Source: an uncultured Actinomycetes bacterium (GTDB taxonomy: Bacteria; Actinomycetota; Acidimicrobiia; Acidimicrobiales; RAAP-2). From it: 64,000 bases of DNA. The stretch covers positions 1 to 64,000 of the forward strand of contig CAIQWC010000040.1 of assembly GCA_903875425.1 (NCBI GenBank), read 5' to 3'. The first letter of the stretch is position 1. Each line of letters opens with the position of its first letter. The notes under the pieces were generated by a model that worked only from the letters and a program-made list of their open reading frames with translations, searched no databases and had not been told where the DNA came from. Shown piece after piece: positions 1 through 64,000 of the stretch. The position numbers were made by a program, and so were the translations under genes.

Positions 1-218
1 ATTACCCAGCGAGCCTCAACACCTTGAGGACCCATCGCCGTGGCACCTGACGGCACAGCGGTGCTCGTCGATGAACTTGCCGCCGATGCCGACGGTGCAC
101 CCTTGGGTCCTACGGCAAGCACAACAGCGACTACGGCAAGCACAACGAGGGCGAGAACGACCATGCTGCGGCGCAGCAACGCGCTTGTGGGTCGAGGTGC
201 TCGATGGCGTCCAGCCAC
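1..218 (-). CDS. membrane-anchored protein of unknown function, N-terminal part only
   Basis: The gene runs off the left edge of the window; only about 72 codons are visible. It starts with GTG at 218, with a clear AAGGAG ribosome binding site a few bases upstream. The visible protein has a short basic N-terminus (MAGRHRAPRPTS), then one strongly hydrophobic segment rich in V, A and L at about residues 20-36, then a Ser/Thr/Ala-rich linker. That is the layout of a signal anchor or secretory signal followed by an extracytoplasmic domain. No domain can be recognised in what is visible. A reading frame in another register across the same bases lacks this organisation and is not the gene. Confidence 0.6.
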   Translation of the reverse strand, partial: MAGRHRAPRPTSALLRRSMVVLALVVLAVVAVVLAVGPKGAPSASAASSSTSTAVPSGATAMGPQGVEARWV

Positions 219-319
219 GGGGTCTCCTTAAATCAGCGTTTGCGGCATAGAGATGCTTTGTGAAGAGTAGCCTGAGGTTTACGCGAGATGTTCTCGCCAG
301 GCCAAGGATTGGATCGCCG

Positions 320-1393
320 ATGACGATTGAACAGCAAGAGCGTGAGACGGACAAAGCGGGGTCTCTCAAGCCTGTTCTCGATATCTTGCCTGACTCAGTG
401 TATGACAACCCAACGTGGAAGGGCCTTTTCTACTTTGGGCGTGACCTTTTGGTGTACGGCTTGCTGCTGTGGGCTCTCGTGGAAGTTTCTAACTTCTTCG
501 CCGTCATTGGCATTGAAATCGTTATGGCTTTCGCCGTTTCTGCGCTCTTCATTGTTGGTCACGACTCAGCCCACGGCGCCTTGTTCAAGTCGAAGCGGCT
601 CAATTCGTTCATCGGTCACCTCGCCTTCCTGCCTTCCATGCACGTCTACGAAGGTTGGATCTTGGGCCACAACCGGGTTCACCACAACTACACCGTTCGT
701 CAAGGTTTTGACTTTGTATGGCACCCCAGTACTCCTCAAGAGTGGCAGGCCATGGGTACCTTTCAACGTCTCGTGCATCGATTCGAATGGTCTTGGGCTG
801 GCAGTGGTTTGTACTACTTAGAAAACGTGTGGCTGCGAAAGATGGCTGTTGGCCGTCCTCCGGCTCGGTGGGTCAAGGCAATACGTCGCGACCGTTTTAT
901 CGTTTTGGCTTGGTTCCTCGGCGCGACCGCCGTGGCTAGTTGGGTAGGCGTGATTCGTACCCACGCTGTGTTGGGGACGATCTGGATGGACCTGCGCCTG
1001 GTCGTACTGCCCTTTGTGGCTTTCTCATGGGTTATTGGTTGGGCCGTTCACGTCCACCACGTCGCTCCTGATATTCGGTGGTGGAAGAAGAACGAATGGA
1101 CCAAGTTCAAGGCCCAAATGGAGGGAACGACGGTTCTTCGCCTACCCAAGGGCTTTAATTTCTTCTTTCACTGGATCATGGTTCACGTTCCGCACCACGT
1201 TGATATGCGTGTTCCCATGTACAAGCTTGAAGAAGCTGCGGCAGCCATTGAAGCGGCGTTCCCCGGAACGGTCATCGATAAGAAGTACCGCATGACCGAC
1301 TTTGTGCGCTCGACGCGTCAATGCAAAATTTATGACTTCGACGCTGGTCGCTGGATGACCTACGCCGAAGCCAGCGCTATGACCGTTTCGTAG
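320..1393 (+). CDS. membrane fatty acid desaturase
   Basis: Integral membrane di-iron fatty acid desaturase, expected to insert a double bond in acyl chains of membrane lipids. Counting from the ATG at 320 (357 aa), the histidine clusters of the family are visible: HDSAH at residues 81-85, HNRVHH at 117-122 and HVPHH in the last third. Hydrophobic segments lie around residues 40-80 and 190-235. The second box has three residues between the first His and the HH pair. The in-frame GTG at 260 would add 20 residues; neither start has a convincing ribosome binding site, so the start is uncertain. The 3' end overlaps the end of the convergent tadA gene by 17 bases. Substrate position cannot be told from sequence. 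Confidence 0.85.
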   Translation: MTIEQQERETDKAGSLKPVLDILPDSVYDNPTWKGLFYFGRDLLVYGLLLWALVEVSNFFAVIGIEIVMAFAVSALFIVGHDSAHGALFKSKRLNSFIGHLAFLPSMHVYEGWILGHNRVHHNYTVRQGFDFVWHPSTPQEWQAMGTFQRLVHRFEWSWAGSGLYYLENVWLRKMAVGRPPARWVKAIRRDRFIVLAWFLGATAVASWVGVIRTHAVLGTIWMDLRLVVLPFVAFSWVIGWAVHVHHVAPDIRWWKKNEWTKFKAQMEGTTVLRLPKGFNFFFHWIMVHVPHHVDMRVPMYKLEEAAAAIEAAFPGTVIDKKYRMTDFVRSTRQCKIYDFDAGRWMTYAEASAMTVS

Positions 1394-1838
1394 CGAAGAA
1401 ATCTTTTAGCAAAGCACCACAGGCTTCAGCTTCGACACCAATGACGACGTCGACTTCGTGGTTGAGCCTCGGGTCGCTCAAGACGTTGTAGCGAGAACCG
1501 ACGGCTCCCGCCTTGAGATCGATGGCGCCGTAGATCAATCGGCCAAGGCGAGCATTCACCATGGCTCCAGCACACATCGTGCACGGTTCTAAGGTGACGA
1601 CGATGGTCACCTCATTGAGTCGCCACGTTCCGAGATGGACTGCGGCCTCTCTGAGCACGAGGAGTTCGGCGTGGGCACTTGGATCTTGACGACGCTCTCG
1701 CTCATTGCCGGCTACCGCGATGATCTCGCCCTGGTACAGAGCGACGGCGCCAACGGGTACATCGCCCCAGCCTGTGGCTTGGCGTGCAGCATCCATGGCC
1801 TGGCCCATGGCACTTAACTCGATGGCAGATATATCCAT
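1377..1838 (-). CDS. tadA: tRNA-specific adenosine deaminase TadA
   Basis: Converts adenosine 34 to inosine in tRNA-Arg(ACG), allowing wobble decoding. The 153-aa protein has the zinc-dependent deaminase signature: HAE with zinc ligand His56 and proton shuttle Glu58, and PCTMC with ligands Cys86 and Cys89. The start is the ATG at 1838. A longer in-frame reading would run back through the tRNA-Ser gene and is not credible. The ATG lies two bases after the encoded CCA of tRNA-Ser on the same strand, so there is no room for a ribosome binding site on a processed transcript. The stop overlaps the desaturase end. Confidence 0.93.
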   Translation of the reverse strand: MDISAIELSAMGQAMDAARQATGWGDVPVGAVALYQGEIIAVAGNERERRQDPSAHAELLVLREAAVHLGTWRLNEVTIVVTLEPCTMCAGAMVNARLGRLIYGAIDLKAGAVGSRYNVLSDPRLNHEVDVVIGVEAEACGALLKDFFATKRS

Positions 1839-1840
1839 AG

Positions 1841-1928
1841 TGGCGGAGGCGGTGGGATTTGAACCCACGGTGAGTTTCCCCACACACGATTTCCAATCGT
1901 GCCGATTCGGCCGCTCTCGCACGCCTCC
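1841..1928 (-). tRNA. tRNA-Ser (anticodon GGA)
   Basis: Reading the minus strand, a 7-bp acceptor stem GGAGGCG/CGCCTCC, a long variable arm typical of class II tRNA-Ser, a GTTCAAATC-type T loop and anticodon loop with GGA are all present. G is the discriminator and CCA is encoded at 1843-1841. It is directly followed by tadA. Confidence 0.95.
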
Positions 1929-1973
1929 AGGTGCCTAGGTCGTCCCGGGCAGGGTTCCAAGGTTACAGGTCCC

Positions 1974-2003
1974 TTGGCACCCCCCTGAGGTCTCGGCTAA
2001 TCT
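1974..2003 (+). promoter_or_regulatory. candidate promoter of the SRP RNA gene
   Basis: TTGGCA at 1974-1979 and TAATCT at 1998-2003 are separated by 18 bases and lie 27 bases before the first paired base of the SRP RNA. Called by resemblance to the -35/-10 consensus only. Confidence 0.45.
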
Positions 2004-2029
2004 CAAGGTCATTCGGCGCCCCTAGCGGT

Positions 2030-2124
2030 GGTCGGGTCCTGCGCAACGCCCACTCGTGAACCGAGTCAGGGTCGGAAGGCAGCAGCTCTCAGCGTCTTGG
2101 GTGTGTGCCGCAGTAAACCTGGCC
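2030..2124 (+). ncRNA. ffs: signal recognition particle RNA, small bacterial (4.5S) type
   Basis: The conserved apical domain is present as GTCAGGGTCGGAAGGCAGCAGC-like sequence around 2065-2085, including the GGAA loop and the AGCAG side bound by Ffh. The ends pair with each other as GGTCGGGT at 2030-2037 and ACCTGGCC at 2117-2124, with G-U wobbles. The position directly upstream of dnaX is common for actinobacterial ffs. The exact ends are inferred from pairing; transcription may begin near 2010. The rest of 1929-2203 contains only this RNA and promoter-like sequence. Confidence 0.9.
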
Positions 2125-2203
2125 ATCGCTATGGGCGTCGATTTGTTTCATTGATTTTGCTCAGGCCACCTCAGGGGATCCAACCCACCGGTAGCATCCA
2201 TGC

Positions 2204-3979
2204 ATGGCCGAGACCGATTCCCCGATGACTAGCGCTAACGATTCCTTTGTTTCGCTGTACCGTCGGTACCGCCCCGGGACCTTCCAAGAATTGCGTGGCC
2301 AAGATCATGTGGTGCGGGCACTACGGGGGGCGATACGCGATGGCCACGTGGGCCACGCCTATCTCTTTAGTGGTCCTCGAGGAACGGGCAAAACATCAAC
2401 GGCACGTATTCTGGCCAAGGCACTGAACTGCCTCGACCTCGCTGACGGCGAACCCTGCGGCGTGTGTGCAAGTTGCGTATCGATTACGCAGGGAAACTCC
2501 ATGGACGTCATCGAGCTCGACGCCGCATCGAATAACGGTGTCGAAGCGATGCGTGACTTAATCGGTCATGCGGCATTGGGATCGCCTGGCCGCCAAAAGG
2601 TATACATCGTCGACGAAGTACACATGCTCACATCCGGTGCTGAGAACGCGTTGTTAAAGACCTTGGAGGAGCCACCGTCACACGTCATCTTTGTACTCGC
2701 CACGACGGACCCACAAAAAGTTGCACCAACGATTCGAAGCCGTACGCAGCATCTTGAATTTCGGCTCCTCAGTGGTGACGTTCTCGAAGGCTTACTGCAA
2801 GACGTCAAGACAGCCGCGGGATTGGCCGTCGATGACACGGCTCTTGGTATGGCGGTTCGGCGAGGTCATGGGTCAGCTCGGGATGCCTTAAGTGCCCTCG
2901 ATCAGGTCATCGCTTCGGGAGATTCAGGTGAGATCCGTCCTGGTCTTGGAGACGTGATCGAAGGCATCGTCGATGAAGACGCCGCTCACTGTTTGGTTGC
3001 CATCGTCGAGCTCTACGAAGCGGGATGGACACCAGCTCAGTTGGCCGTTGATCTCGCTGATGATTTACGACAGGCATTCTTATTGAGTATCGAGCCTCGC
3101 TTGGCTGAGGTTGTTGGCGCTGATCGTGATCGATTAATCGACCAGGTAACGCGCTTGGGGCGGCCCCGTGCGGTCAGAGCGCTCGAGCTCATCGGTCGAG
3201 CTCAAATTGACATGCGTGATGCTCCTGATCCTCAAATTATTCTGGAGGTCGCGATCTTGCGCGCAGCGCGCAGCGATCTTGACGTTGATGTCGCCTCGCT
3301 TGCCGAACGTATTACTCGTCTCGAGCGTCGCCTCTCCGAGCTGGGTCAGGCTCCTAGTGCTACCCCTGCGAAGTCAGTAGCCGAGGTTCGCCATCGTCAA
3401 GCCGAGTCAGGGAAGGGCCCAGGTACCTACCAATCGCCGAGAGCCAAGACCCAGGCGGTGACGAAGCAGCCACTGCCGAATTCAGCGGTCGCCGAAACCC
3501 CACAAGAAGCTCAGATAGTGGAGAACACGACCGCGCCTCCCGTCGAAACACCGACCGTTGGGTCACGTGAGATCAGTAAACAAGAATTCAGTGCTTCGTG
3601 GGAGGCCATTATCGGACAACTCGCATCGGGGCTAGATCGCGCGATGTACAAGTCTGGCGTCATTGTGGGCGTTGACAATGGCGTGGTGCGTATTGGTGTG
3701 AGCACCGAGACTCATAAGAGCAAGTGTTTGGCGAGCCGTGATCTGGTTGAGGCAGCCATTGTTAGCGTGCTTGGCGCGTCCTTACGCGTCGAGATCGAAG
3801 TTACCGCCGCCAAACCTGCGCGTTCAAAATCCCAAACACCCAAGACTCCAGTTGACGAGCCAGTGGAAGAAGCGATCGATCTTGATGATCTCGTAGAGGC
3901 TCCTACGAGTGCGAAAGAAACGATTGCTGAGAATCGACTCCTTGAGGCCTTCCCTGGCGCTACGCAAGAGGATGCGTAA
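2204..3979 (+). CDS. dnaX: DNA polymerase III subunit gamma/tau
   Basis: Clamp-loader ATPase of the replicative polymerase. The 591-aa protein has Walker A GPRGTGKT at about residues 57-64, a four-cysteine zinc module at Cys76, 85, 88 and 91, Walker B DEVH near 137-140, and the sensor region around LATTDPQKV. A proline/alanine-rich low-complexity stretch follows the collar domain (about residues 385-450), before a C-terminal tau-like part. The ATG at 2204 is preferred because a TAGCAT hexamer ends six bases upstream and no Shine-Dalgarno is seen; ATG 2225 is the alternative. The stop codon directly abuts recR. The usual ybaB gene is not between dnaX and recR. Confidence 0.95.
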   Translation: MAETDSPMTSANDSFVSLYRRYRPGTFQELRGQDHVVRALRGAIRDGHVGHAYLFSGPRGTGKTSTARILAKALNCLDLADGEPCGVCASCVSITQGNSMDVIELDAASNNGVEAMRDLIGHAALGSPGRQKVYIVDEVHMLTSGAENALLKTLEEPPSHVIFVLATTDPQKVAPTIRSRTQHLEFRLLSGDVLEGLLQDVKTAAGLAVDDTALGMAVRRGHGSARDALSALDQVIASGDSGEIRPGLGDVIEGIVDEDAAHCLVAIVELYEAGWTPAQLAVDLADDLRQAFLLSIEPRLAEVVGADRDRLIDQVTRLGRPRAVRALELIGRAQIDMRDAPDPQIILEVAILRAARSDLDVDVASLAERITRLERRLSELGQAPSATPAKSVAEVRHRQAESGKGPGTYQSPRAKTQAVTKQPLPNSAVAETPQEAQIVENTTAPPVETPTVGSREISKQEFSASWEAIIGQLASGLDRAMYKSGVIVGVDNGVVRIGVSTETHKSKCLASRDLVEAAIVSVLGASLRVEIEVTAAKPARSKSQTPKTPVDEPVEEAIDLDDLVEAPTSAKETIAENRLLEAFPGATQEDA

Positions 3980-4585
3980 ATGTACACACCGAGTTTGCGA
4001 AGGCTCATCGATGAGTTAGGGCGTATGCCTGGCGTGGGTCCGAAGTCTGCGCAACGCGTCGCGTTTTACATTTTGCGCGAACCCGACGAAGATGCTCGTC
4101 GTCTTGCCGACGCCATCATCGAGGTGAAGGAGAAAACGGCCCTCTGCGAGATTTGCTTCAATATTGCAGAGACGGGATCACTGTGTCCTATCTGTGCAGA
4201 TGTACGACGCCAACTCGATGCACTGTGTGTGGTGGAGGATCCTCGCGACGTCGTTGCTATGGAACGCGCTGCTGCTTTCCATGGTCGCTACCATGTCCTC
4301 CACGGTGCTCTCAATCCCTTAGAAGGCATTGGTCCTGAAAACTTGAGAATCCACGAATTACTGGCACGAATTGATGCCGAGGGTATCCAAGAAGTGATTG
4401 TGTGTACCAACCCCAACTTAGAAGGCGAAGCCACGGGTATGTACCTCGCTCGACTCCTTGGCCCCCTAGGAGTGAAGGTGACGAGAATCGCGAGTGGCCT
4501 TCCCGTTGGCGGTGACTTGGAATATGCAGATGAGTTGACGCTGGGTCGAGCATTCGAGGGACGCCAGCAGATTTCTGCGAACTAA
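3980..4585 (+). CDS. recR: recombination mediator RecR
   Basis: Works with RecO (and RecF) to load RecA on gapped DNA. The 201-aa protein is of normal length and has the helix-hairpin-helix around [11 protein letters not shown], the C4 zinc finger with Cys56, 59, 69 and 72, and a Toprim domain from about residue 80, ending with the conserved [12 protein letters not shown] segment. The ATG follows the dnaX stop with no spacer, so the two genes are translationally coupled. It ends four bases from the end of convergent uppP. Confidence 0.96.
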
Positions 4586-4589
4586 GCGC

Positions 4590-5480
4590 TCAGCCGAAGC
4601 GAATGACGCCGAGCGTTCCGAGTGCAAAGCAATAGAGGGCAAAGGGCCACAGGTTCCGGGTCTCGAACCAGCGGACGAGGAACTTGACTGACAAAAACGC
4701 AGCGACGCCAGCAAATATGGAACCCACAAGGCACTGCATACGCACACCGGCACCGTTAGGGCCAAGTAAGTCCGGAATCTTATAAAGCCCAGCGAGCAAA
4801 ATGACGGGCGTCGCGAGCAAGAAACTGAACTGAGCGGCATCCTCGTGGTCAAGGCCTGAGCTGATACCCGCCACCATGGTGACGCCCGAACGGCTTATGC
4901 CTGCAAAGAGGGCCAAAATTTGAGCACTGCCAATAGCCACGCCACGCGTGAGGGGAAGATCAGCGAGGCGTTTGAATCCACCATCGACACGGCCTCGCCT
5001 ATGACGGTGCTTCGCTTTGGCGGCTTGGCTTAGAGAACGGCGACGAAGAAGTTCGCCGCCAGCGAGGATGAAGCCATTGATAATGAGGAAGATTGCGGCA
5101 GAAAGCGGCTTAGCAAACTGCACACGAAGTTTGTGCTCGAAGATAAGGCCTACGAGGCCGACCGGTATCGTGCCGACAATAATCAGCCACGCCAAACGCT
5201 CCATCGGCGTTTTTATTTGTCGATCACGTACCGACGTAATCAGACCGCCCGTGAGCCGCCCCCATATTCGGCGGTAGTACACAAGTAAGGCAACAGCAGT
5301 ACCGAGGTGCAAACCTACGAGAAAGGCCAGGAAAAACGACTCAGACTTAGTTTGAGAACCGACGAGGTTGTTCCACCCCAAGAGTGCCGGAATTAAGACA
5401 CCGTGCCCGAGGCTCGATACGGGAAAAAGTTCGGTTATCCCTTGCAAGATTCCCATCACGATTGCCTGGAGATAACTCAC
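4590..5480 (-). CDS. uppP: undecaprenyl-diphosphatase UppP (BacA family)
   Basis: Polytopic membrane enzyme that dephosphorylates undecaprenyl pyrophosphate to recycle the lipid carrier of cell wall synthesis; its activity also gives bacitracin tolerance. The 296-aa protein shows QGITE at residues 13-17, followed by the PVSSLGH segment, and the arginine-containing AGISRSGVT at 193-201. In most relatives the second motif starts with PG; here the proline is replaced by alanine. A basic cytoplasmic loop lies at about 145-172. Starts with GTG at 5480 behind AAGGTGAG. Confidence 0.92.
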   Translation of the reverse strand: MSYLQAIVMGILQGITELFPVSSLGHGVLIPALLGWNNLVGSQTKSESFFLAFLVGLHLGTAVALLVYYRRIWGRLTGGLITSVRDRQIKTPMERLAWLIIVGTIPVGLVGLIFEHKLRVQFAKPLSAAIFLIINGFILAGGELLRRRSLSQAAKAKHRHRRGRVDGGFKRLADLPLTRGVAIGSAQILALFAGISRSGVTMVAGISSGLDHEDAAQFSFLLATPVILLAGLYKIPDLLGPNGAGVRMQCLVGSIFAGVAAFLSVKFLVRWFETRNLWPFALYCFALGTLGVIRFG

Positions 5481-5576
5481 CGCTCACCTTATGCTTCCCC
5501 CGCCAACACCGGCAGTAAGGAGATGTTAGAACCTTGACTCTCCCGTCCATTGCATCCTTAGGGAATACTGAGAGCC

Positions 5577-6068
5577 GTGGCACGGTACCTTTGGCTTATG
5601 CGGCATGCGAAAGCAGCGCCCCTCGTTCCTGGCCAGCGTGACTTTGATCGTCCTCTCACGGACCGGGGCCTGACTCAAGCAGGATGGATCGCCTCGTATA
5701 TTGCTGAGCTCAGGCATGAGACGCCACCTTCGTGGGTTCTTCACTCGTCGGCACGTCGTACTACCCAAACCGCCGAAATCACCTTTCCGGATGCCTGCTT
5801 AATTCCCGATAGAGGACTTTATGAAGCTGATATTGATGCGTGCGTGGCCACCTTGCAAGAGCAGGCCGCTGACCATGACGTGGTAGCACTAGTTGGTCAC
5901 AATCCCACCGTGCACGCCCTGGCAGCATGGCTCAGCGGAGATATAGCACTTGCGAGCGCTGCCTTCCCACCGTCGACGCTATGCGTGCTGAGAACAGACC
6001 GTGCTTCGTGGTCTGCCTTAGGCGCAGCGAGTGCTCAACGTATCTCCCTACAAACTGCTCCGCGTTAA
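5577..6068 (+). CDS. SixA-type phosphohistidine phosphatase (histidine phosphatase superfamily)
   Basis: The 163-aa protein carries the RHAK form of the catalytic RHG motif, with the nucleophile His10, then FDRPLTDRG and SSARRTTQTA typical of SixA, and a late GHNPTV motif with the second catalytic histidine. SixA removes phosphate from phosphohistidine in phosphorelay proteins; the true target here is unknown. GTG start at 5577, with a short leader. Diverges from uppP and converges on the thiolase gene. Confidence 0.85.
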   Translation: MARYLWLMRHAKAAPLVPGQRDFDRPLTDRGLTQAGWIASYIAELRHETPPSWVLHSSARRTTQTAEITFPDACLIPDRGLYEADIDACVATLQEQAADHDVVALVGHNPTVHALAAWLSGDIALASAAFPPSTLCVLRTDRASWSALGAASAQRISLQTAPR

Positions 6069-6086
6069 CGCTATAGCCGCCAGGTT

Positions 6087-7271
6087 TTAGAGACTACGGA
6101 AGATGGCTGCGTCGCCTTGGCCACCGCCACCGCAGAGACCAACACCAGCGATGCCGCCACCACGGTTCTTGAGTTCATAGAGCGCACTGAGGGCAATACG
6201 GTTGCCCGAAGCGCCGAGAGGGTGACCGAGCGCAATAGCGCCGCCGTTCACGTTGACCTTCGATTGATCAAGGCCCAAGTCATCGATGGACGCCAAGCCA
6301 ACGGTGGCGAAAGCTTCATTAATTTCAATGACGTCAAGGTCGCTTGGGCTCAGCCCAGCGCGAGCGCAGGCGGCCGCAATGGCTCGTGAGGGTTGGGTGA
6401 GCAGCGAAGGAGATCCCGGACCGGCTACTTGGCCATAACCGATGAGTTCGCCAAGTGGCTCGAGACCGAGTTCAGCAGCTTTGGCTTTGGACATCATGAC
6501 TACTGCGGAGGCGCCATCTGAAATCTGTGAAGCGTTCCCCGCTGTGATGCTGCCATCTTTGCGAAAGGCTGGCCGCAGACTCGAGAGCGACTCAAAGGTT
6601 GATTCGATGCGTACTCCTTCGTCAGTATCGACGATGGTTGGGTCACCTTTTCGCTGAGGAATACTCACAGGAGCGATTTCTTGAGCGAATCGACCAGACG
6701 CGATAGCAGCAGCGGCTTTCGCGTGGCTTGCTGCGGCCATGGTGTCTTGACGCTCACGGGTGATGCCAGCGTCTTGGTTGTACTTCTCGGTGGCTTCCCC
6801 CATACCAAGTACATCAATGCTGCAGGTGAGGCCGTCGTACATCAGGGCGTCGACGAGGGGAGCGTCGCCGAGACGGTATCCATGACGCGCGCCAAGAAGC
6901 ATGTGAGGCGCTTGGCTCATGGATTCCATGCCACCGGCGATGATGATGTCGGCGTCGCCGGCATTAATCATGAGATCGGCCAAGTAGATGGTGTTTAAGC
7001 CCGAGAGGCAAACTTTGTTAATGGTGTTTGCTGGGGTGGATAACCCAATACCCGCGCGAATCGCTGCTTGGCGAGCGGTCATATGTTGGGTACCAGCTTG
7101 AAGGACATGTCCCATCAAGACATGATCAACCTGCTCGGGCCCGATGCCGGCGCGCCGAAGCGCTTCGGCGATCGCGACACCGCCAAGGTCAACGGCCTTG
7201 AGCGACGAGAGTGCACCTGACAACTTCCCAATTGGAGTTCGGGCTCCGGCGACGATGACAGTTCCAGCCAT
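6087..7271 (-). CDS. acetyl-CoA C-acetyltransferase (thiolase)
   Basis: Condenses two acetyl-CoA to acetoacetyl-CoA or runs in reverse in degradation. The 394-aa length and all thiolase motifs fit: nucleophile Cys88 in NKVCLSG, NEAFA, GGAIALGHPLGASG with His350, and CGGGGQGD with Cys380. The ATG has an AGGAGAG ribosome binding site. It is divergent from the epimerase gene and sits in a block of acyl-CoA genes. Biosynthetic (atoB/phaA-like) use is likelier than beta-oxidation because no fadB/fadE neighbours are seen, but this is inference. Confidence 0.9.
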   Translation of the reverse strand: MAGTVIVAGARTPIGKLSGALSSLKAVDLGGVAIAEALRRAGIGPEQVDHVLMGHVLQAGTQHMTARQAAIRAGIGLSTPANTINKVCLSGLNTIYLADLMINAGDADIIIAGGMESMSQAPHMLLGARHGYRLGDAPLVDALMYDGLTCSIDVLGMGEATEKYNQDAGITRERQDTMAAASHAKAAAAIASGRFAQEIAPVSIPQRKGDPTIVDTDEGVRIESTFESLSSLRPAFRKDGSITAGNASQISDGASAVVMMSKAKAAELGLEPLGELIGYGQVAGPGSPSLLTQPSRAIAAACARAGLSPSDLDVIEINEAFATVGLASIDDLGLDQSKVNVNGGAIALGHPLGASGNRIALSALYELKNRGGGIAGVGLCGGGGQGDAAIFRSL

Positions 7272-7416
7272 AGGACTCTCCTCTTCTGATGGCCAGCGCC
7301 TGCCGGCTACCTAAATCTACTGTGAAGGTGCCGTGGTTTCCATTTTGAAGGCCTAGGGGGAGCGATACGCTTACCTCTGAGCATGGTGGGGTACCAGGCC
7401 AAAGGAGAGCAACGCT

Positions 7417-7827
7417 ATGAGCAAGGATCTGCTTACAGAAATCGATCACGTCGCTATCGCGGTTCATGACCTCGAGGTGGCGATTACGTGGTACCAAGAG
7501 GCCTTTGGCGCGACGGTAGACCACCGCGAACGGGTCGAGTCTGACGGCGTTGAAGAGGCTCTCTTAAAGGTTGCTGATTCCTATATCCAGCTGCTTACCC
7601 CTACGAACGACACCTCCCCGGTGGCGAAGTACCTCGCCACGAAGGGCGAGGGGCTTCACCACATTGGCTATCGCGTGGCGAACTGTGCGGAAGCACTTGA
7701 ATCAATCAAGGCCATGGGGGGCCGCGTTATCGATGAAGTACCGCGCCCAGGGTCGCGTGGCACCACCGTTGCCTTCGTGCACCCCAAGACTTCGTTCTCA
7801 ACGCTCATTGAGTTAGTGCAGGAGTAA
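7417..7827 (+). CDS. mce: methylmalonyl-CoA / ethylmalonyl-CoA epimerase
   Basis: Interconverts the R and S forms of methylmalonyl-CoA (and in some organisms ethylmalonyl-CoA). The 136-aa glyoxalase-fold protein keeps the metal ligands expected for the family: His11 in IDHVAIAV, Gln58 in SYIQLL, a His in LHHIGYRV (81-82) and Glu132 near the C-terminus. It has an AAAGGAGAG ribosome binding site. It is followed by the carboxylase beta subunit gene on the same strand. Confidence 0.92.
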   Translation: MSKDLLTEIDHVAIAVHDLEVAITWYQEAFGATVDHRERVESDGVEEALLKVADSYIQLLTPTNDTSPVAKYLATKGEGLHHIGYRVANCAEALESIKAMGGRVIDEVPRPGSRGTTVAFVHPKTSFSTLIELVQE

Positions 7828-7905
7828 TCAAGCGCTTTTGCCAAGTGACCGCGGGTCACTTACCCCACACGGAGAGACCATGGCGAAGGGCTAGCGTGGA
7901 GGGTC

Positions 7906-9462
7906 ATGGACACGCCGATGAAGCAAAAACTCGCCGACCTCGCTGAGCGTCGCCGCCAAGCGCTGAGCGCGGGAAGTGAAAAGGCGATCAAGCGTCAACA
8001 CGATAAGGGCAAGCTCACTGCGCGTGAGCGCATTGACTATTTGATCGATGAAGGTACCTTCACGGAGCTTGACATGCTCGCTCGCCACCGTGCCGACGGC
8101 ATGGGCCTCGAAGAGAACCGCCCCTACACCGACGGTGTCGTCACAGGTTTTGGGATGATTGATGGGCGCAAGGTATGCGTCTTCAGCCAGGACTTCACCG
8201 TCTTTGGTGGAGCACTCGGTGAAGTCTTCGCTGAGAAGATCCACAAAGTGATGGACCTGGCTCAAAATCTCGGTGTGCCAATCATTGGTCTCGCCGACGG
8301 TGCTGGCGCTCGGATTCAAGAGGGCGTCGTTGCTTTGAATTCCTATGGTGGCATCTTCCGACGCAATGCCTTGAGCTCAGGCGTTATTCCTCAAATTTCG
8401 GTCATCCTCGGTCCTTGTGCTGGTGGTGCGGTGTACTCACCTGCCATGACTGACTTCATCTTTATGGTCGACCAGACCAGCCACATGTTCATTACCGGTC
8501 CCGACGTTGTCAAGACCGTCACCGGCGAAGACGTCACCCTCGAAGAGCTTGGTGGCGCTATGGCCCACGCATCGAAATCTGGGGCGTGTCACTTTGTCGC
8601 TCCGGATGAAAAGTCCTGCCTTGATGATGTCAAGTACTTACTATCCTTCCTTCCTTCCAACAACATGGAAGAGCCCCCACGTACGGCTTTCGACGACGAC
8701 CTCGAACGTCTTTGTCCCGCATTGTCTGAGTTGATTCCGGCAAGTCCGAATCAGCCCTATGACATGCGTGTGGTGATCAAAGAGGTTATGGACGACGAAG
8801 AGTACTTCGAAGTCCACGCTGCGTTTGCTCCCTCTATTACGGTCGGGTTCTCACGTCTTGGTGGACGGCCGGTCGGCATTGTGGCTAACCAACCAATGGT
8901 TTTTGCTGGTGTGCTCGACATCGAGAGCTCACAGAAGGCGGCACGCTTCGTCCGTATGTGTGACGCCTTCAATGTGCCGATCATTACCTTCGTCGACGTA
9001 CCTGGATTCTTGCCTGGAACCGAACAGGAGTACGGTGGCATTATTCGTCACGGCGCTAAGTTGCTCTATGCCTTCTGTGAGGCAACGGTGCCGCGCTTAA
9101 GCGTCATTACCCGTAAGGCGTACGGTGGCGCGTATGTCGTCATGAACTCAAAGTCCATCGGCGCTGATCTGTCCTATGCGTGGCCCACCGCCGAGCTTGC
9201 CGTTATGGGTCCACAAGGTGCCGTCGAAATTGTGTACCGAACGGAACTTTCGACGCATGAGAGTCCTACGGAGCGTCGCCAGGAGCTCATTAATGAATAC
9301 TCAGAGCGCTATTCGAACCCCTACATTGCCGCAGAGCGTGGCTACATCGATGATGTCATCGACCCAGCCGAGACTCGACGCATCTTGACTCGTAGCTTGG
9401 AGATGATTTCGACGAAGCGTGAAGAGTTGCCTAAGCGTAAGCACGGGAACATGCCGCTGTGA
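7906..9462 (+). CDS. pccB: acyl-CoA carboxylase carboxyltransferase (beta) subunit, propionyl-CoA type
   Basis: Transfers CO2 from carboxybiotin to propionyl-CoA (or acetyl-CoA) to give methylmalonyl-CoA. The 518-aa protein has both crotonase-like halves, with the oxyanion regions [13 protein letters not shown] in the N-half and [11 protein letters not shown] in the C-half, and ends in KHGNMPL, typical of PccB/AccD. A GGAGGG ribosome binding site precedes ATG 7906. Its stop overlaps the GTG of the small downstream gene by four bases. No biotin carboxylase alpha subunit is in the window, so it must be encoded elsewhere. Substrate specificity cannot be fixed from sequence. Confidence 0.92.
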
Positions 9463-9659
9463 GTGATCCGTTCCTCACCTTGGCCCCTCGCCCCGTGCCT
9501 GATCCCGAGATTCTCGCGGTCATCACGGCCGCGGCTGAACAGGTATTGCGCCCGGCCGTTCTCGCAGAGGAGCCAGTGGTCCGTCTCAATGCGTGGCGAT
9601 ACTCAGGCCGCTGGTTTGCACCACACTTAGTGCGGCGTCGAATTCGTCCTTCGTCGTGA
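9459..9659 (+). CDS. acyl-CoA carboxylase epsilon-type small subunit
   Basis: A 66-aa protein whose GTG start overlaps the stop of the carboxylase beta gene (GTGA), indicating translational coupling. It contains a short helix-forming segment starting with [12 protein letters not shown], then a Trp-containing segment ([12 protein letters not shown]) and a basic C-terminus, the layout of the small actinobacterial epsilon subunits that bind the beta hexamer and raise activity. Similarity is by layout and position, not by strong sequence identity. It ends one base before the end of the convergent mutase gene. Confidence 0.65.
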
Positions 9660-9660
9660 C

Positions 9661-11643
9661 CTAGTTGGTGCTGCGACGCCGCTGTGCAAGATCGACGAGA
9701 TCATCCATGATCTCAGCAAGTTCGTAATCCTTTGGGGTATATACCGCTGCGACACCTTGGGCGATAAGGGCGGCTGCGTCGTCGGGCGGGATAATCCCGC
9801 CTACCGTCACGAGGGCATCAACGCCTGCATCGCGCAGTTGATTGAGTACCTCGGGGACTAAGTGAAGGTGACTTCCAGACAAAATGGATAGGCCAATCAC
9901 GTCAACATCCTCGTCGCGAGCTGCTGCCACGATTTGGGCCGGGGTAAGCCGAATGCCCTGGTACACAACTTCGAAGCCTGCGTCACGCGCTGCAACCGCA
10001 ATTTGCTCTGCTCCATTGGAATGTCCGTCAAGGCCGGGTTTAGCAACGAGGAGCCGAGGTCGAGAACCCGTCTCTTCAGCCATGGCTTTCGTTCGCAGCG
10101 CAACCTTGGCCATGGATTCTCCTCGAGCACCAATACCACCGGTAACGCCGGTTGGGGCTCGGTATTCGCCAAATACTTCGCGCAGTGCACTGGCCCACTC
10201 TCCGCCAGTTCCACCGGCGTGAGCGAGAGCAATAGAAGCGATCATGATGTTGTCGTCGGGACTATCGCTCTTGGCAACACGCTTGAGCTCAGTCAAGGCT
10301 TCTTGTACTGCTGCTTGGTCGCGCTTGGCTCGCCACGTTACGATCTCTTCCTTGGCGCGCGTCTCCACGATGGGATCTACCTTCATGATGGCTTCGACGC
10401 CATTTTCGTCAACGAGCGGAGAATCAGCAGTCTCGGTGAAGCTGTTGACTCCTATGACTATCTGCTCACCTGACTCGATCCGTTTTACGCGTTCTGCCTG
10501 GCTGCGAACTAAGCGAGCTTTGAGCTCATCAATGGCTTCGAAGGCGCCGCCCATGGCGAGTACCTCGTCGAGTTCACCTTGGGCGGCTTGCATGAGTTCA
10601 CTGGTCTTCGCCTCCATGACGTAGCTGCCATCAAAGAGATCTTCGTACTCAAGGAGGTCAGTTTCAAAAGCTAAGACTTGTTGAATGCGTAAACTCCACT
10701 GCTGGTCCCAGGGGCGGGGGAGTCCTAGGGCTTCATTCCACGCGGGCAACTGCAACGCTCTCGCGCGAGCGTTCTTCGACAAGGTGACGCCGAGCGTTTC
10801 AAAGACGATTCGTTGCACATTGTTTTCGGGCTGCTGTTCGGTGAGACCGAGTGAGTTGACTTGCACGCCATAGCGGAAGCGTCGCTTGGCTGGGTCTTGG
10901 ACACCCCATCGGGTCTCACAGATTTCATCCCAGAGTTTTGTGAATGCGCGCATCTTCGCGGTTTCTTCGACGAATCGGATCCCCGCGTTGACGAAGAAAC
11001 TAATTCGCCCAACGACGTCGGCAATTTCGGACGCTTCAAGTTTCCCAGAGTCGCGCACCGCGTCAACAATGGAGATTGCCGTGGCCAGCGCATAGGCCAA
11101 CTCTTGTACCGGGGTAGCTCCCGCCTCTTGGAGGTGGTAGCTGCATACGTTGATGGGGTTCCACTTCGGTGCGTGACGCACCGTATAGGCAATGGTGTCG
11201 ACGGTGAGGCGGAGTGATGGCTTGGGACCAAAGATGAAGGTTCCTCGCGACAAATACTCCTTGATGATGTCGTTTTGGGTAGTGCCGGTTAACACACGGG
11301 GATCGATCTCTCGATTTTGAGCATTGGCGATGTAGAGAGCCAGCATCCATGCCGCCGGGGCGTTAATGGTCATTGAGGTGTTCATCTGCTCAACGGGAAT
11401 CCCATCAAGCAGTTCCGCCATGTGGCCGAGGTGGGCGACGGGGACGCCCACCTTGCCAACTTCTCCCGATGCCTCGGGAGCATCGGGGTCGTAACCGGTC
11501 TGCGTCGGTAGGTCGAAGGCAATAGAGAGACCGGTTTGGCCCTTGGCTAAGTTCGTCCGGTATAGCTCGTTCGATGCTTTAGCCGTTGAGTGCCCCGAAT
11601 AGGTCCTCATGACCCAGGGCTTGGCGCGTTTGGCTTCACTCAT
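9661..11643 (-). CDS. meaA: MeaA-type B12-dependent acyl-CoA mutase (probable ethylmalonyl-CoA mutase)
   Basis: Single-chain mutase of about 660 aa with an N-terminal substrate barrel and a C-terminal cobalamin domain. The barrel shows RTYSGHSTAKASN, FDLPTQTGYD and MNTSMTIN, which match MeaA/ethylmalonyl-CoA mutase better than methylmalonyl-CoA mutase (whose equivalent reads QYAGFST and FDLATHRGYD). The cobalamin motif DGHSNG (Asp539, His541, Gly544) and SGSHLHLV follow. The ATG at 11643 is chosen because TTGAGGAG lies eight bases upstream; an extension to 11673 lacks one. Neighbours (thiolase, epimerase, carboxylase) fit an acyl-CoA carboxylation route. The substrate assignment is inference from motif similarity. 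Confidence 0.85.
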   Translation of the reverse strand: MSEAKRAKPWVMRTYSGHSTAKASNELYRTNLAKGQTGLSIAFDLPTQTGYDPDAPEASGEVGKVGVPVAHLGHMAELLDGIPVEQMNTSMTINAPAAWMLALYIANAQNREIDPRVLTGTTQNDIIKEYLSRGTFIFGPKPSLRLTVDTIAYTVRHAPKWNPINVCSYHLQEAGATPVQELAYALATAISIVDAVRDSGKLEASEIADVVGRISFFVNAGIRFVEETAKMRAFTKLWDEICETRWGVQDPAKRRFRYGVQVNSLGLTEQQPENNVQRIVFETLGVTLSKNARARALQLPAWNEALGLPRPWDQQWSLRIQQVLAFETDLLEYEDLFDGSYVMEAKTSELMQAAQGELDEVLAMGGAFEAIDELKARLVRSQAERVKRIESGEQIVIGVNSFTETADSPLVDENGVEAIMKVDPIVETRAKEEIVTWRAKRDQAAVQEALTELKRVAKSDSPDDNIMIASIALAHAGGTGGEWASALREVFGEYRAPTGVTGGIGARGESMAKVALRTKAMAEETGSRPRLLVAKPGLDGHSNGAEQIAVAARDAGFEVVYQGIRLTPAQIVAAARDEDVDVIGLSILSGSHLHLVPEVLNQLRDAGVDALVTVGGIIPPDDAAALIAQGVAAVYTPKDYELAEIMDDLVDLAQRRRSTN

Positions 11644-11815
11644 GGTTTGGCTCCTCAACGGGGTTTGGTCCACCCAACAGACTAGTTACTGTCGGAGGGG
11701 AACCCGTAGAGAAGCTGTGGCAGCAAGCGATTGCTCAGCCTCTCTGCACGACGTCATCGGTACTCGACCCAGGGGTGATGACGCTCGGCACGGTCGTGAC
11801 CTAATCTGCCCTGCT

Positions 11816-12439
11816 ATGGAGCTCCCCCCTCGACGCCTTGAGACACTTCTGCTCGCTGGTGATCCCGCGGGTGCACGTGCAGGCTTAGAAGCACTCGGGC
11901 TTCGGGTGGAGCGAGCGCTGGTCATTGCGACGGCGGCGGCGTATATCGGCGCCGAACAAGCCACGGTCCACGCCCATGAAGCGTTGGCTGGATTTGCGAG
12001 CGATATCGATGACGCAGCCCTCGTGCATCGACGCGACCTTGACGGCTTCGTATTCGATGGCCACGCCGACCTCGTCTACTTCACGCAAGGATCGGGTTTG
12101 CACCTGATGAGCGTCCTGCGAGGAAGCAATCTTCTCGAGCAGCTGCACCCTCGTATCGTGGTAGCGGTTGGGGAGTCAGCAATGGCGACCACTGATCCCA
12201 TGGTTGATCCACGAGGCGGGGCACCGACTATCGGCCTGGGCCTTGAACAAGGGTTCTGTGTTCTTGCGGGAGACGCAGCGCTACCGCAAGCGGCCCTGCG
12301 AACGAAAGCACTGCTCGGTCGCGAGCATGCACTCGTTGCCCTTGATGCGGGTTCGTGGCTGCTTTGTGACGCTACGTCTCTCGTCGGACGTGACTGTAGG
12401 TGGGTGGGAGATCCACCCGCTGGATTCGAAGTGTCTTAA
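11816..12439 (+). CDS. peptidase S51 / class I glutamine amidotransferase-like protein
   Basis: The 207-aa protein is not closely recognised. The order YFTQGSGLHLMSVLRGS, then VAVGESAMATTDPMVDPRGG, then GLGL resembles dipeptidase E/cyanophycinase-type (S51) proteins, where a glycine-rich strand-turn precedes a GxSAxA nucleophile elbow; Ser121 would be the nucleophile. The catalytic His and acid cannot be assigned with confidence. The start at ATG 11816 is supported by TAATCT at 11802-11807 eight bases upstream, with no Shine-Dalgarno. Its end overlaps the end of the convergent cyclophilin gene by four bases. Confidence 0.5.
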   Translation: MELPPRRLETLLLAGDPAGARAGLEALGLRVERALVIATAAAYIGAEQATVHAHEALAGFASDIDDAALVHRRDLDGFVFDGHADLVYFTQGSGLHLMSVLRGSNLLEQLHPRIVVAVGESAMATTDPMVDPRGGAPTIGLGLEQGFCVLAGDAALPQAALRTKALLGREHALVALDAGSWLLCDATSLVGRDCRWVGDPPAGFEVS

Positions 12440-12993
12440 TCAGCCGATTCAGTAATCGTGACTGCGTTGATGGTCACGGTCTTCGAGGGGGTACCGCTGC
12501 GAGTGCCCAGTGCGTTGATCGTCTCGACAACGTCGCCGCCCTTGATCACTTCACCGAAGTGGGCGTAGAGCGGGGGCAAACTGGCGCCATCGCCACCAGA
12601 GATGACAAAGAACTGACTGCCATTGGTGTTCGGGCCTGCATTGGCCATGGCGAGCGACCCGATGCGGTAGCTACCGGCTTGGGGTAGCTCGTCGTCGAAG
12701 CGGTAGCCAGGACCGCCGGTACCAGTACCGATGGGACAACCCCCTTGGAGCACAAAGCCAGGGATAATCCGGTGGAAGGTGAGTCCGTCGTAGTAGTGGT
12801 AGCGAGCGAGGAACACGAAGCTGTTGACGGTGCGAGGAGCCTTAAGGGCGTCGAGGGCGACGACCATGGTGCCCTCGGAGGTATCAATCGTTGCCGTATA
12901 ACGGTTGTTGACGTCGATACACATGGGCGGCTCGGCGTCGAATTGGGTCGTGCGTTGCGAGGATCCGTCGGCGTTAGGGCAGGGCATGGTCAT
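12436..12993 (-). CDS. cyclophilin-type peptidyl-prolyl cis-trans isomerase, no membrane segment
   Basis: The 185-aa protein is a complete cyclophilin with FHRIIPGFVLQGG, GPGYRFDDE, LAMANAGPNTNGSQFF and a HFGEV segment. The first 40 residues (starting MTMPCPNADGSSQR, with a second Cys near residue 25) precede the domain and resemble the linker of the neighbouring larger cyclophilin. It lacks a signal or membrane segment, so a cytoplasmic location is expected. It is the second gene of a two-gene unit, 17 bases after the membrane-anchored paralogue. Confidence 0.92.
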   Translation of the reverse strand: MTMPCPNADGSSQRTTQFDAEPPMCIDVNNRYTATIDTSEGTMVVALDALKAPRTVNSFVFLARYHYYDGLTFHRIIPGFVLQGGCPIGTGTGGPGYRFDDELPQAGSYRIGSLAMANAGPNTNGSQFFVISGGDGASLPPLYAHFGEVIKGGDVVETINALGTRSGTPSKTVTINAVTITESAD

Positions 12994-13010
12994 GAGATTG
13001 CGTCCTTGGG

Positions 13011-13856
13011 TTAGTGGGAGGAAATAGTGACAGTCAAGATGCGGTGGTACACGGCCGGCGGCGAACCGTTATTTGCTACCGTACCGCCTTGGGCTTCAAT
13101 TCGATGCATGACGTCCATGCCGGCGGTCACCTGCCCAAACGTGGCATAGGTGTTGGGAAGGTTTTGGCCTTCGCTTCCCGTCACGACAAAGAACTGGCTT
13201 CCTCCTGTGTGAGGAGCACCGGTGTTGGCCATGGCAACGGCACCGATCGCGTACTGCGGCGTGGCCTTGGGAGGATTCTCATCGGCAATGGTGTAGCCAG
13301 GGCCACCCATGCCGGTACCGGTTGGGTCACCCGTTTGATTCATAAAGTTAGGAATGACGCGGTGGAAAATAATGCAGTGGTAGTAGCCGTGCTGAGCGAG
13401 GAAGACGAAGTTGTTCGTCGTTACCGGCGCGCTCTTGGCATCGAGCGTGATGGTGAAGGGACCAAGGTCGGTGTTGATCAATGCGGTATAGACCTTTGCC
13501 GTGTCGATGGTCATCGCTGGGGCTGAACTCCATGACATGGTGTTGACCCGAGCTGTGGGGCTCGACGGACAACCCGCTGCAACGGCGATCTTGTTGGCCT
13601 TGGCTTGCGCAAGAGCGTCTGGCTTTGCTGGGCCCTCTGCCGTGGTCGGCGTCATTGCTGCGCTCGTCGTCGTAGTGTTAGCCGACGACGACGAAGACTT
13701 ATGGGTAAACAGGTAGATCGTGCCAACGACGACGGCAGCAACCACGGCGATAATGATGCCTTGGCGAACACTCTTGCGTCGCTTGGCTTGCTTTGATTCG
13801 CGGGCCAGCCGTTCTTCACGGGCTGCGCGCTGACGTTCTCTCTTTTCGGTAGCCAT
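13011..13856 (-). CDS. membrane-anchored cyclophilin-type peptidyl-prolyl cis-trans isomerase
   Basis: From ATG 13856 (281 aa) the protein has a highly charged N-terminus (KRERQRAAREERL), one transmembrane segment around residues 34-54 (IIIAVVAAVVVGTIYLF), a Ser/Thr linker, and then a cyclophilin domain with FHRVIPNFMNQTGD and GSQFFVVTG. The orientation predicts an extracytoplasmic folding catalyst. The longer reading starting at 13928 would overlap the divergent lysC start and has no support. It is first in the unit with the soluble cyclophilin. Confidence 0.92.
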   Translation of the reverse strand: MATEKRERQRAAREERLARESKQAKRRKSVRQGIIIAVVAAVVVGTIYLFTHKSSSSSANTTTTSAAMTPTTAEGPAKPDALAQAKANKIAVAAGCPSSPTARVNTMSWSSAPAMTIDTAKVYTALINTDLGPFTITLDAKSAPVTTNNFVFLAQHGYYHCIIFHRVIPNFMNQTGDPTGTGMGGPGYTIADENPPKATPQYAIGAVAMANTGAPHTGGSQFFVVTGSEGQNLPNTYATFGQVTAGMDVMHRIEAQGGTVANNGSPPAVYHRILTVTISSH

Positions 13857-13926
13857 GGGTCGATACCTTACCGTGCCGATTCCGTTGATTTCGCTCAGGT
13901 GAGCACCTCTTGTAGATTGGAGGCTC

Positions 13927-15141
13927 ATGGCGTTAATTGTCCAGAAGTTCGGTGGTACCTCGGTCGGCGACGCTGATCGGATTCGTGCCGTGGCTGATCA
14001 CGTTGCTCGAACCCGTAGGGCTGGAAATGACGTGGTTGTGGTGGTTTCGGCCATGGGTAAATCCACCGATGAACTCTTGCGTCTCGCGAGTGACGTCTCT
14101 TCTGTGATGCCGCCTCGCGAACTCGACATGTTGCTCACCACCGGAGAGCGCATCTCCATGAGCTTGCTCTGTATGGCCCTGGCTGATCTTGGTGTGGCGG
14201 CCGCTTCGTTTACCGGATCCCAAGCGGGCATCATCACCGACACCGACCACACCAGGGCCAAGATTCTGGACGTGCGGCCTGACCGGCTCCGTAAAGCAAT
14301 CGACGAGGGTTTTGTACCTGTGGTCGCTGGCTTCCAAGGTATGTCCACCGAGCAAGAGATCACAACCCTTGGTCGGGGTGGCTCCGACGTGACCGCGGTC
14401 GCCGTAGCCGCAGGACTCAACGCAGACGTATGCGAGATCTACACGGATGTCACCGGTGTGTTTACCGCTGACCCCCGCGTGGTACCCGAGGCGCACCGTA
14501 TTCCAAGAGTCAGTTTCGATGAGATGAGTGAGATGGCGGCTACGGGTGGCCGAGTGCTCATGTTGAGATCAGTTGAATTTGCACGTAATCACGGCGTTCC
14601 CCTTCACGTACGATCAAGCTTTACGTGGGAGCCAGGAACGTGGATCGTCGAGGAGGACGAAAGCATGGAACAAGCAGTCGTTAGCGCGGTAACCCACGAC
14701 ACCTCGGAGGCAAAGGTCACCGTGTCTGGCGTGCCTGATCAACCCGGCGTCGCGGCGCGACTCTTTCGTGCCCTCGCCGACGACGGCGTCAACGTGGACA
14801 TGATTGTGCAGAACACCTCGGAAGATGGCAGCACAGACATTTCTTTTACGGTGCCCGAAGGTGATCTCGCGGCTTCTGAGGCCACCGTTCAAAGTCTCAA
14901 GGCTGTGTTGGGCTTCTCTGGTGTGACCTCGGACGCTGGTATTGGCCGAGTCTCCATCGTGGGCGCCGGCATGAAGACCCATCCTGGGGTAACAGCCACC
15001 ATGTTTGAGACCCTCGCGAGTAATGGGATCAACATCGAAATGATTTCGACCTCACCAATTCTGATCAGCTGCATCATCGATCAAGACAAGGTTGAGCCCG
15101 CCGTGCAGTTACTGCACGCTGCCTTTGAACTCTCCAAGTAA
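13927..15141 (+). CDS. lysC: aspartate kinase, alpha subunit
   Basis: Phosphorylates aspartate, the first step to lysine, threonine, methionine and diaminopimelate. The 404-aa protein has KFGGTS near the N-terminus, TTGERISM, TTLGRGGSD and two ACT regulatory domains in the last 150 residues. A GGAGG ribosome binding site precedes ATG 13927. The length and ACT arrangement match actinobacterial class II aspartokinases that form alpha2beta2 complexes. asd follows 47 bases downstream. Confidence 0.96.
   Translation: MALIVQKFGGTSVGDADRIRAVADHVARTRRAGNDVVVVVSAMGKSTDELLRLASDVSSVMPPRELDMLLTTGERISMSLLCMALADLGVAAASFTGSQAGIITDTDHTRAKILDVRPDRLRKAIDEGFVPVVAGFQGMSTEQEITTLGRGGSDVTAVAVAAGLNADVCEIYTDVTGVFTADPRVVPEAHRIPRVSFDEMSEMAATGGRVLMLRSVEFARNHGVPLHVRSSFTWEPGTWIVEEDESMEQAVVSAVTHDTSEAKVTVSGVPDQPGVAARLFRALADDGVNVDMIVQNTSEDGSTDISFTVPEGDLAASEATVQSLKAVLGFSGVTSDAGIGRVSIVGAGMKTHPGVTATMFETLASNGINIEMISTSPILISCIIDQDKVEPAVQLLHAAFELSK
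14665..15141 (+). CDS. aspartate kinase, beta subunit from an internal in-frame start
   Basis: An in-frame ATG at 14665 is preceded by a perfect AGGAGG at 14651-14656 with eight bases of spacing, a better ribosome binding site than most in the window. It would make a 158-aa protein containing both ACT domains, exactly the beta subunit known from Bacillus and Corynebacterium aspartokinases. The existence of the separate product is inferred from these sequence signals and family precedent. Confidence 0.75.
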   Translation: MEQAVVSAVTHDTSEAKVTVSGVPDQPGVAARLFRALADDGVNVDMIVQNTSEDGSTDISFTVPEGDLAASEATVQSLKAVLGFSGVTSDAGIGRVSIVGAGMKTHPGVTATMFETLASNGINIEMISTSPILISCIIDQDKVEPAVQLLHAAFELSK

Positions 15142-15185
15142 GAACCTCGCTCATCAGGTAGACGAGAAAAACGCCCTAGTCTTAG

Positions 15186-16921
<1,736 letters not shown>

Positions 16922-17048
16922 GTCGAGATTCTACAGGCCTGTTCTTAGATTTTGCCGATGCCCCCTCGATCGGTGGGCGCAACCACCATCGCTGATATAG
17001 CCAAGGACTACGGTGCAGACTGATTCTGATAAGCGATGGGAGAGCACA

Positions 17049-18371
17049 ATGGCTACCGGACTGGTGATCGGACTGATTATTGGAGTGTTCCTTGGCGTAC
17101 TTGGAGCACTGTCGTTACGGAGTCACCAAGATAGGAGCGGTGCAGTCGACCGGGCGCGGCTTCAGGCAGAGCGCGATGCCGCGCTAGAGAGTGCCGAACG
17201 CGAACGACTCCAGCGAGTTGCTGAGCGCGAAGAACGTGATCACTTGCTCACCACGATTAAGAACGAAATTATCGTGACGTCATCGAAGCAGCTCGCAGAT
17301 CTGGCTACGGAGCGTTTCGCCCAAGTAACGGACTCGGTCAAGCATGATCTCAATGAGCGCGACGTAAAGCTGGCCGGGGAATTACGTCCCATCCAAGCAC
17401 TTCTTGACCGCTACAACACGAATTTGATCGACGTTGAGCGCAATCGTGTCTCCGCCTATCAACAAGTAACCGAGCAGATCGCGACCTTGAAGACGAGTGA
17501 AGAGACCCTACAGAGAGAGACTCGTGCACTCGTGACAGCGCTGCGCCAACCCCACGTGCGGGGACGTTGGGGAGAGATGCAACTTCGTCGGGTTGTCGAA
17601 ATCGCAGGGATGGTCGAACACTGTGATTTTGTCGAGCAAGAATCCGTAGCTGGTAGCGACGGTCTTCAGCGCCCTGACCTACTCGTGACGCTGCCAAGCG
17701 ATGGCGTGATTGTCGTTGATGCGAAGGCGCCCCTCGCTGCCTACCTTGACGTCACCCAAGCGGAAACTGAGAGCGTTCGTCGCGAACACCTTGCGAACCA
17801 CGCGCGACAGGTCAGTAACCATGTCCATGAACTTTCGAAGAAGGCCTACTGGGATCAATTCCCCACTACTCCTGACTTGGTGGTGTGTTTTATACCCGGG
17901 GAAGCGCTCATTCAGGCTGCGTTTGAAGCCGACCCCGATCTCTTCGAGCGGGCCATGAAGAGCCGCGTGTTGATTTGTGGTCCCACCTCTCTCATGGGCC
18001 TGTTGCTCACCATCAGCTTTGGATGGCGCCAAGAGGCCCTCGCGCAGAATGCCGAGACGATTCGTGGCCTCGGCCAGGAAATCTATGAACGCTTAGCCAC
18101 CTTGGGCGGGCACCTCGACAAGTTGGGCCGAGCGATATCGAAATCCGTCGATGCCTATAACGATGTCGTTGGCACCGCCGAGACTCGTGTGATGGTTACC
18201 GCACGGCGTTTCGAAGCACTTGGTGGGGCGACCTCAGCGGGTAAGGAAATTCCCCGAATTGCCCCCATCGATCAGGTGGCCCGTCCCTTAAGTTCAGCCG
18301 AACTCCTTGAGTCAGCGCAACAGGATAAGGATTTACGACTGCTTGATCCCGATCGCGGTGCGGCTGGCTAG
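17049..18371 (+). CDS. rmuC: RmuC family protein (DNA recombination-associated)
   Basis: From ATG 17049, which has GGGAG six bases upstream, the protein is 440 aa. It has an N-terminal membrane anchor (residues 3-22), a charged coiled-coil region to about residue 130, and the RmuC nuclease-like domain with RGRWGEMQLRR, DGVIVVDAKAPL and FIPGE. The family limits inversions at repeats in E. coli; the mechanism is not settled. An upstream ATG at 17013 would hide the anchor behind 12 more residues and lacks a good ribosome binding site. Confidence 0.9.
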   Translation: MATGLVIGLIIGVFLGVLGALSLRSHQDRSGAVDRARLQAERDAALESAERERLQRVAEREERDHLLTTIKNEIIVTSSKQLADLATERFAQVTDSVKHDLNERDVKLAGELRPIQALLDRYNTNLIDVERNRVSAYQQVTEQIATLKTSEETLQRETRALVTALRQPHVRGRWGEMQLRRVVEIAGMVEHCDFVEQESVAGSDGLQRPDLLVTLPSDGVIVVDAKAPLAAYLDVTQAETESVRREHLANHARQVSNHVHELSKKAYWDQFPTTPDLVVCFIPGEALIQAAFEADPDLFERAMKSRVLICGPTSLMGLLLTISFGWRQEALAQNAETIRGLGQEIYERLATLGGHLDKLGRAISKSVDAYNDVVGTAETRVMVTARRFEALGGATSAGKEIPRIAPIDQVARPLSSAELLESAQQDKDLRLLDPDRGAAG

Positions 18372-18407
18372 GGAAGGGGTAAGGCTGGGAACTAGCCTGA
18401 GTTACCT

Positions 18408-19493
18408 ATGGCCAGGCGAAGCCGATCTCGATCGAGTACCCGACTGCGTTTTGGGCTAGCTGCTGCTACCTTAATAATCTTGACAGGTCTCGTGGTGAGC
18501 GGCTTAGTTTCTTCGGCTCGGTCCAACAAAGTCTACGTTGAGGTGATGAACCACTCCGTTGCCGCTCAAGCCAATTCGATCTCGATTCCACAACAAGACA
18601 ATGGTTCGGCACTCACCTCGCTCATGGGGGAGTTGACCTTGCTCACGCGGGCTCAGATCACTCGGGCCTTCGATGACCTTGTCTATCGCACCCAAGTGGT
18701 CGTTGACGCTTCATCGATTATGCCGGGCGACGGAGCATCGCATCATGCGGGGCAGCGTTTCGCCCAGATCCAGGCTGAGCGCGCACTCGGTATCGCCAAG
18801 ATACGTGCCGCGGTAGACGGCCTCATGGGACTTCAGCCCTTTACGGTTGTCGGCGCTCCAGCATCAGCACAGCTTGTGCTTGCCCCCCTAACGCAAGCCG
18901 AGGCATCAGCGCTCGCGGCTGCAGGAGGTGCACTCATCCAGCGTGCCGATGGAGAGATGCTTGCTCTCAAGGTCGCACTCGCAAGGGGGCCAGGCCACGT
19001 GCATTTACGGAATACGGCCTTTGTTGTTGATCCTTCTATTTTCTCCGTCGCCGCCATGGATACGTTGTTTCGTAACCTGATGACTACCCCCCATCTCACT
19101 CCGGTGATCTCGCTCTCGTTGGTGGGAGCCACCCTTATCCCGAGTCCGTTACCGACGACAAGTACCTCGGGTATGGTCAACGAGCCCCCGACGAACACCT
19201 TGGGGGTGACGGCAGTCATCGCTAATACTGGCAATGCGGTAGCCAGAGACACGGTTGTTGTTATGACCGTGACGTCGCCCAGTTCATTTGCGTCGAGCTC
19301 GTCACGGGCCATCGGTTCGGTCGATGCCGGAGGTTCTCTGGCCCTGCGTAGCCCCAGTGTTTCGGTCACGCCGGGAAGCACGGTGACGGTTCATATTTCC
19401 ATACACGCACCAGGTTCCGGGGTGGCCTTGACGCGCACCTACCGTGTCGCGATAGCGCAGGCTACGCCCGCACCGCCCCCATCAGCCGGCTGA
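18408..19493 (+). CDS. secreted or membrane-anchored protein of unknown function
   Basis: The 361-aa protein begins with an Arg/Ser-rich tract (MARRSRSRSSTRLR) followed by one hydrophobic segment (residues about 15-36), so it is exported or anchored. The middle is alanine-rich and helical with no recognisable motif. The last 110 residues (from about VTAVIANTGNAVARD) look like an Ig-like CARDB-type beta domain, with alternating Val/Thr strands and a GS-rich loop, ending in a proline-rich tail. TAGCCT lies nine bases before the ATG. It sits between rmuC and citrate synthase on the same strand; the context does not suggest a function. Confidence 0.75.
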   Translation: MARRSRSRSSTRLRFGLAAATLIILTGLVVSGLVSSARSNKVYVEVMNHSVAAQANSISIPQQDNGSALTSLMGELTLLTRAQITRAFDDLVYRTQVVVDASSIMPGDGASHHAGQRFAQIQAERALGIAKIRAAVDGLMGLQPFTVVGAPASAQLVLAPLTQAEASALAAAGGALIQRADGEMLALKVALARGPGHVHLRNTAFVVDPSIFSVAAMDTLFRNLMTTPHLTPVISLSLVGATLIPSPLPTTSTSGMVNEPPTNTLGVTAVIANTGNAVARDTVVVMTVTSPSSFASSSSRAIGSVDAGGSLALRSPSVSVTPGSTVTVHISIHAPGSGVALTRTYRVAIAQATPAPPPSAG

Positions 19494-19573
19494 TCGCGGT
19501 CCTGACTAGACACGTCCAAATGGGATCTAGCATTGAGGTTCAGTGTCCACCCCCAGGCAGGAGGCCGGTAGCA

Positions 19574-20842
19574 GTGCCCGAGAGCATCACGATTACGGAT
19601 AACCGAAGCGGAGAGAGTCGCGAGATTCCCATTGTCAACGGTGGCGTCGCAGCTAAAGAATTTTCGACCTTGCTCCCCGGACTGTGGTTTTACGATCCCG
19701 CCCTCATGACTACCGCAGCATGTGAGTCTGCGATTACGTACCTTGATGGAGAGGCTGGAGAACTTCGCTACCGCGGCTACCCGATCGAACAGCTGGCTGA
19801 GAAGTCGACGTATCTCGAGGTTGCGTACCTTCTGCTTAATGGTGAACTCCCGACTGCTGATCAGTTCACGACCTGGGAACACGAAGTCACGTATCACACC
19901 TTCATCCACGAGAATGTTCGGAAGCGTTTCCTTGAAGGTTTCCACTACGACGCTCACCCTATGGGCATGTTGGTCTCCGCAGTGGCTGCGCTCTCAACCT
20001 TCTACCAAGATGCGAAAACCATCAACGAACCTGAAATTTTGCACCGCCAAATTGTGCGCCTCATCGCAAAAATGCCAACCTTGGCTGCTGCCGCGCACCG
20101 ATTCAGTATGGGCATGCCCTTCGTGTATCCGGATAACAGTCTCGACTTTTGCTCAAACTTTCTTTCCATGATGTGGCGAGTTGCTGAGCCTCGTTTCGAA
20201 CCCGATCCGGTTCTTACTCGTGCGCTCGACGTGCTCTTTATTCTGCATGCCGATCACGAGCAAAACTGTGGCACGACGGCGATGCGAACCATTGCCTCGA
20301 GTCATGGCGATCCATACTCCGCCACTGCCGCTGCAGCGTCTGCGCTCTATGGACCTCGTCACGGAGGTGCTAACGAAGCAGTGATTCGTATGCTCCAAGA
20401 GATTGGTTCTATGGAGAATGTGCCCGCTTACATCGAAGAAGTTAAGGCCGGACGTCGCGTCCTTCAGGGTTTTGGACATCGCGTGTACAAGTCCTACGAC
20501 CCACGGGCCCGCATCATTAAAAAGACTGCTGACGATGTCTTTGCGATTACTGGTAAGAACCCCTTACTTGACATCGCCCTCAAGCTTGAAGAGATTGCCT
20601 TGAGCGAGGACTACTTCGTGTCGCGTCGGCTCTACCCGAACGTGGACTTCTACTCCGGCTTGATTTACCAAGCGATGGGCTTTCCTATGGAGATGTTTAC
20701 CGTGCTCTTTGCTATTCCGCGCACCGCTGGCTGGCTGGCGCACTTTAAGGAACTCCTTGAGCAAGATATGAAGATCACTCGCCCCCGGCAGCTCTATATC
20801 GGTGAAGCAACTCGTGACTTTGTGCCGATGGCGCAGCGTTAA
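19574..20842 (+). CDS. gltA: citrate synthase
   Basis: Condenses acetyl-CoA with oxaloacetate at entry to the TCA cycle. The protein has the citrate synthase motifs HADHEQNCGTTAMR, GPRHGGANEAV and GFGHRVYKSYDPRA, which contain the two catalytic histidines, and an Asp in the later catalytic region. The GTG at 19574 (422 aa) is chosen because AGGAGG at 19559-19564 lies nine bases upstream; an ATG at 19520 in frame has no such site. The type with the N-terminal GLWFYDPAL and RYRGYPIEQLAE is the common hexameric bacterial form. Confidence 0.95.
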   Translation: MPESITITDNRSGESREIPIVNGGVAAKEFSTLLPGLWFYDPALMTTAACESAITYLDGEAGELRYRGYPIEQLAEKSTYLEVAYLLLNGELPTADQFTTWEHEVTYHTFIHENVRKRFLEGFHYDAHPMGMLVSAVAALSTFYQDAKTINEPEILHRQIVRLIAKMPTLAAAAHRFSMGMPFVYPDNSLDFCSNFLSMMWRVAEPRFEPDPVLTRALDVLFILHADHEQNCGTTAMRTIASSHGDPYSATAAAASALYGPRHGGANEAVIRMLQEIGSMENVPAYIEEVKAGRRVLQGFGHRVYKSYDPRARIIKKTADDVFAITGKNPLLDIALKLEEIALSEDYFVSRRLYPNVDFYSGLIYQAMGFPMEMFTVLFAIPRTAGWLAHFKELLEQDMKITRPRQLYIGEATRDFVPMAQR

Positions 20843-20845
20843 TCG

Positions 20846-21697
20846 CTAATCGGTGAGACGACTGAGTCCTTCTTGAACCATCGTGACTCTCAGTTCGCCT
20901 GAGGTATCAAAGAGAAAACCTCGGGCCAAGCCCCTGCCGTGATGGGCAATAGGGGTGTCCATGGCATAGAGCATCCACTCATCGATTTTGGGCACATCGT
21001 GGAACCACATGCAGTGGTCCAAGCTTGCGGCCATGACGCCTTGGTCGCTCGCTTGCTCTTCGTGGGGGCCAAAGATGGTCTCCACAAGTGACATGTCTGA
21101 TGCGAAGGTCGTGATGCATGCGTGCAGGAGGGGATCGTTCGCTAGTTCGCCGTCGGCTTTGATCCAAATTTGTTGCACGGCCCCTTGGGGCTCGCGGGTG
21201 AGCATCGTTGGTGGCGTCACAAAGCGTTGCTCAATGGGATGCGGTCGATCCAATACCCATCCAAACTCTTCGCGCTGTGCTTCTAGTACTTCTACCAAGT
21301 TAGGGAGAGACTCTGGAGTAGCCACAAGGGGTGCAGCGGTGGCGTGTTCAAGGCCCCGTTCGGGTTTATGGAACGAGGCCTCTAAGCTAAAAATGGCTCG
21401 TCCGTTTTGAATGGCGACCACTCGTCGAGTCGCGAAGGATCGTCCGTCGCGGATACGGTCGACCTCGTAAAGAATAGGAATAGTGGTATCGCCGGGGAGT
21501 AAAAAGTAACTGTGAAGACTATGGACGAGCCGATCTTCAACGGTCCTACCTGCCGCCATCAGGGCTTGGCCCGCGACGAGGCCGCCGAAGCTTCGCTGAT
21601 GGGGCATATCCATATTGGGCTGCTGACCACGGAAAATATTGGTTTCAATGGATTCGAGATTGAGAAGGGAAACCAGCTGCTCTAGGTCTTGACTCAC
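20846..21697 (-). CDS. tesB: acyl-CoA thioesterase II
   Basis: Hydrolyses acyl-CoA to free acid and CoA. The 283-aa protein has the double hotdog layout of TesB: FGGLVAGQAL, VHSLHSYFL and PGD in the first half, and SLDHCMWFH plus the C-terminal VTMVQEGLSR in the second, which supply the Asp and Gln of the catalytic network. GTG start with GGAG upstream. Converges on gltA with a three-base gap. Confidence 0.92.
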   Translation of the reverse strand: MSQDLEQLVSLLNLESIETNIFRGQQPNMDMPHQRSFGGLVAGQALMAAGRTVEDRLVHSLHSYFLLPGDTTIPILYEVDRIRDGRSFATRRVVAIQNGRAIFSLEASFHKPERGLEHATAAPLVATPESLPNLVEVLEAQREEFGWVLDRPHPIEQRFVTPPTMLTREPQGAVQQIWIKADGELANDPLLHACITTFASDMSLVETIFGPHEEQASDQGVMAASLDHCMWFHDVPKIDEWMLYAMDTPIAHHGRGLARGFLFDTSGELRVTMVQEGLSRLTD

Positions 21698-21799
21698 GGC
21701 TCCATCGTGCCATGTCTCTCCCGGGAATCGGGGATCATGACAGATCTTTCATGCAGATCAAACCCGAAAGACCTCTCAGGGGCCTAACATTGGTTCACT

Positions 21800-22309
21800 A
21801 TGGCTCTGGTTTCTGACGTTCGCGCATGGTCGAAGTCCCACCAAGGACGAAAACTCATTCGATATTCCCTCACCTCAGTGATCTCAACAGCAGTGTCGCT
21901 CTTTTCCTTGTTGATGATCTTCGGTGTGTTCCATCTCTTTGGAGAGGTGACCTCAACGGTGGTGGCAAACGCAATTGCCATATTGCCTTCGTACTATCTA
22001 AACCGCAGCTGGGCTTGGGGGAAGTCAGGCAAGAGTCACTTTCGAAAAGAAATTGTCCCCTTTTGGTCAATGGCTGCACTTGGTATTTTTGTCTCCATAT
22101 TTGGTGCAGGGCTTGCCAAGCACCTCGGCAACACCTGGCACCTTCACCACCTTGGCCAGACGGCATTAGTACTGGTGGCAAACGTGCTGAGCTTCGGCAT
22201 CTTCTGGGTACTGAAGCTGCTACTTTTCAACCGACTCTTCCACTTTGAACTCGAAGAGTATGACGAGCACCTTGTTCACGAAGAAGAAGAGCCGACGAAC
22301 TCGCGCTAA
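21800..22309 (+). CDS. GtrA-like membrane protein
   Basis: The 169-aa protein has four hydrophobic segments (about residues 23-42, 50-66, 86-106 and 118-140) and the family's NRSWAWG motif after the second, followed by a basic loop. The acidic C-terminal tail (ELEEYDEHLVHEEEE) is cytoplasmic by charge. GtrA-like proteins help flip or present polyprenyl-linked sugars; the partner glycosyltransferase is not adjacent, though an MptB-like enzyme that uses polyprenyl-phosphate mannose lies 0.8 kb away. TAACAT ends nine bases before the ATG. Confidence 0.82.
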   Translation: MALVSDVRAWSKSHQGRKLIRYSLTSVISTAVSLFSLLMIFGVFHLFGEVTSTVVANAIAILPSYYLNRSWAWGKSGKSHFRKEIVPFWSMAALGIFVSIFGAGLAKHLGNTWHLHHLGQTALVLVANVLSFGIFWVLKLLLFNRLFHFELEEYDEHLVHEEEEPTNSR

Positions 22310-22336
22310 GAGATGACCGCTCTTTTTGGCGTACGA

Positions 22337-22825
22337 CTAGTCTCGGAAATTAATAAATTGCAAGGGCACGCCTAGGTCTGCCTCCTTGCACGCAGCAATG
22401 ATGGCTTGGAGCTCATCACGCTTCTTCCCCGTTACGCGAACTTGGTCACCTTGAATTTGTGACTGCACACCTTTGAGGTTGAGTTCTTTAATCAACTTAT
22501 TGATTTTCTTGGCTTCGTCTTGGCCAATACCGGCTTTGAGGGTGATGTGCTGGCGCGCAGATCCTCGTGAGGCGTCCTCGATCGTTTTGGGGTCGAGGAC
22601 TTTGAGGGAGACGTCGCGACGTACGAGCTTCTCCTCGAGAACTTGGTAGAGGGCGCGGAGTCGGTCTTCCGTCGAAGAAGACAGCACTAGTTCTTTCTCG
22701 TTGTAGTCGATTTTAGAGTCGGTATTTTTGAAGTCGAAGCGGGTAGTAGCTTCGCGATTCGCCTGATCTACGGCGTTCTTGACTTCTTGGTGGTCAATCT
22801 CAGAGACGATGTCGAAACTTGGCAT
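22337..22825 (-). CDS. YajQ family nucleotide-binding protein
   Basis: The 162-aa protein matches YajQ end to end: MPSFDIVSEIDHQEVKNAVD, the RFDFKNTD strand, the repeat of the same fold in the second half, and the QGDQVRVTGKKRDELQ and PLQFINFRD segments. Members bind nucleotides, cyclic di-GMP in some species; the role here is unknown. TACGAT (plus-strand 22833-22838) lies seven bases before the ATG and there is no Shine-Dalgarno. Confidence 0.93.
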   Translation of the reverse strand: MPSFDIVSEIDHQEVKNAVDQANREATTRFDFKNTDSKIDYNEKELVLSSSTEDRLRALYQVLEEKLVRRDVSLKVLDPKTIEDASRGSARQHITLKAGIGQDEAKKINKLIKELNLKGVQSQIQGDQVRVTGKKRDELQAIIAACKEADLGVPLQFINFRD

Positions 22826-22885
22826 GCCTCGAATCGTAGTCAGGTCCGACGCTCAAGCAGCGGAGCGGGGGCTATCATCGTCGAC

Positions 22886-22970
22886 GGGTCAGTGCCCGAG
22901 TGGCCAAAGGGATCTGGCTGTAAACCAGACGGCTCAGCCTACGGGGGTTCAAATCCCTCCTGGCCCACCA
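22886..22970 (+). tRNA. tRNA-Tyr (anticodon GTA)
   Basis: Class II tRNA of 85 bases with acceptor stem GGGTCAG/CTGGCCC, anticodon GTA in the loop of CTGGCTGTAAACCAG, a long variable arm and encoded CCA. TATCAT at 22873-22878 lies seven bases before the 5' end, placing a likely -10 correctly for a transcript that starts at or near the mature end. Confidence 0.96.
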
Positions 22971-22974
22971 TCGT

Positions 22975-23005
22975 CAAGCCCCGCCGAGTTTCTCGGCGGG
23001 GCTTG
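22975..23005 (+). terminator. intrinsic terminator hairpin after tRNA-Tyr
   Basis: A perfect 14-bp stem (CAAGCCCCGCCGAG with CTCGGCGGGGCTTG) closes a TTT loop immediately after the tRNA. Only a weak T-containing tail (AACCTTTCTC) follows, as is usual in actinobacteria. Confidence 0.8.
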
Positions 23006-23024
23006 AACCTTTCTCGGGTTCCCT

Positions 23025-23052
23025 GTTGCGCGGCGGTGGAATTCATTACAAT
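23025..23052 (+). promoter_or_regulatory. candidate promoter for the mannosyltransferase gene
   Basis: TTGCGC at 23025-23030 and TACAAT at 23047-23052 are 16 bases apart, directly behind the tRNA-Tyr terminator. The predicted start of transcription is about 15 bases before ATG 23074. Confidence 0.45.
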
Positions 23053-23073
23053 GACCTCATCTACGCCATCGAG

Positions 23074-24747
23074 ATGGCTGATGGCGTCGAGGTCGCCAAC
23101 GGGATGGATACTGAGCAAGCACACACGGAGCGGTGGCCTCGGCTACGGGCAACGCTTCATTCGTGGCGAATTCGTATCCCTGCGTTTGGAGAGCGCCTCA
23201 ACGAAACGCGTAGCCACGCTATTGAGCGTTTTCGACCTGTTCAGGTTGTCGACGAAACCTATGACGCTCCAGATCAGTGGCGATGGTTGCTGCGACCCGC
23301 CATTACCGGTTTTCTTGCCTTGGTATCTATCGCTATCGGAGGATCATTCACTAACTCACCGTTCAAACTAAATATTCCTGGGACATGGTTCTTCGGTGTT
23401 CCGGCGACCCCGAATTATGGACCAACCAATCAAGTTGAACTCCTCATTAGTTTGGTGACGGTTTACGGCGGGCTGGTCATGTTGATTCGCGTGTGGATTC
23501 AGTTAGCAAAAGCACTGCGGCATCGGCCCCACGTTCCGACGAAGTATCTCATGTGGATTTTGGCGGCTTGGATGATTCCCATGATCGTTGTCGCGCCGAT
23601 GTTCAGCCGAGATGTCTTTAGCTACGCCGCGCAGGGAGAAATGGTGTCGCGCCATATCAACCCTTACCAATACGGTCCCTTCACGCTTGGAACTGGTGCC
23701 TACGTAGCTCCCGTTGATCCACTCTGGGGTAATACACCAGCCCCCTATGGACCCTTGTTCCTGATTCTCGATGGCTTCTTCGCCACCACATCGGCTCACC
23801 ATGAGTTCGTAACTGTTATTTTTCTCCGCGCCCTTGAGGTCGCCTCAGTCTTCTCCATGGCCTGGTGTATGCCCAAACTTTGTAAGGCCCTGGGTCGTGA
23901 CCATGGTGAAGCCTTCGTGCTGGCGATTCTCAATCCCATTGTCATCATCACCATGGTGGGGGGTGCTCATAACGACGGCTTCATGGTGGCCCTGATGCTC
24001 GCTGGCATAACCGCTGCGCTCTACAATCATCGCGTCATTGGGGTAGCACTCTGTGCACTCGCCGCATCGGTGAAAGCTCCAGCTGCCGTAGGGATTATCT
24101 ACATTGCATGGGACTGGCTCGGTGGGGGAGTCGCCACCGTAAAACGCCTACGGCCTCTTGCGATAGCAGCGCTTATTTCCGTGGCCGTTATGGGGACGTT
24201 GACGGCTTTGAGCGGGCTTGGCCTTGGCTGGGTGAGCAATCTTTCGACTCCGGGAACGGTGAGAAGCTGGGCTGCACCGGCAACGTCGATCGGCTTAGCG
24301 ATTGCGTGGGTGTGCAATCACCTTGGGCTAGCCGTTTCCCCGACGCCCATTCTTAGCGTTACCCGACTACTCGGCATAGTGATTGCCGTCGTCGTCGCGC
24401 TCTACCTACTTCGTAACTATGAACGTATTGGTTGGCTCAAAGCTATGGGGCTGACGATGTTGGTGTTCGTGGTGATGTCACCCGTCGTACAGCCGTGGTA
24501 CCTGTCTTGGGGAATTATCTTGTTGGCCCCTGTGGCCACGGGAAAGATTCGGACCACCATGATTGTGCTGTCGGCTTTGTCTCCCTTCTTGGGACTTCCC
24601 GGAGGACACGATCTCCTCAGTCAACTGGTCCACGCGAATCCCGTCGCACTTGGCGCGACGGCGATTGCCACCATGGTGGCCGTGGTGATGCCGCTCGGCC
24701 GCTGGACTGCGCTCGGGCAGATTCCCGAAGGCGAGCTCGTTAGCTAG
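23074..24747 (+). CDS. polyprenyl-phosphate-mannose-dependent mannosyltransferase, MptB-like
   Basis: Multispanning GT-C glycosyltransferase (557 aa from ATG 23074). The signature of actinobacterial alpha-1,6-mannosyltransferases is clear: RDVFSYAAQGE with the catalytic acidic residue after a transmembrane helix, INPYQYGP, and TPAPYGPLFL. At least ten hydrophobic helices follow. In Corynebacteriales MptB extends the lipomannan core; here a lipoglycan or wall mannan is the likely product, by inference. The start is uncertain: TTG 23026 upstream and ATG 23104 downstream are in frame. The end overlaps the convergent acetyltransferase by four bases. Confidence 0.82.
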   Translation: MADGVEVANGMDTEQAHTERWPRLRATLHSWRIRIPAFGERLNETRSHAIERFRPVQVVDETYDAPDQWRWLLRPAITGFLALVSIAIGGSFTNSPFKLNIPGTWFFGVPATPNYGPTNQVELLISLVTVYGGLVMLIRVWIQLAKALRHRPHVPTKYLMWILAAWMIPMIVVAPMFSRDVFSYAAQGEMVSRHINPYQYGPFTLGTGAYVAPVDPLWGNTPAPYGPLFLILDGFFATTSAHHEFVTVIFLRALEVASVFSMAWCMPKLCKALGRDHGEAFVLAILNPIVIITMVGGAHNDGFMVALMLAGITAALYNHRVIGVALCALAASVKAPAAVGIIYIAWDWLGGGVATVKRLRPLAIAALISVAVMGTLTALSGLGLGWVSNLSTPGTVRSWAAPATSIGLAIAWVCNHLGLAVSPTPILSVTRLLGIVIAVVVALYLLRNYERIGWLKAMGLTMLVFVVMSPVVQPWYLSWGIILLAPVATGKIRTTMIVLSALSPFLGLPGGHDLLSQLVHANPVALGATAIATMVAVVMPLGRWTALGQIPEGELVS

Positions 24748-25280
24748 GAGCCAAGTAAGCGTTGCATCTCGACGACGTTGAGCCAGCGACCGTGCTTTCG
24801 CCCAACCTCGCGCTCGATACCAACGAGCTCAAAACCACATGCCTCATGAAGTTTGATGGAATGCTCGTTGTCTCCAACGATGCGAGCAATCATGGAATGG
24901 AATCCGGCGTCGGTAGCCATCGCGATGAGCTCATCCATGAGCAAGCGAGCGATGCCCCGACCGCGAGCACTGCGTGCGACGTAGACGGAGTTCTCAACGG
25001 TGGTTGCATAGGCGGGTCGATCGCGGAATTCACGGATGGAGGCATAGCCCAAGATGGCGTCGCCCTCACGGTTGCGCGGCGTGCCCTCGGGAGCCTCATC
25101 ATCGCTGTCAGCCACGGCCACGATGGCGGGGTGGGCCCCGAGGTGACTCTCTATCCAGGTCACCATGTCTTGGGTCACGCCAGGGACTAAATCGAAGGTC
25201 ACGACGGTTTCGATGACCTCAGGGTTGTAAATAGCCAAGAGGGCATCAGCGTCAGCGGTGGAGACCAAACGAATGTGCAT
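24744..25280 (-). CDS. GNAT family N-acetyltransferase, phosphinothricin-acetyltransferase-like
   Basis: The 178-aa protein has the GNAT acetyl-CoA loop (ARGRGIARLLM), preceded by the VENSVYV strand and followed by IARIVGDNEHSIKLHEACGFE, the arrangement of the Pat/Bar and MddA group. That group acetylates amino groups of phosphinothricin, methionine sulfone or similar; the substrate here is not known. A low-complexity insert of acidic residues occurs at about 60-72. TAGCAT lies seven bases before the ATG with a TTGGGC 18 bases further upstream. Confidence 0.85.
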   Translation of the reverse strand: MHIRLVSTADADALLAIYNPEVIETVVTFDLVPGVTQDMVTWIESHLGAHPAIVAVADSDDEAPEGTPRNREGDAILGYASIREFRDRPAYATTVENSVYVARSARGRGIARLLMDELIAMATDAGFHSMIARIVGDNEHSIKLHEACGFELVGIEREVGRKHGRWLNVVEMQRLLGS

Positions 25281-25287
25281 CGGCGAG

Positions 25288-25317
25288 ATGCTAGGCCCTC
25301 ACGGGCGCAAAGCCCAA
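25288..25317 (-). promoter_or_regulatory. candidate leaderless promoter of the GNAT gene
   Basis: On the minus strand TTGGGC (25317-25312) and TAGCAT (25293-25288) are 18 bases apart, and the ATG at 25280 begins seven bases after the hexamer, so transcription would start at the start codon. Confidence 0.5.
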
Positions 25318-25366
25318 TTTTTGTCCTGAGGAAGCCAGGCCTTGTTTCTATGGCTATCATGTCAAA

Positions 25367-25386
25367 GCACCCTTTTCGGAGGGTGC
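25367..25386 (+). other. short hairpin before the tRNA-Thr gene
   Basis: GCACCCT and AGGGTGC form a 7-bp stem around TTTCGG, six bases before the tRNA-Thr 5' end. It may be part of the tRNA precursor or a terminator for leftward transcripts; no function is assigned. Confidence 0.35.
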
Positions 25387-25392
25387 ATTGTC

Positions 25393-25464
25393 GCCCTTGT
25401 AGCTCAGTGGCAGAGCACCTCCATGGTAAGGAGGGGGTCGTGGGTTCAATCCCCACCGAGGGCT
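25393..25464 (+). tRNA. tRNA-Thr (anticodon GGT)
   Basis: Acceptor GCCCTTG/CGAGGGC, D arm GCTCAGTGGCAGAGC, anticodon stem CCTCC/GGAGG with loop ATGGTAA (anticodon GGT) and T loop TTCAATC. U is the discriminator; CCA is not encoded. Confidence 0.95.
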
Positions 25465-25468
25465 CGTT

Positions 25469-25545
25469 GGCGGAGTAGCTCAGGTGGTTAGAGCACACGG
25501 CTCATAATCGTGTTGTCGCGGGTTCGAGTCCCGCCTCCGCTACCA
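25469..25545 (+). tRNA. tRNA-Met (anticodon CAT)
   Basis: Acceptor GGCGGAG/CTCCGCT, anticodon stem CACGG/TCGTG with loop CTCATAA (anticodon CAT), encoded CCA at 25543-25545. The absence of the initiator features (mismatched first pair with three GC pairs in the anticodon stem) makes it an elongator. A tRNA-Ile2 with lysidine-modified CAT cannot be excluded from the gene alone, but the Thr-Met-rpmG order is the usual actinobacterial metT position. Confidence 0.9.
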
Positions 25546-25604
25546 GTCAGTTCAGTAAAGATCGAGGATTTCGGCCGGAATCCAAGGAAAGAAAGGCCAT
25601 TTTC

Positions 25605-25769
25605 ATGGCGAAGAATGAAAAGCGTGTGCAGGTGACCTTGGAGTGCCAAGACTGCAAACGGCGCAACTACATCACCACAAAAAACAAGATGAACGACCGA
25701 GAGCGGATCGAAATGAACAAGTTCTGCCGTTTCGACCGCCGTCACACCCTCCACAAGGAGACTCGCTAA
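25605..25769 (+). CDS. rpmG: 50S ribosomal protein L33
   Basis: A 54-aa protein, [17 protein letters not shown] then [11 protein letters not shown], ending HTLHKETR. The CxxC pair (ECQDCK) is followed by a lone Cys in KFCRFDRRH, so the second zinc half is incomplete, as in many C-minus-like L33 proteins. It lies between tRNA-Met and tRNA-Trp, the conserved actinobacterial position. Confidence 0.96.
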
Positions 25770-25778
25770 AGCGGACCC

Positions 25779-25814
25779 ACGGGGGCAGTGCTAGGATTTT
25801 CAATCCGCTCCCGT
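25779..25814 (+). terminator. candidate hairpin after rpmG
   Basis: ACGGG at 25779-25783 can pair with CCCGT at 25810-25814, with an inner GATT/AATC pairing around a TTC loop. The stem is interrupted. A TAGGAT hexamer (25792-25797) inside it could be a -10 for the downstream tRNA-Trp. Confidence 0.3.
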
Positions 25815-25850
25815 GACCACTAGCGAAAAGGCCGCGAGGGCGGCCCACCG

Positions 25851-25923
25851 AGGGCAGTGGCTCAATTGGTAGAGCATCGGTCTCCAAAACCGACGGTTGG
25901 GGGTTCGAGTCCCTCCTGCCCTG
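25851..25923 (+). tRNA. tRNA-Trp (anticodon CCA)
   Basis: Acceptor AGGGCAG/CTGCCCT, D arm with GCTCAATTGGTAGAGC, anticodon CCA in the loop of CGGTCTCCAAAACCG, T loop TTCGAGT. G is the discriminator; CCA is not encoded. Confidence 0.95.
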
Positions 25924-25966
25924 CTCGGCCGAACGACCGAAGAACGAAGAGAAGCAAAGGAATATC

Positions 25967-26266
25967 GTGAACCGCGAGCAGAAGCGTTTGATGCAGCGCC
26001 AAGGCCAGATGAACCCTGACGGCACGCCGTCAGCTCGTCGCGCCCAGGCTGTGCAGCAGCGTTCACGCCAGCCGCGCAAGCGGGCTTCCCTTGGACAGTT
26101 CTTTCGCGAGGTTCGCGAGGAATTGCGTCAGGTTTCATGGCCGACGCGCCCTGAACTTATTAACTACACCAGTATCACCTTGTTCGTATTGTTGATCATG
26201 ATCGGATTGATCTTTGGACTCAACTTTGGTTTCGGCAAGGTCGTTACCTTCCTGTTCCAGCGGTAA
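25967..26266 (+). CDS. secE: preprotein translocase subunit SecE
   Basis: Essential small subunit of the SecYEG channel. The 99-aa protein has a basic N-terminal extension, the conserved amphipathic helix and FREVREELRQVSWPTRPEL hinge, and one transmembrane helix at about residues 68-92. GTG start. It directly precedes nusG, as in nearly all bacteria. Confidence 0.95.
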   Translation: MNREQKRLMQRQGQMNPDGTPSARRAQAVQQRSRQPRKRASLGQFFREVREELRQVSWPTRPELINYTSITLFVLLIMIGLIFGLNFGFGKVVTFLFQR

Positions 26267-26288
26267 CTTAAGGCAAAAGAGCAGACCT

Positions 26289-26996
26289 GTGACTATTGAA
26301 AACACCCAAGAAACGCAAGCAGACGTCGAGACCATCGACGAGATTGTCGTTGATGAGCTTCAGGCCGTTGAGATCCTCGACGACGCCATAGAAGAGTTCC
26401 TCGATGACGAGATAGAAGACGAAGGTCCCACGACCGAGAGCCCCTATGACCGTGCTGGCCGTTGGTTCGTCGTACACACCTACTCGGGATACGAGAACAA
26501 GGTCAAAGGAAACCTCGAGAACGTCGTGACCTCACGGTCGCTTGAGGAGCTCGTCTACGAGATTGTTATCCCCATGGAAGATGTCGTTGAGTTCAAGGGC
26601 GGCAAGAAAGTTACCGTGTCGAAGAAGGTCTTCCCTGGCTACATCCTCGTTCGTTGCGACAGCAACGATGAAGTGTGGGGTGCTATCCGCTCAACGCCTG
26701 GCGTTACTGGCTTTGTCGGTGGCGGCTCGCGTCCGGTCCCCTTGAGCCGCAAAGAAGTCGAAGGTATCTTGCAAGTTACGGTGATTGGCGGGGAACAAAC
26801 TCCGGCCAAGCGCAGCCGTCCTCGTCTCGAATACGAGATCAACGAGACGGTACGCGTCAAGGAAGGCCCCTTTGCGGACTTTTCTGGTCAAATTGCCGAT
26901 ATCAACGAAGATCAACTCAAGCTCAAGGTACTCGTTAACATCTTCGGTCGGGAAACCCCGGTCGAACTCGAATTCAGTCAGGTCGCCAAACTCTAA
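26289..26996 (+). CDS. nusG: transcription termination/antitermination protein NusG
   Basis: Binds RNA polymerase and links it to Rho or to the ribosome. The GTG at 26289 (235 aa) begins the actinobacterial type with an acidic N-terminal extension (about 55 residues rich in Glu and Asp), then the NGN domain from RWFVVHTYSGYENKVK to GFVGGGSRPVPLS, and the KOW domain (VRVKEGPFADFSG). An AAAGAG lies just upstream. A start further upstream would overlap secE. Confidence 0.94.
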   Translation: MTIENTQETQADVETIDEIVVDELQAVEILDDAIEEFLDDEIEDEGPTTESPYDRAGRWFVVHTYSGYENKVKGNLENVVTSRSLEELVYEIVIPMEDVVEFKGGKKVTVSKKVFPGYILVRCDSNDEVWGAIRSTPGVTGFVGGGSRPVPLSRKEVEGILQVTVIGGEQTPAKRSRPRLEYEINETVRVKEGPFADFSGQIADINEDQLKLKVLVNIFGRETPVELEFSQVAKL

Positions 26997-27040
26997 GTCT
27001 TCTGACTTAGAACTCTCGAAACGAAAAGGAAGGTACCGCC

Positions 27041-27466
27041 ATGGCCAAGAAGGTCATCGCCGTAGTCAAGATTCAGCTCCCCGCCGGTGGTGCAACGCCC
27101 GCACCTCCGGTAGGTACCGCCCTTGGACCACACGGCATCCAGACAATGGATTTCGTCAAGCAGTACAACGACAAGACCGAAGCCATGCGTGGCTCGGTAG
27201 TTCCCGTTGAGATTTCTATCTACGAGGACCGGACGTTCAGCTTCATCCTCAAGACACCGCCCGCCCCCGTGCTGATCCGTCAGGCCGCTGGTCTAGAGAA
27301 GGCGTCAAAGACCGCTGGACGCGAGACCATTGGGAGCATTACTGACGCCCAGGTTGAAGAGATCGCCAAGACCAAGTTGCCCGACTTGAATACCGATGAC
27401 CTTGATATGGCCAAGCGCCAGATCGCGGGCACGGCACGTTCTATGGGCATCACGGTTGCTGGCTAA
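27041..27466 (+). CDS. rplK: 50S ribosomal protein L11
   Basis: The 141-aa protein has the L11 N-domain with QLPAGGATPAPPVGTALGPHG and the C-domain with KLPDLNTDDLDMAKRQIAGTARSMGI. It binds the GTPase-associated centre of 23S rRNA. AAGGAAGG precedes the ATG. rplA follows by 31 bases. Confidence 0.97.
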   Translation: MAKKVIAVVKIQLPAGGATPAPPVGTALGPHGIQTMDFVKQYNDKTEAMRGSVVPVEISIYEDRTFSFILKTPPAPVLIRQAAGLEKASKTAGRETIGSITDAQVEEIAKTKLPDLNTDDLDMAKRQIAGTARSMGITVAG

Positions 27467-27497
27467 GAAACGAACACGAGAAGGTTAAGGAAACACC

Positions 27498-28220
27498 ATG
27501 AGCACTCACGGTAAGAAGTACAACGACGCGGTTAAGCAAATTGACCGCGAAGCCCACGTCAGCATTCGCGCGGCCGTTACCAAGGTTAAGGAACTGGCTT
27601 CTGCGAAGTTCGATGAGACGGTTGATATTGCGGTCAACCTTGGCGTCGACCCCCGTAAGGCCGACCAGATCCTTCGTGGCACCCTTTCGCTGCCCGCCGG
27701 GACAGGACGAAGCGTTCGCGTGGCCGTGTTCGCTGCCGGTGAGCAGGCCAACGAGGCCCGGGAGGCCGGTGCTGACATTATTGGTTCTGATGACCTCGTC
27801 GCCAAGGTCAACGAAGGTTTCACTGATTTCGACGTAGTAATCGCCACCCCTGATCTCATGGCTCAGGTTGGTACCTTGGGTCGAGTCTTGGGCCCGCGCG
27901 GCCTCATGCCTAACCCCAAGACCGGTACGGTCACCATGGAGGTCGGCAAGGCAGTAGCCGAGTTCAAGGCCGGTCGCCTTGAGTATCGCACCGACAAAGT
28001 GGGTAACGTCCACCTGCCCGTTGGCAAGGTGTCATTTTCTGTCGATGACCTCGTGAGTAATGTACGTGCCGTTTTCGAGGAGCTCTTCCGCGTGAAGCCC
28101 GCTTCGGCCAAGGGTCGCTACGTTCTTTCCGCAGCACTGTCTTCGACCATGGGGCCCAGCCTCAAGTTGGACCCTGCCTTGGTTCGCGAGGTTGACGAGC
28201 CAGTTCCAGCGGCGTCGTAG
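27498..28220 (+). CDS. rplA: 50S ribosomal protein L1
   Basis: The 240-aa protein spans both L1 domains, with [16 protein letters not shown] near the N-terminus and [15 protein letters not shown] in the middle. L1 forms the L1 stalk and, in other bacteria, represses the L11-L1 operon through its mRNA. No stem resembling the 23S site was identified upstream of rplK. Confidence 0.97.
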
Positions 28221-28282
28221 TCAATTGGCGCAGCACGGGTGGAACCGCTAAGGTAAAGCACCTTGCTCAGGACCCTTAGGGG

Positions 28283-28420
28283 CTTGAGCCACAGATTTAG
28301 AACACAACACCAAAGACATCCGGTGCCAGGAATGGCTCAAAGGGCTGCGATGCCCGCCTGACGAGGTGGACTCATGCAGGGCCAAGGCCTTTGCGGTGGG
28401 GCCGTCCTCGGCCGGATCTT
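28283..28420 (+). promoter_or_regulatory. ribosomal protein L10 leader RNA
   Basis: The 223 bases between rplA and rplJ contain the L10-leader pattern: a closing stem TTGAGCC (28284-28290) / GGCTCAA (28334-28340), the CACC-AAAGACATCC-GGTG segment, then GCCCGCCTGACGAGGTGG, whose GACGAGGTG part forms the kinked turn bound by L10-L7/L12. A short GC hairpin (GGCCG, TCCT loop, CGGCC at 28400-28413) followed by GGATCTTTT could be an attenuator. L10 is expected to repress rplJ-rplL by binding here. Confidence 0.8.
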
Positions 28421-28443
28421 TTGATCAACGAGACGAGGACACC

Positions 28444-29187
28444 ATGGAAAACCCAAGGCCCGAGAAAATCGCTGTTGTCGACGAAGTTCGCGACAAAATT
28501 GAAACGGCTGATGCCGCAGTAGTCACGGAATATCGTGGCTTGACGGTGACCGAAATGGCCGGACTTCGTAAGTCCCTGAAGGCCTTAGGCGGCGACTTCA
28601 AAGTTTTCAAAAACACCTTGGTGCGTCGTGCCGTAACCGGCACCACGAGTGAATCGCTCGCGGACCACCTCACGGGACCGACCGCTATTGCCTTTGTTGA
28701 TGGCGATGTGTCAGCAGTCGCCAAGGCCCTTCGCGACTTCGCCAAGGACAACCCGGCCTTGATTATCAAGGGCGGTATTCTCGATGGTTCAACCCTGAGC
28801 GCTGGCGACTTGAAGGCATTGGCTGAGCTTCCATCGCGCGAAGTACTCCTGGCCCGTTTTGCTGGCCTCTTGGCTTCGCCAATGCAATCGTTTGCCAGTT
28901 TGCTCAAAGCCATACCGACCAACTTTGCCTATGGCCTGTCTGCGCTCATCGAGTCACGCCCGGGCGAGCCAGCCCCTGTGGTCGAGCAAGCGCCCGCAGA
29001 AGAGGCCCCGGCCGCTGAAGCAGTGACGCAAGAAGCCGAAGCCGTGGCTGAAGAAACCCCCATCGAGGCAGCAGCGCAAGAGCCTGTTGCCGAAGAAACC
29101 GCCACCGAAGAAGCAGAGCCCACCGAGGCCCCTGTGACCGAAGAGGCTCCCGCAACCGACGAAGCACCCGCTGAATCGGCCGAGTAG
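28444..29187 (+). CDS. rplJ: 50S ribosomal protein L10 with acidic C-terminal extension
   Basis: From ATG 28444 (247 aa), with GAGG upstream. The first 172 residues are normal L10, with YRGLTVTEMAGLRK and the C-terminal helix that binds L7/L12 dimers. Residues about 173-247 are an added tail made almost only of Ala, Glu, Pro, Thr and Val, strongly acidic and likely disordered. A start further upstream would lie inside the L10 leader and is rejected. Confidence 0.94.
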   Translation: MENPRPEKIAVVDEVRDKIETADAAVVTEYRGLTVTEMAGLRKSLKALGGDFKVFKNTLVRRAVTGTTSESLADHLTGPTAIAFVDGDVSAVAKALRDFAKDNPALIIKGGILDGSTLSAGDLKALAELPSREVLLARFAGLLASPMQSFASLLKAIPTNFAYGLSALIESRPGEPAPVVEQAPAEEAPAAEAVTQEAEAVAEETPIEAAAQEPVAEETATEEAEPTEAPVTEEAPATDEAPAESAE

Positions 29188-29232
29188 TTCGTTTATCCAA
29201 GCAAATCAATCGACACACGAAAGGAAATAACC

Positions 29233-29625
29233 ATGGCAGGAAGTCTGACCAAGGACCAGATCCTCGACGGGATCGCAGCACTCTCCGTGATTGAGCTCAG
29301 TGAGCTCCTCAAGGACTTCGAGGAGAAGTTTGGCGTTACTGCCGCTGCTCCGGTCGCGGTTGCCGCTGCTCCGGCAGCTGGCGGCGGTGGCGAAGCCGCT
29401 GGTGGAGATGAGAAGACGGCATTCGACGTCATCCTCACCGACGCTGGCGACAAGAAGATCCAGGTCATCAAGGAAGTTCGCACCCTTACCAACCTCGGCC
29501 TCAAAGAAGCCAAGGACTTGGTTGATGGTGCTCCCAAGCCCGTCCTCGAGGGTGCCTCGAAGGACGACGCGGATAAGGCGAAGGCAGCCCTTGAGGCCGC
29601 CGGCGCCACCGTCGAAGTCAAGTAG
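29233..29625 (+). CDS. rplL: 50S ribosomal protein L7/L12
   Basis: The 130-aa protein has the N-terminal dimerisation helix, an Ala/Gly-rich hinge ([14 protein letters not shown]) and the factor-binding C-domain with [23 protein letters not shown] and [21 protein letters not shown] upstream. Confidence 0.97.
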
Positions 29626-29642
29626 TTCCCGTTGTAAGGCTG

Positions 29643-29677
29643 AGAACCCCTTGGGCCACGTGGGCTCAGGGGGTTCT
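29643..29677 (+). terminator. hairpin between rplL and rpoB
   Basis: AGAACCCC at 29643-29650 pairs with GGGGTTCT at 29670-29677, with a further interrupted inner stem. No T-run follows, so it may only reduce read-through or be an RNase site that sets rpoBC levels below those of rplJL. Confidence 0.5.
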
Positions 29678-29705
29678 TGACTTACGCTAGAACTCTTCCT
29701 AGGGT
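29677..29705 (+). promoter_or_regulatory. candidate rpoB promoter
   Basis: TTGACT at 29677-29682 and TAGGGT at 29700-29705 are 17 bases apart. The -35 starts on the last base of the rplL hairpin. The remaining 29706-29916 has no gene; it would be a leader of about 200 bases in which no clear structure was recognised. Confidence 0.55.
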
Positions 29706-29916
29706 CTGTTCCAGCACGAGACGCTCGGGGCACTTGCGGTCACCTCCGCAAGTCCCTGTTGTGCTCGGCTCGAACTAGCGCTAGGCTTAGTCTTCACTCG
29801 CTGATTCCTGGTTGCCCCTTTTGGCGTCCCCAAACGCATGTAGGTCTGCTTTGGCGTCTTTTGAGTGAAGTAATTGCAGTCCGTAGTACCAGCCGCCACC
29901 AGCAAGGAGGAGACCG

Positions 29917-32900
29917 TTGTCCTCACGGTCCCACAGCCCAGAGCGTTATTCGTTTTCAAACTTTGACGAAGCGCTTGAACTTCCCGATCTCATCGCGATT
30001 CAGCGAGACAGTTTTAAGTGGTTCCTTGACAAGGGACTCGCTGAAGCTTTCGCCGACATCAGCCCTATCCAGGACTTCACTGGTCGTCTGAGTCTCGAGC
30101 TCGAGTTCGATCCCGACGACATTGACCTTCGCCCACCGCCGAAGTACACGGTGGAGGAGTGCAAGGAAAAAGACATGACCTATGCGGCGCCGGTATTCGT
30201 GCGCGCACGGTTCATGAATGCCGACACGGGTGAAATCAAGGAGCAGACCGTCTTCATGGGTGATTTCCCCGTGATGACCGAGCGTGGCACCTTCATCGTT
30301 AACGGCACCGAGCGGGTTGTCGTTTCACAGTTGGTGCGCTCTCCTGGAGCCATTTTCGCTCCTGGTCGTGACGGCAAGACGCTGTTCACCGGCACGATTC
30401 ACCCCTACCGTGGTGAGTGGATTGAGTTCGATATTGAGAACAAGCCAAACAAGGACGTCACCGCTGGTACGCGCGTTGCTCGCAAACGGCGTCTTTCACT
30501 CTTCGTCCTGCTTCGCGCCTTGGGTTTTGAAGACGAAGCGTTCTACGACCGTTTTGTTCGTCACTTCGACTTCCTCGAGGGTCAATGGGCCAAAGAGCAA
30601 GGTGTCATCACCACCAAGGAAGACGCATTGTTGGAGATTTACAAGCGCGCACGTCCCGGTGAGCCCCAATCGGTGGAGTCGGCTCGTCAGTACTTCGAGA
30701 ACGCCTTCTTTAACCCCAAGCGTTACGACCTCACTCGCGTGGGGCGCTACAAGTTAGATCGCAAGCTTGGACCTGAGATTGACAAGATCCAGGACATCTT
30801 GGGCGTCAAGCTGGAGGAGCCCACCGCAACGCAGGGCACCTTGACCATCGCCGAGATCCTTGCTTCATCGACCTACATGCTGCACTTGGCCAAGCACATG
30901 GGTGATGCGGAGACGACCTACCGCATCGATGATCAGGACCACTTTGCCAACCGTCGCATCCGCAGCGTGGGTGAATTGATTCAGAACCAAGTTCGTGTCG
31001 GTTTGTCGCGCATGGAGCGTGTGGTTCGTGAACGTATGTCGACCCAGGATGTCGAAGCCATCACGCCGCAGAGCTTGATCAACATCCGTCCTGTTGTCGC
31101 CTCCGTGAAGGAGTTCTTCGGTACCAGCCAGCTCTCACAGTTCATGGACCAAAACAACCCGCTCTCGGGTTTGGCTCACAAGCGTCGTCTGTCAGCTCTT
31201 GGACCAGGTGGACTTTCGCGTGAGCGTGCCGGTTTCGAAGTTCGAGACGTTCACTCCTCTCACTACGGCCGGATGTGTCCAATTGAGACTCCTGAAGGCC
31301 CGAACATCGGTCTGATTGGTTCGCTTGCCACCTTCGCCCGCGTTAACGAGTACGGCTTCATTGAAACTCCCTACCGCAAGGTGGTTAACGGCCGCGTTAC
31401 CGACGAGGTCATGTACTTGGCCGCTGACGAAGAAGAGAAGCACGTTATTGCTCAGGCCAACGCAAAGTTCGATGCCAATGGCACGTTCACCGACGAGCGC
31501 GTGCTCGTTCGTCGTGGGCCCCAGGGCACCGGTTTGCGCATGGGTGGCATGAACACCACGAGCTCAACCACCTCGGAGATCGACTTCGTCGTTCCCGCGG
31601 AAGTTGACCTCATGGACGTCTCCCCGAAGCAGATTATTTCAGTTTCGACGGCACTGATCCCCTTCGTTGAGCACGATGATGCCAACCGTGCCTTGATGGG
31701 TGCCAACATGCAAAAGCAGGCGGTACCGCTCATCGTTCCTGAAGCTCCGTACATCGGTACCGGTATCGAAGCACGTGCTGCTCGAGACGCTGGTGACGTG
31801 ATTGTTGCCGAAGGCGACGGCACCGTCTTGGAAGTCACCGGCGATCATGTCGTTGTTGATTACAAGGCCGGGCAAAAGGACCGCCTCGGCGTGGTGTTGG
31901 GTAAGAAGACCTACCGTCTCGCCAAGTTCCGTCGCTCGAACCAGAACACCTGCATCAATCAGCGCGCACTCGTCTTCGAGGGTGACAAGTTGACCAAGGG
32001 CGATTTGTTGGCTGACGGTCCCTCGACTCATAACGGTGAGTTGGCACTGGGCAAGAACTTGCTCGTAGCTTTCATGCCATGGGAGGGTTACAACTACGAA
32101 GACGCCATTATCTTGAGCCAGCGTCTCGTGCGCGACGACGTGTTGACTTCGATTCATATTGAAGAGCACGAAATCGATGCTCGTGACACCAAGTTGGGTG
32201 CTGAAGAAATCACTCGGGACATCCCGAATCTTTCAGAAGAGATTCTCGCTGACCTTGACGACCGCGGCATCATTCGCGTCGGCGCTGAAGTTGGCCCTGG
32301 TGACGTACTCGTCGGCAAAGTAACGCCCAAGGGTGAGACGGAGCAGACGCCTGAAGAACGTCTCCTTCGTGCCATCTTCGGTGAGAAGGCCCGTGAAGTT
32401 CGTGATACCTCGCTCAAGGTGCCCCATGGTGAATCAGGCAAGGTCATCGACGTTCGCGTGTTCTCACGCGAAAACGGCGATGAGTTGCCCCCGGGCGTCA
32501 ATGAGTTGGTTCGTGTCTATATCGGCCAAAAGCGCAAGATCTCCGAAGGTGACAAGCTCGCCGGCCGTCACGGCAACAAGGGTGTTATCTCCAAGATTCT
32601 CCCTGTCCAGGACATGCCTTTCCTCGCGGATGGGACCCCGGTAGACATTGTTTTGAACCCTCTCGGCGTTCCGTCGAGAATGAACGTCGGTCAGGTGCTC
32701 GAAAGTCACTTGGGCTACGCGGCTCGCCATGGTTGGAAGGGCGTGGAGTCCAACGAAGGCACCGGCACAAGCGGTAAGGGCGACGGCGCCATGCGCAAGA
32801 CTCGCCCGCGTACCACGCCAGCACAGTGGGTAGCTACTCCGGCCTTCGATGGCGCACACTGGGACGAGACAGAAGCCGCTGGCAAGCACCCGACGATTCA

Positions 32901-33507
32901 GAAGATCTTTACGGACCTCAACTCGGACTCCGCTAACGGTGACGTCATGATTCAAGATGATGGAAAAGTCACCTTGTACAACGGCCGAACTGGTGAGGCC
33001 TATGACAACCCGATCTCTGTGGGCTACGTGTACATCTTGAAGCTCGCCCACTTGGTCGACGACAAGATCCACGCCCGTTCAACGGGTCCATACTCCATGA
33101 TCACGCAGCAGCCACTCGGTGGTAAGGCTCAGTTCGGTGGTCAGCGCTTTGGAGAAATGGAAGTGTGGGCACTCGAGGCCTACGGTGCGGCCTACGCACT
33201 CCAAGAGCTGCTTACGGTCAAGTCCGACGACGTGCTTGGTCGCGTCAAGGTTTACGAAGCCATCGTTAAGGGTGAGAACATCCCGGAGCCGGGAATTCCC
33301 GAATCCTTCAAGGTTCTCATTAAGGAAATGCAGTCGCTGTGTCTCGACGTTGAGGTTCTCAACGAAGTTGGCCAGCAGATCGAATTGGGCGAGATTGACG
33401 AAGACGTCTTCCGCGCAGCCGAGGAGCTTGGTATCGACATCAGTCGACCTGAGCGCGGTTCAGACGAAGAAGACGCACGACGTCTCGCTGAGAGGAGCCT
33501 GTCATGA
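29917..33507 (+). CDS. rpoB: DNA-directed RNA polymerase subunit beta
   Basis: The 1196-aa catalytic subunit is complete. The rifampicin region reads [19 protein letters not shown] followed by [12 protein letters not shown], with the residues Asp, His and Ser at the usual rifampicin-contact positions. It starts at TTG 29917 with AAGGAGG at 29904-29910; no ATG or GTG is possible at the conserved N-terminus. Its stop overlaps the rpoC start (ATGA). Confidence 0.97.
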
Positions 33508-36500
33508 CCAAGCTCGATGTCAATGACTTTGAGCAGATCCGTATTGGCCTTGCCTCAGCGGACTCAATCCGTAGTTGGTCAAACGGCGAAGTAAAGAAGC
33601 CTGAAACCATTAACTACCGTACGCTTCGCCCGGAAAAAGATGGCCTGTTCTGCGAGAAGATTTTTGGTCCCACCAAGGACTGGGAGTGCTACTGCGGTAA
33701 GTACAAGCGGGTGCGATTTAAGGGAATCATCTGTGAGCGCTGTGGCGTTGAAGTTACCCGTTCGAAAGTACGTCGTGAGCGCATGGGTCACATTGAGCTG
33801 GCTGCTCCCGTCGTACACATCTGGTACCTACGAGGCACGCGGTCATGGTTGGCCTACCTCCTTATGGGTACTGAGCCCCGCGAGGAGCTCAAGGCTAAGC
33901 AGCTTGAGAAGGTCATCTACTTCTCAGCCAACTTGGTTACCTTTGTCGATGAAGAGAAGCGTCACAACGACCTTCCCGAACTCGAAGTTGAGTTGGCCGA
34001 AGAGATCCGTGAAATTGGGAAGCGTCGCGACCTCGACATTGACCGCAAGTTCAAGGCCCTAGAGGGCGAACTCGTTGAGCTCGAAAAAGAAGGCGCCAAG
34101 GACACCGAACTTAAGGCTCGCCAGCGTCTCATGGAAAAAGAGATCGCTTCGATTCGTGAGCGCGCTGACGAGGACATTGACCTTGCCAACCGCAGTCTCG
34201 CTGAACTCAAGAGCATCCACAGCCGCAAGATCATCGAAGATGAATTACTGTGGCGTGAGCTTCGGATCCGCTACGAGGACTACTTCGAAGGTGGTATGGG
34301 CGCCGAGGCAATTCTTGACCTCATTGCCCGTATCGACCTTGACATCGAAGAAGTCAAGCTGCGTGAGCAGGTTGAAGCTGCTGACGGCCGCAAGCCCTTA
34401 TCCACGCAGCGTCGCCAAAAGGCGATTAAGCGTCTCAAGATTGTCTCGGCCTTCAACCGTCGTGACGACCACGGCCGTCGTGTCAACGATCCGGCTGCCA
34501 TGGTGCTCGGGGCTGTTCCTGTCATCCCGCCAGACTTGCGCCCGATGGTGCAACTTGACGGTGGCCGCTTTGCGACCTCTGACCTGAACGACCTCTACCG
34601 TCGCGTTATCAACCGCAATAATCGCTTGAAGCGCCTCCTCGATCTCGGTGCTCCCGAGATCATCGTGAACAACGAAAAGCGCATGCTTCAAGAGGCTGTT
34701 GACGCCCTCTTCGACAACGGCCGTCGTGGCCGTCCTGTTTCTGGTCCGGGCAACCGTCCTTTGAAGTCCCTGAGCGACATGCTTAAGGGTAAGCAAGGTC
34801 GTTTCCGTCAGAACTTGCTCGGTAAGCGTGTTGACTACTCCGGCCGTTCGGTCATCGTGGTCGGACCAAACCTGCTGCTTCACCAGTGTGGTCTGCCGAA
34901 GCTCATGGCCTTGGAGTTGTTCAAGCCCTTCGTTATGAAGCGCCTTGTTGACAAGGAACTCGCCCAGAACATCAAGTCGGCGAAGCGCATGGTTGAGCGT
35001 CGTAAACCCCAGGTTTGGGATGTTCTAGAGGACGTCATCAAGGAGCACCCGGTTCTCTTGAACCGCGCCCCGACCCTCCACCGTTTGGGTATTCAAGCCT
35101 TCGAGCCCGTGCTCGTCGAGGGTAAGGCCATTCAGGTCCACCCCCTCGTGTGCACCGCGTTCAACGCCGACTTCGACGGTGACCAGATGGCTGTTCACTT
35201 GCCACTCTCTGCTGAAGCGCAGGCTGAAGCTCGCGTGCTGATGCTGAGTGCCAACAACATCTTGTCGCCGGCGACAGGTCGTCCCATTACCGTTCCCACC
35301 CAAGACATGGTCTTTGGTGAGTACTACCTCACCTTGGCTATTGATGGTGAGCCTGGCGATGGCCGCGTATTCCGTCGTGTCTACGAGATCGAAGCTGCCC
35401 TTGATGCGGGAGATCTTGGTCTTCATGCGTCGATTGAATTGCGCGCCGAGGTGGGTTCGTCCTTAGGCGATCGACTCATTGCTGCTGGAGTCACCCCTGA
35501 TGAGCAAGGTCGCTTAGTGATTCAGACCACGCCGGGTCGAGTTCTCTTTAGCGAAGCGCTACCTAAGGGGTATCGCTTCGTGAACGACCTCATCTCCAAA
35601 AAGACCCTGCCTATCGGTACCGTTGTCGAAGAGCTCAGCTCAGGCTGGGGACGTAGCGAAGTTGCTGCCTCTCTTGACCGCATCAAGGCTTTGGGTTTCC
35701 GTTACGCCACGCAGTCGGGACTAACGATTTCGATTTCTGACGTTCGTACTCCCGCTGATAAGGCTGAGATCCTAAACCGCTACGAGAAGGAAGCGGAGAA
35801 GGCTGAGACGCAGTACAAGCGAGGCATCATCACGGATGACGAGCGTCGCCAGAAAGAAGTTGAGATCTGGACCGCAGCGAACACTGAAGTTGGTCGCGCC
35901 ATGGAACAGGCCTTGTCTGAACTCAAGTTCAACCCGCTCGACATGATGGTGGACTCGGGCGCTCGTGGTAACGCGCAGCAGATCCGTCAGATCGCCGGTA
36001 TGAAGGGCCTCGTGTCCAACCCACGTGGTGAGATGATTCCTCGTCCTATCAAGTCGAGTTTCCGTGAAGGCCTGAGTGTTCTTGAGTACTTCATCTCCAC
36101 CCACGGTGCCCGTAAGGGTTTGGCGGACACCGCACTTCGTACCGCTGACTCCGGGTATCTAACTCGTCGTCTCGTTGACGTTGCCCAAGAACTCATTATT
36201 CGTCTTCTCGACTGCGGCTCAACCCGTGGTATTTGGATTGAGAACGTTGAGCCCGATACCGGGACCAAGCGCTCCTACCTCGAGACTCGCGCCTTTGGTC
36301 GCGTACTCGTCGAGGACGTCAAGCTGAGTGACGGCACCACCTTCGATATTGGGCACTTGCTCAGTGACGAAGACGTAGCCGCCATGCGCGACGATAAGGA
36401 CGTCAGTCGTATTCGGGTGCGCTCAACGCTGACGTGTGAAGCAACGCAAGGAATCTGTGCTGCTTGCTACGGCATTAGCTTGGCCACCGGCAACATGATT

Positions 36501-37502
36501 GAACTCGGTGAGGCCGTTGGTGTCATCGCTGCTCAGTCCATTGGTGAACCTGGCACTCAGTTGACGATGCGTACCTTCCACGCCGGTGGTGTGGCAGGTT
36601 CGGACATCACCCACGGACTTCCTCGCGTCGTAGAACTCTTCGAAGCTCGCACCCCCAAGGGTGCCGCGCTGTTGGCTCGCCACTCTGGCGTCGTGCGCAT
36701 CGTGGAAGAAGACAGTGGTCGCATGGTTATGGTCATCGCTGATGATGGCACCGAGCAGGTCGAGCCCATCACGCTTCGTGCACACTTGGAAGTCGTTGAC
36801 GGCCAAGAAATTGAAGCTGGTGACCCCATCATTGAAGGTCCGAAGGACCCCAAGGAACTTCTCGACATCAAGGGTGTTCGCGAGACGCAGCAGTACCTCG
36901 TCGAAGAGGTGCAGAAGGTGTACCGCGACCAAGGTGTGTCGATCCACGATAAGCACATCGAACTCATCGTTCGCCAGATGCTTCGCCGCGTTAATGTGGC
37001 TGAGCCCGGTGACGCTGACTTCCTTCCTGGCCAGCAAGTCGACTCCCAGGTCTACACCGAGGTCAACCGCCTCTTGGTGGCCGAGGGGAAGAAGCCGGCC
37101 GAAGCCCGTGTTGAGTTGATGGGCATCACCAAGGCATCCTTGGCAACGGATTCGTGGCTCTCGGCTGCGTCGTTCCAAGAGACCACTCGGGTGCTTACCG
37201 AAGCGGCCATCGAGGGCAAGTCAGACGCCCTCTTGGGCCTCAAGGAGAACATCATCATCGGTAAGTTGATTCCGGCTGGATCGGGTACGGAGGATTATCG
37301 AAGCATTCGCCTCGATATGCCTGATGCTGAGCCGCTCACTGCCTTCGGCTGGGCCGAGGACGATGAGCTCCGGGCTTACCTCACCGAAGGGTATGGAGAC
37401 ACCATGGATATGGGAGAAGCAAGCCAAATTCTGGCTACGTACCCCGAAATTCCTGACATCCACGAGGATCCTAAAGCCGGCGAAGAAGTCGCCGGAGCGT
37501 AA
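33504..37502 (+). CDS. rpoC: DNA-directed RNA polymerase subunit beta'
   Basis: The 1332-aa subunit has the N-terminal zinc finger ([19 protein letters not shown]), the catalytic NADFDGDQM with three Asp for magnesium, and the second zinc site around [13 protein letters not shown]. The trigger loop region is present. It is coupled to rpoB by a 4-base overlap and GAGGAG upstream. It lacks the large insertions found in Gram-negative beta' subunits. Confidence 0.98.
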
Positions 37503-37514
37503 CGAACGAGTGCT

Positions 37515-37551
37515 TCCCCGTCCAGCCAAGTAAGCGTTGGTTGGACGGGGA
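37515..37551 (+). terminator. terminator hairpin after rpoC
   Basis: TCCCCGTCCA at 37515-37524 pairs with TGGACGGGGA at 37542-37551, with a further CCAA/TTGG pairing inside. No T-run follows. Confidence 0.6.
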
Positions 37552-37571
37552 GGGAATAAGCGGTTTAGAAT
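37541..37571 (+). promoter_or_regulatory. candidate promoter of the rpsL-rpsG-fusA unit
   Basis: TAGAAT at 37566-37571 with TTGGAC at 37541-37546, a long 19-base spacer. The -35 lies on the 3' arm of the rpoC terminator. Confidence 0.4.
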
Positions 37572-37587
37572 CGAACTCCCCATGCAC

Positions 37588-37612
37588 GGGAAGATCCGCG
37601 AGAGCGGTGCCC
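37588..37612 (+). other. stem-loop in the rpsL leader
   Basis: CCGC and GCGG enclose a GAGA loop (GNRA type) at 37596-37607, with an outer GGG/CCC pairing. It lies 44 bases before the rpsL start. A regulatory role (for example binding S7 or S12) is only a possibility. Confidence 0.4.
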
Positions 37613-37655
37613 GGGCCGAGTAGTTCTCCATCAAGAAAGTCCAACGAGGTAACGC

Positions 37656-38027
37656 GTGCCCACGATTGAGCAGCTGGTCCGAAAGGGCCGCCAGGCAAAA
37701 ACGTCAAAGACCAAGACACCGGCGCTGAAAGGTGCCCCGCAACGCCGTGGCGTCTGCACCCGTGTCTACACCACCACCCCGAAGAAGCCGAACTCGGCAC
37801 TTCGTAAGGTTGCCCGTGTCCGTCTGACCTCCGGTGTGGAAATCACCGCGTACATCCCCGGCGTTGGCCACAACCTGCAAGAGCACTCCATCGTGTTGGT
37901 TCGTGGCGGTCGTGTGAAGGACTTGCCCGGTGTTCGATACAAGGTGATTCGTGGCGCGCTTGACACCTCAGGCGTTCGCGATCGCAGCCAGGCCCGTAGC
38001 CGTTACGGCGCCAAGAAGGAGTCATAG
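37656..38027 (+). CDS. rpsL: 30S ribosomal protein S12
   Basis: The 123-aa protein has the conserved [13 protein letters not shown] loop with the streptomycin-sensitive lysine, and the KDLPGVRYK loop. GTG start behind GAGGT. First gene of the str cluster; rpsG follows by two bases. Confidence 0.97.
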
Positions 38028-38029
38028 GA

Positions 38030-38500
38030 ATGCCCCGTTCAGGACCCGCCCCCCGTCGCGAAATTGCCCCCGATCCCGTCTATAAGTCCGTACTCGTTAC
38101 CCAAGTCATCAACAAGATCCTAAGTAGGGGTAAGCGCAACACTGCCGAGCGCATTATGTACACCGCCCTCGAGACCGTAAAAGAGCGCACCGAGCAAGAT
38201 CCGGTTGCTGTCTTGAAGCGTGCCGTTGAGAACGTGCGCCCAGAACTCGAAGTACGGAGTCGCCGCGTCGGTGGCGCGACCTATCAGGTTCCCGTTGAAG
38301 TTCGTCCCCGTCGCGCCACCACCTTGGCCATTCGCTGGCTGGTTGGTTTTAGCCGTAGCCGTCGTGAAAAGACCATGGCTGAGCGCTTGGCAAACGAAAT
38401 CCTTGATGCTTCTAACGGCGTTGGCGCCGCGTTCAAGCGCAAGGAAGACCTCCACAAGATGGCCGAGTCCAATAAGGCATTCGCGCACTACCGCTGGTAG
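38030..38500 (+). CDS. rpsG: 30S ribosomal protein S7
   Basis: The 156-aa protein, beginning [16 protein letters not shown], binds the 3' major domain of 16S rRNA at the head of the small subunit. Signature around [25 protein letters not shown] is intact. AGGA just before the ATG. Confidence 0.97.
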
Positions 38501-38538
38501 TCGCGCACCAACCCTCCCCACGAAAAGGTTCTGAGAAT

Positions 38539-40632
38539 ATGGCTGAAGTCCGCCCCGTCCCGCTTGAGCGCACCCGCAATATCGGCATCATGGCCCACAT
38601 CGATGCCGGTAAAACGACGACGACTGAGCGCATCTTGTATTACACCGGTCGTAACTACAAGATTGGTGAAGTACACGAAGGCGCCGCCACCATGGACTGG
38701 ATGGTCCAAGAGCAAGAGCGTGGCATCACCATCACGTCGGCGGCTACCACCTGCTCGTGGAATAACCACACGATCAACATTATTGATACACCCGGTCACG
38801 TTGACTTCACTGTTGAAGTAGAGCGCTCACTTCGCGTCTTGGACGGCGCTGTTGCCGTCTTCGACGCGGTTGCTGGTGTTGAGCCGCAGACCGAAACCGT
38901 ATGGCGACAGGCGAACAAGTACAACGTGCCTCGTATGTGCTTCATCAACAAGATGGACCGCACCGGCGCTGACTTCTACCGCTGTGTCGACATGATCAAA
39001 GATCGCTTGGACTGTGTGCCGGCAGTTATCCAGCTGCCTATCGGCGCTGAAGCTGACTTCCTTGGCGTCGTTGATCTCTTGACCATGAAAGCCTTACTTT
39101 GGGACGACGAAAAGGGTGTCGAGTTCCACGAGGCTGAGATCCCCGCGGACCTCGTTGAATCGGCCAATGCCTATCGCGCCGAACTCCTCGAAGCGGTGGC
39201 AACCTTTGATGAAGCCTTGATGGAGAAGTACCTCGGCGACGAGACCATTACGTCGGAGGAAATCAAGGTGGCGCTTCGTAAGGCCACCTTGGCGGTAGAG
39301 CTCATCCCGATTCTGTGTGGAACTGCGTTCAAAAACAAGGGCGTTCAGCCCATGCTCGACGCCGTCATCGACTACCTACCTTCACCCATTGACCTCCCTC
39401 CGACGGTCGGCTCGAAGCCGGGCAAGCGCGAAGAGGCCATGAGCCGTGAAGTGTCGGATGCCGCCCCCTTCTCCGGTCTGGCTTTCAAGATCATGACCGA
39501 CCCTTACGTCGGCAAGCTCACCTACGTCCGTGTCTACTCAGGCACCTTCGAAAAGGGTGGCACCTTGATCAATACCACCAAGGGTGGCAAGAAAGAGCGC
39601 ATTGGTCGACTGCTTCAGATGCACGCCAATAGCCGTGAAGACATCGATACCGTCTATACCGGTGACATCTTTGCCGGTGTTGGATTTAAGAACACCACGA
39701 CTGGTGACACCTTGTCCGACCCCGATAACCCCATTGAGCTCGAAGCCTTGGAGTTCCCCGAGCCCGTTATCCACGTGGCCGTTGAACCCAAGACCAAGGC
39801 CGACCAAGACAAGCTCGGCAAGGCGCTCTATGCCTTGTCGGAGGAAGACCCGACCTTCCGTGTACGCACCGACGAAGAGACCAACCAAACGGTTATCTCC
39901 GGTATGGGCGAATTGCACTTGGAGGTGCTGGTAGACCGCATGCTTCGCGAATTCAACGTGGACGCCAACGTTGGTAAGCCTCAGGTGGCCTATCGCGAGA
40001 CCATTCGCAAGAAGGTTGAGAAAGTCGAAGAGAAGTATGTCCGCCAGACCGGTGGTAAGGGTCAGTACGGCCACGTGGTCATCACCGTTGAGCCCACAGG
40101 CCCCGGTGGCGGTTACGAGTTCGTAGACGCCATCTCAGGCGGTGTGATCCCCAAGGAATACATCCCCTCGATCAACCAGGGCATCCAAGAATCGCTCACC
40201 TCGGGAGTGTTGGCTGGCTACCCCATGGAAGACCTCAAGGTCACCTTGACCTATGGCTCCTACCACGATGTTGACTCCTCGGAAATGGCCTTCAAGATTG
40301 CCGGTTCGCTCGCTATCAAGAAAGCCACCCGATCGGCAAGTCCGGTACTCCTCGAGCCAGTCATGGACGTCGAAGTGGTCACCCCCGACGACTACATGGG
40401 CGACGTTATCGGCGACCTGTCGAGTCGTCGAGGCAAGGTCGAAGGCATGGAACAGCGCGGAAATGCCCAAGTAATCAAGGCGCAGGTGCCACTTTCTGAC
40501 ATGTTTGGCTATGCCACGGACCTGAGAAGTCGGACGCAGGGCCGTGCCACGTACACCATGCAATTCCATTCTTATGCTGAAGTTCCCGAGTCGGTCTCCA
40601 AGGAGATCATTGCTCGTGCGACAGGGGCCTAA
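38539..40632 (+). CDS. fusA: elongation factor G
   Basis: Translocase GTPase of 697 aa, with [15 protein letters not shown] (P loop), DTPGHVDFT and NKMDRTGAD, then domains II-V ending in [20 protein letters not shown] upstream. Confidence 0.98.
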
Positions 40633-40646
40633 GAATCCACTAGAGT
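40618..40646 (+). promoter_or_regulatory. candidate tuf promoter
   Basis: GCGACA at 40618-40623 and TAGAGT at 40641-40646 are separated by 17 bases at the end of fusA. Confidence 0.35.
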
Positions 40647-40650
40647 CTTT

Positions 40651-40772
40651 TCTCCCTGTTGTGAACGGCCCTGGCTGCTAGCGACAGGGGAGAAGTATCG
40701 AAGAAGTACATCCACGTAACGATGACGGGCCCGAGGGGGTATCCGTCCTAAAAACCAGGGAGAGGTCCCCCA
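40651..40772 (+). promoter_or_regulatory. tuf leader with two competing pairings
   Basis: TCTCCCTG at 40651-40658 can pair locally with ACAGGGGAGA at 40684-40693 (one bulge) or, perfectly over eight bases, with CAGGGAGA at 40756-40763, which contains the tuf Shine-Dalgarno GGGAGAGG. The two pairings exclude each other. Seen in the sequence; regulatory use is inference. Confidence 0.4.
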
Positions 40773-41960
40773 ATGGCCAAGCAGAAGTTCGAGCGCAACA
40801 AGCCTCACGTCAACATCGGAACCATGGGTCACATTGACCACGGCAAGACCACGTTGACGGCGGCGATTACCAAGGTACTGTCAGACGCTAACCCCGGCAC
40901 TGAGTTCACGCCCTTCGACCAGATCGACAAGGCCCCTGAAGAGCGCCAGCGCGGTATCACCATTTCTATTGCCCACGTTGAGTACGAGACGGAGAACCGT
41001 CACTACGCCCACGTGGACATGCCCGGCCACGCTGACTACATCAAGAACATGATCACTGGTGCGGCTCAGGTTGACGGTGCCATCCTTGTCGTGTCGGCCG
41101 CTGACGGCCCCATGCCGCAGACCCGTGAGCACGTACTGCTTGCTCGCCAAGTCGGTGTTCCCTACATCGTCGTGGCCCTGAACAAGGCTGACGTTGTCGA
41201 CGACCCCGAACTCATCGAGCTCGTTGAGCTTGAAATCCGTGAGCTCCTTAACGAGTACGAGTTCCCCGGCGACGACACCCCCATCGTCCAGGTTTCGGCC
41301 CTTAAGGCCCTTGAAGGTGACGAGAAATGGGCTGCCAACGTCCTAGAGCTCATGGCGGCGGTTGACGCTTACATCCCTGAGCCTGAGCGCGAAACATCCA
41401 AGCCCTTCCTCATGCCCGTTGAAGACGTCATGTCCATCACCGGTCGTGGCACCGTGGTGACCGGCAAGATCGAAGCTGGCGTCGTCAACGTTGGTGACGA
41501 AGTTGAGATTGTTGGTTTGCGCGACACGCAAAAGACCACCGTGACGGGCATCGAGATGTTCCGTAAGCTCCTCGACAACGGCCAGGCTGGCGACAACGTC
41601 GGCGTGCTTCTTCGTGGTACCAAGAAAGAAGACGTCGAGCGCGGACAGGTTCTGTGCAAGCCCGGCTCCATCACCCCTCACACCAACTTCGAGGCCAACG
41701 TCTACGTGTTGACGAAGGAAGAAGGCGGTCGCCACAAGCCCTTCTTCTCGAACTACCGTCCTCAGTTCTACTTCCGCACCACGGACGTCACTGGCTCCAT
41801 TGAGCTTCCTTCGGGAACCGAAATGGTCATGCCTGGTGACAACACCGAGATGACCGTAGAGCTGGGCAAGCCCATCGCTATGGACGAGGGTCTGCGCTTC
41901 GCGATCCGCGAAGGTGGCCGCACCGTCGGTGCCGGTCGCGTTACCAAGATCCTCAAGTAG
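40773..41960 (+). CDS. tuf: elongation factor Tu
   Basis: The 395-aa GTPase that delivers aminoacyl-tRNA has [26 protein letters not shown] and [10 protein letters not shown], and all three domains. GGGAGAGG lies seven bases upstream of the ATG. rpsJ follows after 20 bases. Only one tuf copy is in the window. Confidence 0.98.
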
Positions 41961-41980
41961 TAGAGCGGATTCTAAGAACC

Positions 41981-42289
41981 ATGGCAAATAAGATTCGAAT
42001 TCGGCTCAAGGCCTATGACCACGAGATTCTCGATCAATCGACCGAGAAGATCGTTCAGACGGTCCTGCGCACCCAGGCCAAGGTTCAAGGTCCGGTGCCG
42101 CTCCCCACAGAGAAGCACCGCTACACGGTGATCCGCAGTCCCCACAAATACAAGGATTCGCGGGAGCACTTCGAGATGCGTATTCACAAGCGTCTCGTTG
42201 ACATCGTGGAGCACACCCCCAAGACAGTTGACTCGCTTCAGCGACTCGACCTTCCTGCGGGCGTGGACATCGAGATCAAAATTCAATAA
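41981..42289 (+). CDS. rpsJ: 30S ribosomal protein S10
   Basis: The 102-aa protein also acts as NusE in antitermination. The segment VRGPVPLPT-like [31 protein letters not shown] is intact. Unlike the usual S10 operon, 239 noncoding bases with a hairpin and a promoter-like pair separate it from rplC, so it appears to belong to the tuf transcript. Confidence 0.97.
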
Positions 42290-42302
42290 TTTCGGGCTTT
42301 GT

Positions 42303-42342
42303 GCCCCCCGGCCGAACCGTTTTGCGGAATCGGCCGGGGGGC
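42303..42342 (+). terminator. hairpin after rpsJ
   Basis: A perfect 13-bp GC-rich stem, GCCCCCCGGCCGA (42303-42315) with TCGGCCGGGGGGC (42330-42342), plus an inner CCG/CGG pair around TTTTG. No T-run follows, but this is the strongest hairpin in the window and separates rpsJ from the rplC transcript. Confidence 0.7.
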
Positions 42343-42350
42343 GCTAGTCT
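42322..42350 (+). promoter_or_regulatory. candidate promoter of the rplC operon
   Basis: TTGCGG at 42322-42327 and TAGTCT at 42345-42350 are exactly 17 bases apart. The -35 lies in the loop of the rpsJ hairpin. The expected transcription start is near 42357. Confidence 0.5.
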
Positions 42351-42356
42351 GAATAC

Positions 42357-42528
42357 CCCCCAGAAATGGGAGGCACCGAGGTGACTCGGAGCCAAGCAGT
42401 AGACGTGCTCGACAGCCTGGTAACAGGGACGTCGAGCCGAAACATTCGAGCGCTCTGTTCGGGGTTTCCCGAACGGAGCGTTGGCATGTCAGCGGAAACG
42501 CTGTCATCCAAGTTGAGGAAGGTTGCAA
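42357..42528 (+). promoter_or_regulatory. structured leader RNA upstream of rplC (candidate ribosomal protein leader)
   Basis: Four hairpins follow one another in about 135 bases. H1: CCGAG/CTCGG with GTGA loop (42376-42389). H2: GCTCGAC/GTCGAGC plus CCTG/CAGG with GTAA loop (42407-42437). H3: a 13-15 bp stem with one G-U pair around a GTTT loop (42449-42482). H4: CAGCG/CGCTG with GAAA loop, extended by ATG/CAT and TGG/CCA (42482-42510), ending just before the ribosome binding site GAGGAAGG. Three loops are GNRA. It does not match any leader I can name; an autoregulatory binding site for L3 or L4 is the obvious hypothesis. Confidence 0.65.
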
Positions 42529-43194
42529 GTGGCAACGAAGGCGATCGTCGGCGAAAAAGTCGGCATGACACAGGTCTGGGACGAGGACAACCGCGTGGTA
42601 CCCGTTACCGTGATCAAGGTTGCGCCGGTTCGCGTAGTCCAGGTCAAGACAGGCGAGCGCGACGGTTACGCCGCGCTTCAAGTCACCTGGGGCTCGAAGA
42701 AGGCATCCAAGCTCACCCGTCCCGAGGCAGGACACTTCTCCTCTGCTGGTGTAGAGCCGGGCGACAAGGTCGTCGAGCTTCGTATTGATGAAGTAGGCGA
42801 CTACACCGTTGGTCAAGAGATCACTGCTGAACTCTTCGAGAAGGGCGAGCGCGTTGACGCGATTGCCGTGTCGAAGGGTAAGGGTTTCGCTGGTGGCATG
42901 AAGCGACACAACTTTAAGGGCCAAGGAGCTTCTCACGGTAACCACAAGCACCATCGTGCGCCTGGCTCTATTGGTGGATGCTCGACCCCGGGTCGTGTCT
43001 TTAAAGGAACCCGGATGGCTGGACGTATGGGTGGCGAGCGCACGACGATTACCAACTTGGTCATCGTGGCTGCTGATCCAGAGCGCCAGTTGCTGCTCGT
43101 GAAGGGTGCGGTGCCCGGATCCAATGGAAGCACCGTCATTATCCGCAACTCCGTCAAGGTAGCGACACCTAAGGCCAGGGGAGGCGTTCGATGA
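42529..43194 (+). CDS. rplC: 50S ribosomal protein L3
   Basis: GTG at 42529 (221 aa) with GAGGAAGG six bases upstream; a TTG two codons earlier would break that spacing. The protein starts ATKAIVGEKVGMTQVWDE and has the GKGFAGGMKRHNFKG loop with Gln-type methylation region (FKGQGASHGNHKHHRAPGS, shown in part). First gene of a long operon; overlaps rplD by four bases. Confidence 0.96.
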   Translation: MATKAIVGEKVGMTQVWDEDNRVVPVTVIKVAPVRVVQVKTGERDGYAALQVTWGSKKASKLTRPEAGHFSSAGVEPGDKVVELRIDEVGDYTVGQEITAELFEKGERVDAIAVSKGKGFAGGMKRHNFKGQGASHGNHKHHRAPGSIGGCSTPGRVFKGTRMAGRMGGERTTITNLVIVAADPERQLLLVKGAVPGSNGSTVIIRNSVKVATPKARGGVR

Positions 43195-43871
43195 GTGAAA
43201 CCATGCTCCGTGGACCTATTCAGAAGGACCGTCCAGCCCCCGTCGCTCGCAGCGTGGAGCGCAAGGACATCACCGGCAAGGTGCTCGGCACCGTCAAGCT
43301 CGCTCCTGAGATCTTCGGTATTGAGCCCAACGTTCCGGTGATGCACCAAGTCGTGACCGCGCAACTTGCCGCTAAGCGTTCGGGTACTCAGTCCACCAAG
43401 ACCCGCGCCGAGGTGCGTGGTGGTGGCGCTAAGCCCTTTAACCAAAAGGGTACGGGTCGGGCTCGTCAAGGTTCGAGTCGCGTACCTTCCATGCCCGGTG
43501 GTGGCGTAGCCATGGGCCCCAAGCCCCGCAAGTACGACCAAGCAACCCCCAAAAAGATGGTTCGCCTGGCCTTGCGCTCAGCACTCTCGGACCGCGCTTC
43601 GGAAGACAATGTCATCGTGGTCGACAAGTTTGACTTCGACGCCCCCAAGACGAAGGACGCCTTAAGCGCCTTGGCCGCTATTGGGGCAAACGGTCACGTG
43701 CTCTTGGTGCTGACCGACGAAGAGATCAACGCAACGCTGTCGTTTCGTAACCTAGGTCACGTCACGACCTTGACGGCCGATCAGCTCAATACCTACGACG
43801 TCATCCGTAACGACGTGGTGGTGTTCACCGACGCCACGCTGCCAACGGCGACCGAAGGAGACGAGGCCTGA
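43191..43871 (+). CDS. rplD: 50S ribosomal protein L4
   Basis: The 226-aa protein has the loop QKGTGRARQGSSRVP and the core following MVRLALRSALSDRA. L4 represses the S10 operon in E. coli by binding its leader, which makes it a candidate ligand for the leader upstream of rplC. Overlaps rplC by four bases and rplW by one. Confidence 0.96.
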   Translation: MSETMLRGPIQKDRPAPVARSVERKDITGKVLGTVKLAPEIFGIEPNVPVMHQVVTAQLAAKRSGTQSTKTRAEVRGGGAKPFNQKGTGRARQGSSRVPSMPGGGVAMGPKPRKYDQATPKKMVRLALRSALSDRASEDNVIVVDKFDFDAPKTKDALSALAAIGANGHVLLVLTDEEINATLSFRNLGHVTTLTADQLNTYDVIRNDVVVFTDATLPTATEGDEA

Positions 43872-44161
43872 TGCGCGATCCCATGTCCGTACTGATTCGC
43901 CCCGTAGTTTCTGAAAAGACCTACGGCTTGATGGACGAGGGCACCTACGTCTTCGTCATCGATAAGGCTGCTACCAAAATCGACGTGCGTCACGCCGTAG
44001 AGCAGGCCTTTGGCGTCAAGGTTGCCAACGTCAACACCCTGAACCGTAAGGGCAAGACGACGCGTAACCGTCGCACGAATACCCCCGGCTCTCGCCCCGA
44101 CACCAAGCGCGCATTCGTGACCTTGGTTGAGGGCGACAAGATCGACCTCTTCGAGAACTAG
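43871..44161 (+). CDS. rplW: 50S ribosomal protein L23
   Basis: The 96-aa protein at the exit tunnel, binding SRP and trigger factor. It has [20 protein letters not shown] and [15 protein letters not shown]. The ATG shares its A with the rplD stop. Confidence 0.96.
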
Positions 44162-44171
44162 AGAGAAGCAG

Positions 44172-45008
44172 ATGGCACTTCGCACGCGTAAGCCCACCAG
44201 TCCTGGTCGTCGGTTCCAGACGGTCTCGGATTTCTCCGAGATCACGAAGACCACGCCTGAAAAGTCGCTGTTGGCATCAAAGTCAAAGACGGGTGGTCGT
44301 AACAACTACGGCCGCAAGACGTCGCGTCACCGCGGCGGCGGTCACAAGCAGCAGTACCGCATTATTGACTTTCGTCGAAACAAGAACGGCATTCCCGCAA
44401 CGGTGGCCGCGATTGAATACGACCCGAACCGTAACTGCCGTATTGCCTTGCTTCACTACCACGATGGTGAAAAGCGCTACATCTTGGCTCCGGCCGGTTT
44501 GAAGGTTGGTGACAAGGTACAAAGTGGCCAAGGCGCTGACATCCGCACCGGTAACGCCTTGCCCATGCGCTACATCCCTACTGGTTCCGTGGTTCACAAT
44601 GTTGAACTTCGTCCCGGTGGCGGTGGCAAGGTTGCCCGTGGTGCCGGTATGAGCGTTCAGCTCGTGGCCAAGGACGGCGGCTACGCCACCTTGCGCCTTC
44701 CCTCCACCGAAATGCGTCGCGTACCCATTGACTGTGTCGCGACCTTGGGCGTGGTCGGCAACGCGGAGCACGAGCTCATCAAGATTGGTAAGGCTGGCCG
44801 TAACCGCTGGAAGGGCAAGCGCCCCCAGACCCGTGGTGTTGCTATGAACCCGGTGGACCACCCTCTTGGTGGTGGTGAAGGTAAGACCTCTGGTGGCCGT
44901 CACCCGGTTTCGCCTTGGGGTAAGCCCGAAGGCCGTACGCGTCCCAAAAACAAGGAATCCGACAAGCTCATCGTCCGTCGCCGCCGTACCCGCGGCGCTC
45001 GGCGATAG
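44172..45008 (+). CDS. rplB: 50S ribosomal protein L2
   Basis: The 278-aa protein near the peptidyl transferase centre. The RNA-binding and catalytic-site segment [24 protein letters not shown] (given in part) contains the conserved His. The start is ATG 44172 with GAGAGAAG upstream; a longer reading starts inside rplW and is rejected. Confidence 0.97.
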
Positions 45009-45020
45009 GGAGAACCAACC

Positions 45021-45299
45021 ATGCCCCGTAGCCTTAAAAAGGGTCCGTTCGTCGACGAGCACCTGCTCAAGAAGATCGATAAAGCGAACGCCGCCAATGA
45101 GAAGAAGGTCATTAAGACCTGGTCACGTCGATCAACGATTATCCCCGACATGATTGGCCACACCATTGCCGTCCATGACGGCCGCCGCCACGTGCCGGTC
45201 TTCGTCACTGAATCGATGGTGGGCCACAAGCTTGGTGAATTTGCTCCGACGCGGACCTTCCGTTTCCACGCCGGTCAAGAAAAGGTAGGCCGCCGATGA
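45021..45299 (+). CDS. rpsS: 30S ribosomal protein S19
   Basis: The 92-aa protein begins [18 protein letters not shown] and has the [17 protein letters not shown] signature. Overlaps rplV by four bases. Confidence 0.97.
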
Positions 45300-45997
45300 C
45301 CGCTACCAAGACCAATGAGCGTCCTGGGACCAAGGCTGTCCTTCGCCACTTCCACATGTCTGCCTCTAAGGCTCGAGTGGTGTTGAACCTCATTCGAGGC
45401 AAAGACGTACAACTTGCTTCTGAAATCTTAAATAATACGGAGCGCGAAGCAGCAGACGTCATTGCCAAGGTGCTGGCTTCTGCAGTGGCGAACGCTGTGC
45501 ACAATGACGGCCAGAGCGCAAGTGAGCTCTACGTGGCCGCTGCGTATGCCGACGAGGGCACCACGATGAAGCGCTGGCGTCCCCGCGCTCGTGGGCGCGC
45601 CACCCGGATTCGCAAGCGCGCGTGCCACATTACGGTCATCGTCGCTCGCATGGATGACGACAAGCTCGCAATCCGTGCCAAGGCGAACCAGAACGCTCAA
45701 GTTGCCCGCTCCAAGCGCGTGGCTGAGTCGCGTCGTCGCGCCGACCAGCAAGGTCGTGGGCGTCGTCGTGACGCTGAGCGCGAAGCCGCGGTTGAAGCCG
45801 AGGCACTCGAGATGACGAACGAGGAGACCACCGAGGTGGTCGAGACTGACCAGGTCGATGCTCCCGTGGAAGCCGTCGACATTGAGGTCACCGAGATCGA
45901 CGACATCGCTCAAGACTCCAATGTCGGTGATGACGATGCTGAAACTACTGATGCCACCTCAGAAGAGGTTGCCGAAACTGAAGAAGAGAGCAACTAA
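45296..45997 (+). CDS. rplV: 50S ribosomal protein L22 with long C-terminal extension
   Basis: L22 proteins are usually 110-130 aa; this one is 233. Residues 1-118 are the normal fold ([15 protein letters not shown], then [18 protein letters not shown] and ITVIV). Residues about 129-160 are strongly basic, and 161-233 are acidic and low-complexity (runs of Glu, Asp, Thr and Val). The reading frame is open, uses the same codon style and ends one base into rpsC, so the tail is not a frameshift. Confidence 0.94.
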
Positions 45998-46959
45998 TGG
46001 GTCAGAAGGTAAACCCATACGGCTTCCGCCTAGGAATCACGACGGACTGGAAGTCGCGGTGGTACGAAGACAAGAGCTACAAGGAATTCGTCATTGAGGA
46101 CTGGAAGATTCGTGACTTCCTCAACCGCGAGCTTGAGACCGCAGCCGTAAGCCGTATCGAAATTGAGCGTACGCGCGACCGGATTCGCGTTGACATCCAC
46201 ACCGCACGCCCCGGCATCGTTATTGGTCGCCGCGGGGCTGAGGCTGACCGCCTCAAGAAGGAGTTGGAAAAGATCACTGGTCTTCCCAACCGCATTCAGC
46301 TCAACATCCAAGAGATTAAGCAGCCTGAGCTTGACGCAACCTTGATCGCTCAGGGTATTGCTGACCAGCTGGTTCGTCGTGTGGCCTTCCGTCGTGCGAT
46401 GAAGCGAGCGATTCAGACGGTACAAAAGGCTGGTGCGCTGGGTATTAAGGTCCAGTGCTCGGGTCGCCTTGGTGGTGCTGAAATGTCGCGTAAAGAGCAG
46501 TACCGAGAAGGTCGTGTGCCGCTGCACACCCTGCGCGCCGACATTGACTATGGATTCCGCGAGGCCAAGACGGCAACTGGCCGTGTCGGCATCAAGGTGT
46601 GGATCTACAAGGGTGACATCCTGCCCTACAAGGTCAGCATCGAAGACAAGATCAAGACTGAAGCCGCTATGGCGACGGGCTCAACCTCGGGTTCCGTTGA
46701 GGCTGGCACGACCGAGGCTGCTCCCAAGCGTCTCATAACTGCGGGCGGTGGACGTCGTAAGGCACAAATGCCTGAGCCCGGTGTCGTCGATGTGGTTGAC
46801 GAGATTGTGGTCGAAGGTGAGCTCGAGGCTCCTCGAGAAATTATTGCGACGCCGGTAGAGGCCGACGAGCTCGAAAAGCGACTTACCGCTGAAGAAGAGA
46901 TTGAGGCTCGCGTTCACGAGAGCCACGAGACTCCTCACTTCCGCAAGGAGGTTGACTAA
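45997..46959 (+). CDS. rpsC: 30S ribosomal protein S3 with long C-terminal extension
   Basis: The 320-aa protein has the KH domain with VIGRRGAE (about residues 76-83) and the S3 C-domain to about residue 215 ([13 protein letters not shown]). About 100 further residues, rich in Glu, Val and Ala, follow and end in [14 protein letters not shown]. The extension is longer than in most bacteria. The ATG shares a base with the rplV stop. Confidence 0.95.
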
Positions 46960-46961
46960 GC

Positions 46962-47399
46962 ATGTTGATGCCCCGTCGTACCCGCTATCGCAAGCAACAG
47001 CGTGGTCGTATGTCAGGTCAAGCCAAGGGTGGCACAGAAGTTACCTTCGGAGACTTTGGCATCCAGGCTCTTGAGCCGGGTTGGATCACCGCTCGCCAAA
47101 TTGAGGCCGCCCGTATCGCCATGACTCGTCACGTGAAGCGTGGCGGCAAAGTATGGATCCGGGTGTTCCCAGACAAGCCCGTCACCAAGAAGCCTGCCGA
47201 GACCCGCATGGGTTCTGGTAAGGGTAACCCCGAGTTGTGGGTAGCCGTCGTCAAGCCTGGCCGCATTATGTTCGAGCTCGCCGGTGTCGATCAGGCCTTG
47301 GCCAAGGCCGCTATGGAACGAGCAATTCAGAAGCTTCCTATTCGTGCCAAGTTTGTGGTGCGCCCAGGAAGCCATGGCACGCCGGAGGTGCAGCTATGA
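46962..47399 (+). CDS. rplP: 50S ribosomal protein L16
   Basis: The 145-aa protein starts [15 protein letters not shown], the conserved beginning of the family, and contains [26 protein letters not shown] inside the end of rpsC serves as its ribosome binding site. Overlaps rpmC by four bases. Confidence 0.97.
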
Positions 47400-47629
47400 G
47401 CACTCGTATGGATGAATTTGTCTCCCTTTCCGACGATGAGTTGGTTGACCGTCTTGCGGAGTCGCGTCGTGAGGTTTTTAACCTTCGATTCCAGCTCGCG
47501 ACCGGTCAACTCGATAACACCGCTCGTTTGGGAGTGGTGCGCAAGGACATCGCTCGTGTGATGACCGTACTGCGTGACCGCGAAATCGCGGCAGCCGATG
47601 CGTTGGCCGCTGCTGGAGAGGACGCTTAA
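47396..47629 (+). CDS. rpmC: 50S ribosomal protein L29
   Basis: From ATG 47396 (77 aa), with the L29 helix-turn-helix: [23 protein letters not shown] then [25 protein letters not shown] longer reading from inside rplP is rejected. The rpsQ ATG overlaps its stop by one base. Confidence 0.96.
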
Positions 47630-47910
47630 TGAGCGAGAACACGGTAGAAGAAACTGTTGAGCGCGCAGCGCGCAAGGTCCGCGAAGGCATCGTCGTCTCG
47701 GACAAGATGGACAACACCATTGTGGTGGCCATCGTCGAGCGCGTCCGTCACCCCAAGTACGGCAAGACCGTGCAGCGCACGAAGAAGCTCTATGCCCATG
47801 ACGCCACTAATGACGCAAAGATTGGCGACCGGGTCCGCGTCAGCGAGACTCGTCCCCTGTCGAAGCTCAAGCGCTGGCGCCTGGTTGAAATCTTGGAGCG
47901 TGCCCGATGA
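47629..47910 (+). CDS. rpsQ: 30S ribosomal protein S17
   Basis: The 93-aa protein has the OB-fold signature [14 protein letters not shown] and [18 protein letters not shown], with a short acidic N-terminal extension. Overlaps rplN by four bases. Confidence 0.96.
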
Positions 47911-48275
47911 TTCAGCAAGAGTCCCGTCTTCGCGTAGCCGATAACTCAGGTGCCAAGGAAGTTCTGTGCATCCGAGTACTCGGTGGATCGCGTCGTCGCT
48001 ACGCCTCTATTGGCGATGTCTTCATTGCGACCGTAAAAGATGCCATTCCTGGTGCTGCGGTCAAGAAAGGTGACGTCGTACGTTGCGTTGTGGTTCGTAC
48101 CAAGAAGGAGAAGCGCCGTGCAGACGGTAGCTATATCCGTTTCGATGAAAATGCCGCCGTGCTGATTAACGACCAGTTGCAGCCTCGCGGCACTCGCATC
48201 TTTGGCCCCGTTGGCCGTGAGTTGCGTGACAAGAAGTTCATGCGAATTGTTTCGCTGGCGCCGGAGGTGCTCTAA
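47907..48275 (+). CDS. rplN: 50S ribosomal protein L14
   Basis: The 122-aa protein starts [18 protein letters not shown] and contains the [17 protein letters not shown] signature. Its stop shares a base with the rplX start. Confidence 0.97.
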
Positions 48276-48580
48276 TGCGCGTGAAAAAAGGTGACGAGGT
48301 CGTGGTGCTTTCCGGTAAGTACGCCGGGCACCGCGCCGAAGTAATTAAGGCCATGCCGGCCTCTGATCAGGTAGTGCTCGACAGCGTCAACATCGCTAAG
48401 CGGCACACCAAGCAGCGCTCAGAGACGACCCAAGGTGGCATCATCGACAAGTTCATGCCGATTCACGTCTCAGCGGTTTCGCTGTGGTGCAAGGGCCACG
48501 ATGGCCCAGCGCGTGCCGGCATCAAGGTTGACGGGGAAACGAAAACCCGCGTCTGCCGCAAGTGTGGAGCGGAGCTGTAA
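48275..48580 (+). CDS. rplX: 50S ribosomal protein L24
   Basis: The 101-aa protein has a KOW motif near the N-terminus (VKKGDEVVVLSGKYAGH) and a C-terminal region with CKGHDGPARAG and CRKCGAEL, giving a CxxC pair. Directly abuts rplE. Confidence 0.96.
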   Translation: MRVKKGDEVVVLSGKYAGHRAEVIKAMPASDQVVLDSVNIAKRHTKQRSETTQGGIIDKFMPIHVSAVSLWCKGHDGPARAGIKVDGETKTRVCRKCGAEL

Positions 48581-49144
48581 ATGACAACCACTACTCGCCC
48601 CCGTCTCAAGGAGCGCTACGACAACGAAGTGCGTTCGCACTTGCAGTCGGAGTTGGGCCTCGCGAACATTATGGAAGTTCCTCGACTCGTCAAGATTGTG
48701 GTGAACGCCGGTGTTGGTAAGGCAACCCAACAGCAGAGTTTGCTCGAAGGTGCGCAACGCGACCTCGAAGCCATCACCGGGCAAAAGCCTGCGGTGACGA
48801 AGGCTCGTAAGTCCATTGCAAACTTCAAACTTCGTGAAGGCCAGCCCATCGGCGCCAAGGTCACCCTCCGTGGGGATCGCGCTTGGGAATTCCTCGACCG
48901 CTTGATCTCGTTGGCAATCCCGCGTATCCGCGACTTCCGAGGTTTATCGGCGAAGTCTTTCGACGGAAATGGCAACTACACCTTCGGGGTCAACGACCAG
49001 TTGATCTTCCCCGAACTCGAGTACGACAAGATCGACACCCCGCGTGGCTTTGATATCACGATTGTGACCACAGCCCGCACCGATGAGGAAGGTCGTGCGT
49101 TCCTGAGAGCGTACGGATTCCCGTTTAAGCAGGAGACCAAGTAG
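48581..49144 (+). CDS. rplE: 50S ribosomal protein L5
   Basis: The 187-aa 5S rRNA-binding protein has [16 protein letters not shown] and the C-terminal segment [21 protein letters not shown]. Confidence 0.97.
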
Positions 49145-49148
49145 TCCC

Positions 49149-49334
49149 ATGGCAAAAAAGGCACTCATTCTTAAGTCACAGCGCACCCCAAAGTTCAAGG
49201 TGCGCGCATACACCCGCTGCCAGCGTTGTGGTCGACCCAAGTCGGTCTACCGCAAGTTTGGTCTCTGCCGTATCTGCCTGCGCCAAATGGTGCACGCCGG
49301 CGAGATTCCTGGCGTCACGAAGGCAAGCTGGTAG
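49149..49334 (+). CDS. rpsZ: 30S ribosomal protein S14, zinc-binding type
   Basis: The 61-aa short form carries two CxxC pairs ([20 protein letters not shown]), marking it as the C-plus, zinc-binding S14 rather than the long zinc-free paralogue. No second rpsN is in the window. Confidence 0.96.
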
Positions 49335-49346
49335 GGGAGGTTCGAT

Positions 49347-49751
49347 ATGTCCATGACTGACCCCATCGCAGACATGCTGACCCGTATTCGCAACGCGAAT
49401 AAGGCGCAGCATGACACGGTTTCGATGCCTGGCTCCAAACTCAAGGAAGCGCTCGCGCACATCCTTGAGCGCGAAGGCTACATCGGCACCTTTGAGGTGA
49501 CCCCCAACGAGGGCAAGCCCGGCTCAACCTTGAGCATCAACTTGAAGTACGACGGGAACCGTCGCTCGTCTATTGCCGGCTTGAAGCGTGTTTCGACGCC
49601 CGGCCTTCGCATTTACGCCCGTAGCGACAACATCCCGCGTGTACTCGGTGGTTTCGGCGTAGCCGTACTTTCGACTTCTGCCGGCCTGATGACCGACAAG
49701 GAAGCTCGCAAGCGCCACTTGGGTGGAGAGGTCCTCTGCCATGTTTGGTAA
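49347..49751 (+). CDS. rpsH: 30S ribosomal protein S8
   Basis: The 134-aa protein starts [15 protein letters not shown] and has the C-terminal RNA-binding segment [20 protein letters not shown]. In E. coli S8 represses the spc operon by binding rplE mRNA; I saw no equivalent structure here. Confidence 0.97.
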
Positions 49752-49782
49752 CAAGCGTTCAGCAAAGAGGGAGGAGGCCTAG

Positions 49783-50322
49783 ATGTCACGCATCGGCAAG
49801 GCTCCCATCACGGTTCCATCTTCGGTGACCGTTGAGGTGGGCGACGGCAAGATTTCGGTTAAGGGCCCGCAGGGGACCTTATCGAGAGTTATTCCCGGCC
49901 AAATCATGATTCGTCAAGAAGGTGAGACCTTGATGGTCGAGCGGCCTAACGACGAGCGAGAGAACCGTGCCCTGCACGGCCTCACTCGCACGCTGGTGGC
50001 CAACATGGTGATCGGTGTTACTGATGGCTTCACGAAAGAACTCGACATCGTTGGCGTTGGCTACCGCGCTCAAGCCAAGGGTCCGGGTTCGATTGAACTC
50101 GCTCTCGGCTTCAGTCACGCTGTCCACTTTGACGCACCCGAAGGCATCACCTTCGAGGTCCCGGCTCCCACGAAGATCATCGTAAAGGGCAACGACAAGG
50201 AAGTTGTTGGCCAGGTTGCCGCCAATATTCGCAAAATTCGTAAGCCCGAGCCCTACAAGGGCAAGGGAGTGCGCTACGTAGACGAGCGCGTTCTACGCAA
50301 GGCTGGAAAGGCGGCGAAATAG
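49783..50322 (+). CDS. rplF: 50S ribosomal protein L6
   Basis: The 179-aa protein has two L6 repeats and the C-terminal signature [22 protein letters not shown] precedes the ATG. Confidence 0.97.
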
Positions 50323-50324
50323 TT

Positions 50325-50681
50325 ATGGCTCAGCGCTCAACTCGCGTACTTCGTATCCGGCGTCACCGTCGTGTGCGTCTCAGCGTCTCGGGTACGGCAG
50401 CCGTACCGCGTGCCGCCGTGTTCCGTTCCAACAAGCACATCAGCGTGCAGCTCATCGACGACGCGTCCGGCAAGACCTTGGTCGCTGCCTCGTCCGTCGA
50501 GAAGGGCTCCAACGTTGCAGGGGCTAACCGCGAGGGCGCCGTCAAGGTGGGTGCCCTCATCGCCGAGCGGGCGAAAGCCGCTGGCATTACCAAGATCGTC
50601 TTTGACCGTGGTGGTTTCACTTACCACGGCCGAGTCGCTGCGCTCGCTGATGCGATGCGTGAGGGAGGACTGAAGTTCTAA
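50325..50681 (+). CDS. rplR: 50S ribosomal protein L18
   Basis: The 118-aa 5S rRNA-binding protein ends in [24 protein letters not shown], the conserved C-terminus. The rpsE ATG overlaps its stop by one base. Confidence 0.97.
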
Positions 50682-51232
50682 TGGCTGAATTACAGCAATA
50701 CGAAGAGCGCACCATCAACGTCAACCGCGTTGCCAAGGTCGTCAAGGGTGGTCGTCGCTTTAGCTTCGCCGCCCTCATGGTGATCGGCGATGGCAACGGA
50801 AACGTTGGACTGGGATACGGCAAGGCAAAAGAAGCTGGCTTGGCTGTTCAAAAGGGCATTGAAGAGGCTCGCAAGAACATGTTTGAGGTTCCCCTGGCTG
50901 GTTCCACCATCACCCACCCAGTGCTTGGTGAAGCGGGCGCCGGTCGCGTACTGCTCAAGCCTGCGGCTCCTGGTACTGGTGTTATTGCCGGTGGTGCCGC
51001 CCGCGCCATTCTTGAAATGGCTGGCGTAAAGGACATCTTGGCTAAGTCTTTAGGTTCGTCGAACTCGATCAACGTGGCCCACGCCACGATCGCTGGTCTT
51101 CGCGCCCTGCGTCGTCCCGAGGATATTGCTGCACTTCGTGGCAAGTCCGCTGACGAGGTAGTTCCCGGTGGCGTACTGCGTGCTTACAACGAGCGTAAGC
51201 GCAATAACACCTTGTTCAAGGAAGTGATTTGA
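50681..51232 (+). CDS. rpsE: 30S ribosomal protein S5
   Basis: The 183-aa protein has the double-stranded RNA-binding N-domain ([20 protein letters not shown]) and [10 protein letters not shown]. Followed by rpmD after one base. Confidence 0.97.
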
Positions 51233-51233
51233 G

Positions 51234-51413
51234 ATGGCTGAATTGAAAGTCACCCAAGTTCGTTCAAGCATTGGTACCAAGCCCAAGCACCGTGGCACGC
51301 TTCGCGCACTGGGACTTCGTGGTATTGGAAAGACGAACACGCTACCGGATCGTCCTGAGATCCGCGGCATGATCGCTCGCGTACCCCACCTGATCACGGT
51401 GGAGGAGGTTTAA
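51234..51413 (+). CDS. rpmD: 50S ribosomal protein L30
   Basis: The 59-aa protein reads MAELKVTQVRSSIG, then HRGTLRALGLRGIGKTN and MIARVPHLITVEEV, a complete L30. It lies in the conserved rpsE-rpmD-rplO position. Confidence 0.96.
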   Translation: MAELKVTQVRSSIGTKPKHRGTLRALGLRGIGKTNTLPDRPEIRGMIARVPHLITVEEV

Positions 51414-51417
51414 GCAG

Positions 51418-51903
51418 ATGAAACTTCACGATCTCGTTCCCGCAGAGGGTTCCAATAAGCGCAAGCAGCGCGTTGGCCGTGGTATCGCAGGTAAGGGTGG
51501 GAAAACCGCTGGCCGTGGTACGAAGGGTCAAAAGGCTCGTGACACGATCCCCGCAGGCTTTGAAGGTGGCCAGTTGCCCTTGATGCAACGTCTGCCGAAG
51601 CTCAAGGGCTTCAATAACCCCTTCCGTGTCGAGTACACCCCGGTAAACCTTGACGCCATCGCCGCCCTCGGCGAGCACGACGTTACCCTCGAGCTCATGG
51701 TGGCTCGCGGTCTCGCCAAAAAGGGTGAATTGGTTAAAGTCTTAGGTCGTGGCTCGCTTAGCTCAGCGATTTCAGTTAAGGCTCACGCCTTCTCTGCGTC
51801 GGCCGAAGCTGCCATTACCAACGCTGGCGGCTCCATTGAGACGCTGGACAAGCCTTTCAAGGTTCGTCCGGCTGCTCAAGGTAACCAACACGCCAACCGC
51901 TAA
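51418..51903 (+). CDS. rplO: 50S ribosomal protein L15
   Basis: The 161-aa protein starts MKLHDLVPAEGSNKRK and has the glycine/arginine-rich N-terminus (RVGRGIAGKGGKTAGRGTKG) that enters the rRNA core, and FEGGQLPLMQRLPKLKGF. Confidence 0.97.
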   Translation: MKLHDLVPAEGSNKRKQRVGRGIAGKGGKTAGRGTKGQKARDTIPAGFEGGQLPLMQRLPKLKGFNNPFRVEYTPVNLDAIAALGEHDVTLELMVARGLAKKGELVKVLGRGSLSSAISVKAHAFSASAEAAITNAGGSIETLDKPFKVRPAAQGNQHANR

Positions 51904-51920
51904 GGGAAGCATTTAACCCC

Positions 51921-53207
51921 GTGCTGCACCGCCTCGCGAACATTTTCCGAGTTCCTGACCTTCGCAACAAGGTCCTCTTTACGCTTGCCATCATTGCGCT
52001 GTATCAGTTCGGCGCCAACGTGCCGGTTCCTGGCGTTTCCTACGCCAAGGTGCAGTTGCTGCAGTCGCAAGCATCGGGCAAGGGCGTTCTCGGATTCTTG
52101 AACTTGTTCTCGGGTGGTGCTTTGACCCGTTTGGCTATTTTTGGTCTTGGCGTCATGCCCTACATCACCAGCTCGATCATCATTCAGTTGCTGACGACCG
52201 TGATTCCGAAACTTGAAGAATGGCGAGACCAAGGAGCAGTGGGTCAAAAGAAGATCACTCAGACCACTCGGTACCTCACCATTGCGCTGGCTCTACTGCA
52301 GGCAACGGGTTTGGTCTACGCATTCCACGGCCACGACCAGGCGCTAATCGGTTTGACCATTGACCTCATTCCGAAGTTCAGCCTTGGCTTGGCCGCAATG
52401 ATGGTCTTGTTGTTGACTGCCGGTACCGCTTTCGTGATGTGGCTCGCCGAACTGGTCACCCAGCGTGGTATCGGTCAGGGTATGTCGATCTTGATCTTCG
52501 CTAACGTCGTCTCAGGAATTCCCTCGGGCGCCCGAGGTATTTGGCAAGAAGGTGGCCCGACCAAGGGGATTGTCATCCTTGTGGTTTCGCTCGCCCTTTT
52601 AGTATTCATCGTCTTTATGGACCAAGGTCAGCGTCGCATCCCCGTCACCTTCGCCAAGAAGGTTGTGGGGAGGCGTATGTATGGCGGAAACTCGACCTAC
52701 ATCCCGCTCAAGGTTAACCAAGCCGGTGTGATCCCCATCATCTTCGCGAGTTCCGTGCTCTACATTCCGGTCTTGCTCTCGAACATTATTCCTTGGGCCT
52801 GGTTCCAGAACTTTGTTCGCAACTCCATGACTCCGACGAGTTTCTTCTATATCGGTTCATATTTCCTCCTCATCGTGGCCTTTACGTTCTTCTACGTGTA
52901 CATCGCGTTCGAACCTCACCAACAGGCTGATCAGATTCGTAAACAAGGTGGTTTCATCCCCGGCATTCGACCCGGCCCTCCGACTGAGAAATACTTCAGT
53001 CATATCTTGAGTCGCATCACAGTGGTCGGCGCATTTTTCTTGGGCTTTGTTGCCGTCGTGCCCTCGCTGATCATGGCGCTGTGGCACCTAAACAAGTTCC
53101 CCTTCTATGGCACCACCTTGCTGATCAGCGTTGGTGTTGCGCTCGAAACCATGCGCCAGATTGACTCTCAGTTGATGATGCGTAACTACGAAGGCTTCCT
53201 GAAGTAG
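51921..53207 (+). CDS. secY: preprotein translocase subunit SecY
   Basis: The 428-aa channel protein has ten hydrophobic helices, the GVMPYITSSIIIQLL plug region, and GIGQGMSILIFANVVSGIP. GTG start at 51921; the ribosome binding site AAGGGAAG is placed in the rplO stop region. secE lies 26 kb upstream in this window. Confidence 0.97.
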   Translation: MLHRLANIFRVPDLRNKVLFTLAIIALYQFGANVPVPGVSYAKVQLLQSQASGKGVLGFLNLFSGGALTRLAIFGLGVMPYITSSIIIQLLTTVIPKLEEWRDQGAVGQKKITQTTRYLTIALALLQATGLVYAFHGHDQALIGLTIDLIPKFSLGLAAMMVLLLTAGTAFVMWLAELVTQRGIGQGMSILIFANVVSGIPSGARGIWQEGGPTKGIVILVVSLALLVFIVFMDQGQRRIPVTFAKKVVGRRMYGGNSTYIPLKVNQAGVIPIIFASSVLYIPVLLSNIIPWAWFQNFVRNSMTPTSFFYIGSYFLLIVAFTFFYVYIAFEPHQQADQIRKQGGFIPGIRPGPPTEKYFSHILSRITVVGAFFLGFVAVVPSLIMALWHLNKFPFYGTTLLISVGVALETMRQIDSQLMMRNYEGFLK

Positions 53208-53211
53208 AACC

Positions 53212-53877
53212 ATGAGTTCCGGGGTCAGGCTCATCGTCCTCGGCAAGCAGGGCGCGGGAAAGGGGACGCAGTGCGTTCGCTTATCGCACCGCTATGCCAT
53301 TCCACACATCTCTACCGGAGATATGTTGCGCGCTGCTGTTCGTAACCAAACTGCACTCGGCAAGGTGGCGGGACCACTCATGGATGCCGGATCGCTCTTA
53401 GGTGACGACCTCATTATGAGCATCGTGAGCGAACGACTGAGCGAACCTGATGCGGCAACGCGAGGCTTTATTCTCGATGGTGTTCCTCGTACGGTTACCC
53501 AAGCAGAGCTTCTCGAAGAAAAAATTGGCGTCGATGGTATCGATTGCGTTATCAACTTGGATGTTCCTACCGATGACGTATTGCAGCGACTCGTGTCGCG
53601 TCGCGTCTGTGGGGACTGCGGTGCCATCTACTCGACGAACCAGCCACCAGCCGTGAACTGGACCTGTGACAACTGTGGTGGGCAAGTGGTGCAACGTAAC
53701 GATGACACCGCTGAGGCAATTCTCAAGCGCCTTGCCGCTTATGAAGCGGAGACACTTCCTCTCGTGGGCTTCTATCAATCGCGTGGCAAGGTAGTGACCA
53801 TTGACGGATCTCGAAGCGCAGATCACGTGTTTGAAGCGACGGTGGCCGCTATCAAGGCAGCAACCGCCAAGCCATGA
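53212..53877 (+). CDS. adk: adenylate kinase, zinc-binding lid type
   Basis: The 221-aa protein has the P loop GKQGAGKGT (11-19), the AMP region STGDMLR, ILDGVPRT, and a long lid with four cysteines (133, 136, 152 and 155) for zinc. The 4-base overlap with map indicates coupling. Confidence 0.96.
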   Translation: MSSGVRLIVLGKQGAGKGTQCVRLSHRYAIPHISTGDMLRAAVRNQTALGKVAGPLMDAGSLLGDDLIMSIVSERLSEPDAATRGFILDGVPRTVTQAELLEEKIGVDGIDCVINLDVPTDDVLQRLVSRRVCGDCGAIYSTNQPPAVNWTCDNCGGQVVQRNDDTAEAILKRLAAYEAETLPLVGFYQSRGKVVTIDGSRSADHVFEATVAAIKAATAKP

Positions 53878-54617
53878 GACGTAACGCGGTAGAGCTTGAC
53901 AAGATGCGTCGAGCCGGCAAGGTCGTAGCGGAGATGCACGAAGCGACCCGAGCAGCAATTCGTCCAGGGGTTTCCACGATGGATCTCAACAAGATTGCCG
54001 CCGAGGTCATCGAAAAGCGTGGGGCTAAATCCAATTTCCTTGGCTACCACGGTTTTCCCGCGGTGATTTGTTCGAGCCCCAATGACATGATCGTCCACGG
54101 CATCCCCTCTGAGGCTGTGATCTTGGAAGAGGGCGACATTATCTCCATCGATTGTGGCGCCATCATCGAGGGATATCACGGGGACGCGGCGTACACCGCA
54201 GGGGTGGGAACGATCTCGAAGCAAGCCCAACGCCTGATCGACGTCACAGAGCGTTCGATGTATGCGGGTATTGAACAGCTCACCAAGGGCAACCGACTCC
54301 ACGAAGTCGGCCGAGCTGTAGAGGATGTGGCCTTAGCTGCTGGCTATGGCGTGGTGCGCGAATATGTCGGCCACGCCATTGGCACCGCCATGCATGAACA
54401 ACCCCAAGTTCCCAACTACTGGCCAGGCTCACCGGGCCCGACGCTTAAGACCGGCATGGTCTTTGCCATCGAGCCCATGATCAACCTTGGTGGCGAAGAC
54501 ACCATGTTGTTAGAAGACGGCTGGAGCGTGGTGACCGCCGATGGCAGTCTGTCGGCGCATTTTGAACACACCATTGCCGTGACCGACAACGGGCCTGAAA
54601 TCTTCACCCTGCCATAA
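53874..54617 (+). CDS. map: type I methionine aminopeptidase
   Basis: The 247-aa protein removes the initiator methionine. The metal site residues fit: GYHGFPA and VHGIPS segments, DCGAIIEGYHGDAAYT with two Asp, GHAIGTAMHE with a His, and the late Glu residues in FAIEPMI and FEHTIAV. A short N-terminus without a zinc finger is normal for the type. Last gene before the insertion that splits the cluster. Confidence 0.96.
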   Translation: MRRNAVELDKMRRAGKVVAEMHEATRAAIRPGVSTMDLNKIAAEVIEKRGAKSNFLGYHGFPAVICSSPNDMIVHGIPSEAVILEEGDIISIDCGAIIEGYHGDAAYTAGVGTISKQAQRLIDVTERSMYAGIEQLTKGNRLHEVGRAVEDVALAAGYGVVREYVGHAIGTAMHEQPQVPNYWPGSPGPTLKTGMVFAIEPMINLGGEDTMLLEDGWSVVTADGSLSAHFEHTIAVTDNGPEIFTLP

Positions 54618-54629
54618 GCGCAGTTGGCA

Positions 54630-54658
54630 TTGACTCGCATCGCGGCCTTCCTTGTCAT
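54630..54658 (+). promoter_or_regulatory. candidate promoter of the collagen-like gene
   Basis: TTGACT at 54630-54635 and TGTCAT at 54653-54658 are 17 bases apart, just after map. This suggests the gene has its own transcript. Confidence 0.5.
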
Positions 54659-54712
54659 GCGTGCATCTCGAAAGTAACCTGTCGGAACAGGCGCCGTGGG
54701 AGCGCACAGGAA

Positions 54713-55498
54713 GTGAGCCTCACGACATTTCTTTCGTCTCGCCTCTCGGTGGCTGTGGTGGCTGCCGTACTCGGAGCCTCCGTCGTCGCATTGAGTTCTG
54801 GAGCGCTGACAAAAAATTCTCCGGTACGCGCCACAACGTTCTACGCGTGTGAGGCAAATAGTGGGGGAGTGGTGAGCACGATTAGTGTTTCTAGCTCTTT
54901 GCAATGTAAGAAGGGCTTCACAAAAGTTGCTTGGAACGCGACTGGCCCAACCGGAGCGCGGGGTCCCGCCGGTGCCCAAGGCACAGCAGGACCCGCAGGC
55001 GCGCAGGGTGCCATCGGGCCAACGGGGCCAAACGCACAACGTTGCACAACGTACTACCCAGCTGCTGATCTTGCGGGCTGCACCATCGAGGCAAGTGCGG
55101 TCAACGCGATCAACCTCGCGGGAGCAAATTTTGCCGGAGCGACCATTGGTGGCTCGGGAGCAATCGAAGCCAATGGTGGCAACTTTTCTTCCCTTCGTCT
55201 TGGTACTGGAGCGACTTTGTTTGCAGCGAACGTTACCGGGGCTAATTTTCAGTTTGCTGAAATCAGCAATGTTCACGTCGAAGGAGATTTCACGGGTGTA
55301 AATTTTTCGGCAGCGAACCTTCAAAATGATGATTTCATGGGAGCGATGGTGGACGACGTCAATTTCGCAAATGCCAATTTGCGCGGCGACACGAATTTGG
55401 CGCTAAACGGCACCGATATGTTTGCGAACACGGTATGTCCTGACGGTTCGAAGTCCCAGGAGGATCAGGGAACCTGCGTGAATAACACGGCCCCTTGA
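54713..55498 (+). CDS. secreted collagen-like and pentapeptide-repeat protein
   Basis: The 261-aa protein starts with a signal peptide (hydrophobic residues about 11-30). A small cysteine-bearing domain follows (FYACEANSGG, then LQCKKGFTKVAWN), then ten Gly-X-Y triplets at about residues 78-107, a Cys-rich linker and about 110 residues of pentapeptide-type repeats (ANLRG, ANFAG, ANFQF and similar). GTG start with AGGA close upstream; the start is slightly uncertain. It sits alone between map and infA, a place where ribosomal genes normally follow without a gap, and its second half is visibly more AT-rich than neighbours, suggesting acquisition. Function unknown; surface structure is plausible. 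Confidence 0.85.
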   Translation: MSLTTFLSSRLSVAVVAAVLGASVVALSSGALTKNSPVRATTFYACEANSGGVVSTISVSSSLQCKKGFTKVAWNATGPTGARGPAGAQGTAGPAGAQGAIGPTGPNAQRCTTYYPAADLAGCTIEASAVNAINLAGANFAGATIGGSGAIEANGGNFSSLRLGTGATLFAANVTGANFQFAEISNVHVEGDFTGVNFSAANLQNDDFMGAMVDDVNFANANLRGDTNLALNGTDMFANTVCPDGSKSQEDQGTCVNNTAP

Positions 55499-55816
55499 GA
55501 AGCAGTAGCGCCACAAGTTAACGCTTTCTATCGGGCAGCCTATAGAGATCGCTCGAGTAGCTCGGGAATAGACCTAGTCCCCTAGACCTAGGTGGTGTTT
55601 GGGACAAAGCCCTGAATATGTGGAAAACTCCGCGATTTGAGGCATGGGGGTGTCGACAAATTACTCAATTGGCGAAGGTCAGCATTTTCTGAGTAGGATG
55701 GCAATCCGCCCTAAACGGCCCTTGGCCGGATGGGTACCAGAAGTACTTCCATGCTGTGCACTGCTTAGTGTCGTGCGCTCGCTTGGGGGATGAGTTCAAG
55801 TCGCTAGGAGAACAAC
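55499..55816 (+). other. intergenic region before infA
   Basis: This is 318 bases without a gene. It holds the palindrome ACCTAGGT around 55587, a hairpin CGGCC-CTT-GGCCG near 55717, and a possible promoter with TTGGCG at 55669-55674 and TAGGAT at 55694-55699 (19-base spacer). The ribosome binding site of infA, AGGAG at 55806-55810, closes it. I saw no clear leader motif. Confidence 0.5.
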
Positions 55817-56041
55817 CTGTCAAAGCCGAAGGAAGATGCCATCGTCCTCGAAGGAACGGTCGTTGAGCCATTGCCAAACGCCATGTTTCGCGTTGAGCTC
55901 GAGAACGGGCACAAGGTACTCGCCCACAGTTCAGGGAAAATGCGCATGCACCGCATCCGTATTCTTCCTGGAGACAAAGTCCAAGTGGAGATTACTCCCT
56001 ACGACTTGACCCGTGGACGAATTACCTATCGGTATAAATAA
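55817..56041 (+). CDS. infA: translation initiation factor IF-1, starting at CTG
   Basis: The 74-aa protein is a complete IF-1: [19 protein letters not shown], then [21 protein letters not shown] and ending [14 protein letters not shown]. The start codon must be CTG at 55817: an in-frame TAG ends ten bases upstream, no ATG, GTG or TTG occurs before conserved residues, and AGGAG at 55806-55810 is six bases from the CTG. A TTG after 18 codons would remove the conserved first strand. Essential genes are rarely annotated with CTG; a sequencing error is the alternative. Confidence 0.9.
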
Positions 56042-56095
56042 GTCACGTTGTTCTGTAACCAAGTTCGTTAGATAGAAGAAATCGGAGTTTCAATC

Positions 56096-56209
56096 ATGAA
56101 GGTGCGACCCAGCGTCAAGCCAATGTGCGAGAAGTGCAAGGTGATTCGCCGGCACGGCAACGTGCAGGTGATTTGCGATAACCCGCGACACAAGCAGCGT
56201 CAGGGCTAG
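56096..56209 (+). CDS. rpmJ: 50S ribosomal protein L36
   Basis: The 37-aa zinc protein reads [14 protein letters not shown] then [13 protein letters not shown] and NPRHKQRQG, with three Cys and one His for zinc. GGAG is upstream. Between infA and rpsM, as in most bacteria. Confidence 0.96.
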
Positions 56210-56227
56210 GGAAGAGGAAGAAGATAC

Positions 56228-56605
56228 ATGGCTCGTATTGCCGGCGTTGACATCCCACGCGAGAAGCGCGTTGAGATCTCGTTGACCTACATCTTTGGTA
56301 TTGGTTTGACCACCTCGCGTCTTATCCTTACCGAAACGGGAATTAACCCCGATACGCGGGTGCGCGACTTGACTGACCCTGAGGTGAATCAACTCCGTGC
56401 TTGGATCGATCAGAACCTAACGGTCGAAGGTGACCTTCGTCGTGACGTCGCTCAAGACATCCGTCGCAAGATGGAAATTAACTGTTACCAAGGTGTTCGC
56501 CACCGCAAGGGCCTTCCGGTTCACGGCCAGCGCACCCATACCAATGCACGTACTCGTAAGGGCCCCAAGAAAACCGTGGCCGGTAAGAAAAAGGTGAAGA
56601 AGTAA
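56228..56605 (+). CDS. rpsM: 30S ribosomal protein S13
   Basis: The 125-aa protein starts [26 protein letters not shown] and has the [18 protein letters not shown] segment (each given in part). Overlaps rpsK by one base. Confidence 0.97.
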
Positions 56606-57000
56606 TGGCGAAGCCCACCAGTGCTCACCGCACGCGTCGCCGCGAGCGCAAGAATATTCCCTACGGCGTTGCTCACATCAAGAGCTCGTTCAACAACACC
56701 ATTATTTCGATCAGCGATCCCGAGGGAAATGTCCTGTCATGGGCATCTGCGGGAAACGTTGGTTTCAAGGGATCTCGTAAGTCCACCCCCTTCGCAGCTC
56801 AGCTAGCCGCCGAACAAGCAGCGAAGCGTGCCATGGAGCACGGTGTCCGCAAGGTTGACGTACTCGTACGTGGTCCTGGCTCAGGCCGTGAAACCGCGAT
56901 CCGTTCCCTTGCTGCCGCGGGCATTGAAGTGCTTGGCATCAAGGACGTCACCCCCATCCCCCACAACGGTTGTCGCCCTAAGAAGCGACGCCGGGTCTAA
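56605..57000 (+). CDS. rpsK: 30S ribosomal protein S11
   Basis: The 131-aa protein has [16 protein letters not shown] and the C-terminal [18 protein letters not shown]. Confidence 0.97.
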
Positions 57001-57012
57001 GGAGTATTTGTC

Positions 57013-57660
57013 ATGGCCCGCTACACCGGACCCGTTTGCCGACTTTGTCGTCGCGAGCGCACCAAGCTCTACCTCAAGGGTGAGCGCTGTAACTCAATGA
57101 AGTGCCCCGTCTCTGAGCAGGTCACCGACCGCCACTCCCGCGCGTATCCGCCCGGCGAGCACGGTCGTGACCGTATGCGTCAGGGCTCTGAGTATCTCAC
57201 CCAGCTTCGCGAGAAGCAGAAAGCTCGTCGTATCTACGGCATCCTCGAGACTCAGTTCCGTAACCTCTACGAAGAGGCGAACCGTCGTCCTGGCATTACC
57301 GGTGAGAACCTTTTGCAGTTCCTTGAACTACGCCTTGACAACGTGGTGTACCGCGCCGGTTGGGGTGCCAGCCGCAGCCAATCTCGTCAGTTGGTTCGTC
57401 ACGGACACGTGCTCATCAATGGGAAGCGCGTCACCATCCCGAGTTACCGCGTTCGCAAGGGTGAGGTCGTCACCTTGAAGACGGTTACCCGGACCAACTT
57501 CAACGTGGTTCGTAACCGCGACACCTTGGATCGCCAGGTTCCCGCTTGGCTTGAAAAGGGAGACGAAGGTTTCTCTGTCACTGTGTTGAATATTCCCCTC
57601 CGTGAGAACATTGACGAGCCGGTCCAAGAGGCCCTCATCGTCGAGTTGTACTCGAAGTAA
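57013..57660 (+). CDS. rpsD: 30S ribosomal protein S4, zinc-binding type
   Basis: The 215-aa primary 16S binder has four Cys near the N-terminus (CRLCRRERTKLYLKGERC and the next MKCP), a C-plus form, and the S4 RNA-binding domain with SRQLVRHGHVLINGKRV. Placement after rpsK in the alpha cluster. Confidence 0.96.
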   Translation: MARYTGPVCRLCRRERTKLYLKGERCNSMKCPVSEQVTDRHSRAYPPGEHGRDRMRQGSEYLTQLREKQKARRIYGILETQFRNLYEEANRRPGITGENLLQFLELRLDNVVYRAGWGASRSQSRQLVRHGHVLINGKRVTIPSYRVRKGEVVTLKTVTRTNFNVVRNRDTLDRQVPAWLEKGDEGFSVTVLNIPLRENIDEPVQEALIVELYSK

Positions 57661-57698
57661 CCGTCCAGATTTCGTAGATACCCGAGGAGTTACCCGCC

Positions 57699-58637
57699 AT
57701 GCTCATTATCCAGCGCCCCACCGTCGAAGCCATCGGCGACGAGCAGCACAACCGTCAGCAATTCGCTGTTGGACCGCTCGACCCCGGCTTCGGCCACACG
57801 CTCGGCAACTCGCTGCGTCGCACGCTGCTCTCGTCTATTCCGGGAGCCGCCGTGACGCAGGTGCGATTTGACGATGCTCTGCACGAGTTCACCACGATTA
57901 ACGGTGTGAAAGAGGATGTTACCGACATCATCTTAAACCTCAAGGATCTTCTGCTTCGTAGCGATAACGACGATTCGGTTGTTATCCGCCTTGACAAGTC
58001 CGGCCCCGCCGACGTCACTGCTGCTGACTTCATCGTGCCTACGGGCGTTGAAATCCTCAACCCTGAGTTGCACATCGCGACCGTGAACGCCAGTGGCCGT
58101 CTGGCCGTTGACGTAACGGTGGACCGCGGCGTTGGTTACGTGTCTGCTGAACGCAATAAGCGCAGCAACATCATTGGTGTAGTTCCCGTCGACTCGATCT
58201 TCTCACCTGTTCGTCGCTGCACCTACACGGTGGAGCCCGTTCGCGTAGAGCAGTCAACGGACTACGACCGCATTGTTCTTGATATCGAGACCGACGGCAC
58301 GATTTCACCTCGCGAGGCACTCGCTTCGGCAGGGGCAACGCTTAGCTCCCTCGTGGGTATTGTCGCGAGCCTTGATGACGAGCCCCAGGCACTAGAGCTT
58401 GGTGACTCGGCTGCCAACATTGGCGTTGGTTCAGAGTTCGACACTCGTATCGAGGACCTCGGCCTTACCGAGCGTGCTCGTAACTGTCTCAAGCGTGCTG
58501 GTATCAACTCCATCGGTGAGCTCATGGCTTGCACCGAGAAGGACCTGCTTCAGATCACCAACTTCGGTCAAACTTCCCTCAAGGACGTTACTGAGCGTCT
58601 CGAAGAGCGCGGTCTTGACCTTCGAGCGGAGGCGTAG
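57699..58637 (+). CDS. rpoA: DNA-directed RNA polymerase subunit alpha
   Basis: The 312-aa subunit has the assembly domain with GPLDPGFGHTLGNSLRR and the C-terminal domain (DLGLTERARNCLKRAGI and TEKDLLQITNFGQTSLKD) that contacts UP elements and regulators. GAGGAG upstream. Confidence 0.97.
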   Translation: MLIIQRPTVEAIGDEQHNRQQFAVGPLDPGFGHTLGNSLRRTLLSSIPGAAVTQVRFDDALHEFTTINGVKEDVTDIILNLKDLLLRSDNDDSVVIRLDKSGPADVTAADFIVPTGVEILNPELHIATVNASGRLAVDVTVDRGVGYVSAERNKRSNIIGVVPVDSIFSPVRRCTYTVEPVRVEQSTDYDRIVLDIETDGTISPREALASAGATLSSLVGIVASLDDEPQALELGDSAANIGVGSEFDTRIEDLGLTERARNCLKRAGINSIGELMACTEKDLLQITNFGQTSLKDVTERLEERGLDLRAEA

Positions 58638-58640
58638 ACC

Positions 58641-58994
58641 ATGCGCGGTACTCCCAAGCGCGGGCGTCGTTTCGGCGGTTCGTCTGCCCACCAAAAGGCT
58701 ATGCAGGGCAACCTTGTCGCATCGTTGATCGCGGCTGAATTCCTGGTCACCACCGAGGCCAAGGCTAAGGCGCTTCGTCCCGTCGCTGAGAAGTGCATCA
58801 CTGCCGCGACCAAGGGTGGCGTTGCCAACCAGCGTCGCGTGGTGTCACTGATCCGTGACAAGGACATGGCTAACAAACTCTTTAACGAGATTGGCCCTCG
58901 CTACACCGAGCGTCCTGGCGGATACACCCGTATCCTCAAGCTCGGACCGCGCCCGGGCGATAACGCTCCGATGGCCCGCATCGAGCTCGTCTAA
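58641..58994 (+). CDS. rplQ: 50S ribosomal protein L17
   Basis: The 117-aa protein starts MRGTPKRGRRFGGSSAHQK, with the L17 core and the end RPGDNAPMARIELV. truA follows by seven bases. Confidence 0.96.
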   Translation: MRGTPKRGRRFGGSSAHQKAMQGNLVASLIAAEFLVTTEAKAKALRPVAEKCITAATKGGVANQRRVVSLIRDKDMANKLFNEIGPRYTERPGGYTRILKLGPRPGDNAPMARIELV

Positions 58995-59001
58995 GCCATT
59001 C

Positions 59002-59850
59002 ATGGGCGATACCGCCCGATGGAAGATCACCCTGGCATATCGGGGTACGGCCTTCCACGGCTTTGCAGCGCAGCCCGGCATGAGGACGGTTGCTGGCGAT
59101 CTCGCTGACGCGCTCGCGAGACTGAGTCGACTCGAAACAGCTCCGCAGATCACCTGCGCTGGGCGAACCGACGCCGGCGTGCATGCTTCAGGTCAAGTAA
59201 TCCACGTCGATCTTCCCAACCCGCTTCCCTCGACTCGCGACGAAGTGGTGGGGCCTGAGACCTTGGTCCGCCGGCTCAATCGTGGACTGAGTTCTGATAT
59301 TTCCGTTCTTGATGCTGAGATCGTGGATGAGCATTTCGATGCTCGTCACAGCGCGATCTCTCGCACCTATCGCTACGTGATCCACGAAGGCGTAGTGGCT
59401 GACCCTCTCCTTGAGGGCATCGCCTGGCACGTGCCTCAGGCCTTGGATCTGCGGGCCATGAACCAAGCCATTGCCTCTTTCATCGGCGAGCATGATTTTC
59501 GGGCCTTTTGCCGTAGGGCTCCTGGCTCGACCGCAGAAGACCCGATTATGCGCCGGGTCATAAGCGCCGGGGTCCGAGATGCCAGCGGCTCTCAGGGACT
59601 GCAGCCATCCTCAGGGAGGCTTTTGGTGGTCGATATCTCAGCCAAGGCCTTTTGTCACCAAATGGTTCGCTCTATCGTGGGCCAAGTGGTCGAAATCGGC
59701 CGGCATCGCTCCTCGGCTGCCGATATCGTCGTGTTACTGCGAGGCGGGACTCGGGAAGGGGCGGCTCAGCCGGCCCCTTCTGAGGGGCTTTGCCTCGTCG
59801 AAGTGGGCTACGGACAACCCGGTTTGCCCGAAGTACCTGTTCCGTCCTAA
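59002..59850 (+). CDS. truA: tRNA pseudouridine(38-40) synthase TruA
   Basis: From ATG 59002 (282 aa), with the catalytic Asp in CAGRTDAGVHASGQV and the C-terminal FCHQMVRSIVG. A longer reading would start inside rplQ in another frame and is rejected. The usual neighbour of rplQ in the alpha cluster. Confidence 0.94.
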   Translation: MGDTARWKITLAYRGTAFHGFAAQPGMRTVAGDLADALARLSRLETAPQITCAGRTDAGVHASGQVIHVDLPNPLPSTRDEVVGPETLVRRLNRGLSSDISVLDAEIVDEHFDARHSAISRTYRYVIHEGVVADPLLEGIAWHVPQALDLRAMNQAIASFIGEHDFRAFCRRAPGSTAEDPIMRRVISAGVRDASGSQGLQPSSGRLLVVDISAKAFCHQMVRSIVGQVVEIGRHRSSAADIVVLLRGGTREGAAQPAPSEGLCLVEVGYGQPGLPEVPVPS

Positions 59851-59853
59851 CAT
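59824..59853 (+). promoter_or_regulatory. candidate promoter of rplM-rpsI
   Basis: TTGCCC at 59824-59829 and TAACAT at 59848-59853 are 18 bases apart within the end of truA, with expected transcription start near 59860. Confidence 0.5.
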
Positions 59854-59859
59854 GGCACT

Positions 59860-59944
59860 CCCGCCTCGGGGCTACGGCTTCGAGGGCGCATCCCCGCTGA
59901 TGGCGAAGGGGGATGCCAATCAGAAGGTTTGAAAGAGAGATTCA
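59860..59944 (+). promoter_or_regulatory. structured rplM leader (candidate L13 leader)
   Basis: A 9-bp stem CCTCGGGGC/GCTTCGAGG with a TACG (UNCG-type) loop lies at 59864-59885, and GCATCCCC/GGGGATGC at 59888-59895/59909-59916 forms a second strong stem with a 13-base loop. Both lie between the predicted transcription start and the rplM GTG at 59945. An autoregulatory role is inferred from position only. Confidence 0.5.
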
Positions 59945-60397
59945 GTGCGTACTTATTCCCCCAAGGCAAGTGAGATCACCCGCGCGTGGTACTTGATTGA
60001 TGCTGAAGGCATGGTCCTGGGCCGTCTCGCTACGGAAGTTGCGCGCCTGCTTCGTGGAAAGCACCGTCCTTACTACGCACCCCACCTCGACACCGGTGAT
60101 CATGTTGTCATTATTAATGCCGACAAGATCGTGATGACGTCGAATAAGGCAGACCAAAAGTTTGCCTACCGTCACTCGGGCTATCCAGGCGGCCTTCGTT
60201 CAACGTCGTATGCGACCTTGCTCGAGAATAATCCCGTCGAGCTTGTCACCCGCGCGATCCGCGGGATGGTTCCGAAGAACCGTTTGGGACGTGCTCAAAT
60301 GGAGAAGCTCAAGGTCTACGCAGGTGCGAGTCACCCTCACGTGGCACAGAATCCCCAGCCCCACGACGTTCCCGGCGCCCGTCGCCAGAACGCGTAA
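59945..60397 (+). CDS. rplM: 50S ribosomal protein L13
   Basis: The 150-aa protein starts (GTG) with MRTYSPKASEITRAWYLIDA and has the GMVPKNRLGRAQMEKLKVYAG segment. Ribosome binding site GAAAGAGAG. First gene of a unit with rpsI. Confidence 0.96.
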   Translation: MRTYSPKASEITRAWYLIDAEGMVLGRLATEVARLLRGKHRPYYAPHLDTGDHVVIINADKIVMTSNKADQKFAYRHSGYPGGLRSTSYATLLENNPVELVTRAIRGMVPKNRLGRAQMEKLKVYAGASHPHVAQNPQPHDVPGARRQNA

Positions 60398-60420
60398 TTC
60401 GAGAAAAGGCATAGCGAACA

Positions 60421-60813
60421 ATGGCATCTCCTCTCACTCAGACCACTGGTCGTCGCAAGCAAGCAGTTGCGCGCGTACGTTTCCGTCCAGGTACCGGCGT
60501 TATCACGATCAATAAGCGGCCCTTCGTGGAGTACTTCACCTCCTCGGTTCACCGCATGCAGATTGAAGAGCCGCTGCGTATCGCTGGCGTTGAAGGAACC
60601 TTCGACATTGATGCCACCCTCGATGGTGGCGGTATGTCGGGTCAAGCCGGTGCGCTTCGTCTCGGTATTGCTCGATCCTTGATTGAGTTGGACGCAGAGC
60701 GTCGTCCCGACCTTAAGAAGGCGGGTCTTCTCACCCGCGATTCGCGTGAGAAGGAATCAAAGAAGTACGGCCTCAAAAAGGCTCGTAAGGCTCCCCAGTA
60801 CTCGAAGCGTTAA
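60421..60813 (+). CDS. rpsI: 30S ribosomal protein S9
   Basis: The 130-aa protein has [16 protein letters not shown] and the basic C-terminus [12 protein letters not shown] that reaches the P-site tRNA. Confidence 0.97.
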
Positions 60814-60818
60814 GCAAG

Positions 60819-62117
60819 GTGCCGATCCAATTCGGCACCGATGGCCTTCGGGGCAAAGCAGACGAAGAGCTCACCGAAGCTATCGCCCGAGCCCTAGGAG
60901 TTGCCGCGGCTTCGGTGCTTGGTGGCGAGACCTTCTACCTTGGAAGGGATACGCGAGCATCATCGCCTCGACTCAGTACGGCCTTCGCACAAGGCATCGT
61001 GAGTGCAGGTGTCCACTGTATTGATATCGGGATTGCTCCAACACCGTGCGTGGCCGCCGTATGCGCTCAGTACCAAGCGCCCGGTGCGGTGATTTCCGCA
61101 TCACACAACCCATGGTTTGACAACGGCATTAAAATTCTCGGCCCCGGTGGCGTAAAACTCCCCGCCGAGGTCGAAGCTGCGATCGAAACACAACTCAAGC
61201 TATGCCTAGACGCTGACGTGGCTATTGGTGGAGACGCCCACGTTGATGAGCGCTTGACCGAGATCTGGTCAGCGCACCTCGACGGCGTCATCGAAGGAGA
61301 TCTCTCGGAACTCACCATTGCGATTGATACGGCTCACGGTGCAGCGAGCGCGTTAGCGCCTGACATCTTCACCGGCCTTGGCGCCACGGTCTTTGTTATG
61401 GGTAATCAACCAGATGGCCGAAACATCAACGATGGGGTGGGATCAACGCATCCTGAAGCACTGGCACAACTCGTTGTGGAATCGGGTGCGTCCCTCGGCC
61501 TGGCCTTTGATGGCGATGCCGATCGACTCATCGCCATCGACGAGATGGGCTGTGTCGTCGACGGCGATATCTTGATCACGCTGTTTGCCGAGGATCTTGA
61601 AAATCGCGGGCTACTTGCACACCATCGGGTCGTCGTCACGGTGATGAGTAACCTCGGCATGCTGCGCCACCTTGAGCATCACGGGATCGAAACGTCGGTG
61701 GTTCCCGTTGGTGACCGCAACGTTGTTGCAGAACTTACGCGTGGCGGATACAGCCTTGGCGGGGAGCAGTCGGGTCACATCGTTTTCTCGGACCTCGCAA
61801 CGACGGGAGACGGTGTTCTCACCGGCGTACTCCTGGCGGATCTTGTTCGCCGATCAGGCCGGACGCTCTCTGAACTCGTGGCGCAGTGTTTTGATCCCTA
61901 CCCTCAGGTGCTCCTTGCGGTGCCAGGGTCGAAGGTTCGCTTGGAGGACGCGCACGTGATCGAAGCCATCGTCGCTGCCGAAGCTGACCTTGGCGACGAG
62001 GGGCGGATTGTGGTTCGTGCCTCAGGTACCGAAGCGGTTATTCGTATCTTGGTAGAAGCACACGATGCCGCTCGTGCAAACTCAGTGGCGCAAGCGCTGG
62101 CTGGGGTAATTGGCTAG
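60819..62117 (+). CDS. glmM: phosphoglucosamine mutase
   Basis: Converts glucosamine-6-phosphate to glucosamine-1-phosphate for peptidoglycan precursors. The 432-aa protein has FGTDGLRG, the phosphoserine loop SASHNP with Ser95, the metal loop DGDADR, and the phosphate-binding RASGTEAVIR. GTG start six bases after the rpsI stop, so it may share its transcript. glmS follows. Confidence 0.96.
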   Translation: MPIQFGTDGLRGKADEELTEAIARALGVAAASVLGGETFYLGRDTRASSPRLSTAFAQGIVSAGVHCIDIGIAPTPCVAAVCAQYQAPGAVISASHNPWFDNGIKILGPGGVKLPAEVEAAIETQLKLCLDADVAIGGDAHVDERLTEIWSAHLDGVIEGDLSELTIAIDTAHGAASALAPDIFTGLGATVFVMGNQPDGRNINDGVGSTHPEALAQLVVESGASLGLAFDGDADRLIAIDEMGCVVDGDILITLFAEDLENRGLLAHHRVVVTVMSNLGMLRHLEHHGIETSVVPVGDRNVVAELTRGGYSLGGEQSGHIVFSDLATTGDGVLTGVLLADLVRRSGRTLSELVAQCFDPYPQVLLAVPGSKVRLEDAHVIEAIVAAEADLGDEGRIVVRASGTEAVIRILVEAHDAARANSVAQALAGVIG

Positions 62118-62167
62118 GGTTCCAACTCCGGCTGAATTGAGCGAGACCGCCCGGTAGGCTGGGGATC

Positions 62168-64000
62168 ATGTGCGGCATCATTGGCGTTACCGGTGCAGCA
62201 GACGCCCTCGATGTTCTTCTCGATGGCCTCGAGCGGCTGGAGTATCGGGGATACGACTCGGCGGGCGTCGCCCTGGTGAACCACGGTGACGTAGCGCGTT
62301 GGCGTATCGCAGACGGGACCCACTCGGTCGCCAGCTTACGGAGCCTCACGGGCTCAGCGCCCCCGGCCCAGGCGGGCCTTGGCCACACTCGCTGGGCCAC
62401 CCATGGTCAGCCCAACGAAGCCAACGCGCATCCCCACCTCGACTGCGGTGGGAACTTGGCCTTGGTCCATAACGGCATTATTGAAAACCACGCAGAACTC
62501 GCAGCCGGCCTGATTGAGCGTGGTCACGTCTTGACGTCGGTTACCGACAGCGAAGTGCTCGCTCACCTCATCGAGGAATTAATGGAAACCACAGGTTCAC
62601 TCCTTACTTCCGTGCAGCAAGCCTTACTGGTGGTGCGCGGAGCCTTTGCCATTGGTGTGATGAGCGAGACCGAACCTGAGCTCATTGTGGCGGCACGACG
62701 CATTTCGCCACTGATTGTTGGTCGAAGTCAGGGCGCCTCATACCTCGCCTCTGATATCCCAGCGATTCTTGAACGTACCCGTGACGTGGTGATCGTGGAA
62801 GACGATCAAGTCGTAGAGTTGCGTCCAGGTTCGATTATCGTCCGCGACCGTGACGGCCACGAGGTTGTGCCTCGTTCCATGCACATTGACTGGGATATTG
62901 AAGCGGCACAAAAAGATGGCTTTGACGATTTCATGACCAAAGAGATCTCAGAGCAGCCTCGTGCCATCGCCGACACCCTACGTGGTCGTATCTCCGATGA
63001 GGGCTGCATTGTGTTGGACCGCTTTGAACTCAGCGACGAGAGGGTGCGAAGTACTAACAAGATCGTCATGGTGGCCTGTGGATCGAGTTTCCATGCCGCT
63101 CTTGTGGCCAAGTACGCCTTTGAACGCTGGACACGTATTCCTGTCGAGGTCGATATCGCCTCTGAATTTCGCTATCGCGACCCCGTTCTCGACAAGCAGA
63201 CGCTGGTCATCGGCGTGAGTCAATCAGGTGAGAGTGTCGATACGCTTCAGGCCGTTCGCCACGGTGCTGACGGGGGAGCGGCCACCATGGTGGTTACCAA
63301 CGTGGTTGATTCCACCATGGCGAGAGAAGCTGACGCCGTGCTCTATACCCGGGCAGGGCCTGAGATCTCGGTTGCCTCTACGAAGACGGTGCTTGCGTCC
63401 ATCGTGGCGCTACAACTCTTAGGCCTTCACTTGGCTCGCGTGCGCGGCAGTCTTGACGATGCGGCCTTCGCGGCAGAGATTGCTGCGCTTGGAAGCCTTG
63501 AAGCAATGGTTGCTGACACTATTAGTCGAGACGAACAAACACGCACCGTAGCAAACGCGGTGATGGATGCACGAGACTTCTTCTTCTTGGGTCGCCATGC
63601 TGGCTATCCAACCGCACTCGAAGGTGCGTTGAAGCTAAAAGAAATCTCCTACCTTCACGCGGAGGGCTATCCCGGTGGGGAGCTCAAACATGGCCCCCTC
63701 GCCGTGATCGAGCCAGGCTGTGTGGTCGTGGCCCTCGCGACGGGTAGTCCACTGAAAGAAAAGATGCTTTCGAATGTGGCGGAAGTGAAATCACGCGGGG
63801 CAACCGTCATCCTGGTCGTTGATGATGGTGACGAAGTGGCCGCTGCTCTTGGGGACTATTGCATCTTCGTACCAGCCGCGCCTGAGCTTCACGCGCCGGT
63901 GAAGGATCTCGTTCCCCTTCAGCAGTTTGCGTATCACCTTGCGCGTGGTCGCGGATTTAACGTTGACCGTCCACGGAACTTGGCGAAGACGGTGACGGTG
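62168..64000 (+). CDS. glmS: glutamine-fructose-6-phosphate aminotransferase, cut by the window end
   Basis: Makes glucosamine-6-phosphate, the first step to UDP-GlcNAc. 611 codons are visible and the last residues (LAKTVTV) match the family C-terminus, so at most a few residues and the stop are missing. Cys2 (MCGIIG) is the glutaminase nucleophile; the two SIS domains follow with CGSSFHAAL and SQSGESVDT. TAGGCT at 62155-62160 lies seven bases before the ATG and there is no Shine-Dalgarno. Confidence 0.96.
   Translation, partial: MCGIIGVTGAADALDVLLDGLERLEYRGYDSAGVALVNHGDVARWRIADGTHSVASLRSLTGSAPPAQAGLGHTRWATHGQPNEANAHPHLDCGGNLALVHNGIIENHAELAAGLIERGHVLTSVTDSEVLAHLIEELMETTGSLLTSVQQALLVVRGAFAIGVMSETEPELIVAARRISPLIVGRSQGASYLASDIPAILERTRDVVIVEDDQVVELRPGSIIVRDRDGHEVVPRSMHIDWDIEAAQKDGFDDFMTKEISEQPRAIADTLRGRISDEGCIVLDRFELSDERVRSTNKIVMVACGSSFHAALVAKYAFERWTRIPVEVDIASEFRYRDPVLDKQTLVIGVSQSGESVDTLQAVRHGADGGAATMVVTNVVDSTMAREADAVLYTRAGPEISVASTKTVLASIVALQLLGLHLARVRGSLDDAAFAAEIAALGSLEAMVADTISRDEQTRTVANAVMDARDFFFLGRHAGYPTALEGALKLKEISYLHAEGYPGGELKHGPLAVIEPGCVVVALATGSPLKEKMLSNVAEVKSRGATVILVVDDGDEVAAALGDYCIFVPAAPELHAPVKDLVPLQQFAYHLARGRGFNVDRPRNLAKTVTV

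Follow-up and report, generated by a model that had tools for sequence, protein, structure and literature searches.

Stems 2 and 3 of the rpsJ-rplC spacer in an uncultured member of class Acidimicrobiia are a conserved RNA of about 95 nt, kept more faithfully among relatives than chance would allow. We regard it as probable (roughly 0.7) that this RNA acts in cis as a ribosomal-protein leader for the rplC-rplD unit, served by an internal promoter and bound by a protein that the operon itself encodes. Few bacterial gene clusters are as conserved as the S10 operon, and to our knowledge little has been described of its control outside Proteobacteria and Firmicutes. The result provides a well-supported RNA for much of class Acidimicrobiia, with an alignment and covariance model usable for annotation; it points to a control site internal to the S10 operon, accompanied by a break after rpsJ, and opens the question of the ligand (L3 or L4) to direct tests.

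The rpsJ-rplC spacer

The window, by which we mean the whole 64,000-nt stretch of DNA analysed, belongs to a genome of 1.6 Mb in 46 contigs, and its rpsJ-rplC spacer measures 239 nt. An initial annotation had described a perfect hairpin, a promoter-like pair, four successive stem-loops and a ribosome binding site within this spacer, and each of these elements was found again in its place (Table 1). The RNA from 42357 to 42545 has a predicted minimum free energy of -91.3 kcal/mol, whereas shuffled versions average -62.8 (sd 4.15), giving z -6.87, and none of 200 shuffles was equally stable; including the upstream hairpin (42290-42545) takes z to -9.22. The open reading frame at 42366-42788 was rejected as protein-coding, as it enters rplC out of frame and relatives have no such frame. 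Further along the window, the L22 encoded by rplV (45296-45997) has 233 aa and a C-terminal tail that is long and acidic; at 320 aa, the rpsC product (45997-46959) is long as well.

Table 1. Genes and RNA features around the rpsJ-rplC spacer, in window coordinates.
Feature	Position	Strand	Remarks
rpsJ	41981-42289	+	upstream gene, as initially annotated
Upstream hairpin	42303-42342	+	perfect 13 bp, arms 42303-42315 / 42330-42342; no U-run
Promoter-like pair	42322-42350	+	TTGCGG (42322-42327), spacer 17, TAGTCT (42345-42350); -35 in hairpin loop
Stem-loop 1	42372-42393	+	loop GTGA; outside class-wide motif; varying hairpins in relatives
Conserved RNA motif	42398-42491	+	model R1, 95 positions; 85.7 bits, E 2.6e-19
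Unpaired GAYGU	42402-42406	+	directly 5' of P1; A and second G at 100%
Stem-loop 2 (P1/P2)	42407-42437	+	P1 42407-42412 / 42432-42437
P2	42416-42419 / 42424-42427	+	loop GTAA
G-C pair and two-base NA bulge	G42415-C42430; bulge 42428-42429	+	inside P1/P2 element
Stem-loop 3 (P3)	42451-42480	+	42451-42463 / 42468-42480; loop not GNRA
GYNNGCRUG tail	42480-42488	+	conserved; RUG = 42486-42488
Stem-loop 4	42490-42503	+	loop GAAA; variable in relatives
Shine-Dalgarno-like GAGGAAGG of rplC	42515-42522	+	predicted mostly unpaired in unbound leader
rplC (L3)	42529-43194	+	GTG start; first gene of downstream unit
rplD (L4)	43191-43871	+	overlaps rplC; alternative candidate ligand

Structure and covariation

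The initial annotation had proposed a structured leader and suggested looking for covariation by aligning the regions upstream of rplC in relatives. We gathered such regions from the order and family of the window and recognized a common core by eye; a MAFFT alignment of 45 sequences then yielded covariance model R1. Extensive covariation was found in stems 2 and 3, which bears out the conserved RNA and restricts its class-wide part to these two, stems 1 and 4 being variable. Pairing holds in 95.8% of the cells of the MAFFT alignment, 13 of the 23 pairs are changed on both sides, and covariation stands at 0.360 versus 0.136 in shuffled and at most 0.097 in slid alignments. A second alignment (A2) of 100 R1 matches aligned to R1, 99 of them distinct, gave corresponding values of 96.2%, 19 of 23, and 0.415 versus 0.135 and at most 0.080 for the distinct sequences. 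As A2 was fitted to the structure of R1, the MAFFT alignment is the stricter test; both agree. The strongest background-corrected mutual-information pairs are almost all predicted stem pairs.

The consensus reads AAnnGAYGU-P1-NN-GCC-P2-GG-NA-C-N-P1'-C-A-CAACC...-CGCUCCG..CGGAGCG-UYNGCRUG. Conserved within it are GAYGU, a G-C pair with an NA bulge (the pair present in 98 of 99 sequences, the bulge being AA in 45, GA in 44, UA in 10 and CA in 1 of 100), the C/CACAAC strand, the GCUCCG/CGGAGC stem and GYNNGCRUG. All Watson-Crick pair types are used at the pair positions of P1. The strands GCUCCG/CGGAGC of P3 are near-invariant in the family, with GCUCUG in the window, and because this lower part hardly varies the support for the helix comes from the ends and upper part of P3. 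Position 16 of A2, a loop base, correlates with position 32, the first bulge base (G-G, A-A), a possible non-Watson-Crick contact. No consistent pairing of GCRUG with the upstream CAC was seen by eye.

Three GNRA loops had been taken initially as the signature of a protein-binding leader, a reading that the relatives contradict: the P2 hairpin has no fixed form, being a tetraloop in some members and dozens of bases long in others, and GNRA occurs in 9 of the 31 loops of hairpins just upstream of P1. We rejected the GNRA loops as a recognition signal, since they are not conserved in family members.

Distribution and place before rplC

R1 matches were present in 67 of 148 genomes sampled from class Acidimicrobiia, and every in-class match that we examined has rplC 12-105 nt downstream on its own strand. 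The position of rpsJ relative to them differs: just upstream, about 1.8 kb away, or absent from the fetched DNA. The place before rplC is thus kept even where rpsJ is not nearby, in agreement with the original proposal that the leader belongs to the rplC-rplD unit and not to rpsJ. An exact P3 pattern run across 84,980 genomes matched at least 119 stretches, a sample and not a census; among the 119 matches listed, 111 lie 14-145 nt upstream of rplC, and several of the eight exceptions, found in unrelated genomes, look like chance matches. Records that match the motif are titled mostly Acidimicrobiaceae, Acidimicrobiales, Acidimicrobiia, Microthrixaceae or Candidatus Microthrix. Out-of-class matches in a phylum-wide sample reach at most 34.1 bits, and the six such loci that we checked showed no rpsJ, rplC, rplD or tuf; we rejected an occurrence outside the class, these matches being weak and none of those checked lying near rplC.

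In eleven motif-free genomes, of which ten represent seven other families of the class and one comes from the order, rpsJ and rplC are separated by -10 to 67 nt (approximate, with the L3 start placed by alignment); motif-bearing spacers with rpsJ in view measure at least 163 nt. Several genomes with long spacers and low R1 scores (L028, L063, L066 and L086) keep a recognizable P1/P2 and have lost P3, suggesting that P1/P2 is the essential core. Random sequence yields a comparable P1/P2 match in 0.05-0.11 of cases (for L028, L086 and L098, the last of which keeps a short P3).

The only congener sampled, G209, carries rplC twice, at the ends of contigs C12 and C26 (L032 and L102). One product is 98% identical to that of the window; the other starts identically and diverges to 76% overall. 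The two copies may reflect an assembly mixture of strains or recombination.

Putative promoter and proposed mode of action

That the leader has a promoter of its own, a ligand and a repressing effect is inferred. The promoter-like pair of the initial annotation gains support from the relatives: TTGnnn-15..19-TAnnnT precedes the motif in 24 of 54 spacers versus 2.9 expected from Markov sequences, counts that are not independent, as the spacers come from related species. In the window and, by eye, in several relatives, the -35 element falls within the loop of the hairpin that follows rpsJ. The arms of this hairpin in congener G209 carry compensating changes, including C-G to U-A (alignment read by eye). 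The hairpin is probably the 3' end of the str-rpsJ transcript, and a terminator-like end of the str-rpsJ unit would overlap the promoter of the rplC unit.

In the proposed mechanism, transcription of the rplC-rplD-rplW-rplB... unit would start at an internal promoter after rpsJ, placing the P1/P2-P3 RNA of about 95 nt in the 5' UTR. A ribosomal protein of the same operon would bind this RNA when in excess over its rRNA site, and binding would lower expression, either by blocking initiation at rplC or by stopping transcription in the leader.

Candidate ligands

L3, the product of the first gene, is our slight and tentative favourite over L4 as the ligand. In two relatives the last hairpin of 23S rRNA (GUUGAU-AG-GCC...GG-UA-C-UA-AUCGGC), which we take to be H100/H101, is similar to P1/P2; the 23S genes of the relatives were located by a conserved DNA stretch. 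When 23S rRNA was scanned with the leader pattern, no site other than the 3'-terminal one in domain VI had a 6-bp outer stem, and random sequences gave one or more matches in 0.03-0.05 of cases at the strictest setting and in 0.12-0.16 one step looser. Covariance model R2 of P1/P2 did not recover the 3'-terminal 23S site. Since the pattern scan finds the site but the model does not, mimicry of this hairpin is suggestive only. The uL3 protein is reported to organise domain VI of 23S rRNA (PMC9935924; PMC9687910). The more specific proposal, that the leader is an L3 autoregulatory site copying the 3'-terminal hairpin of domain VI, is in our judgement rather unlikely; if true, it would make L3 a new autoregulatory ribosomal protein, with its control site at the break of the S10 operon after rpsJ.

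It is quite possible that the ligand is L4; the RNA would then be the counterpart of the E. coli S10 leader, shifted to a place behind rpsJ and unrelated to it in structure. That uL4 regulates the S10 operon in E. coli is established (PMC10931766); L4 is also the presumed ligand of an Archaeoglobi leader before rplC (PMC7247131), and rplD is the second gene of the unit. Against L4, no likeness to its domain I site stood out in the 23S pattern scan, an observation that is weak either way.

Another protein of the operon (L2, L22, L23, S3, L16 and others), or bL17 or bL19 in trans, whose genes presumably lie outside this operon, is an unlikely ligand given that the motif sits before rplC. This reading is consistent with the reported location of bL17 and bL19 near H100 and H101 (PMC11354259), and leaders for L2 exist elsewhere (PMC7247131).

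Leader peptide, initiation and termination

Reading frames after the conserved RUG are random in frame, length and stop position among relatives; no conserved leader peptide follows, and an attenuator based on a leader peptide (uORF) starting at this RUG was therefore rejected. The fold, its conservation, the fixed place before rplC and this lack of a conserved peptide make up the computed part of the case. In the window, about 7 nt separate the Shine-Dalgarno-like GGAG in the 3' strand of P3 from the RUG (42475-42488, A2 positions 79-93), whose bases are conserved in A2 at 96% (R), 98% (U) and 96% (G). GGAG with RUG resembles an initiation site lacking a conserved frame, possibly a decoy.

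In 49 of 72 leaders more than half of the Shine-Dalgarno sequence is predicted to be unpaired, and this predicted openness without ligand fits a leader that is on by default. The distance from P3 to the start codon ranges from 18 to 193 nt, so the motif cannot, as a general rule for every species, mask the ribosome binding site directly. Where a canonical intrinsic terminator would have a U-run, P3 is followed by GYNNGCRUG, and so it is not a terminator of that kind.

The same features bear on the idea that the RNA is a structural 5' UTR with no protein ligand, serving mRNA stability, RNase III processing, ribosome standby or decoy initiation. P3 is long, stable and invariant in sequence, and GGAG followed by RUG looks like an initiation site, as this idea would have it; the frames after RUG, however, end anywhere, and P1/P2, with its conserved unpaired bases and invariant-type bulge, survives the loss of P3, which points to specific recognition. 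We consider a purely structural role improbable. That the element is a repeat or mobile palindrome, or only the terminator of the upstream unit, is highly implausible: GC-rich palindromes are common in mobile elements, but there is one full copy per genome, before rplC (second matches being mostly antisense of P3), and the terminator-like hairpin after rpsJ is a separate element upstream.

Comparison with known leaders

The initial annotation had named no Rfam family for this RNA, and our covariance-model search of Rfam 15, run with permissive thresholds as well, likewise returned nothing relevant for the window and nothing at all for four canonical members. The open-licence papers that we searched describe leaders of the S10 operon from other phyla and an L4 leader before rplC from archaea, with none from Acidimicrobiia and none for L3; a description may exist elsewhere. 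The RNA is probably an undescribed ribosomal-protein leader.

One of the closest known systems is the S10 leader of E. coli, which precedes rpsJ and has an intrinsic attenuator. Both are structured 5' UTRs before ribosomal genes of the S10 operon, with an operon-encoded protein as the expected ligand. Unlike the E. coli leader, the Acidimicrobiia RNA stands before rplC, downstream of rpsJ or with no rpsJ nearby, has another structure and has no stem with U-run terminator. The L4 leader of Archaeoglobi (Eckert and Weinberg 2020, PMC7247131) also lies before an rplC-rplD operon; it is archaeal, and the permissive Rfam search matched neither it nor related families. The Firmicutes S10 leader and the Peptostreptococcaceae rpsJ motif (PMC7247131; PMC11109978) are same-operon leader candidates from another phylum, and the latter lies before rpsJ, unlike the motif described here. 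Two general features of such leaders, a covarying 5' RNA structure and a constant place upstream of the same ribosomal protein gene, are present. The Acidimicrobiia RNA departs from the E. coli S10 leader and from leader-peptide attenuators in the features tested, and in kind it would work like a ribosomal-protein leader.
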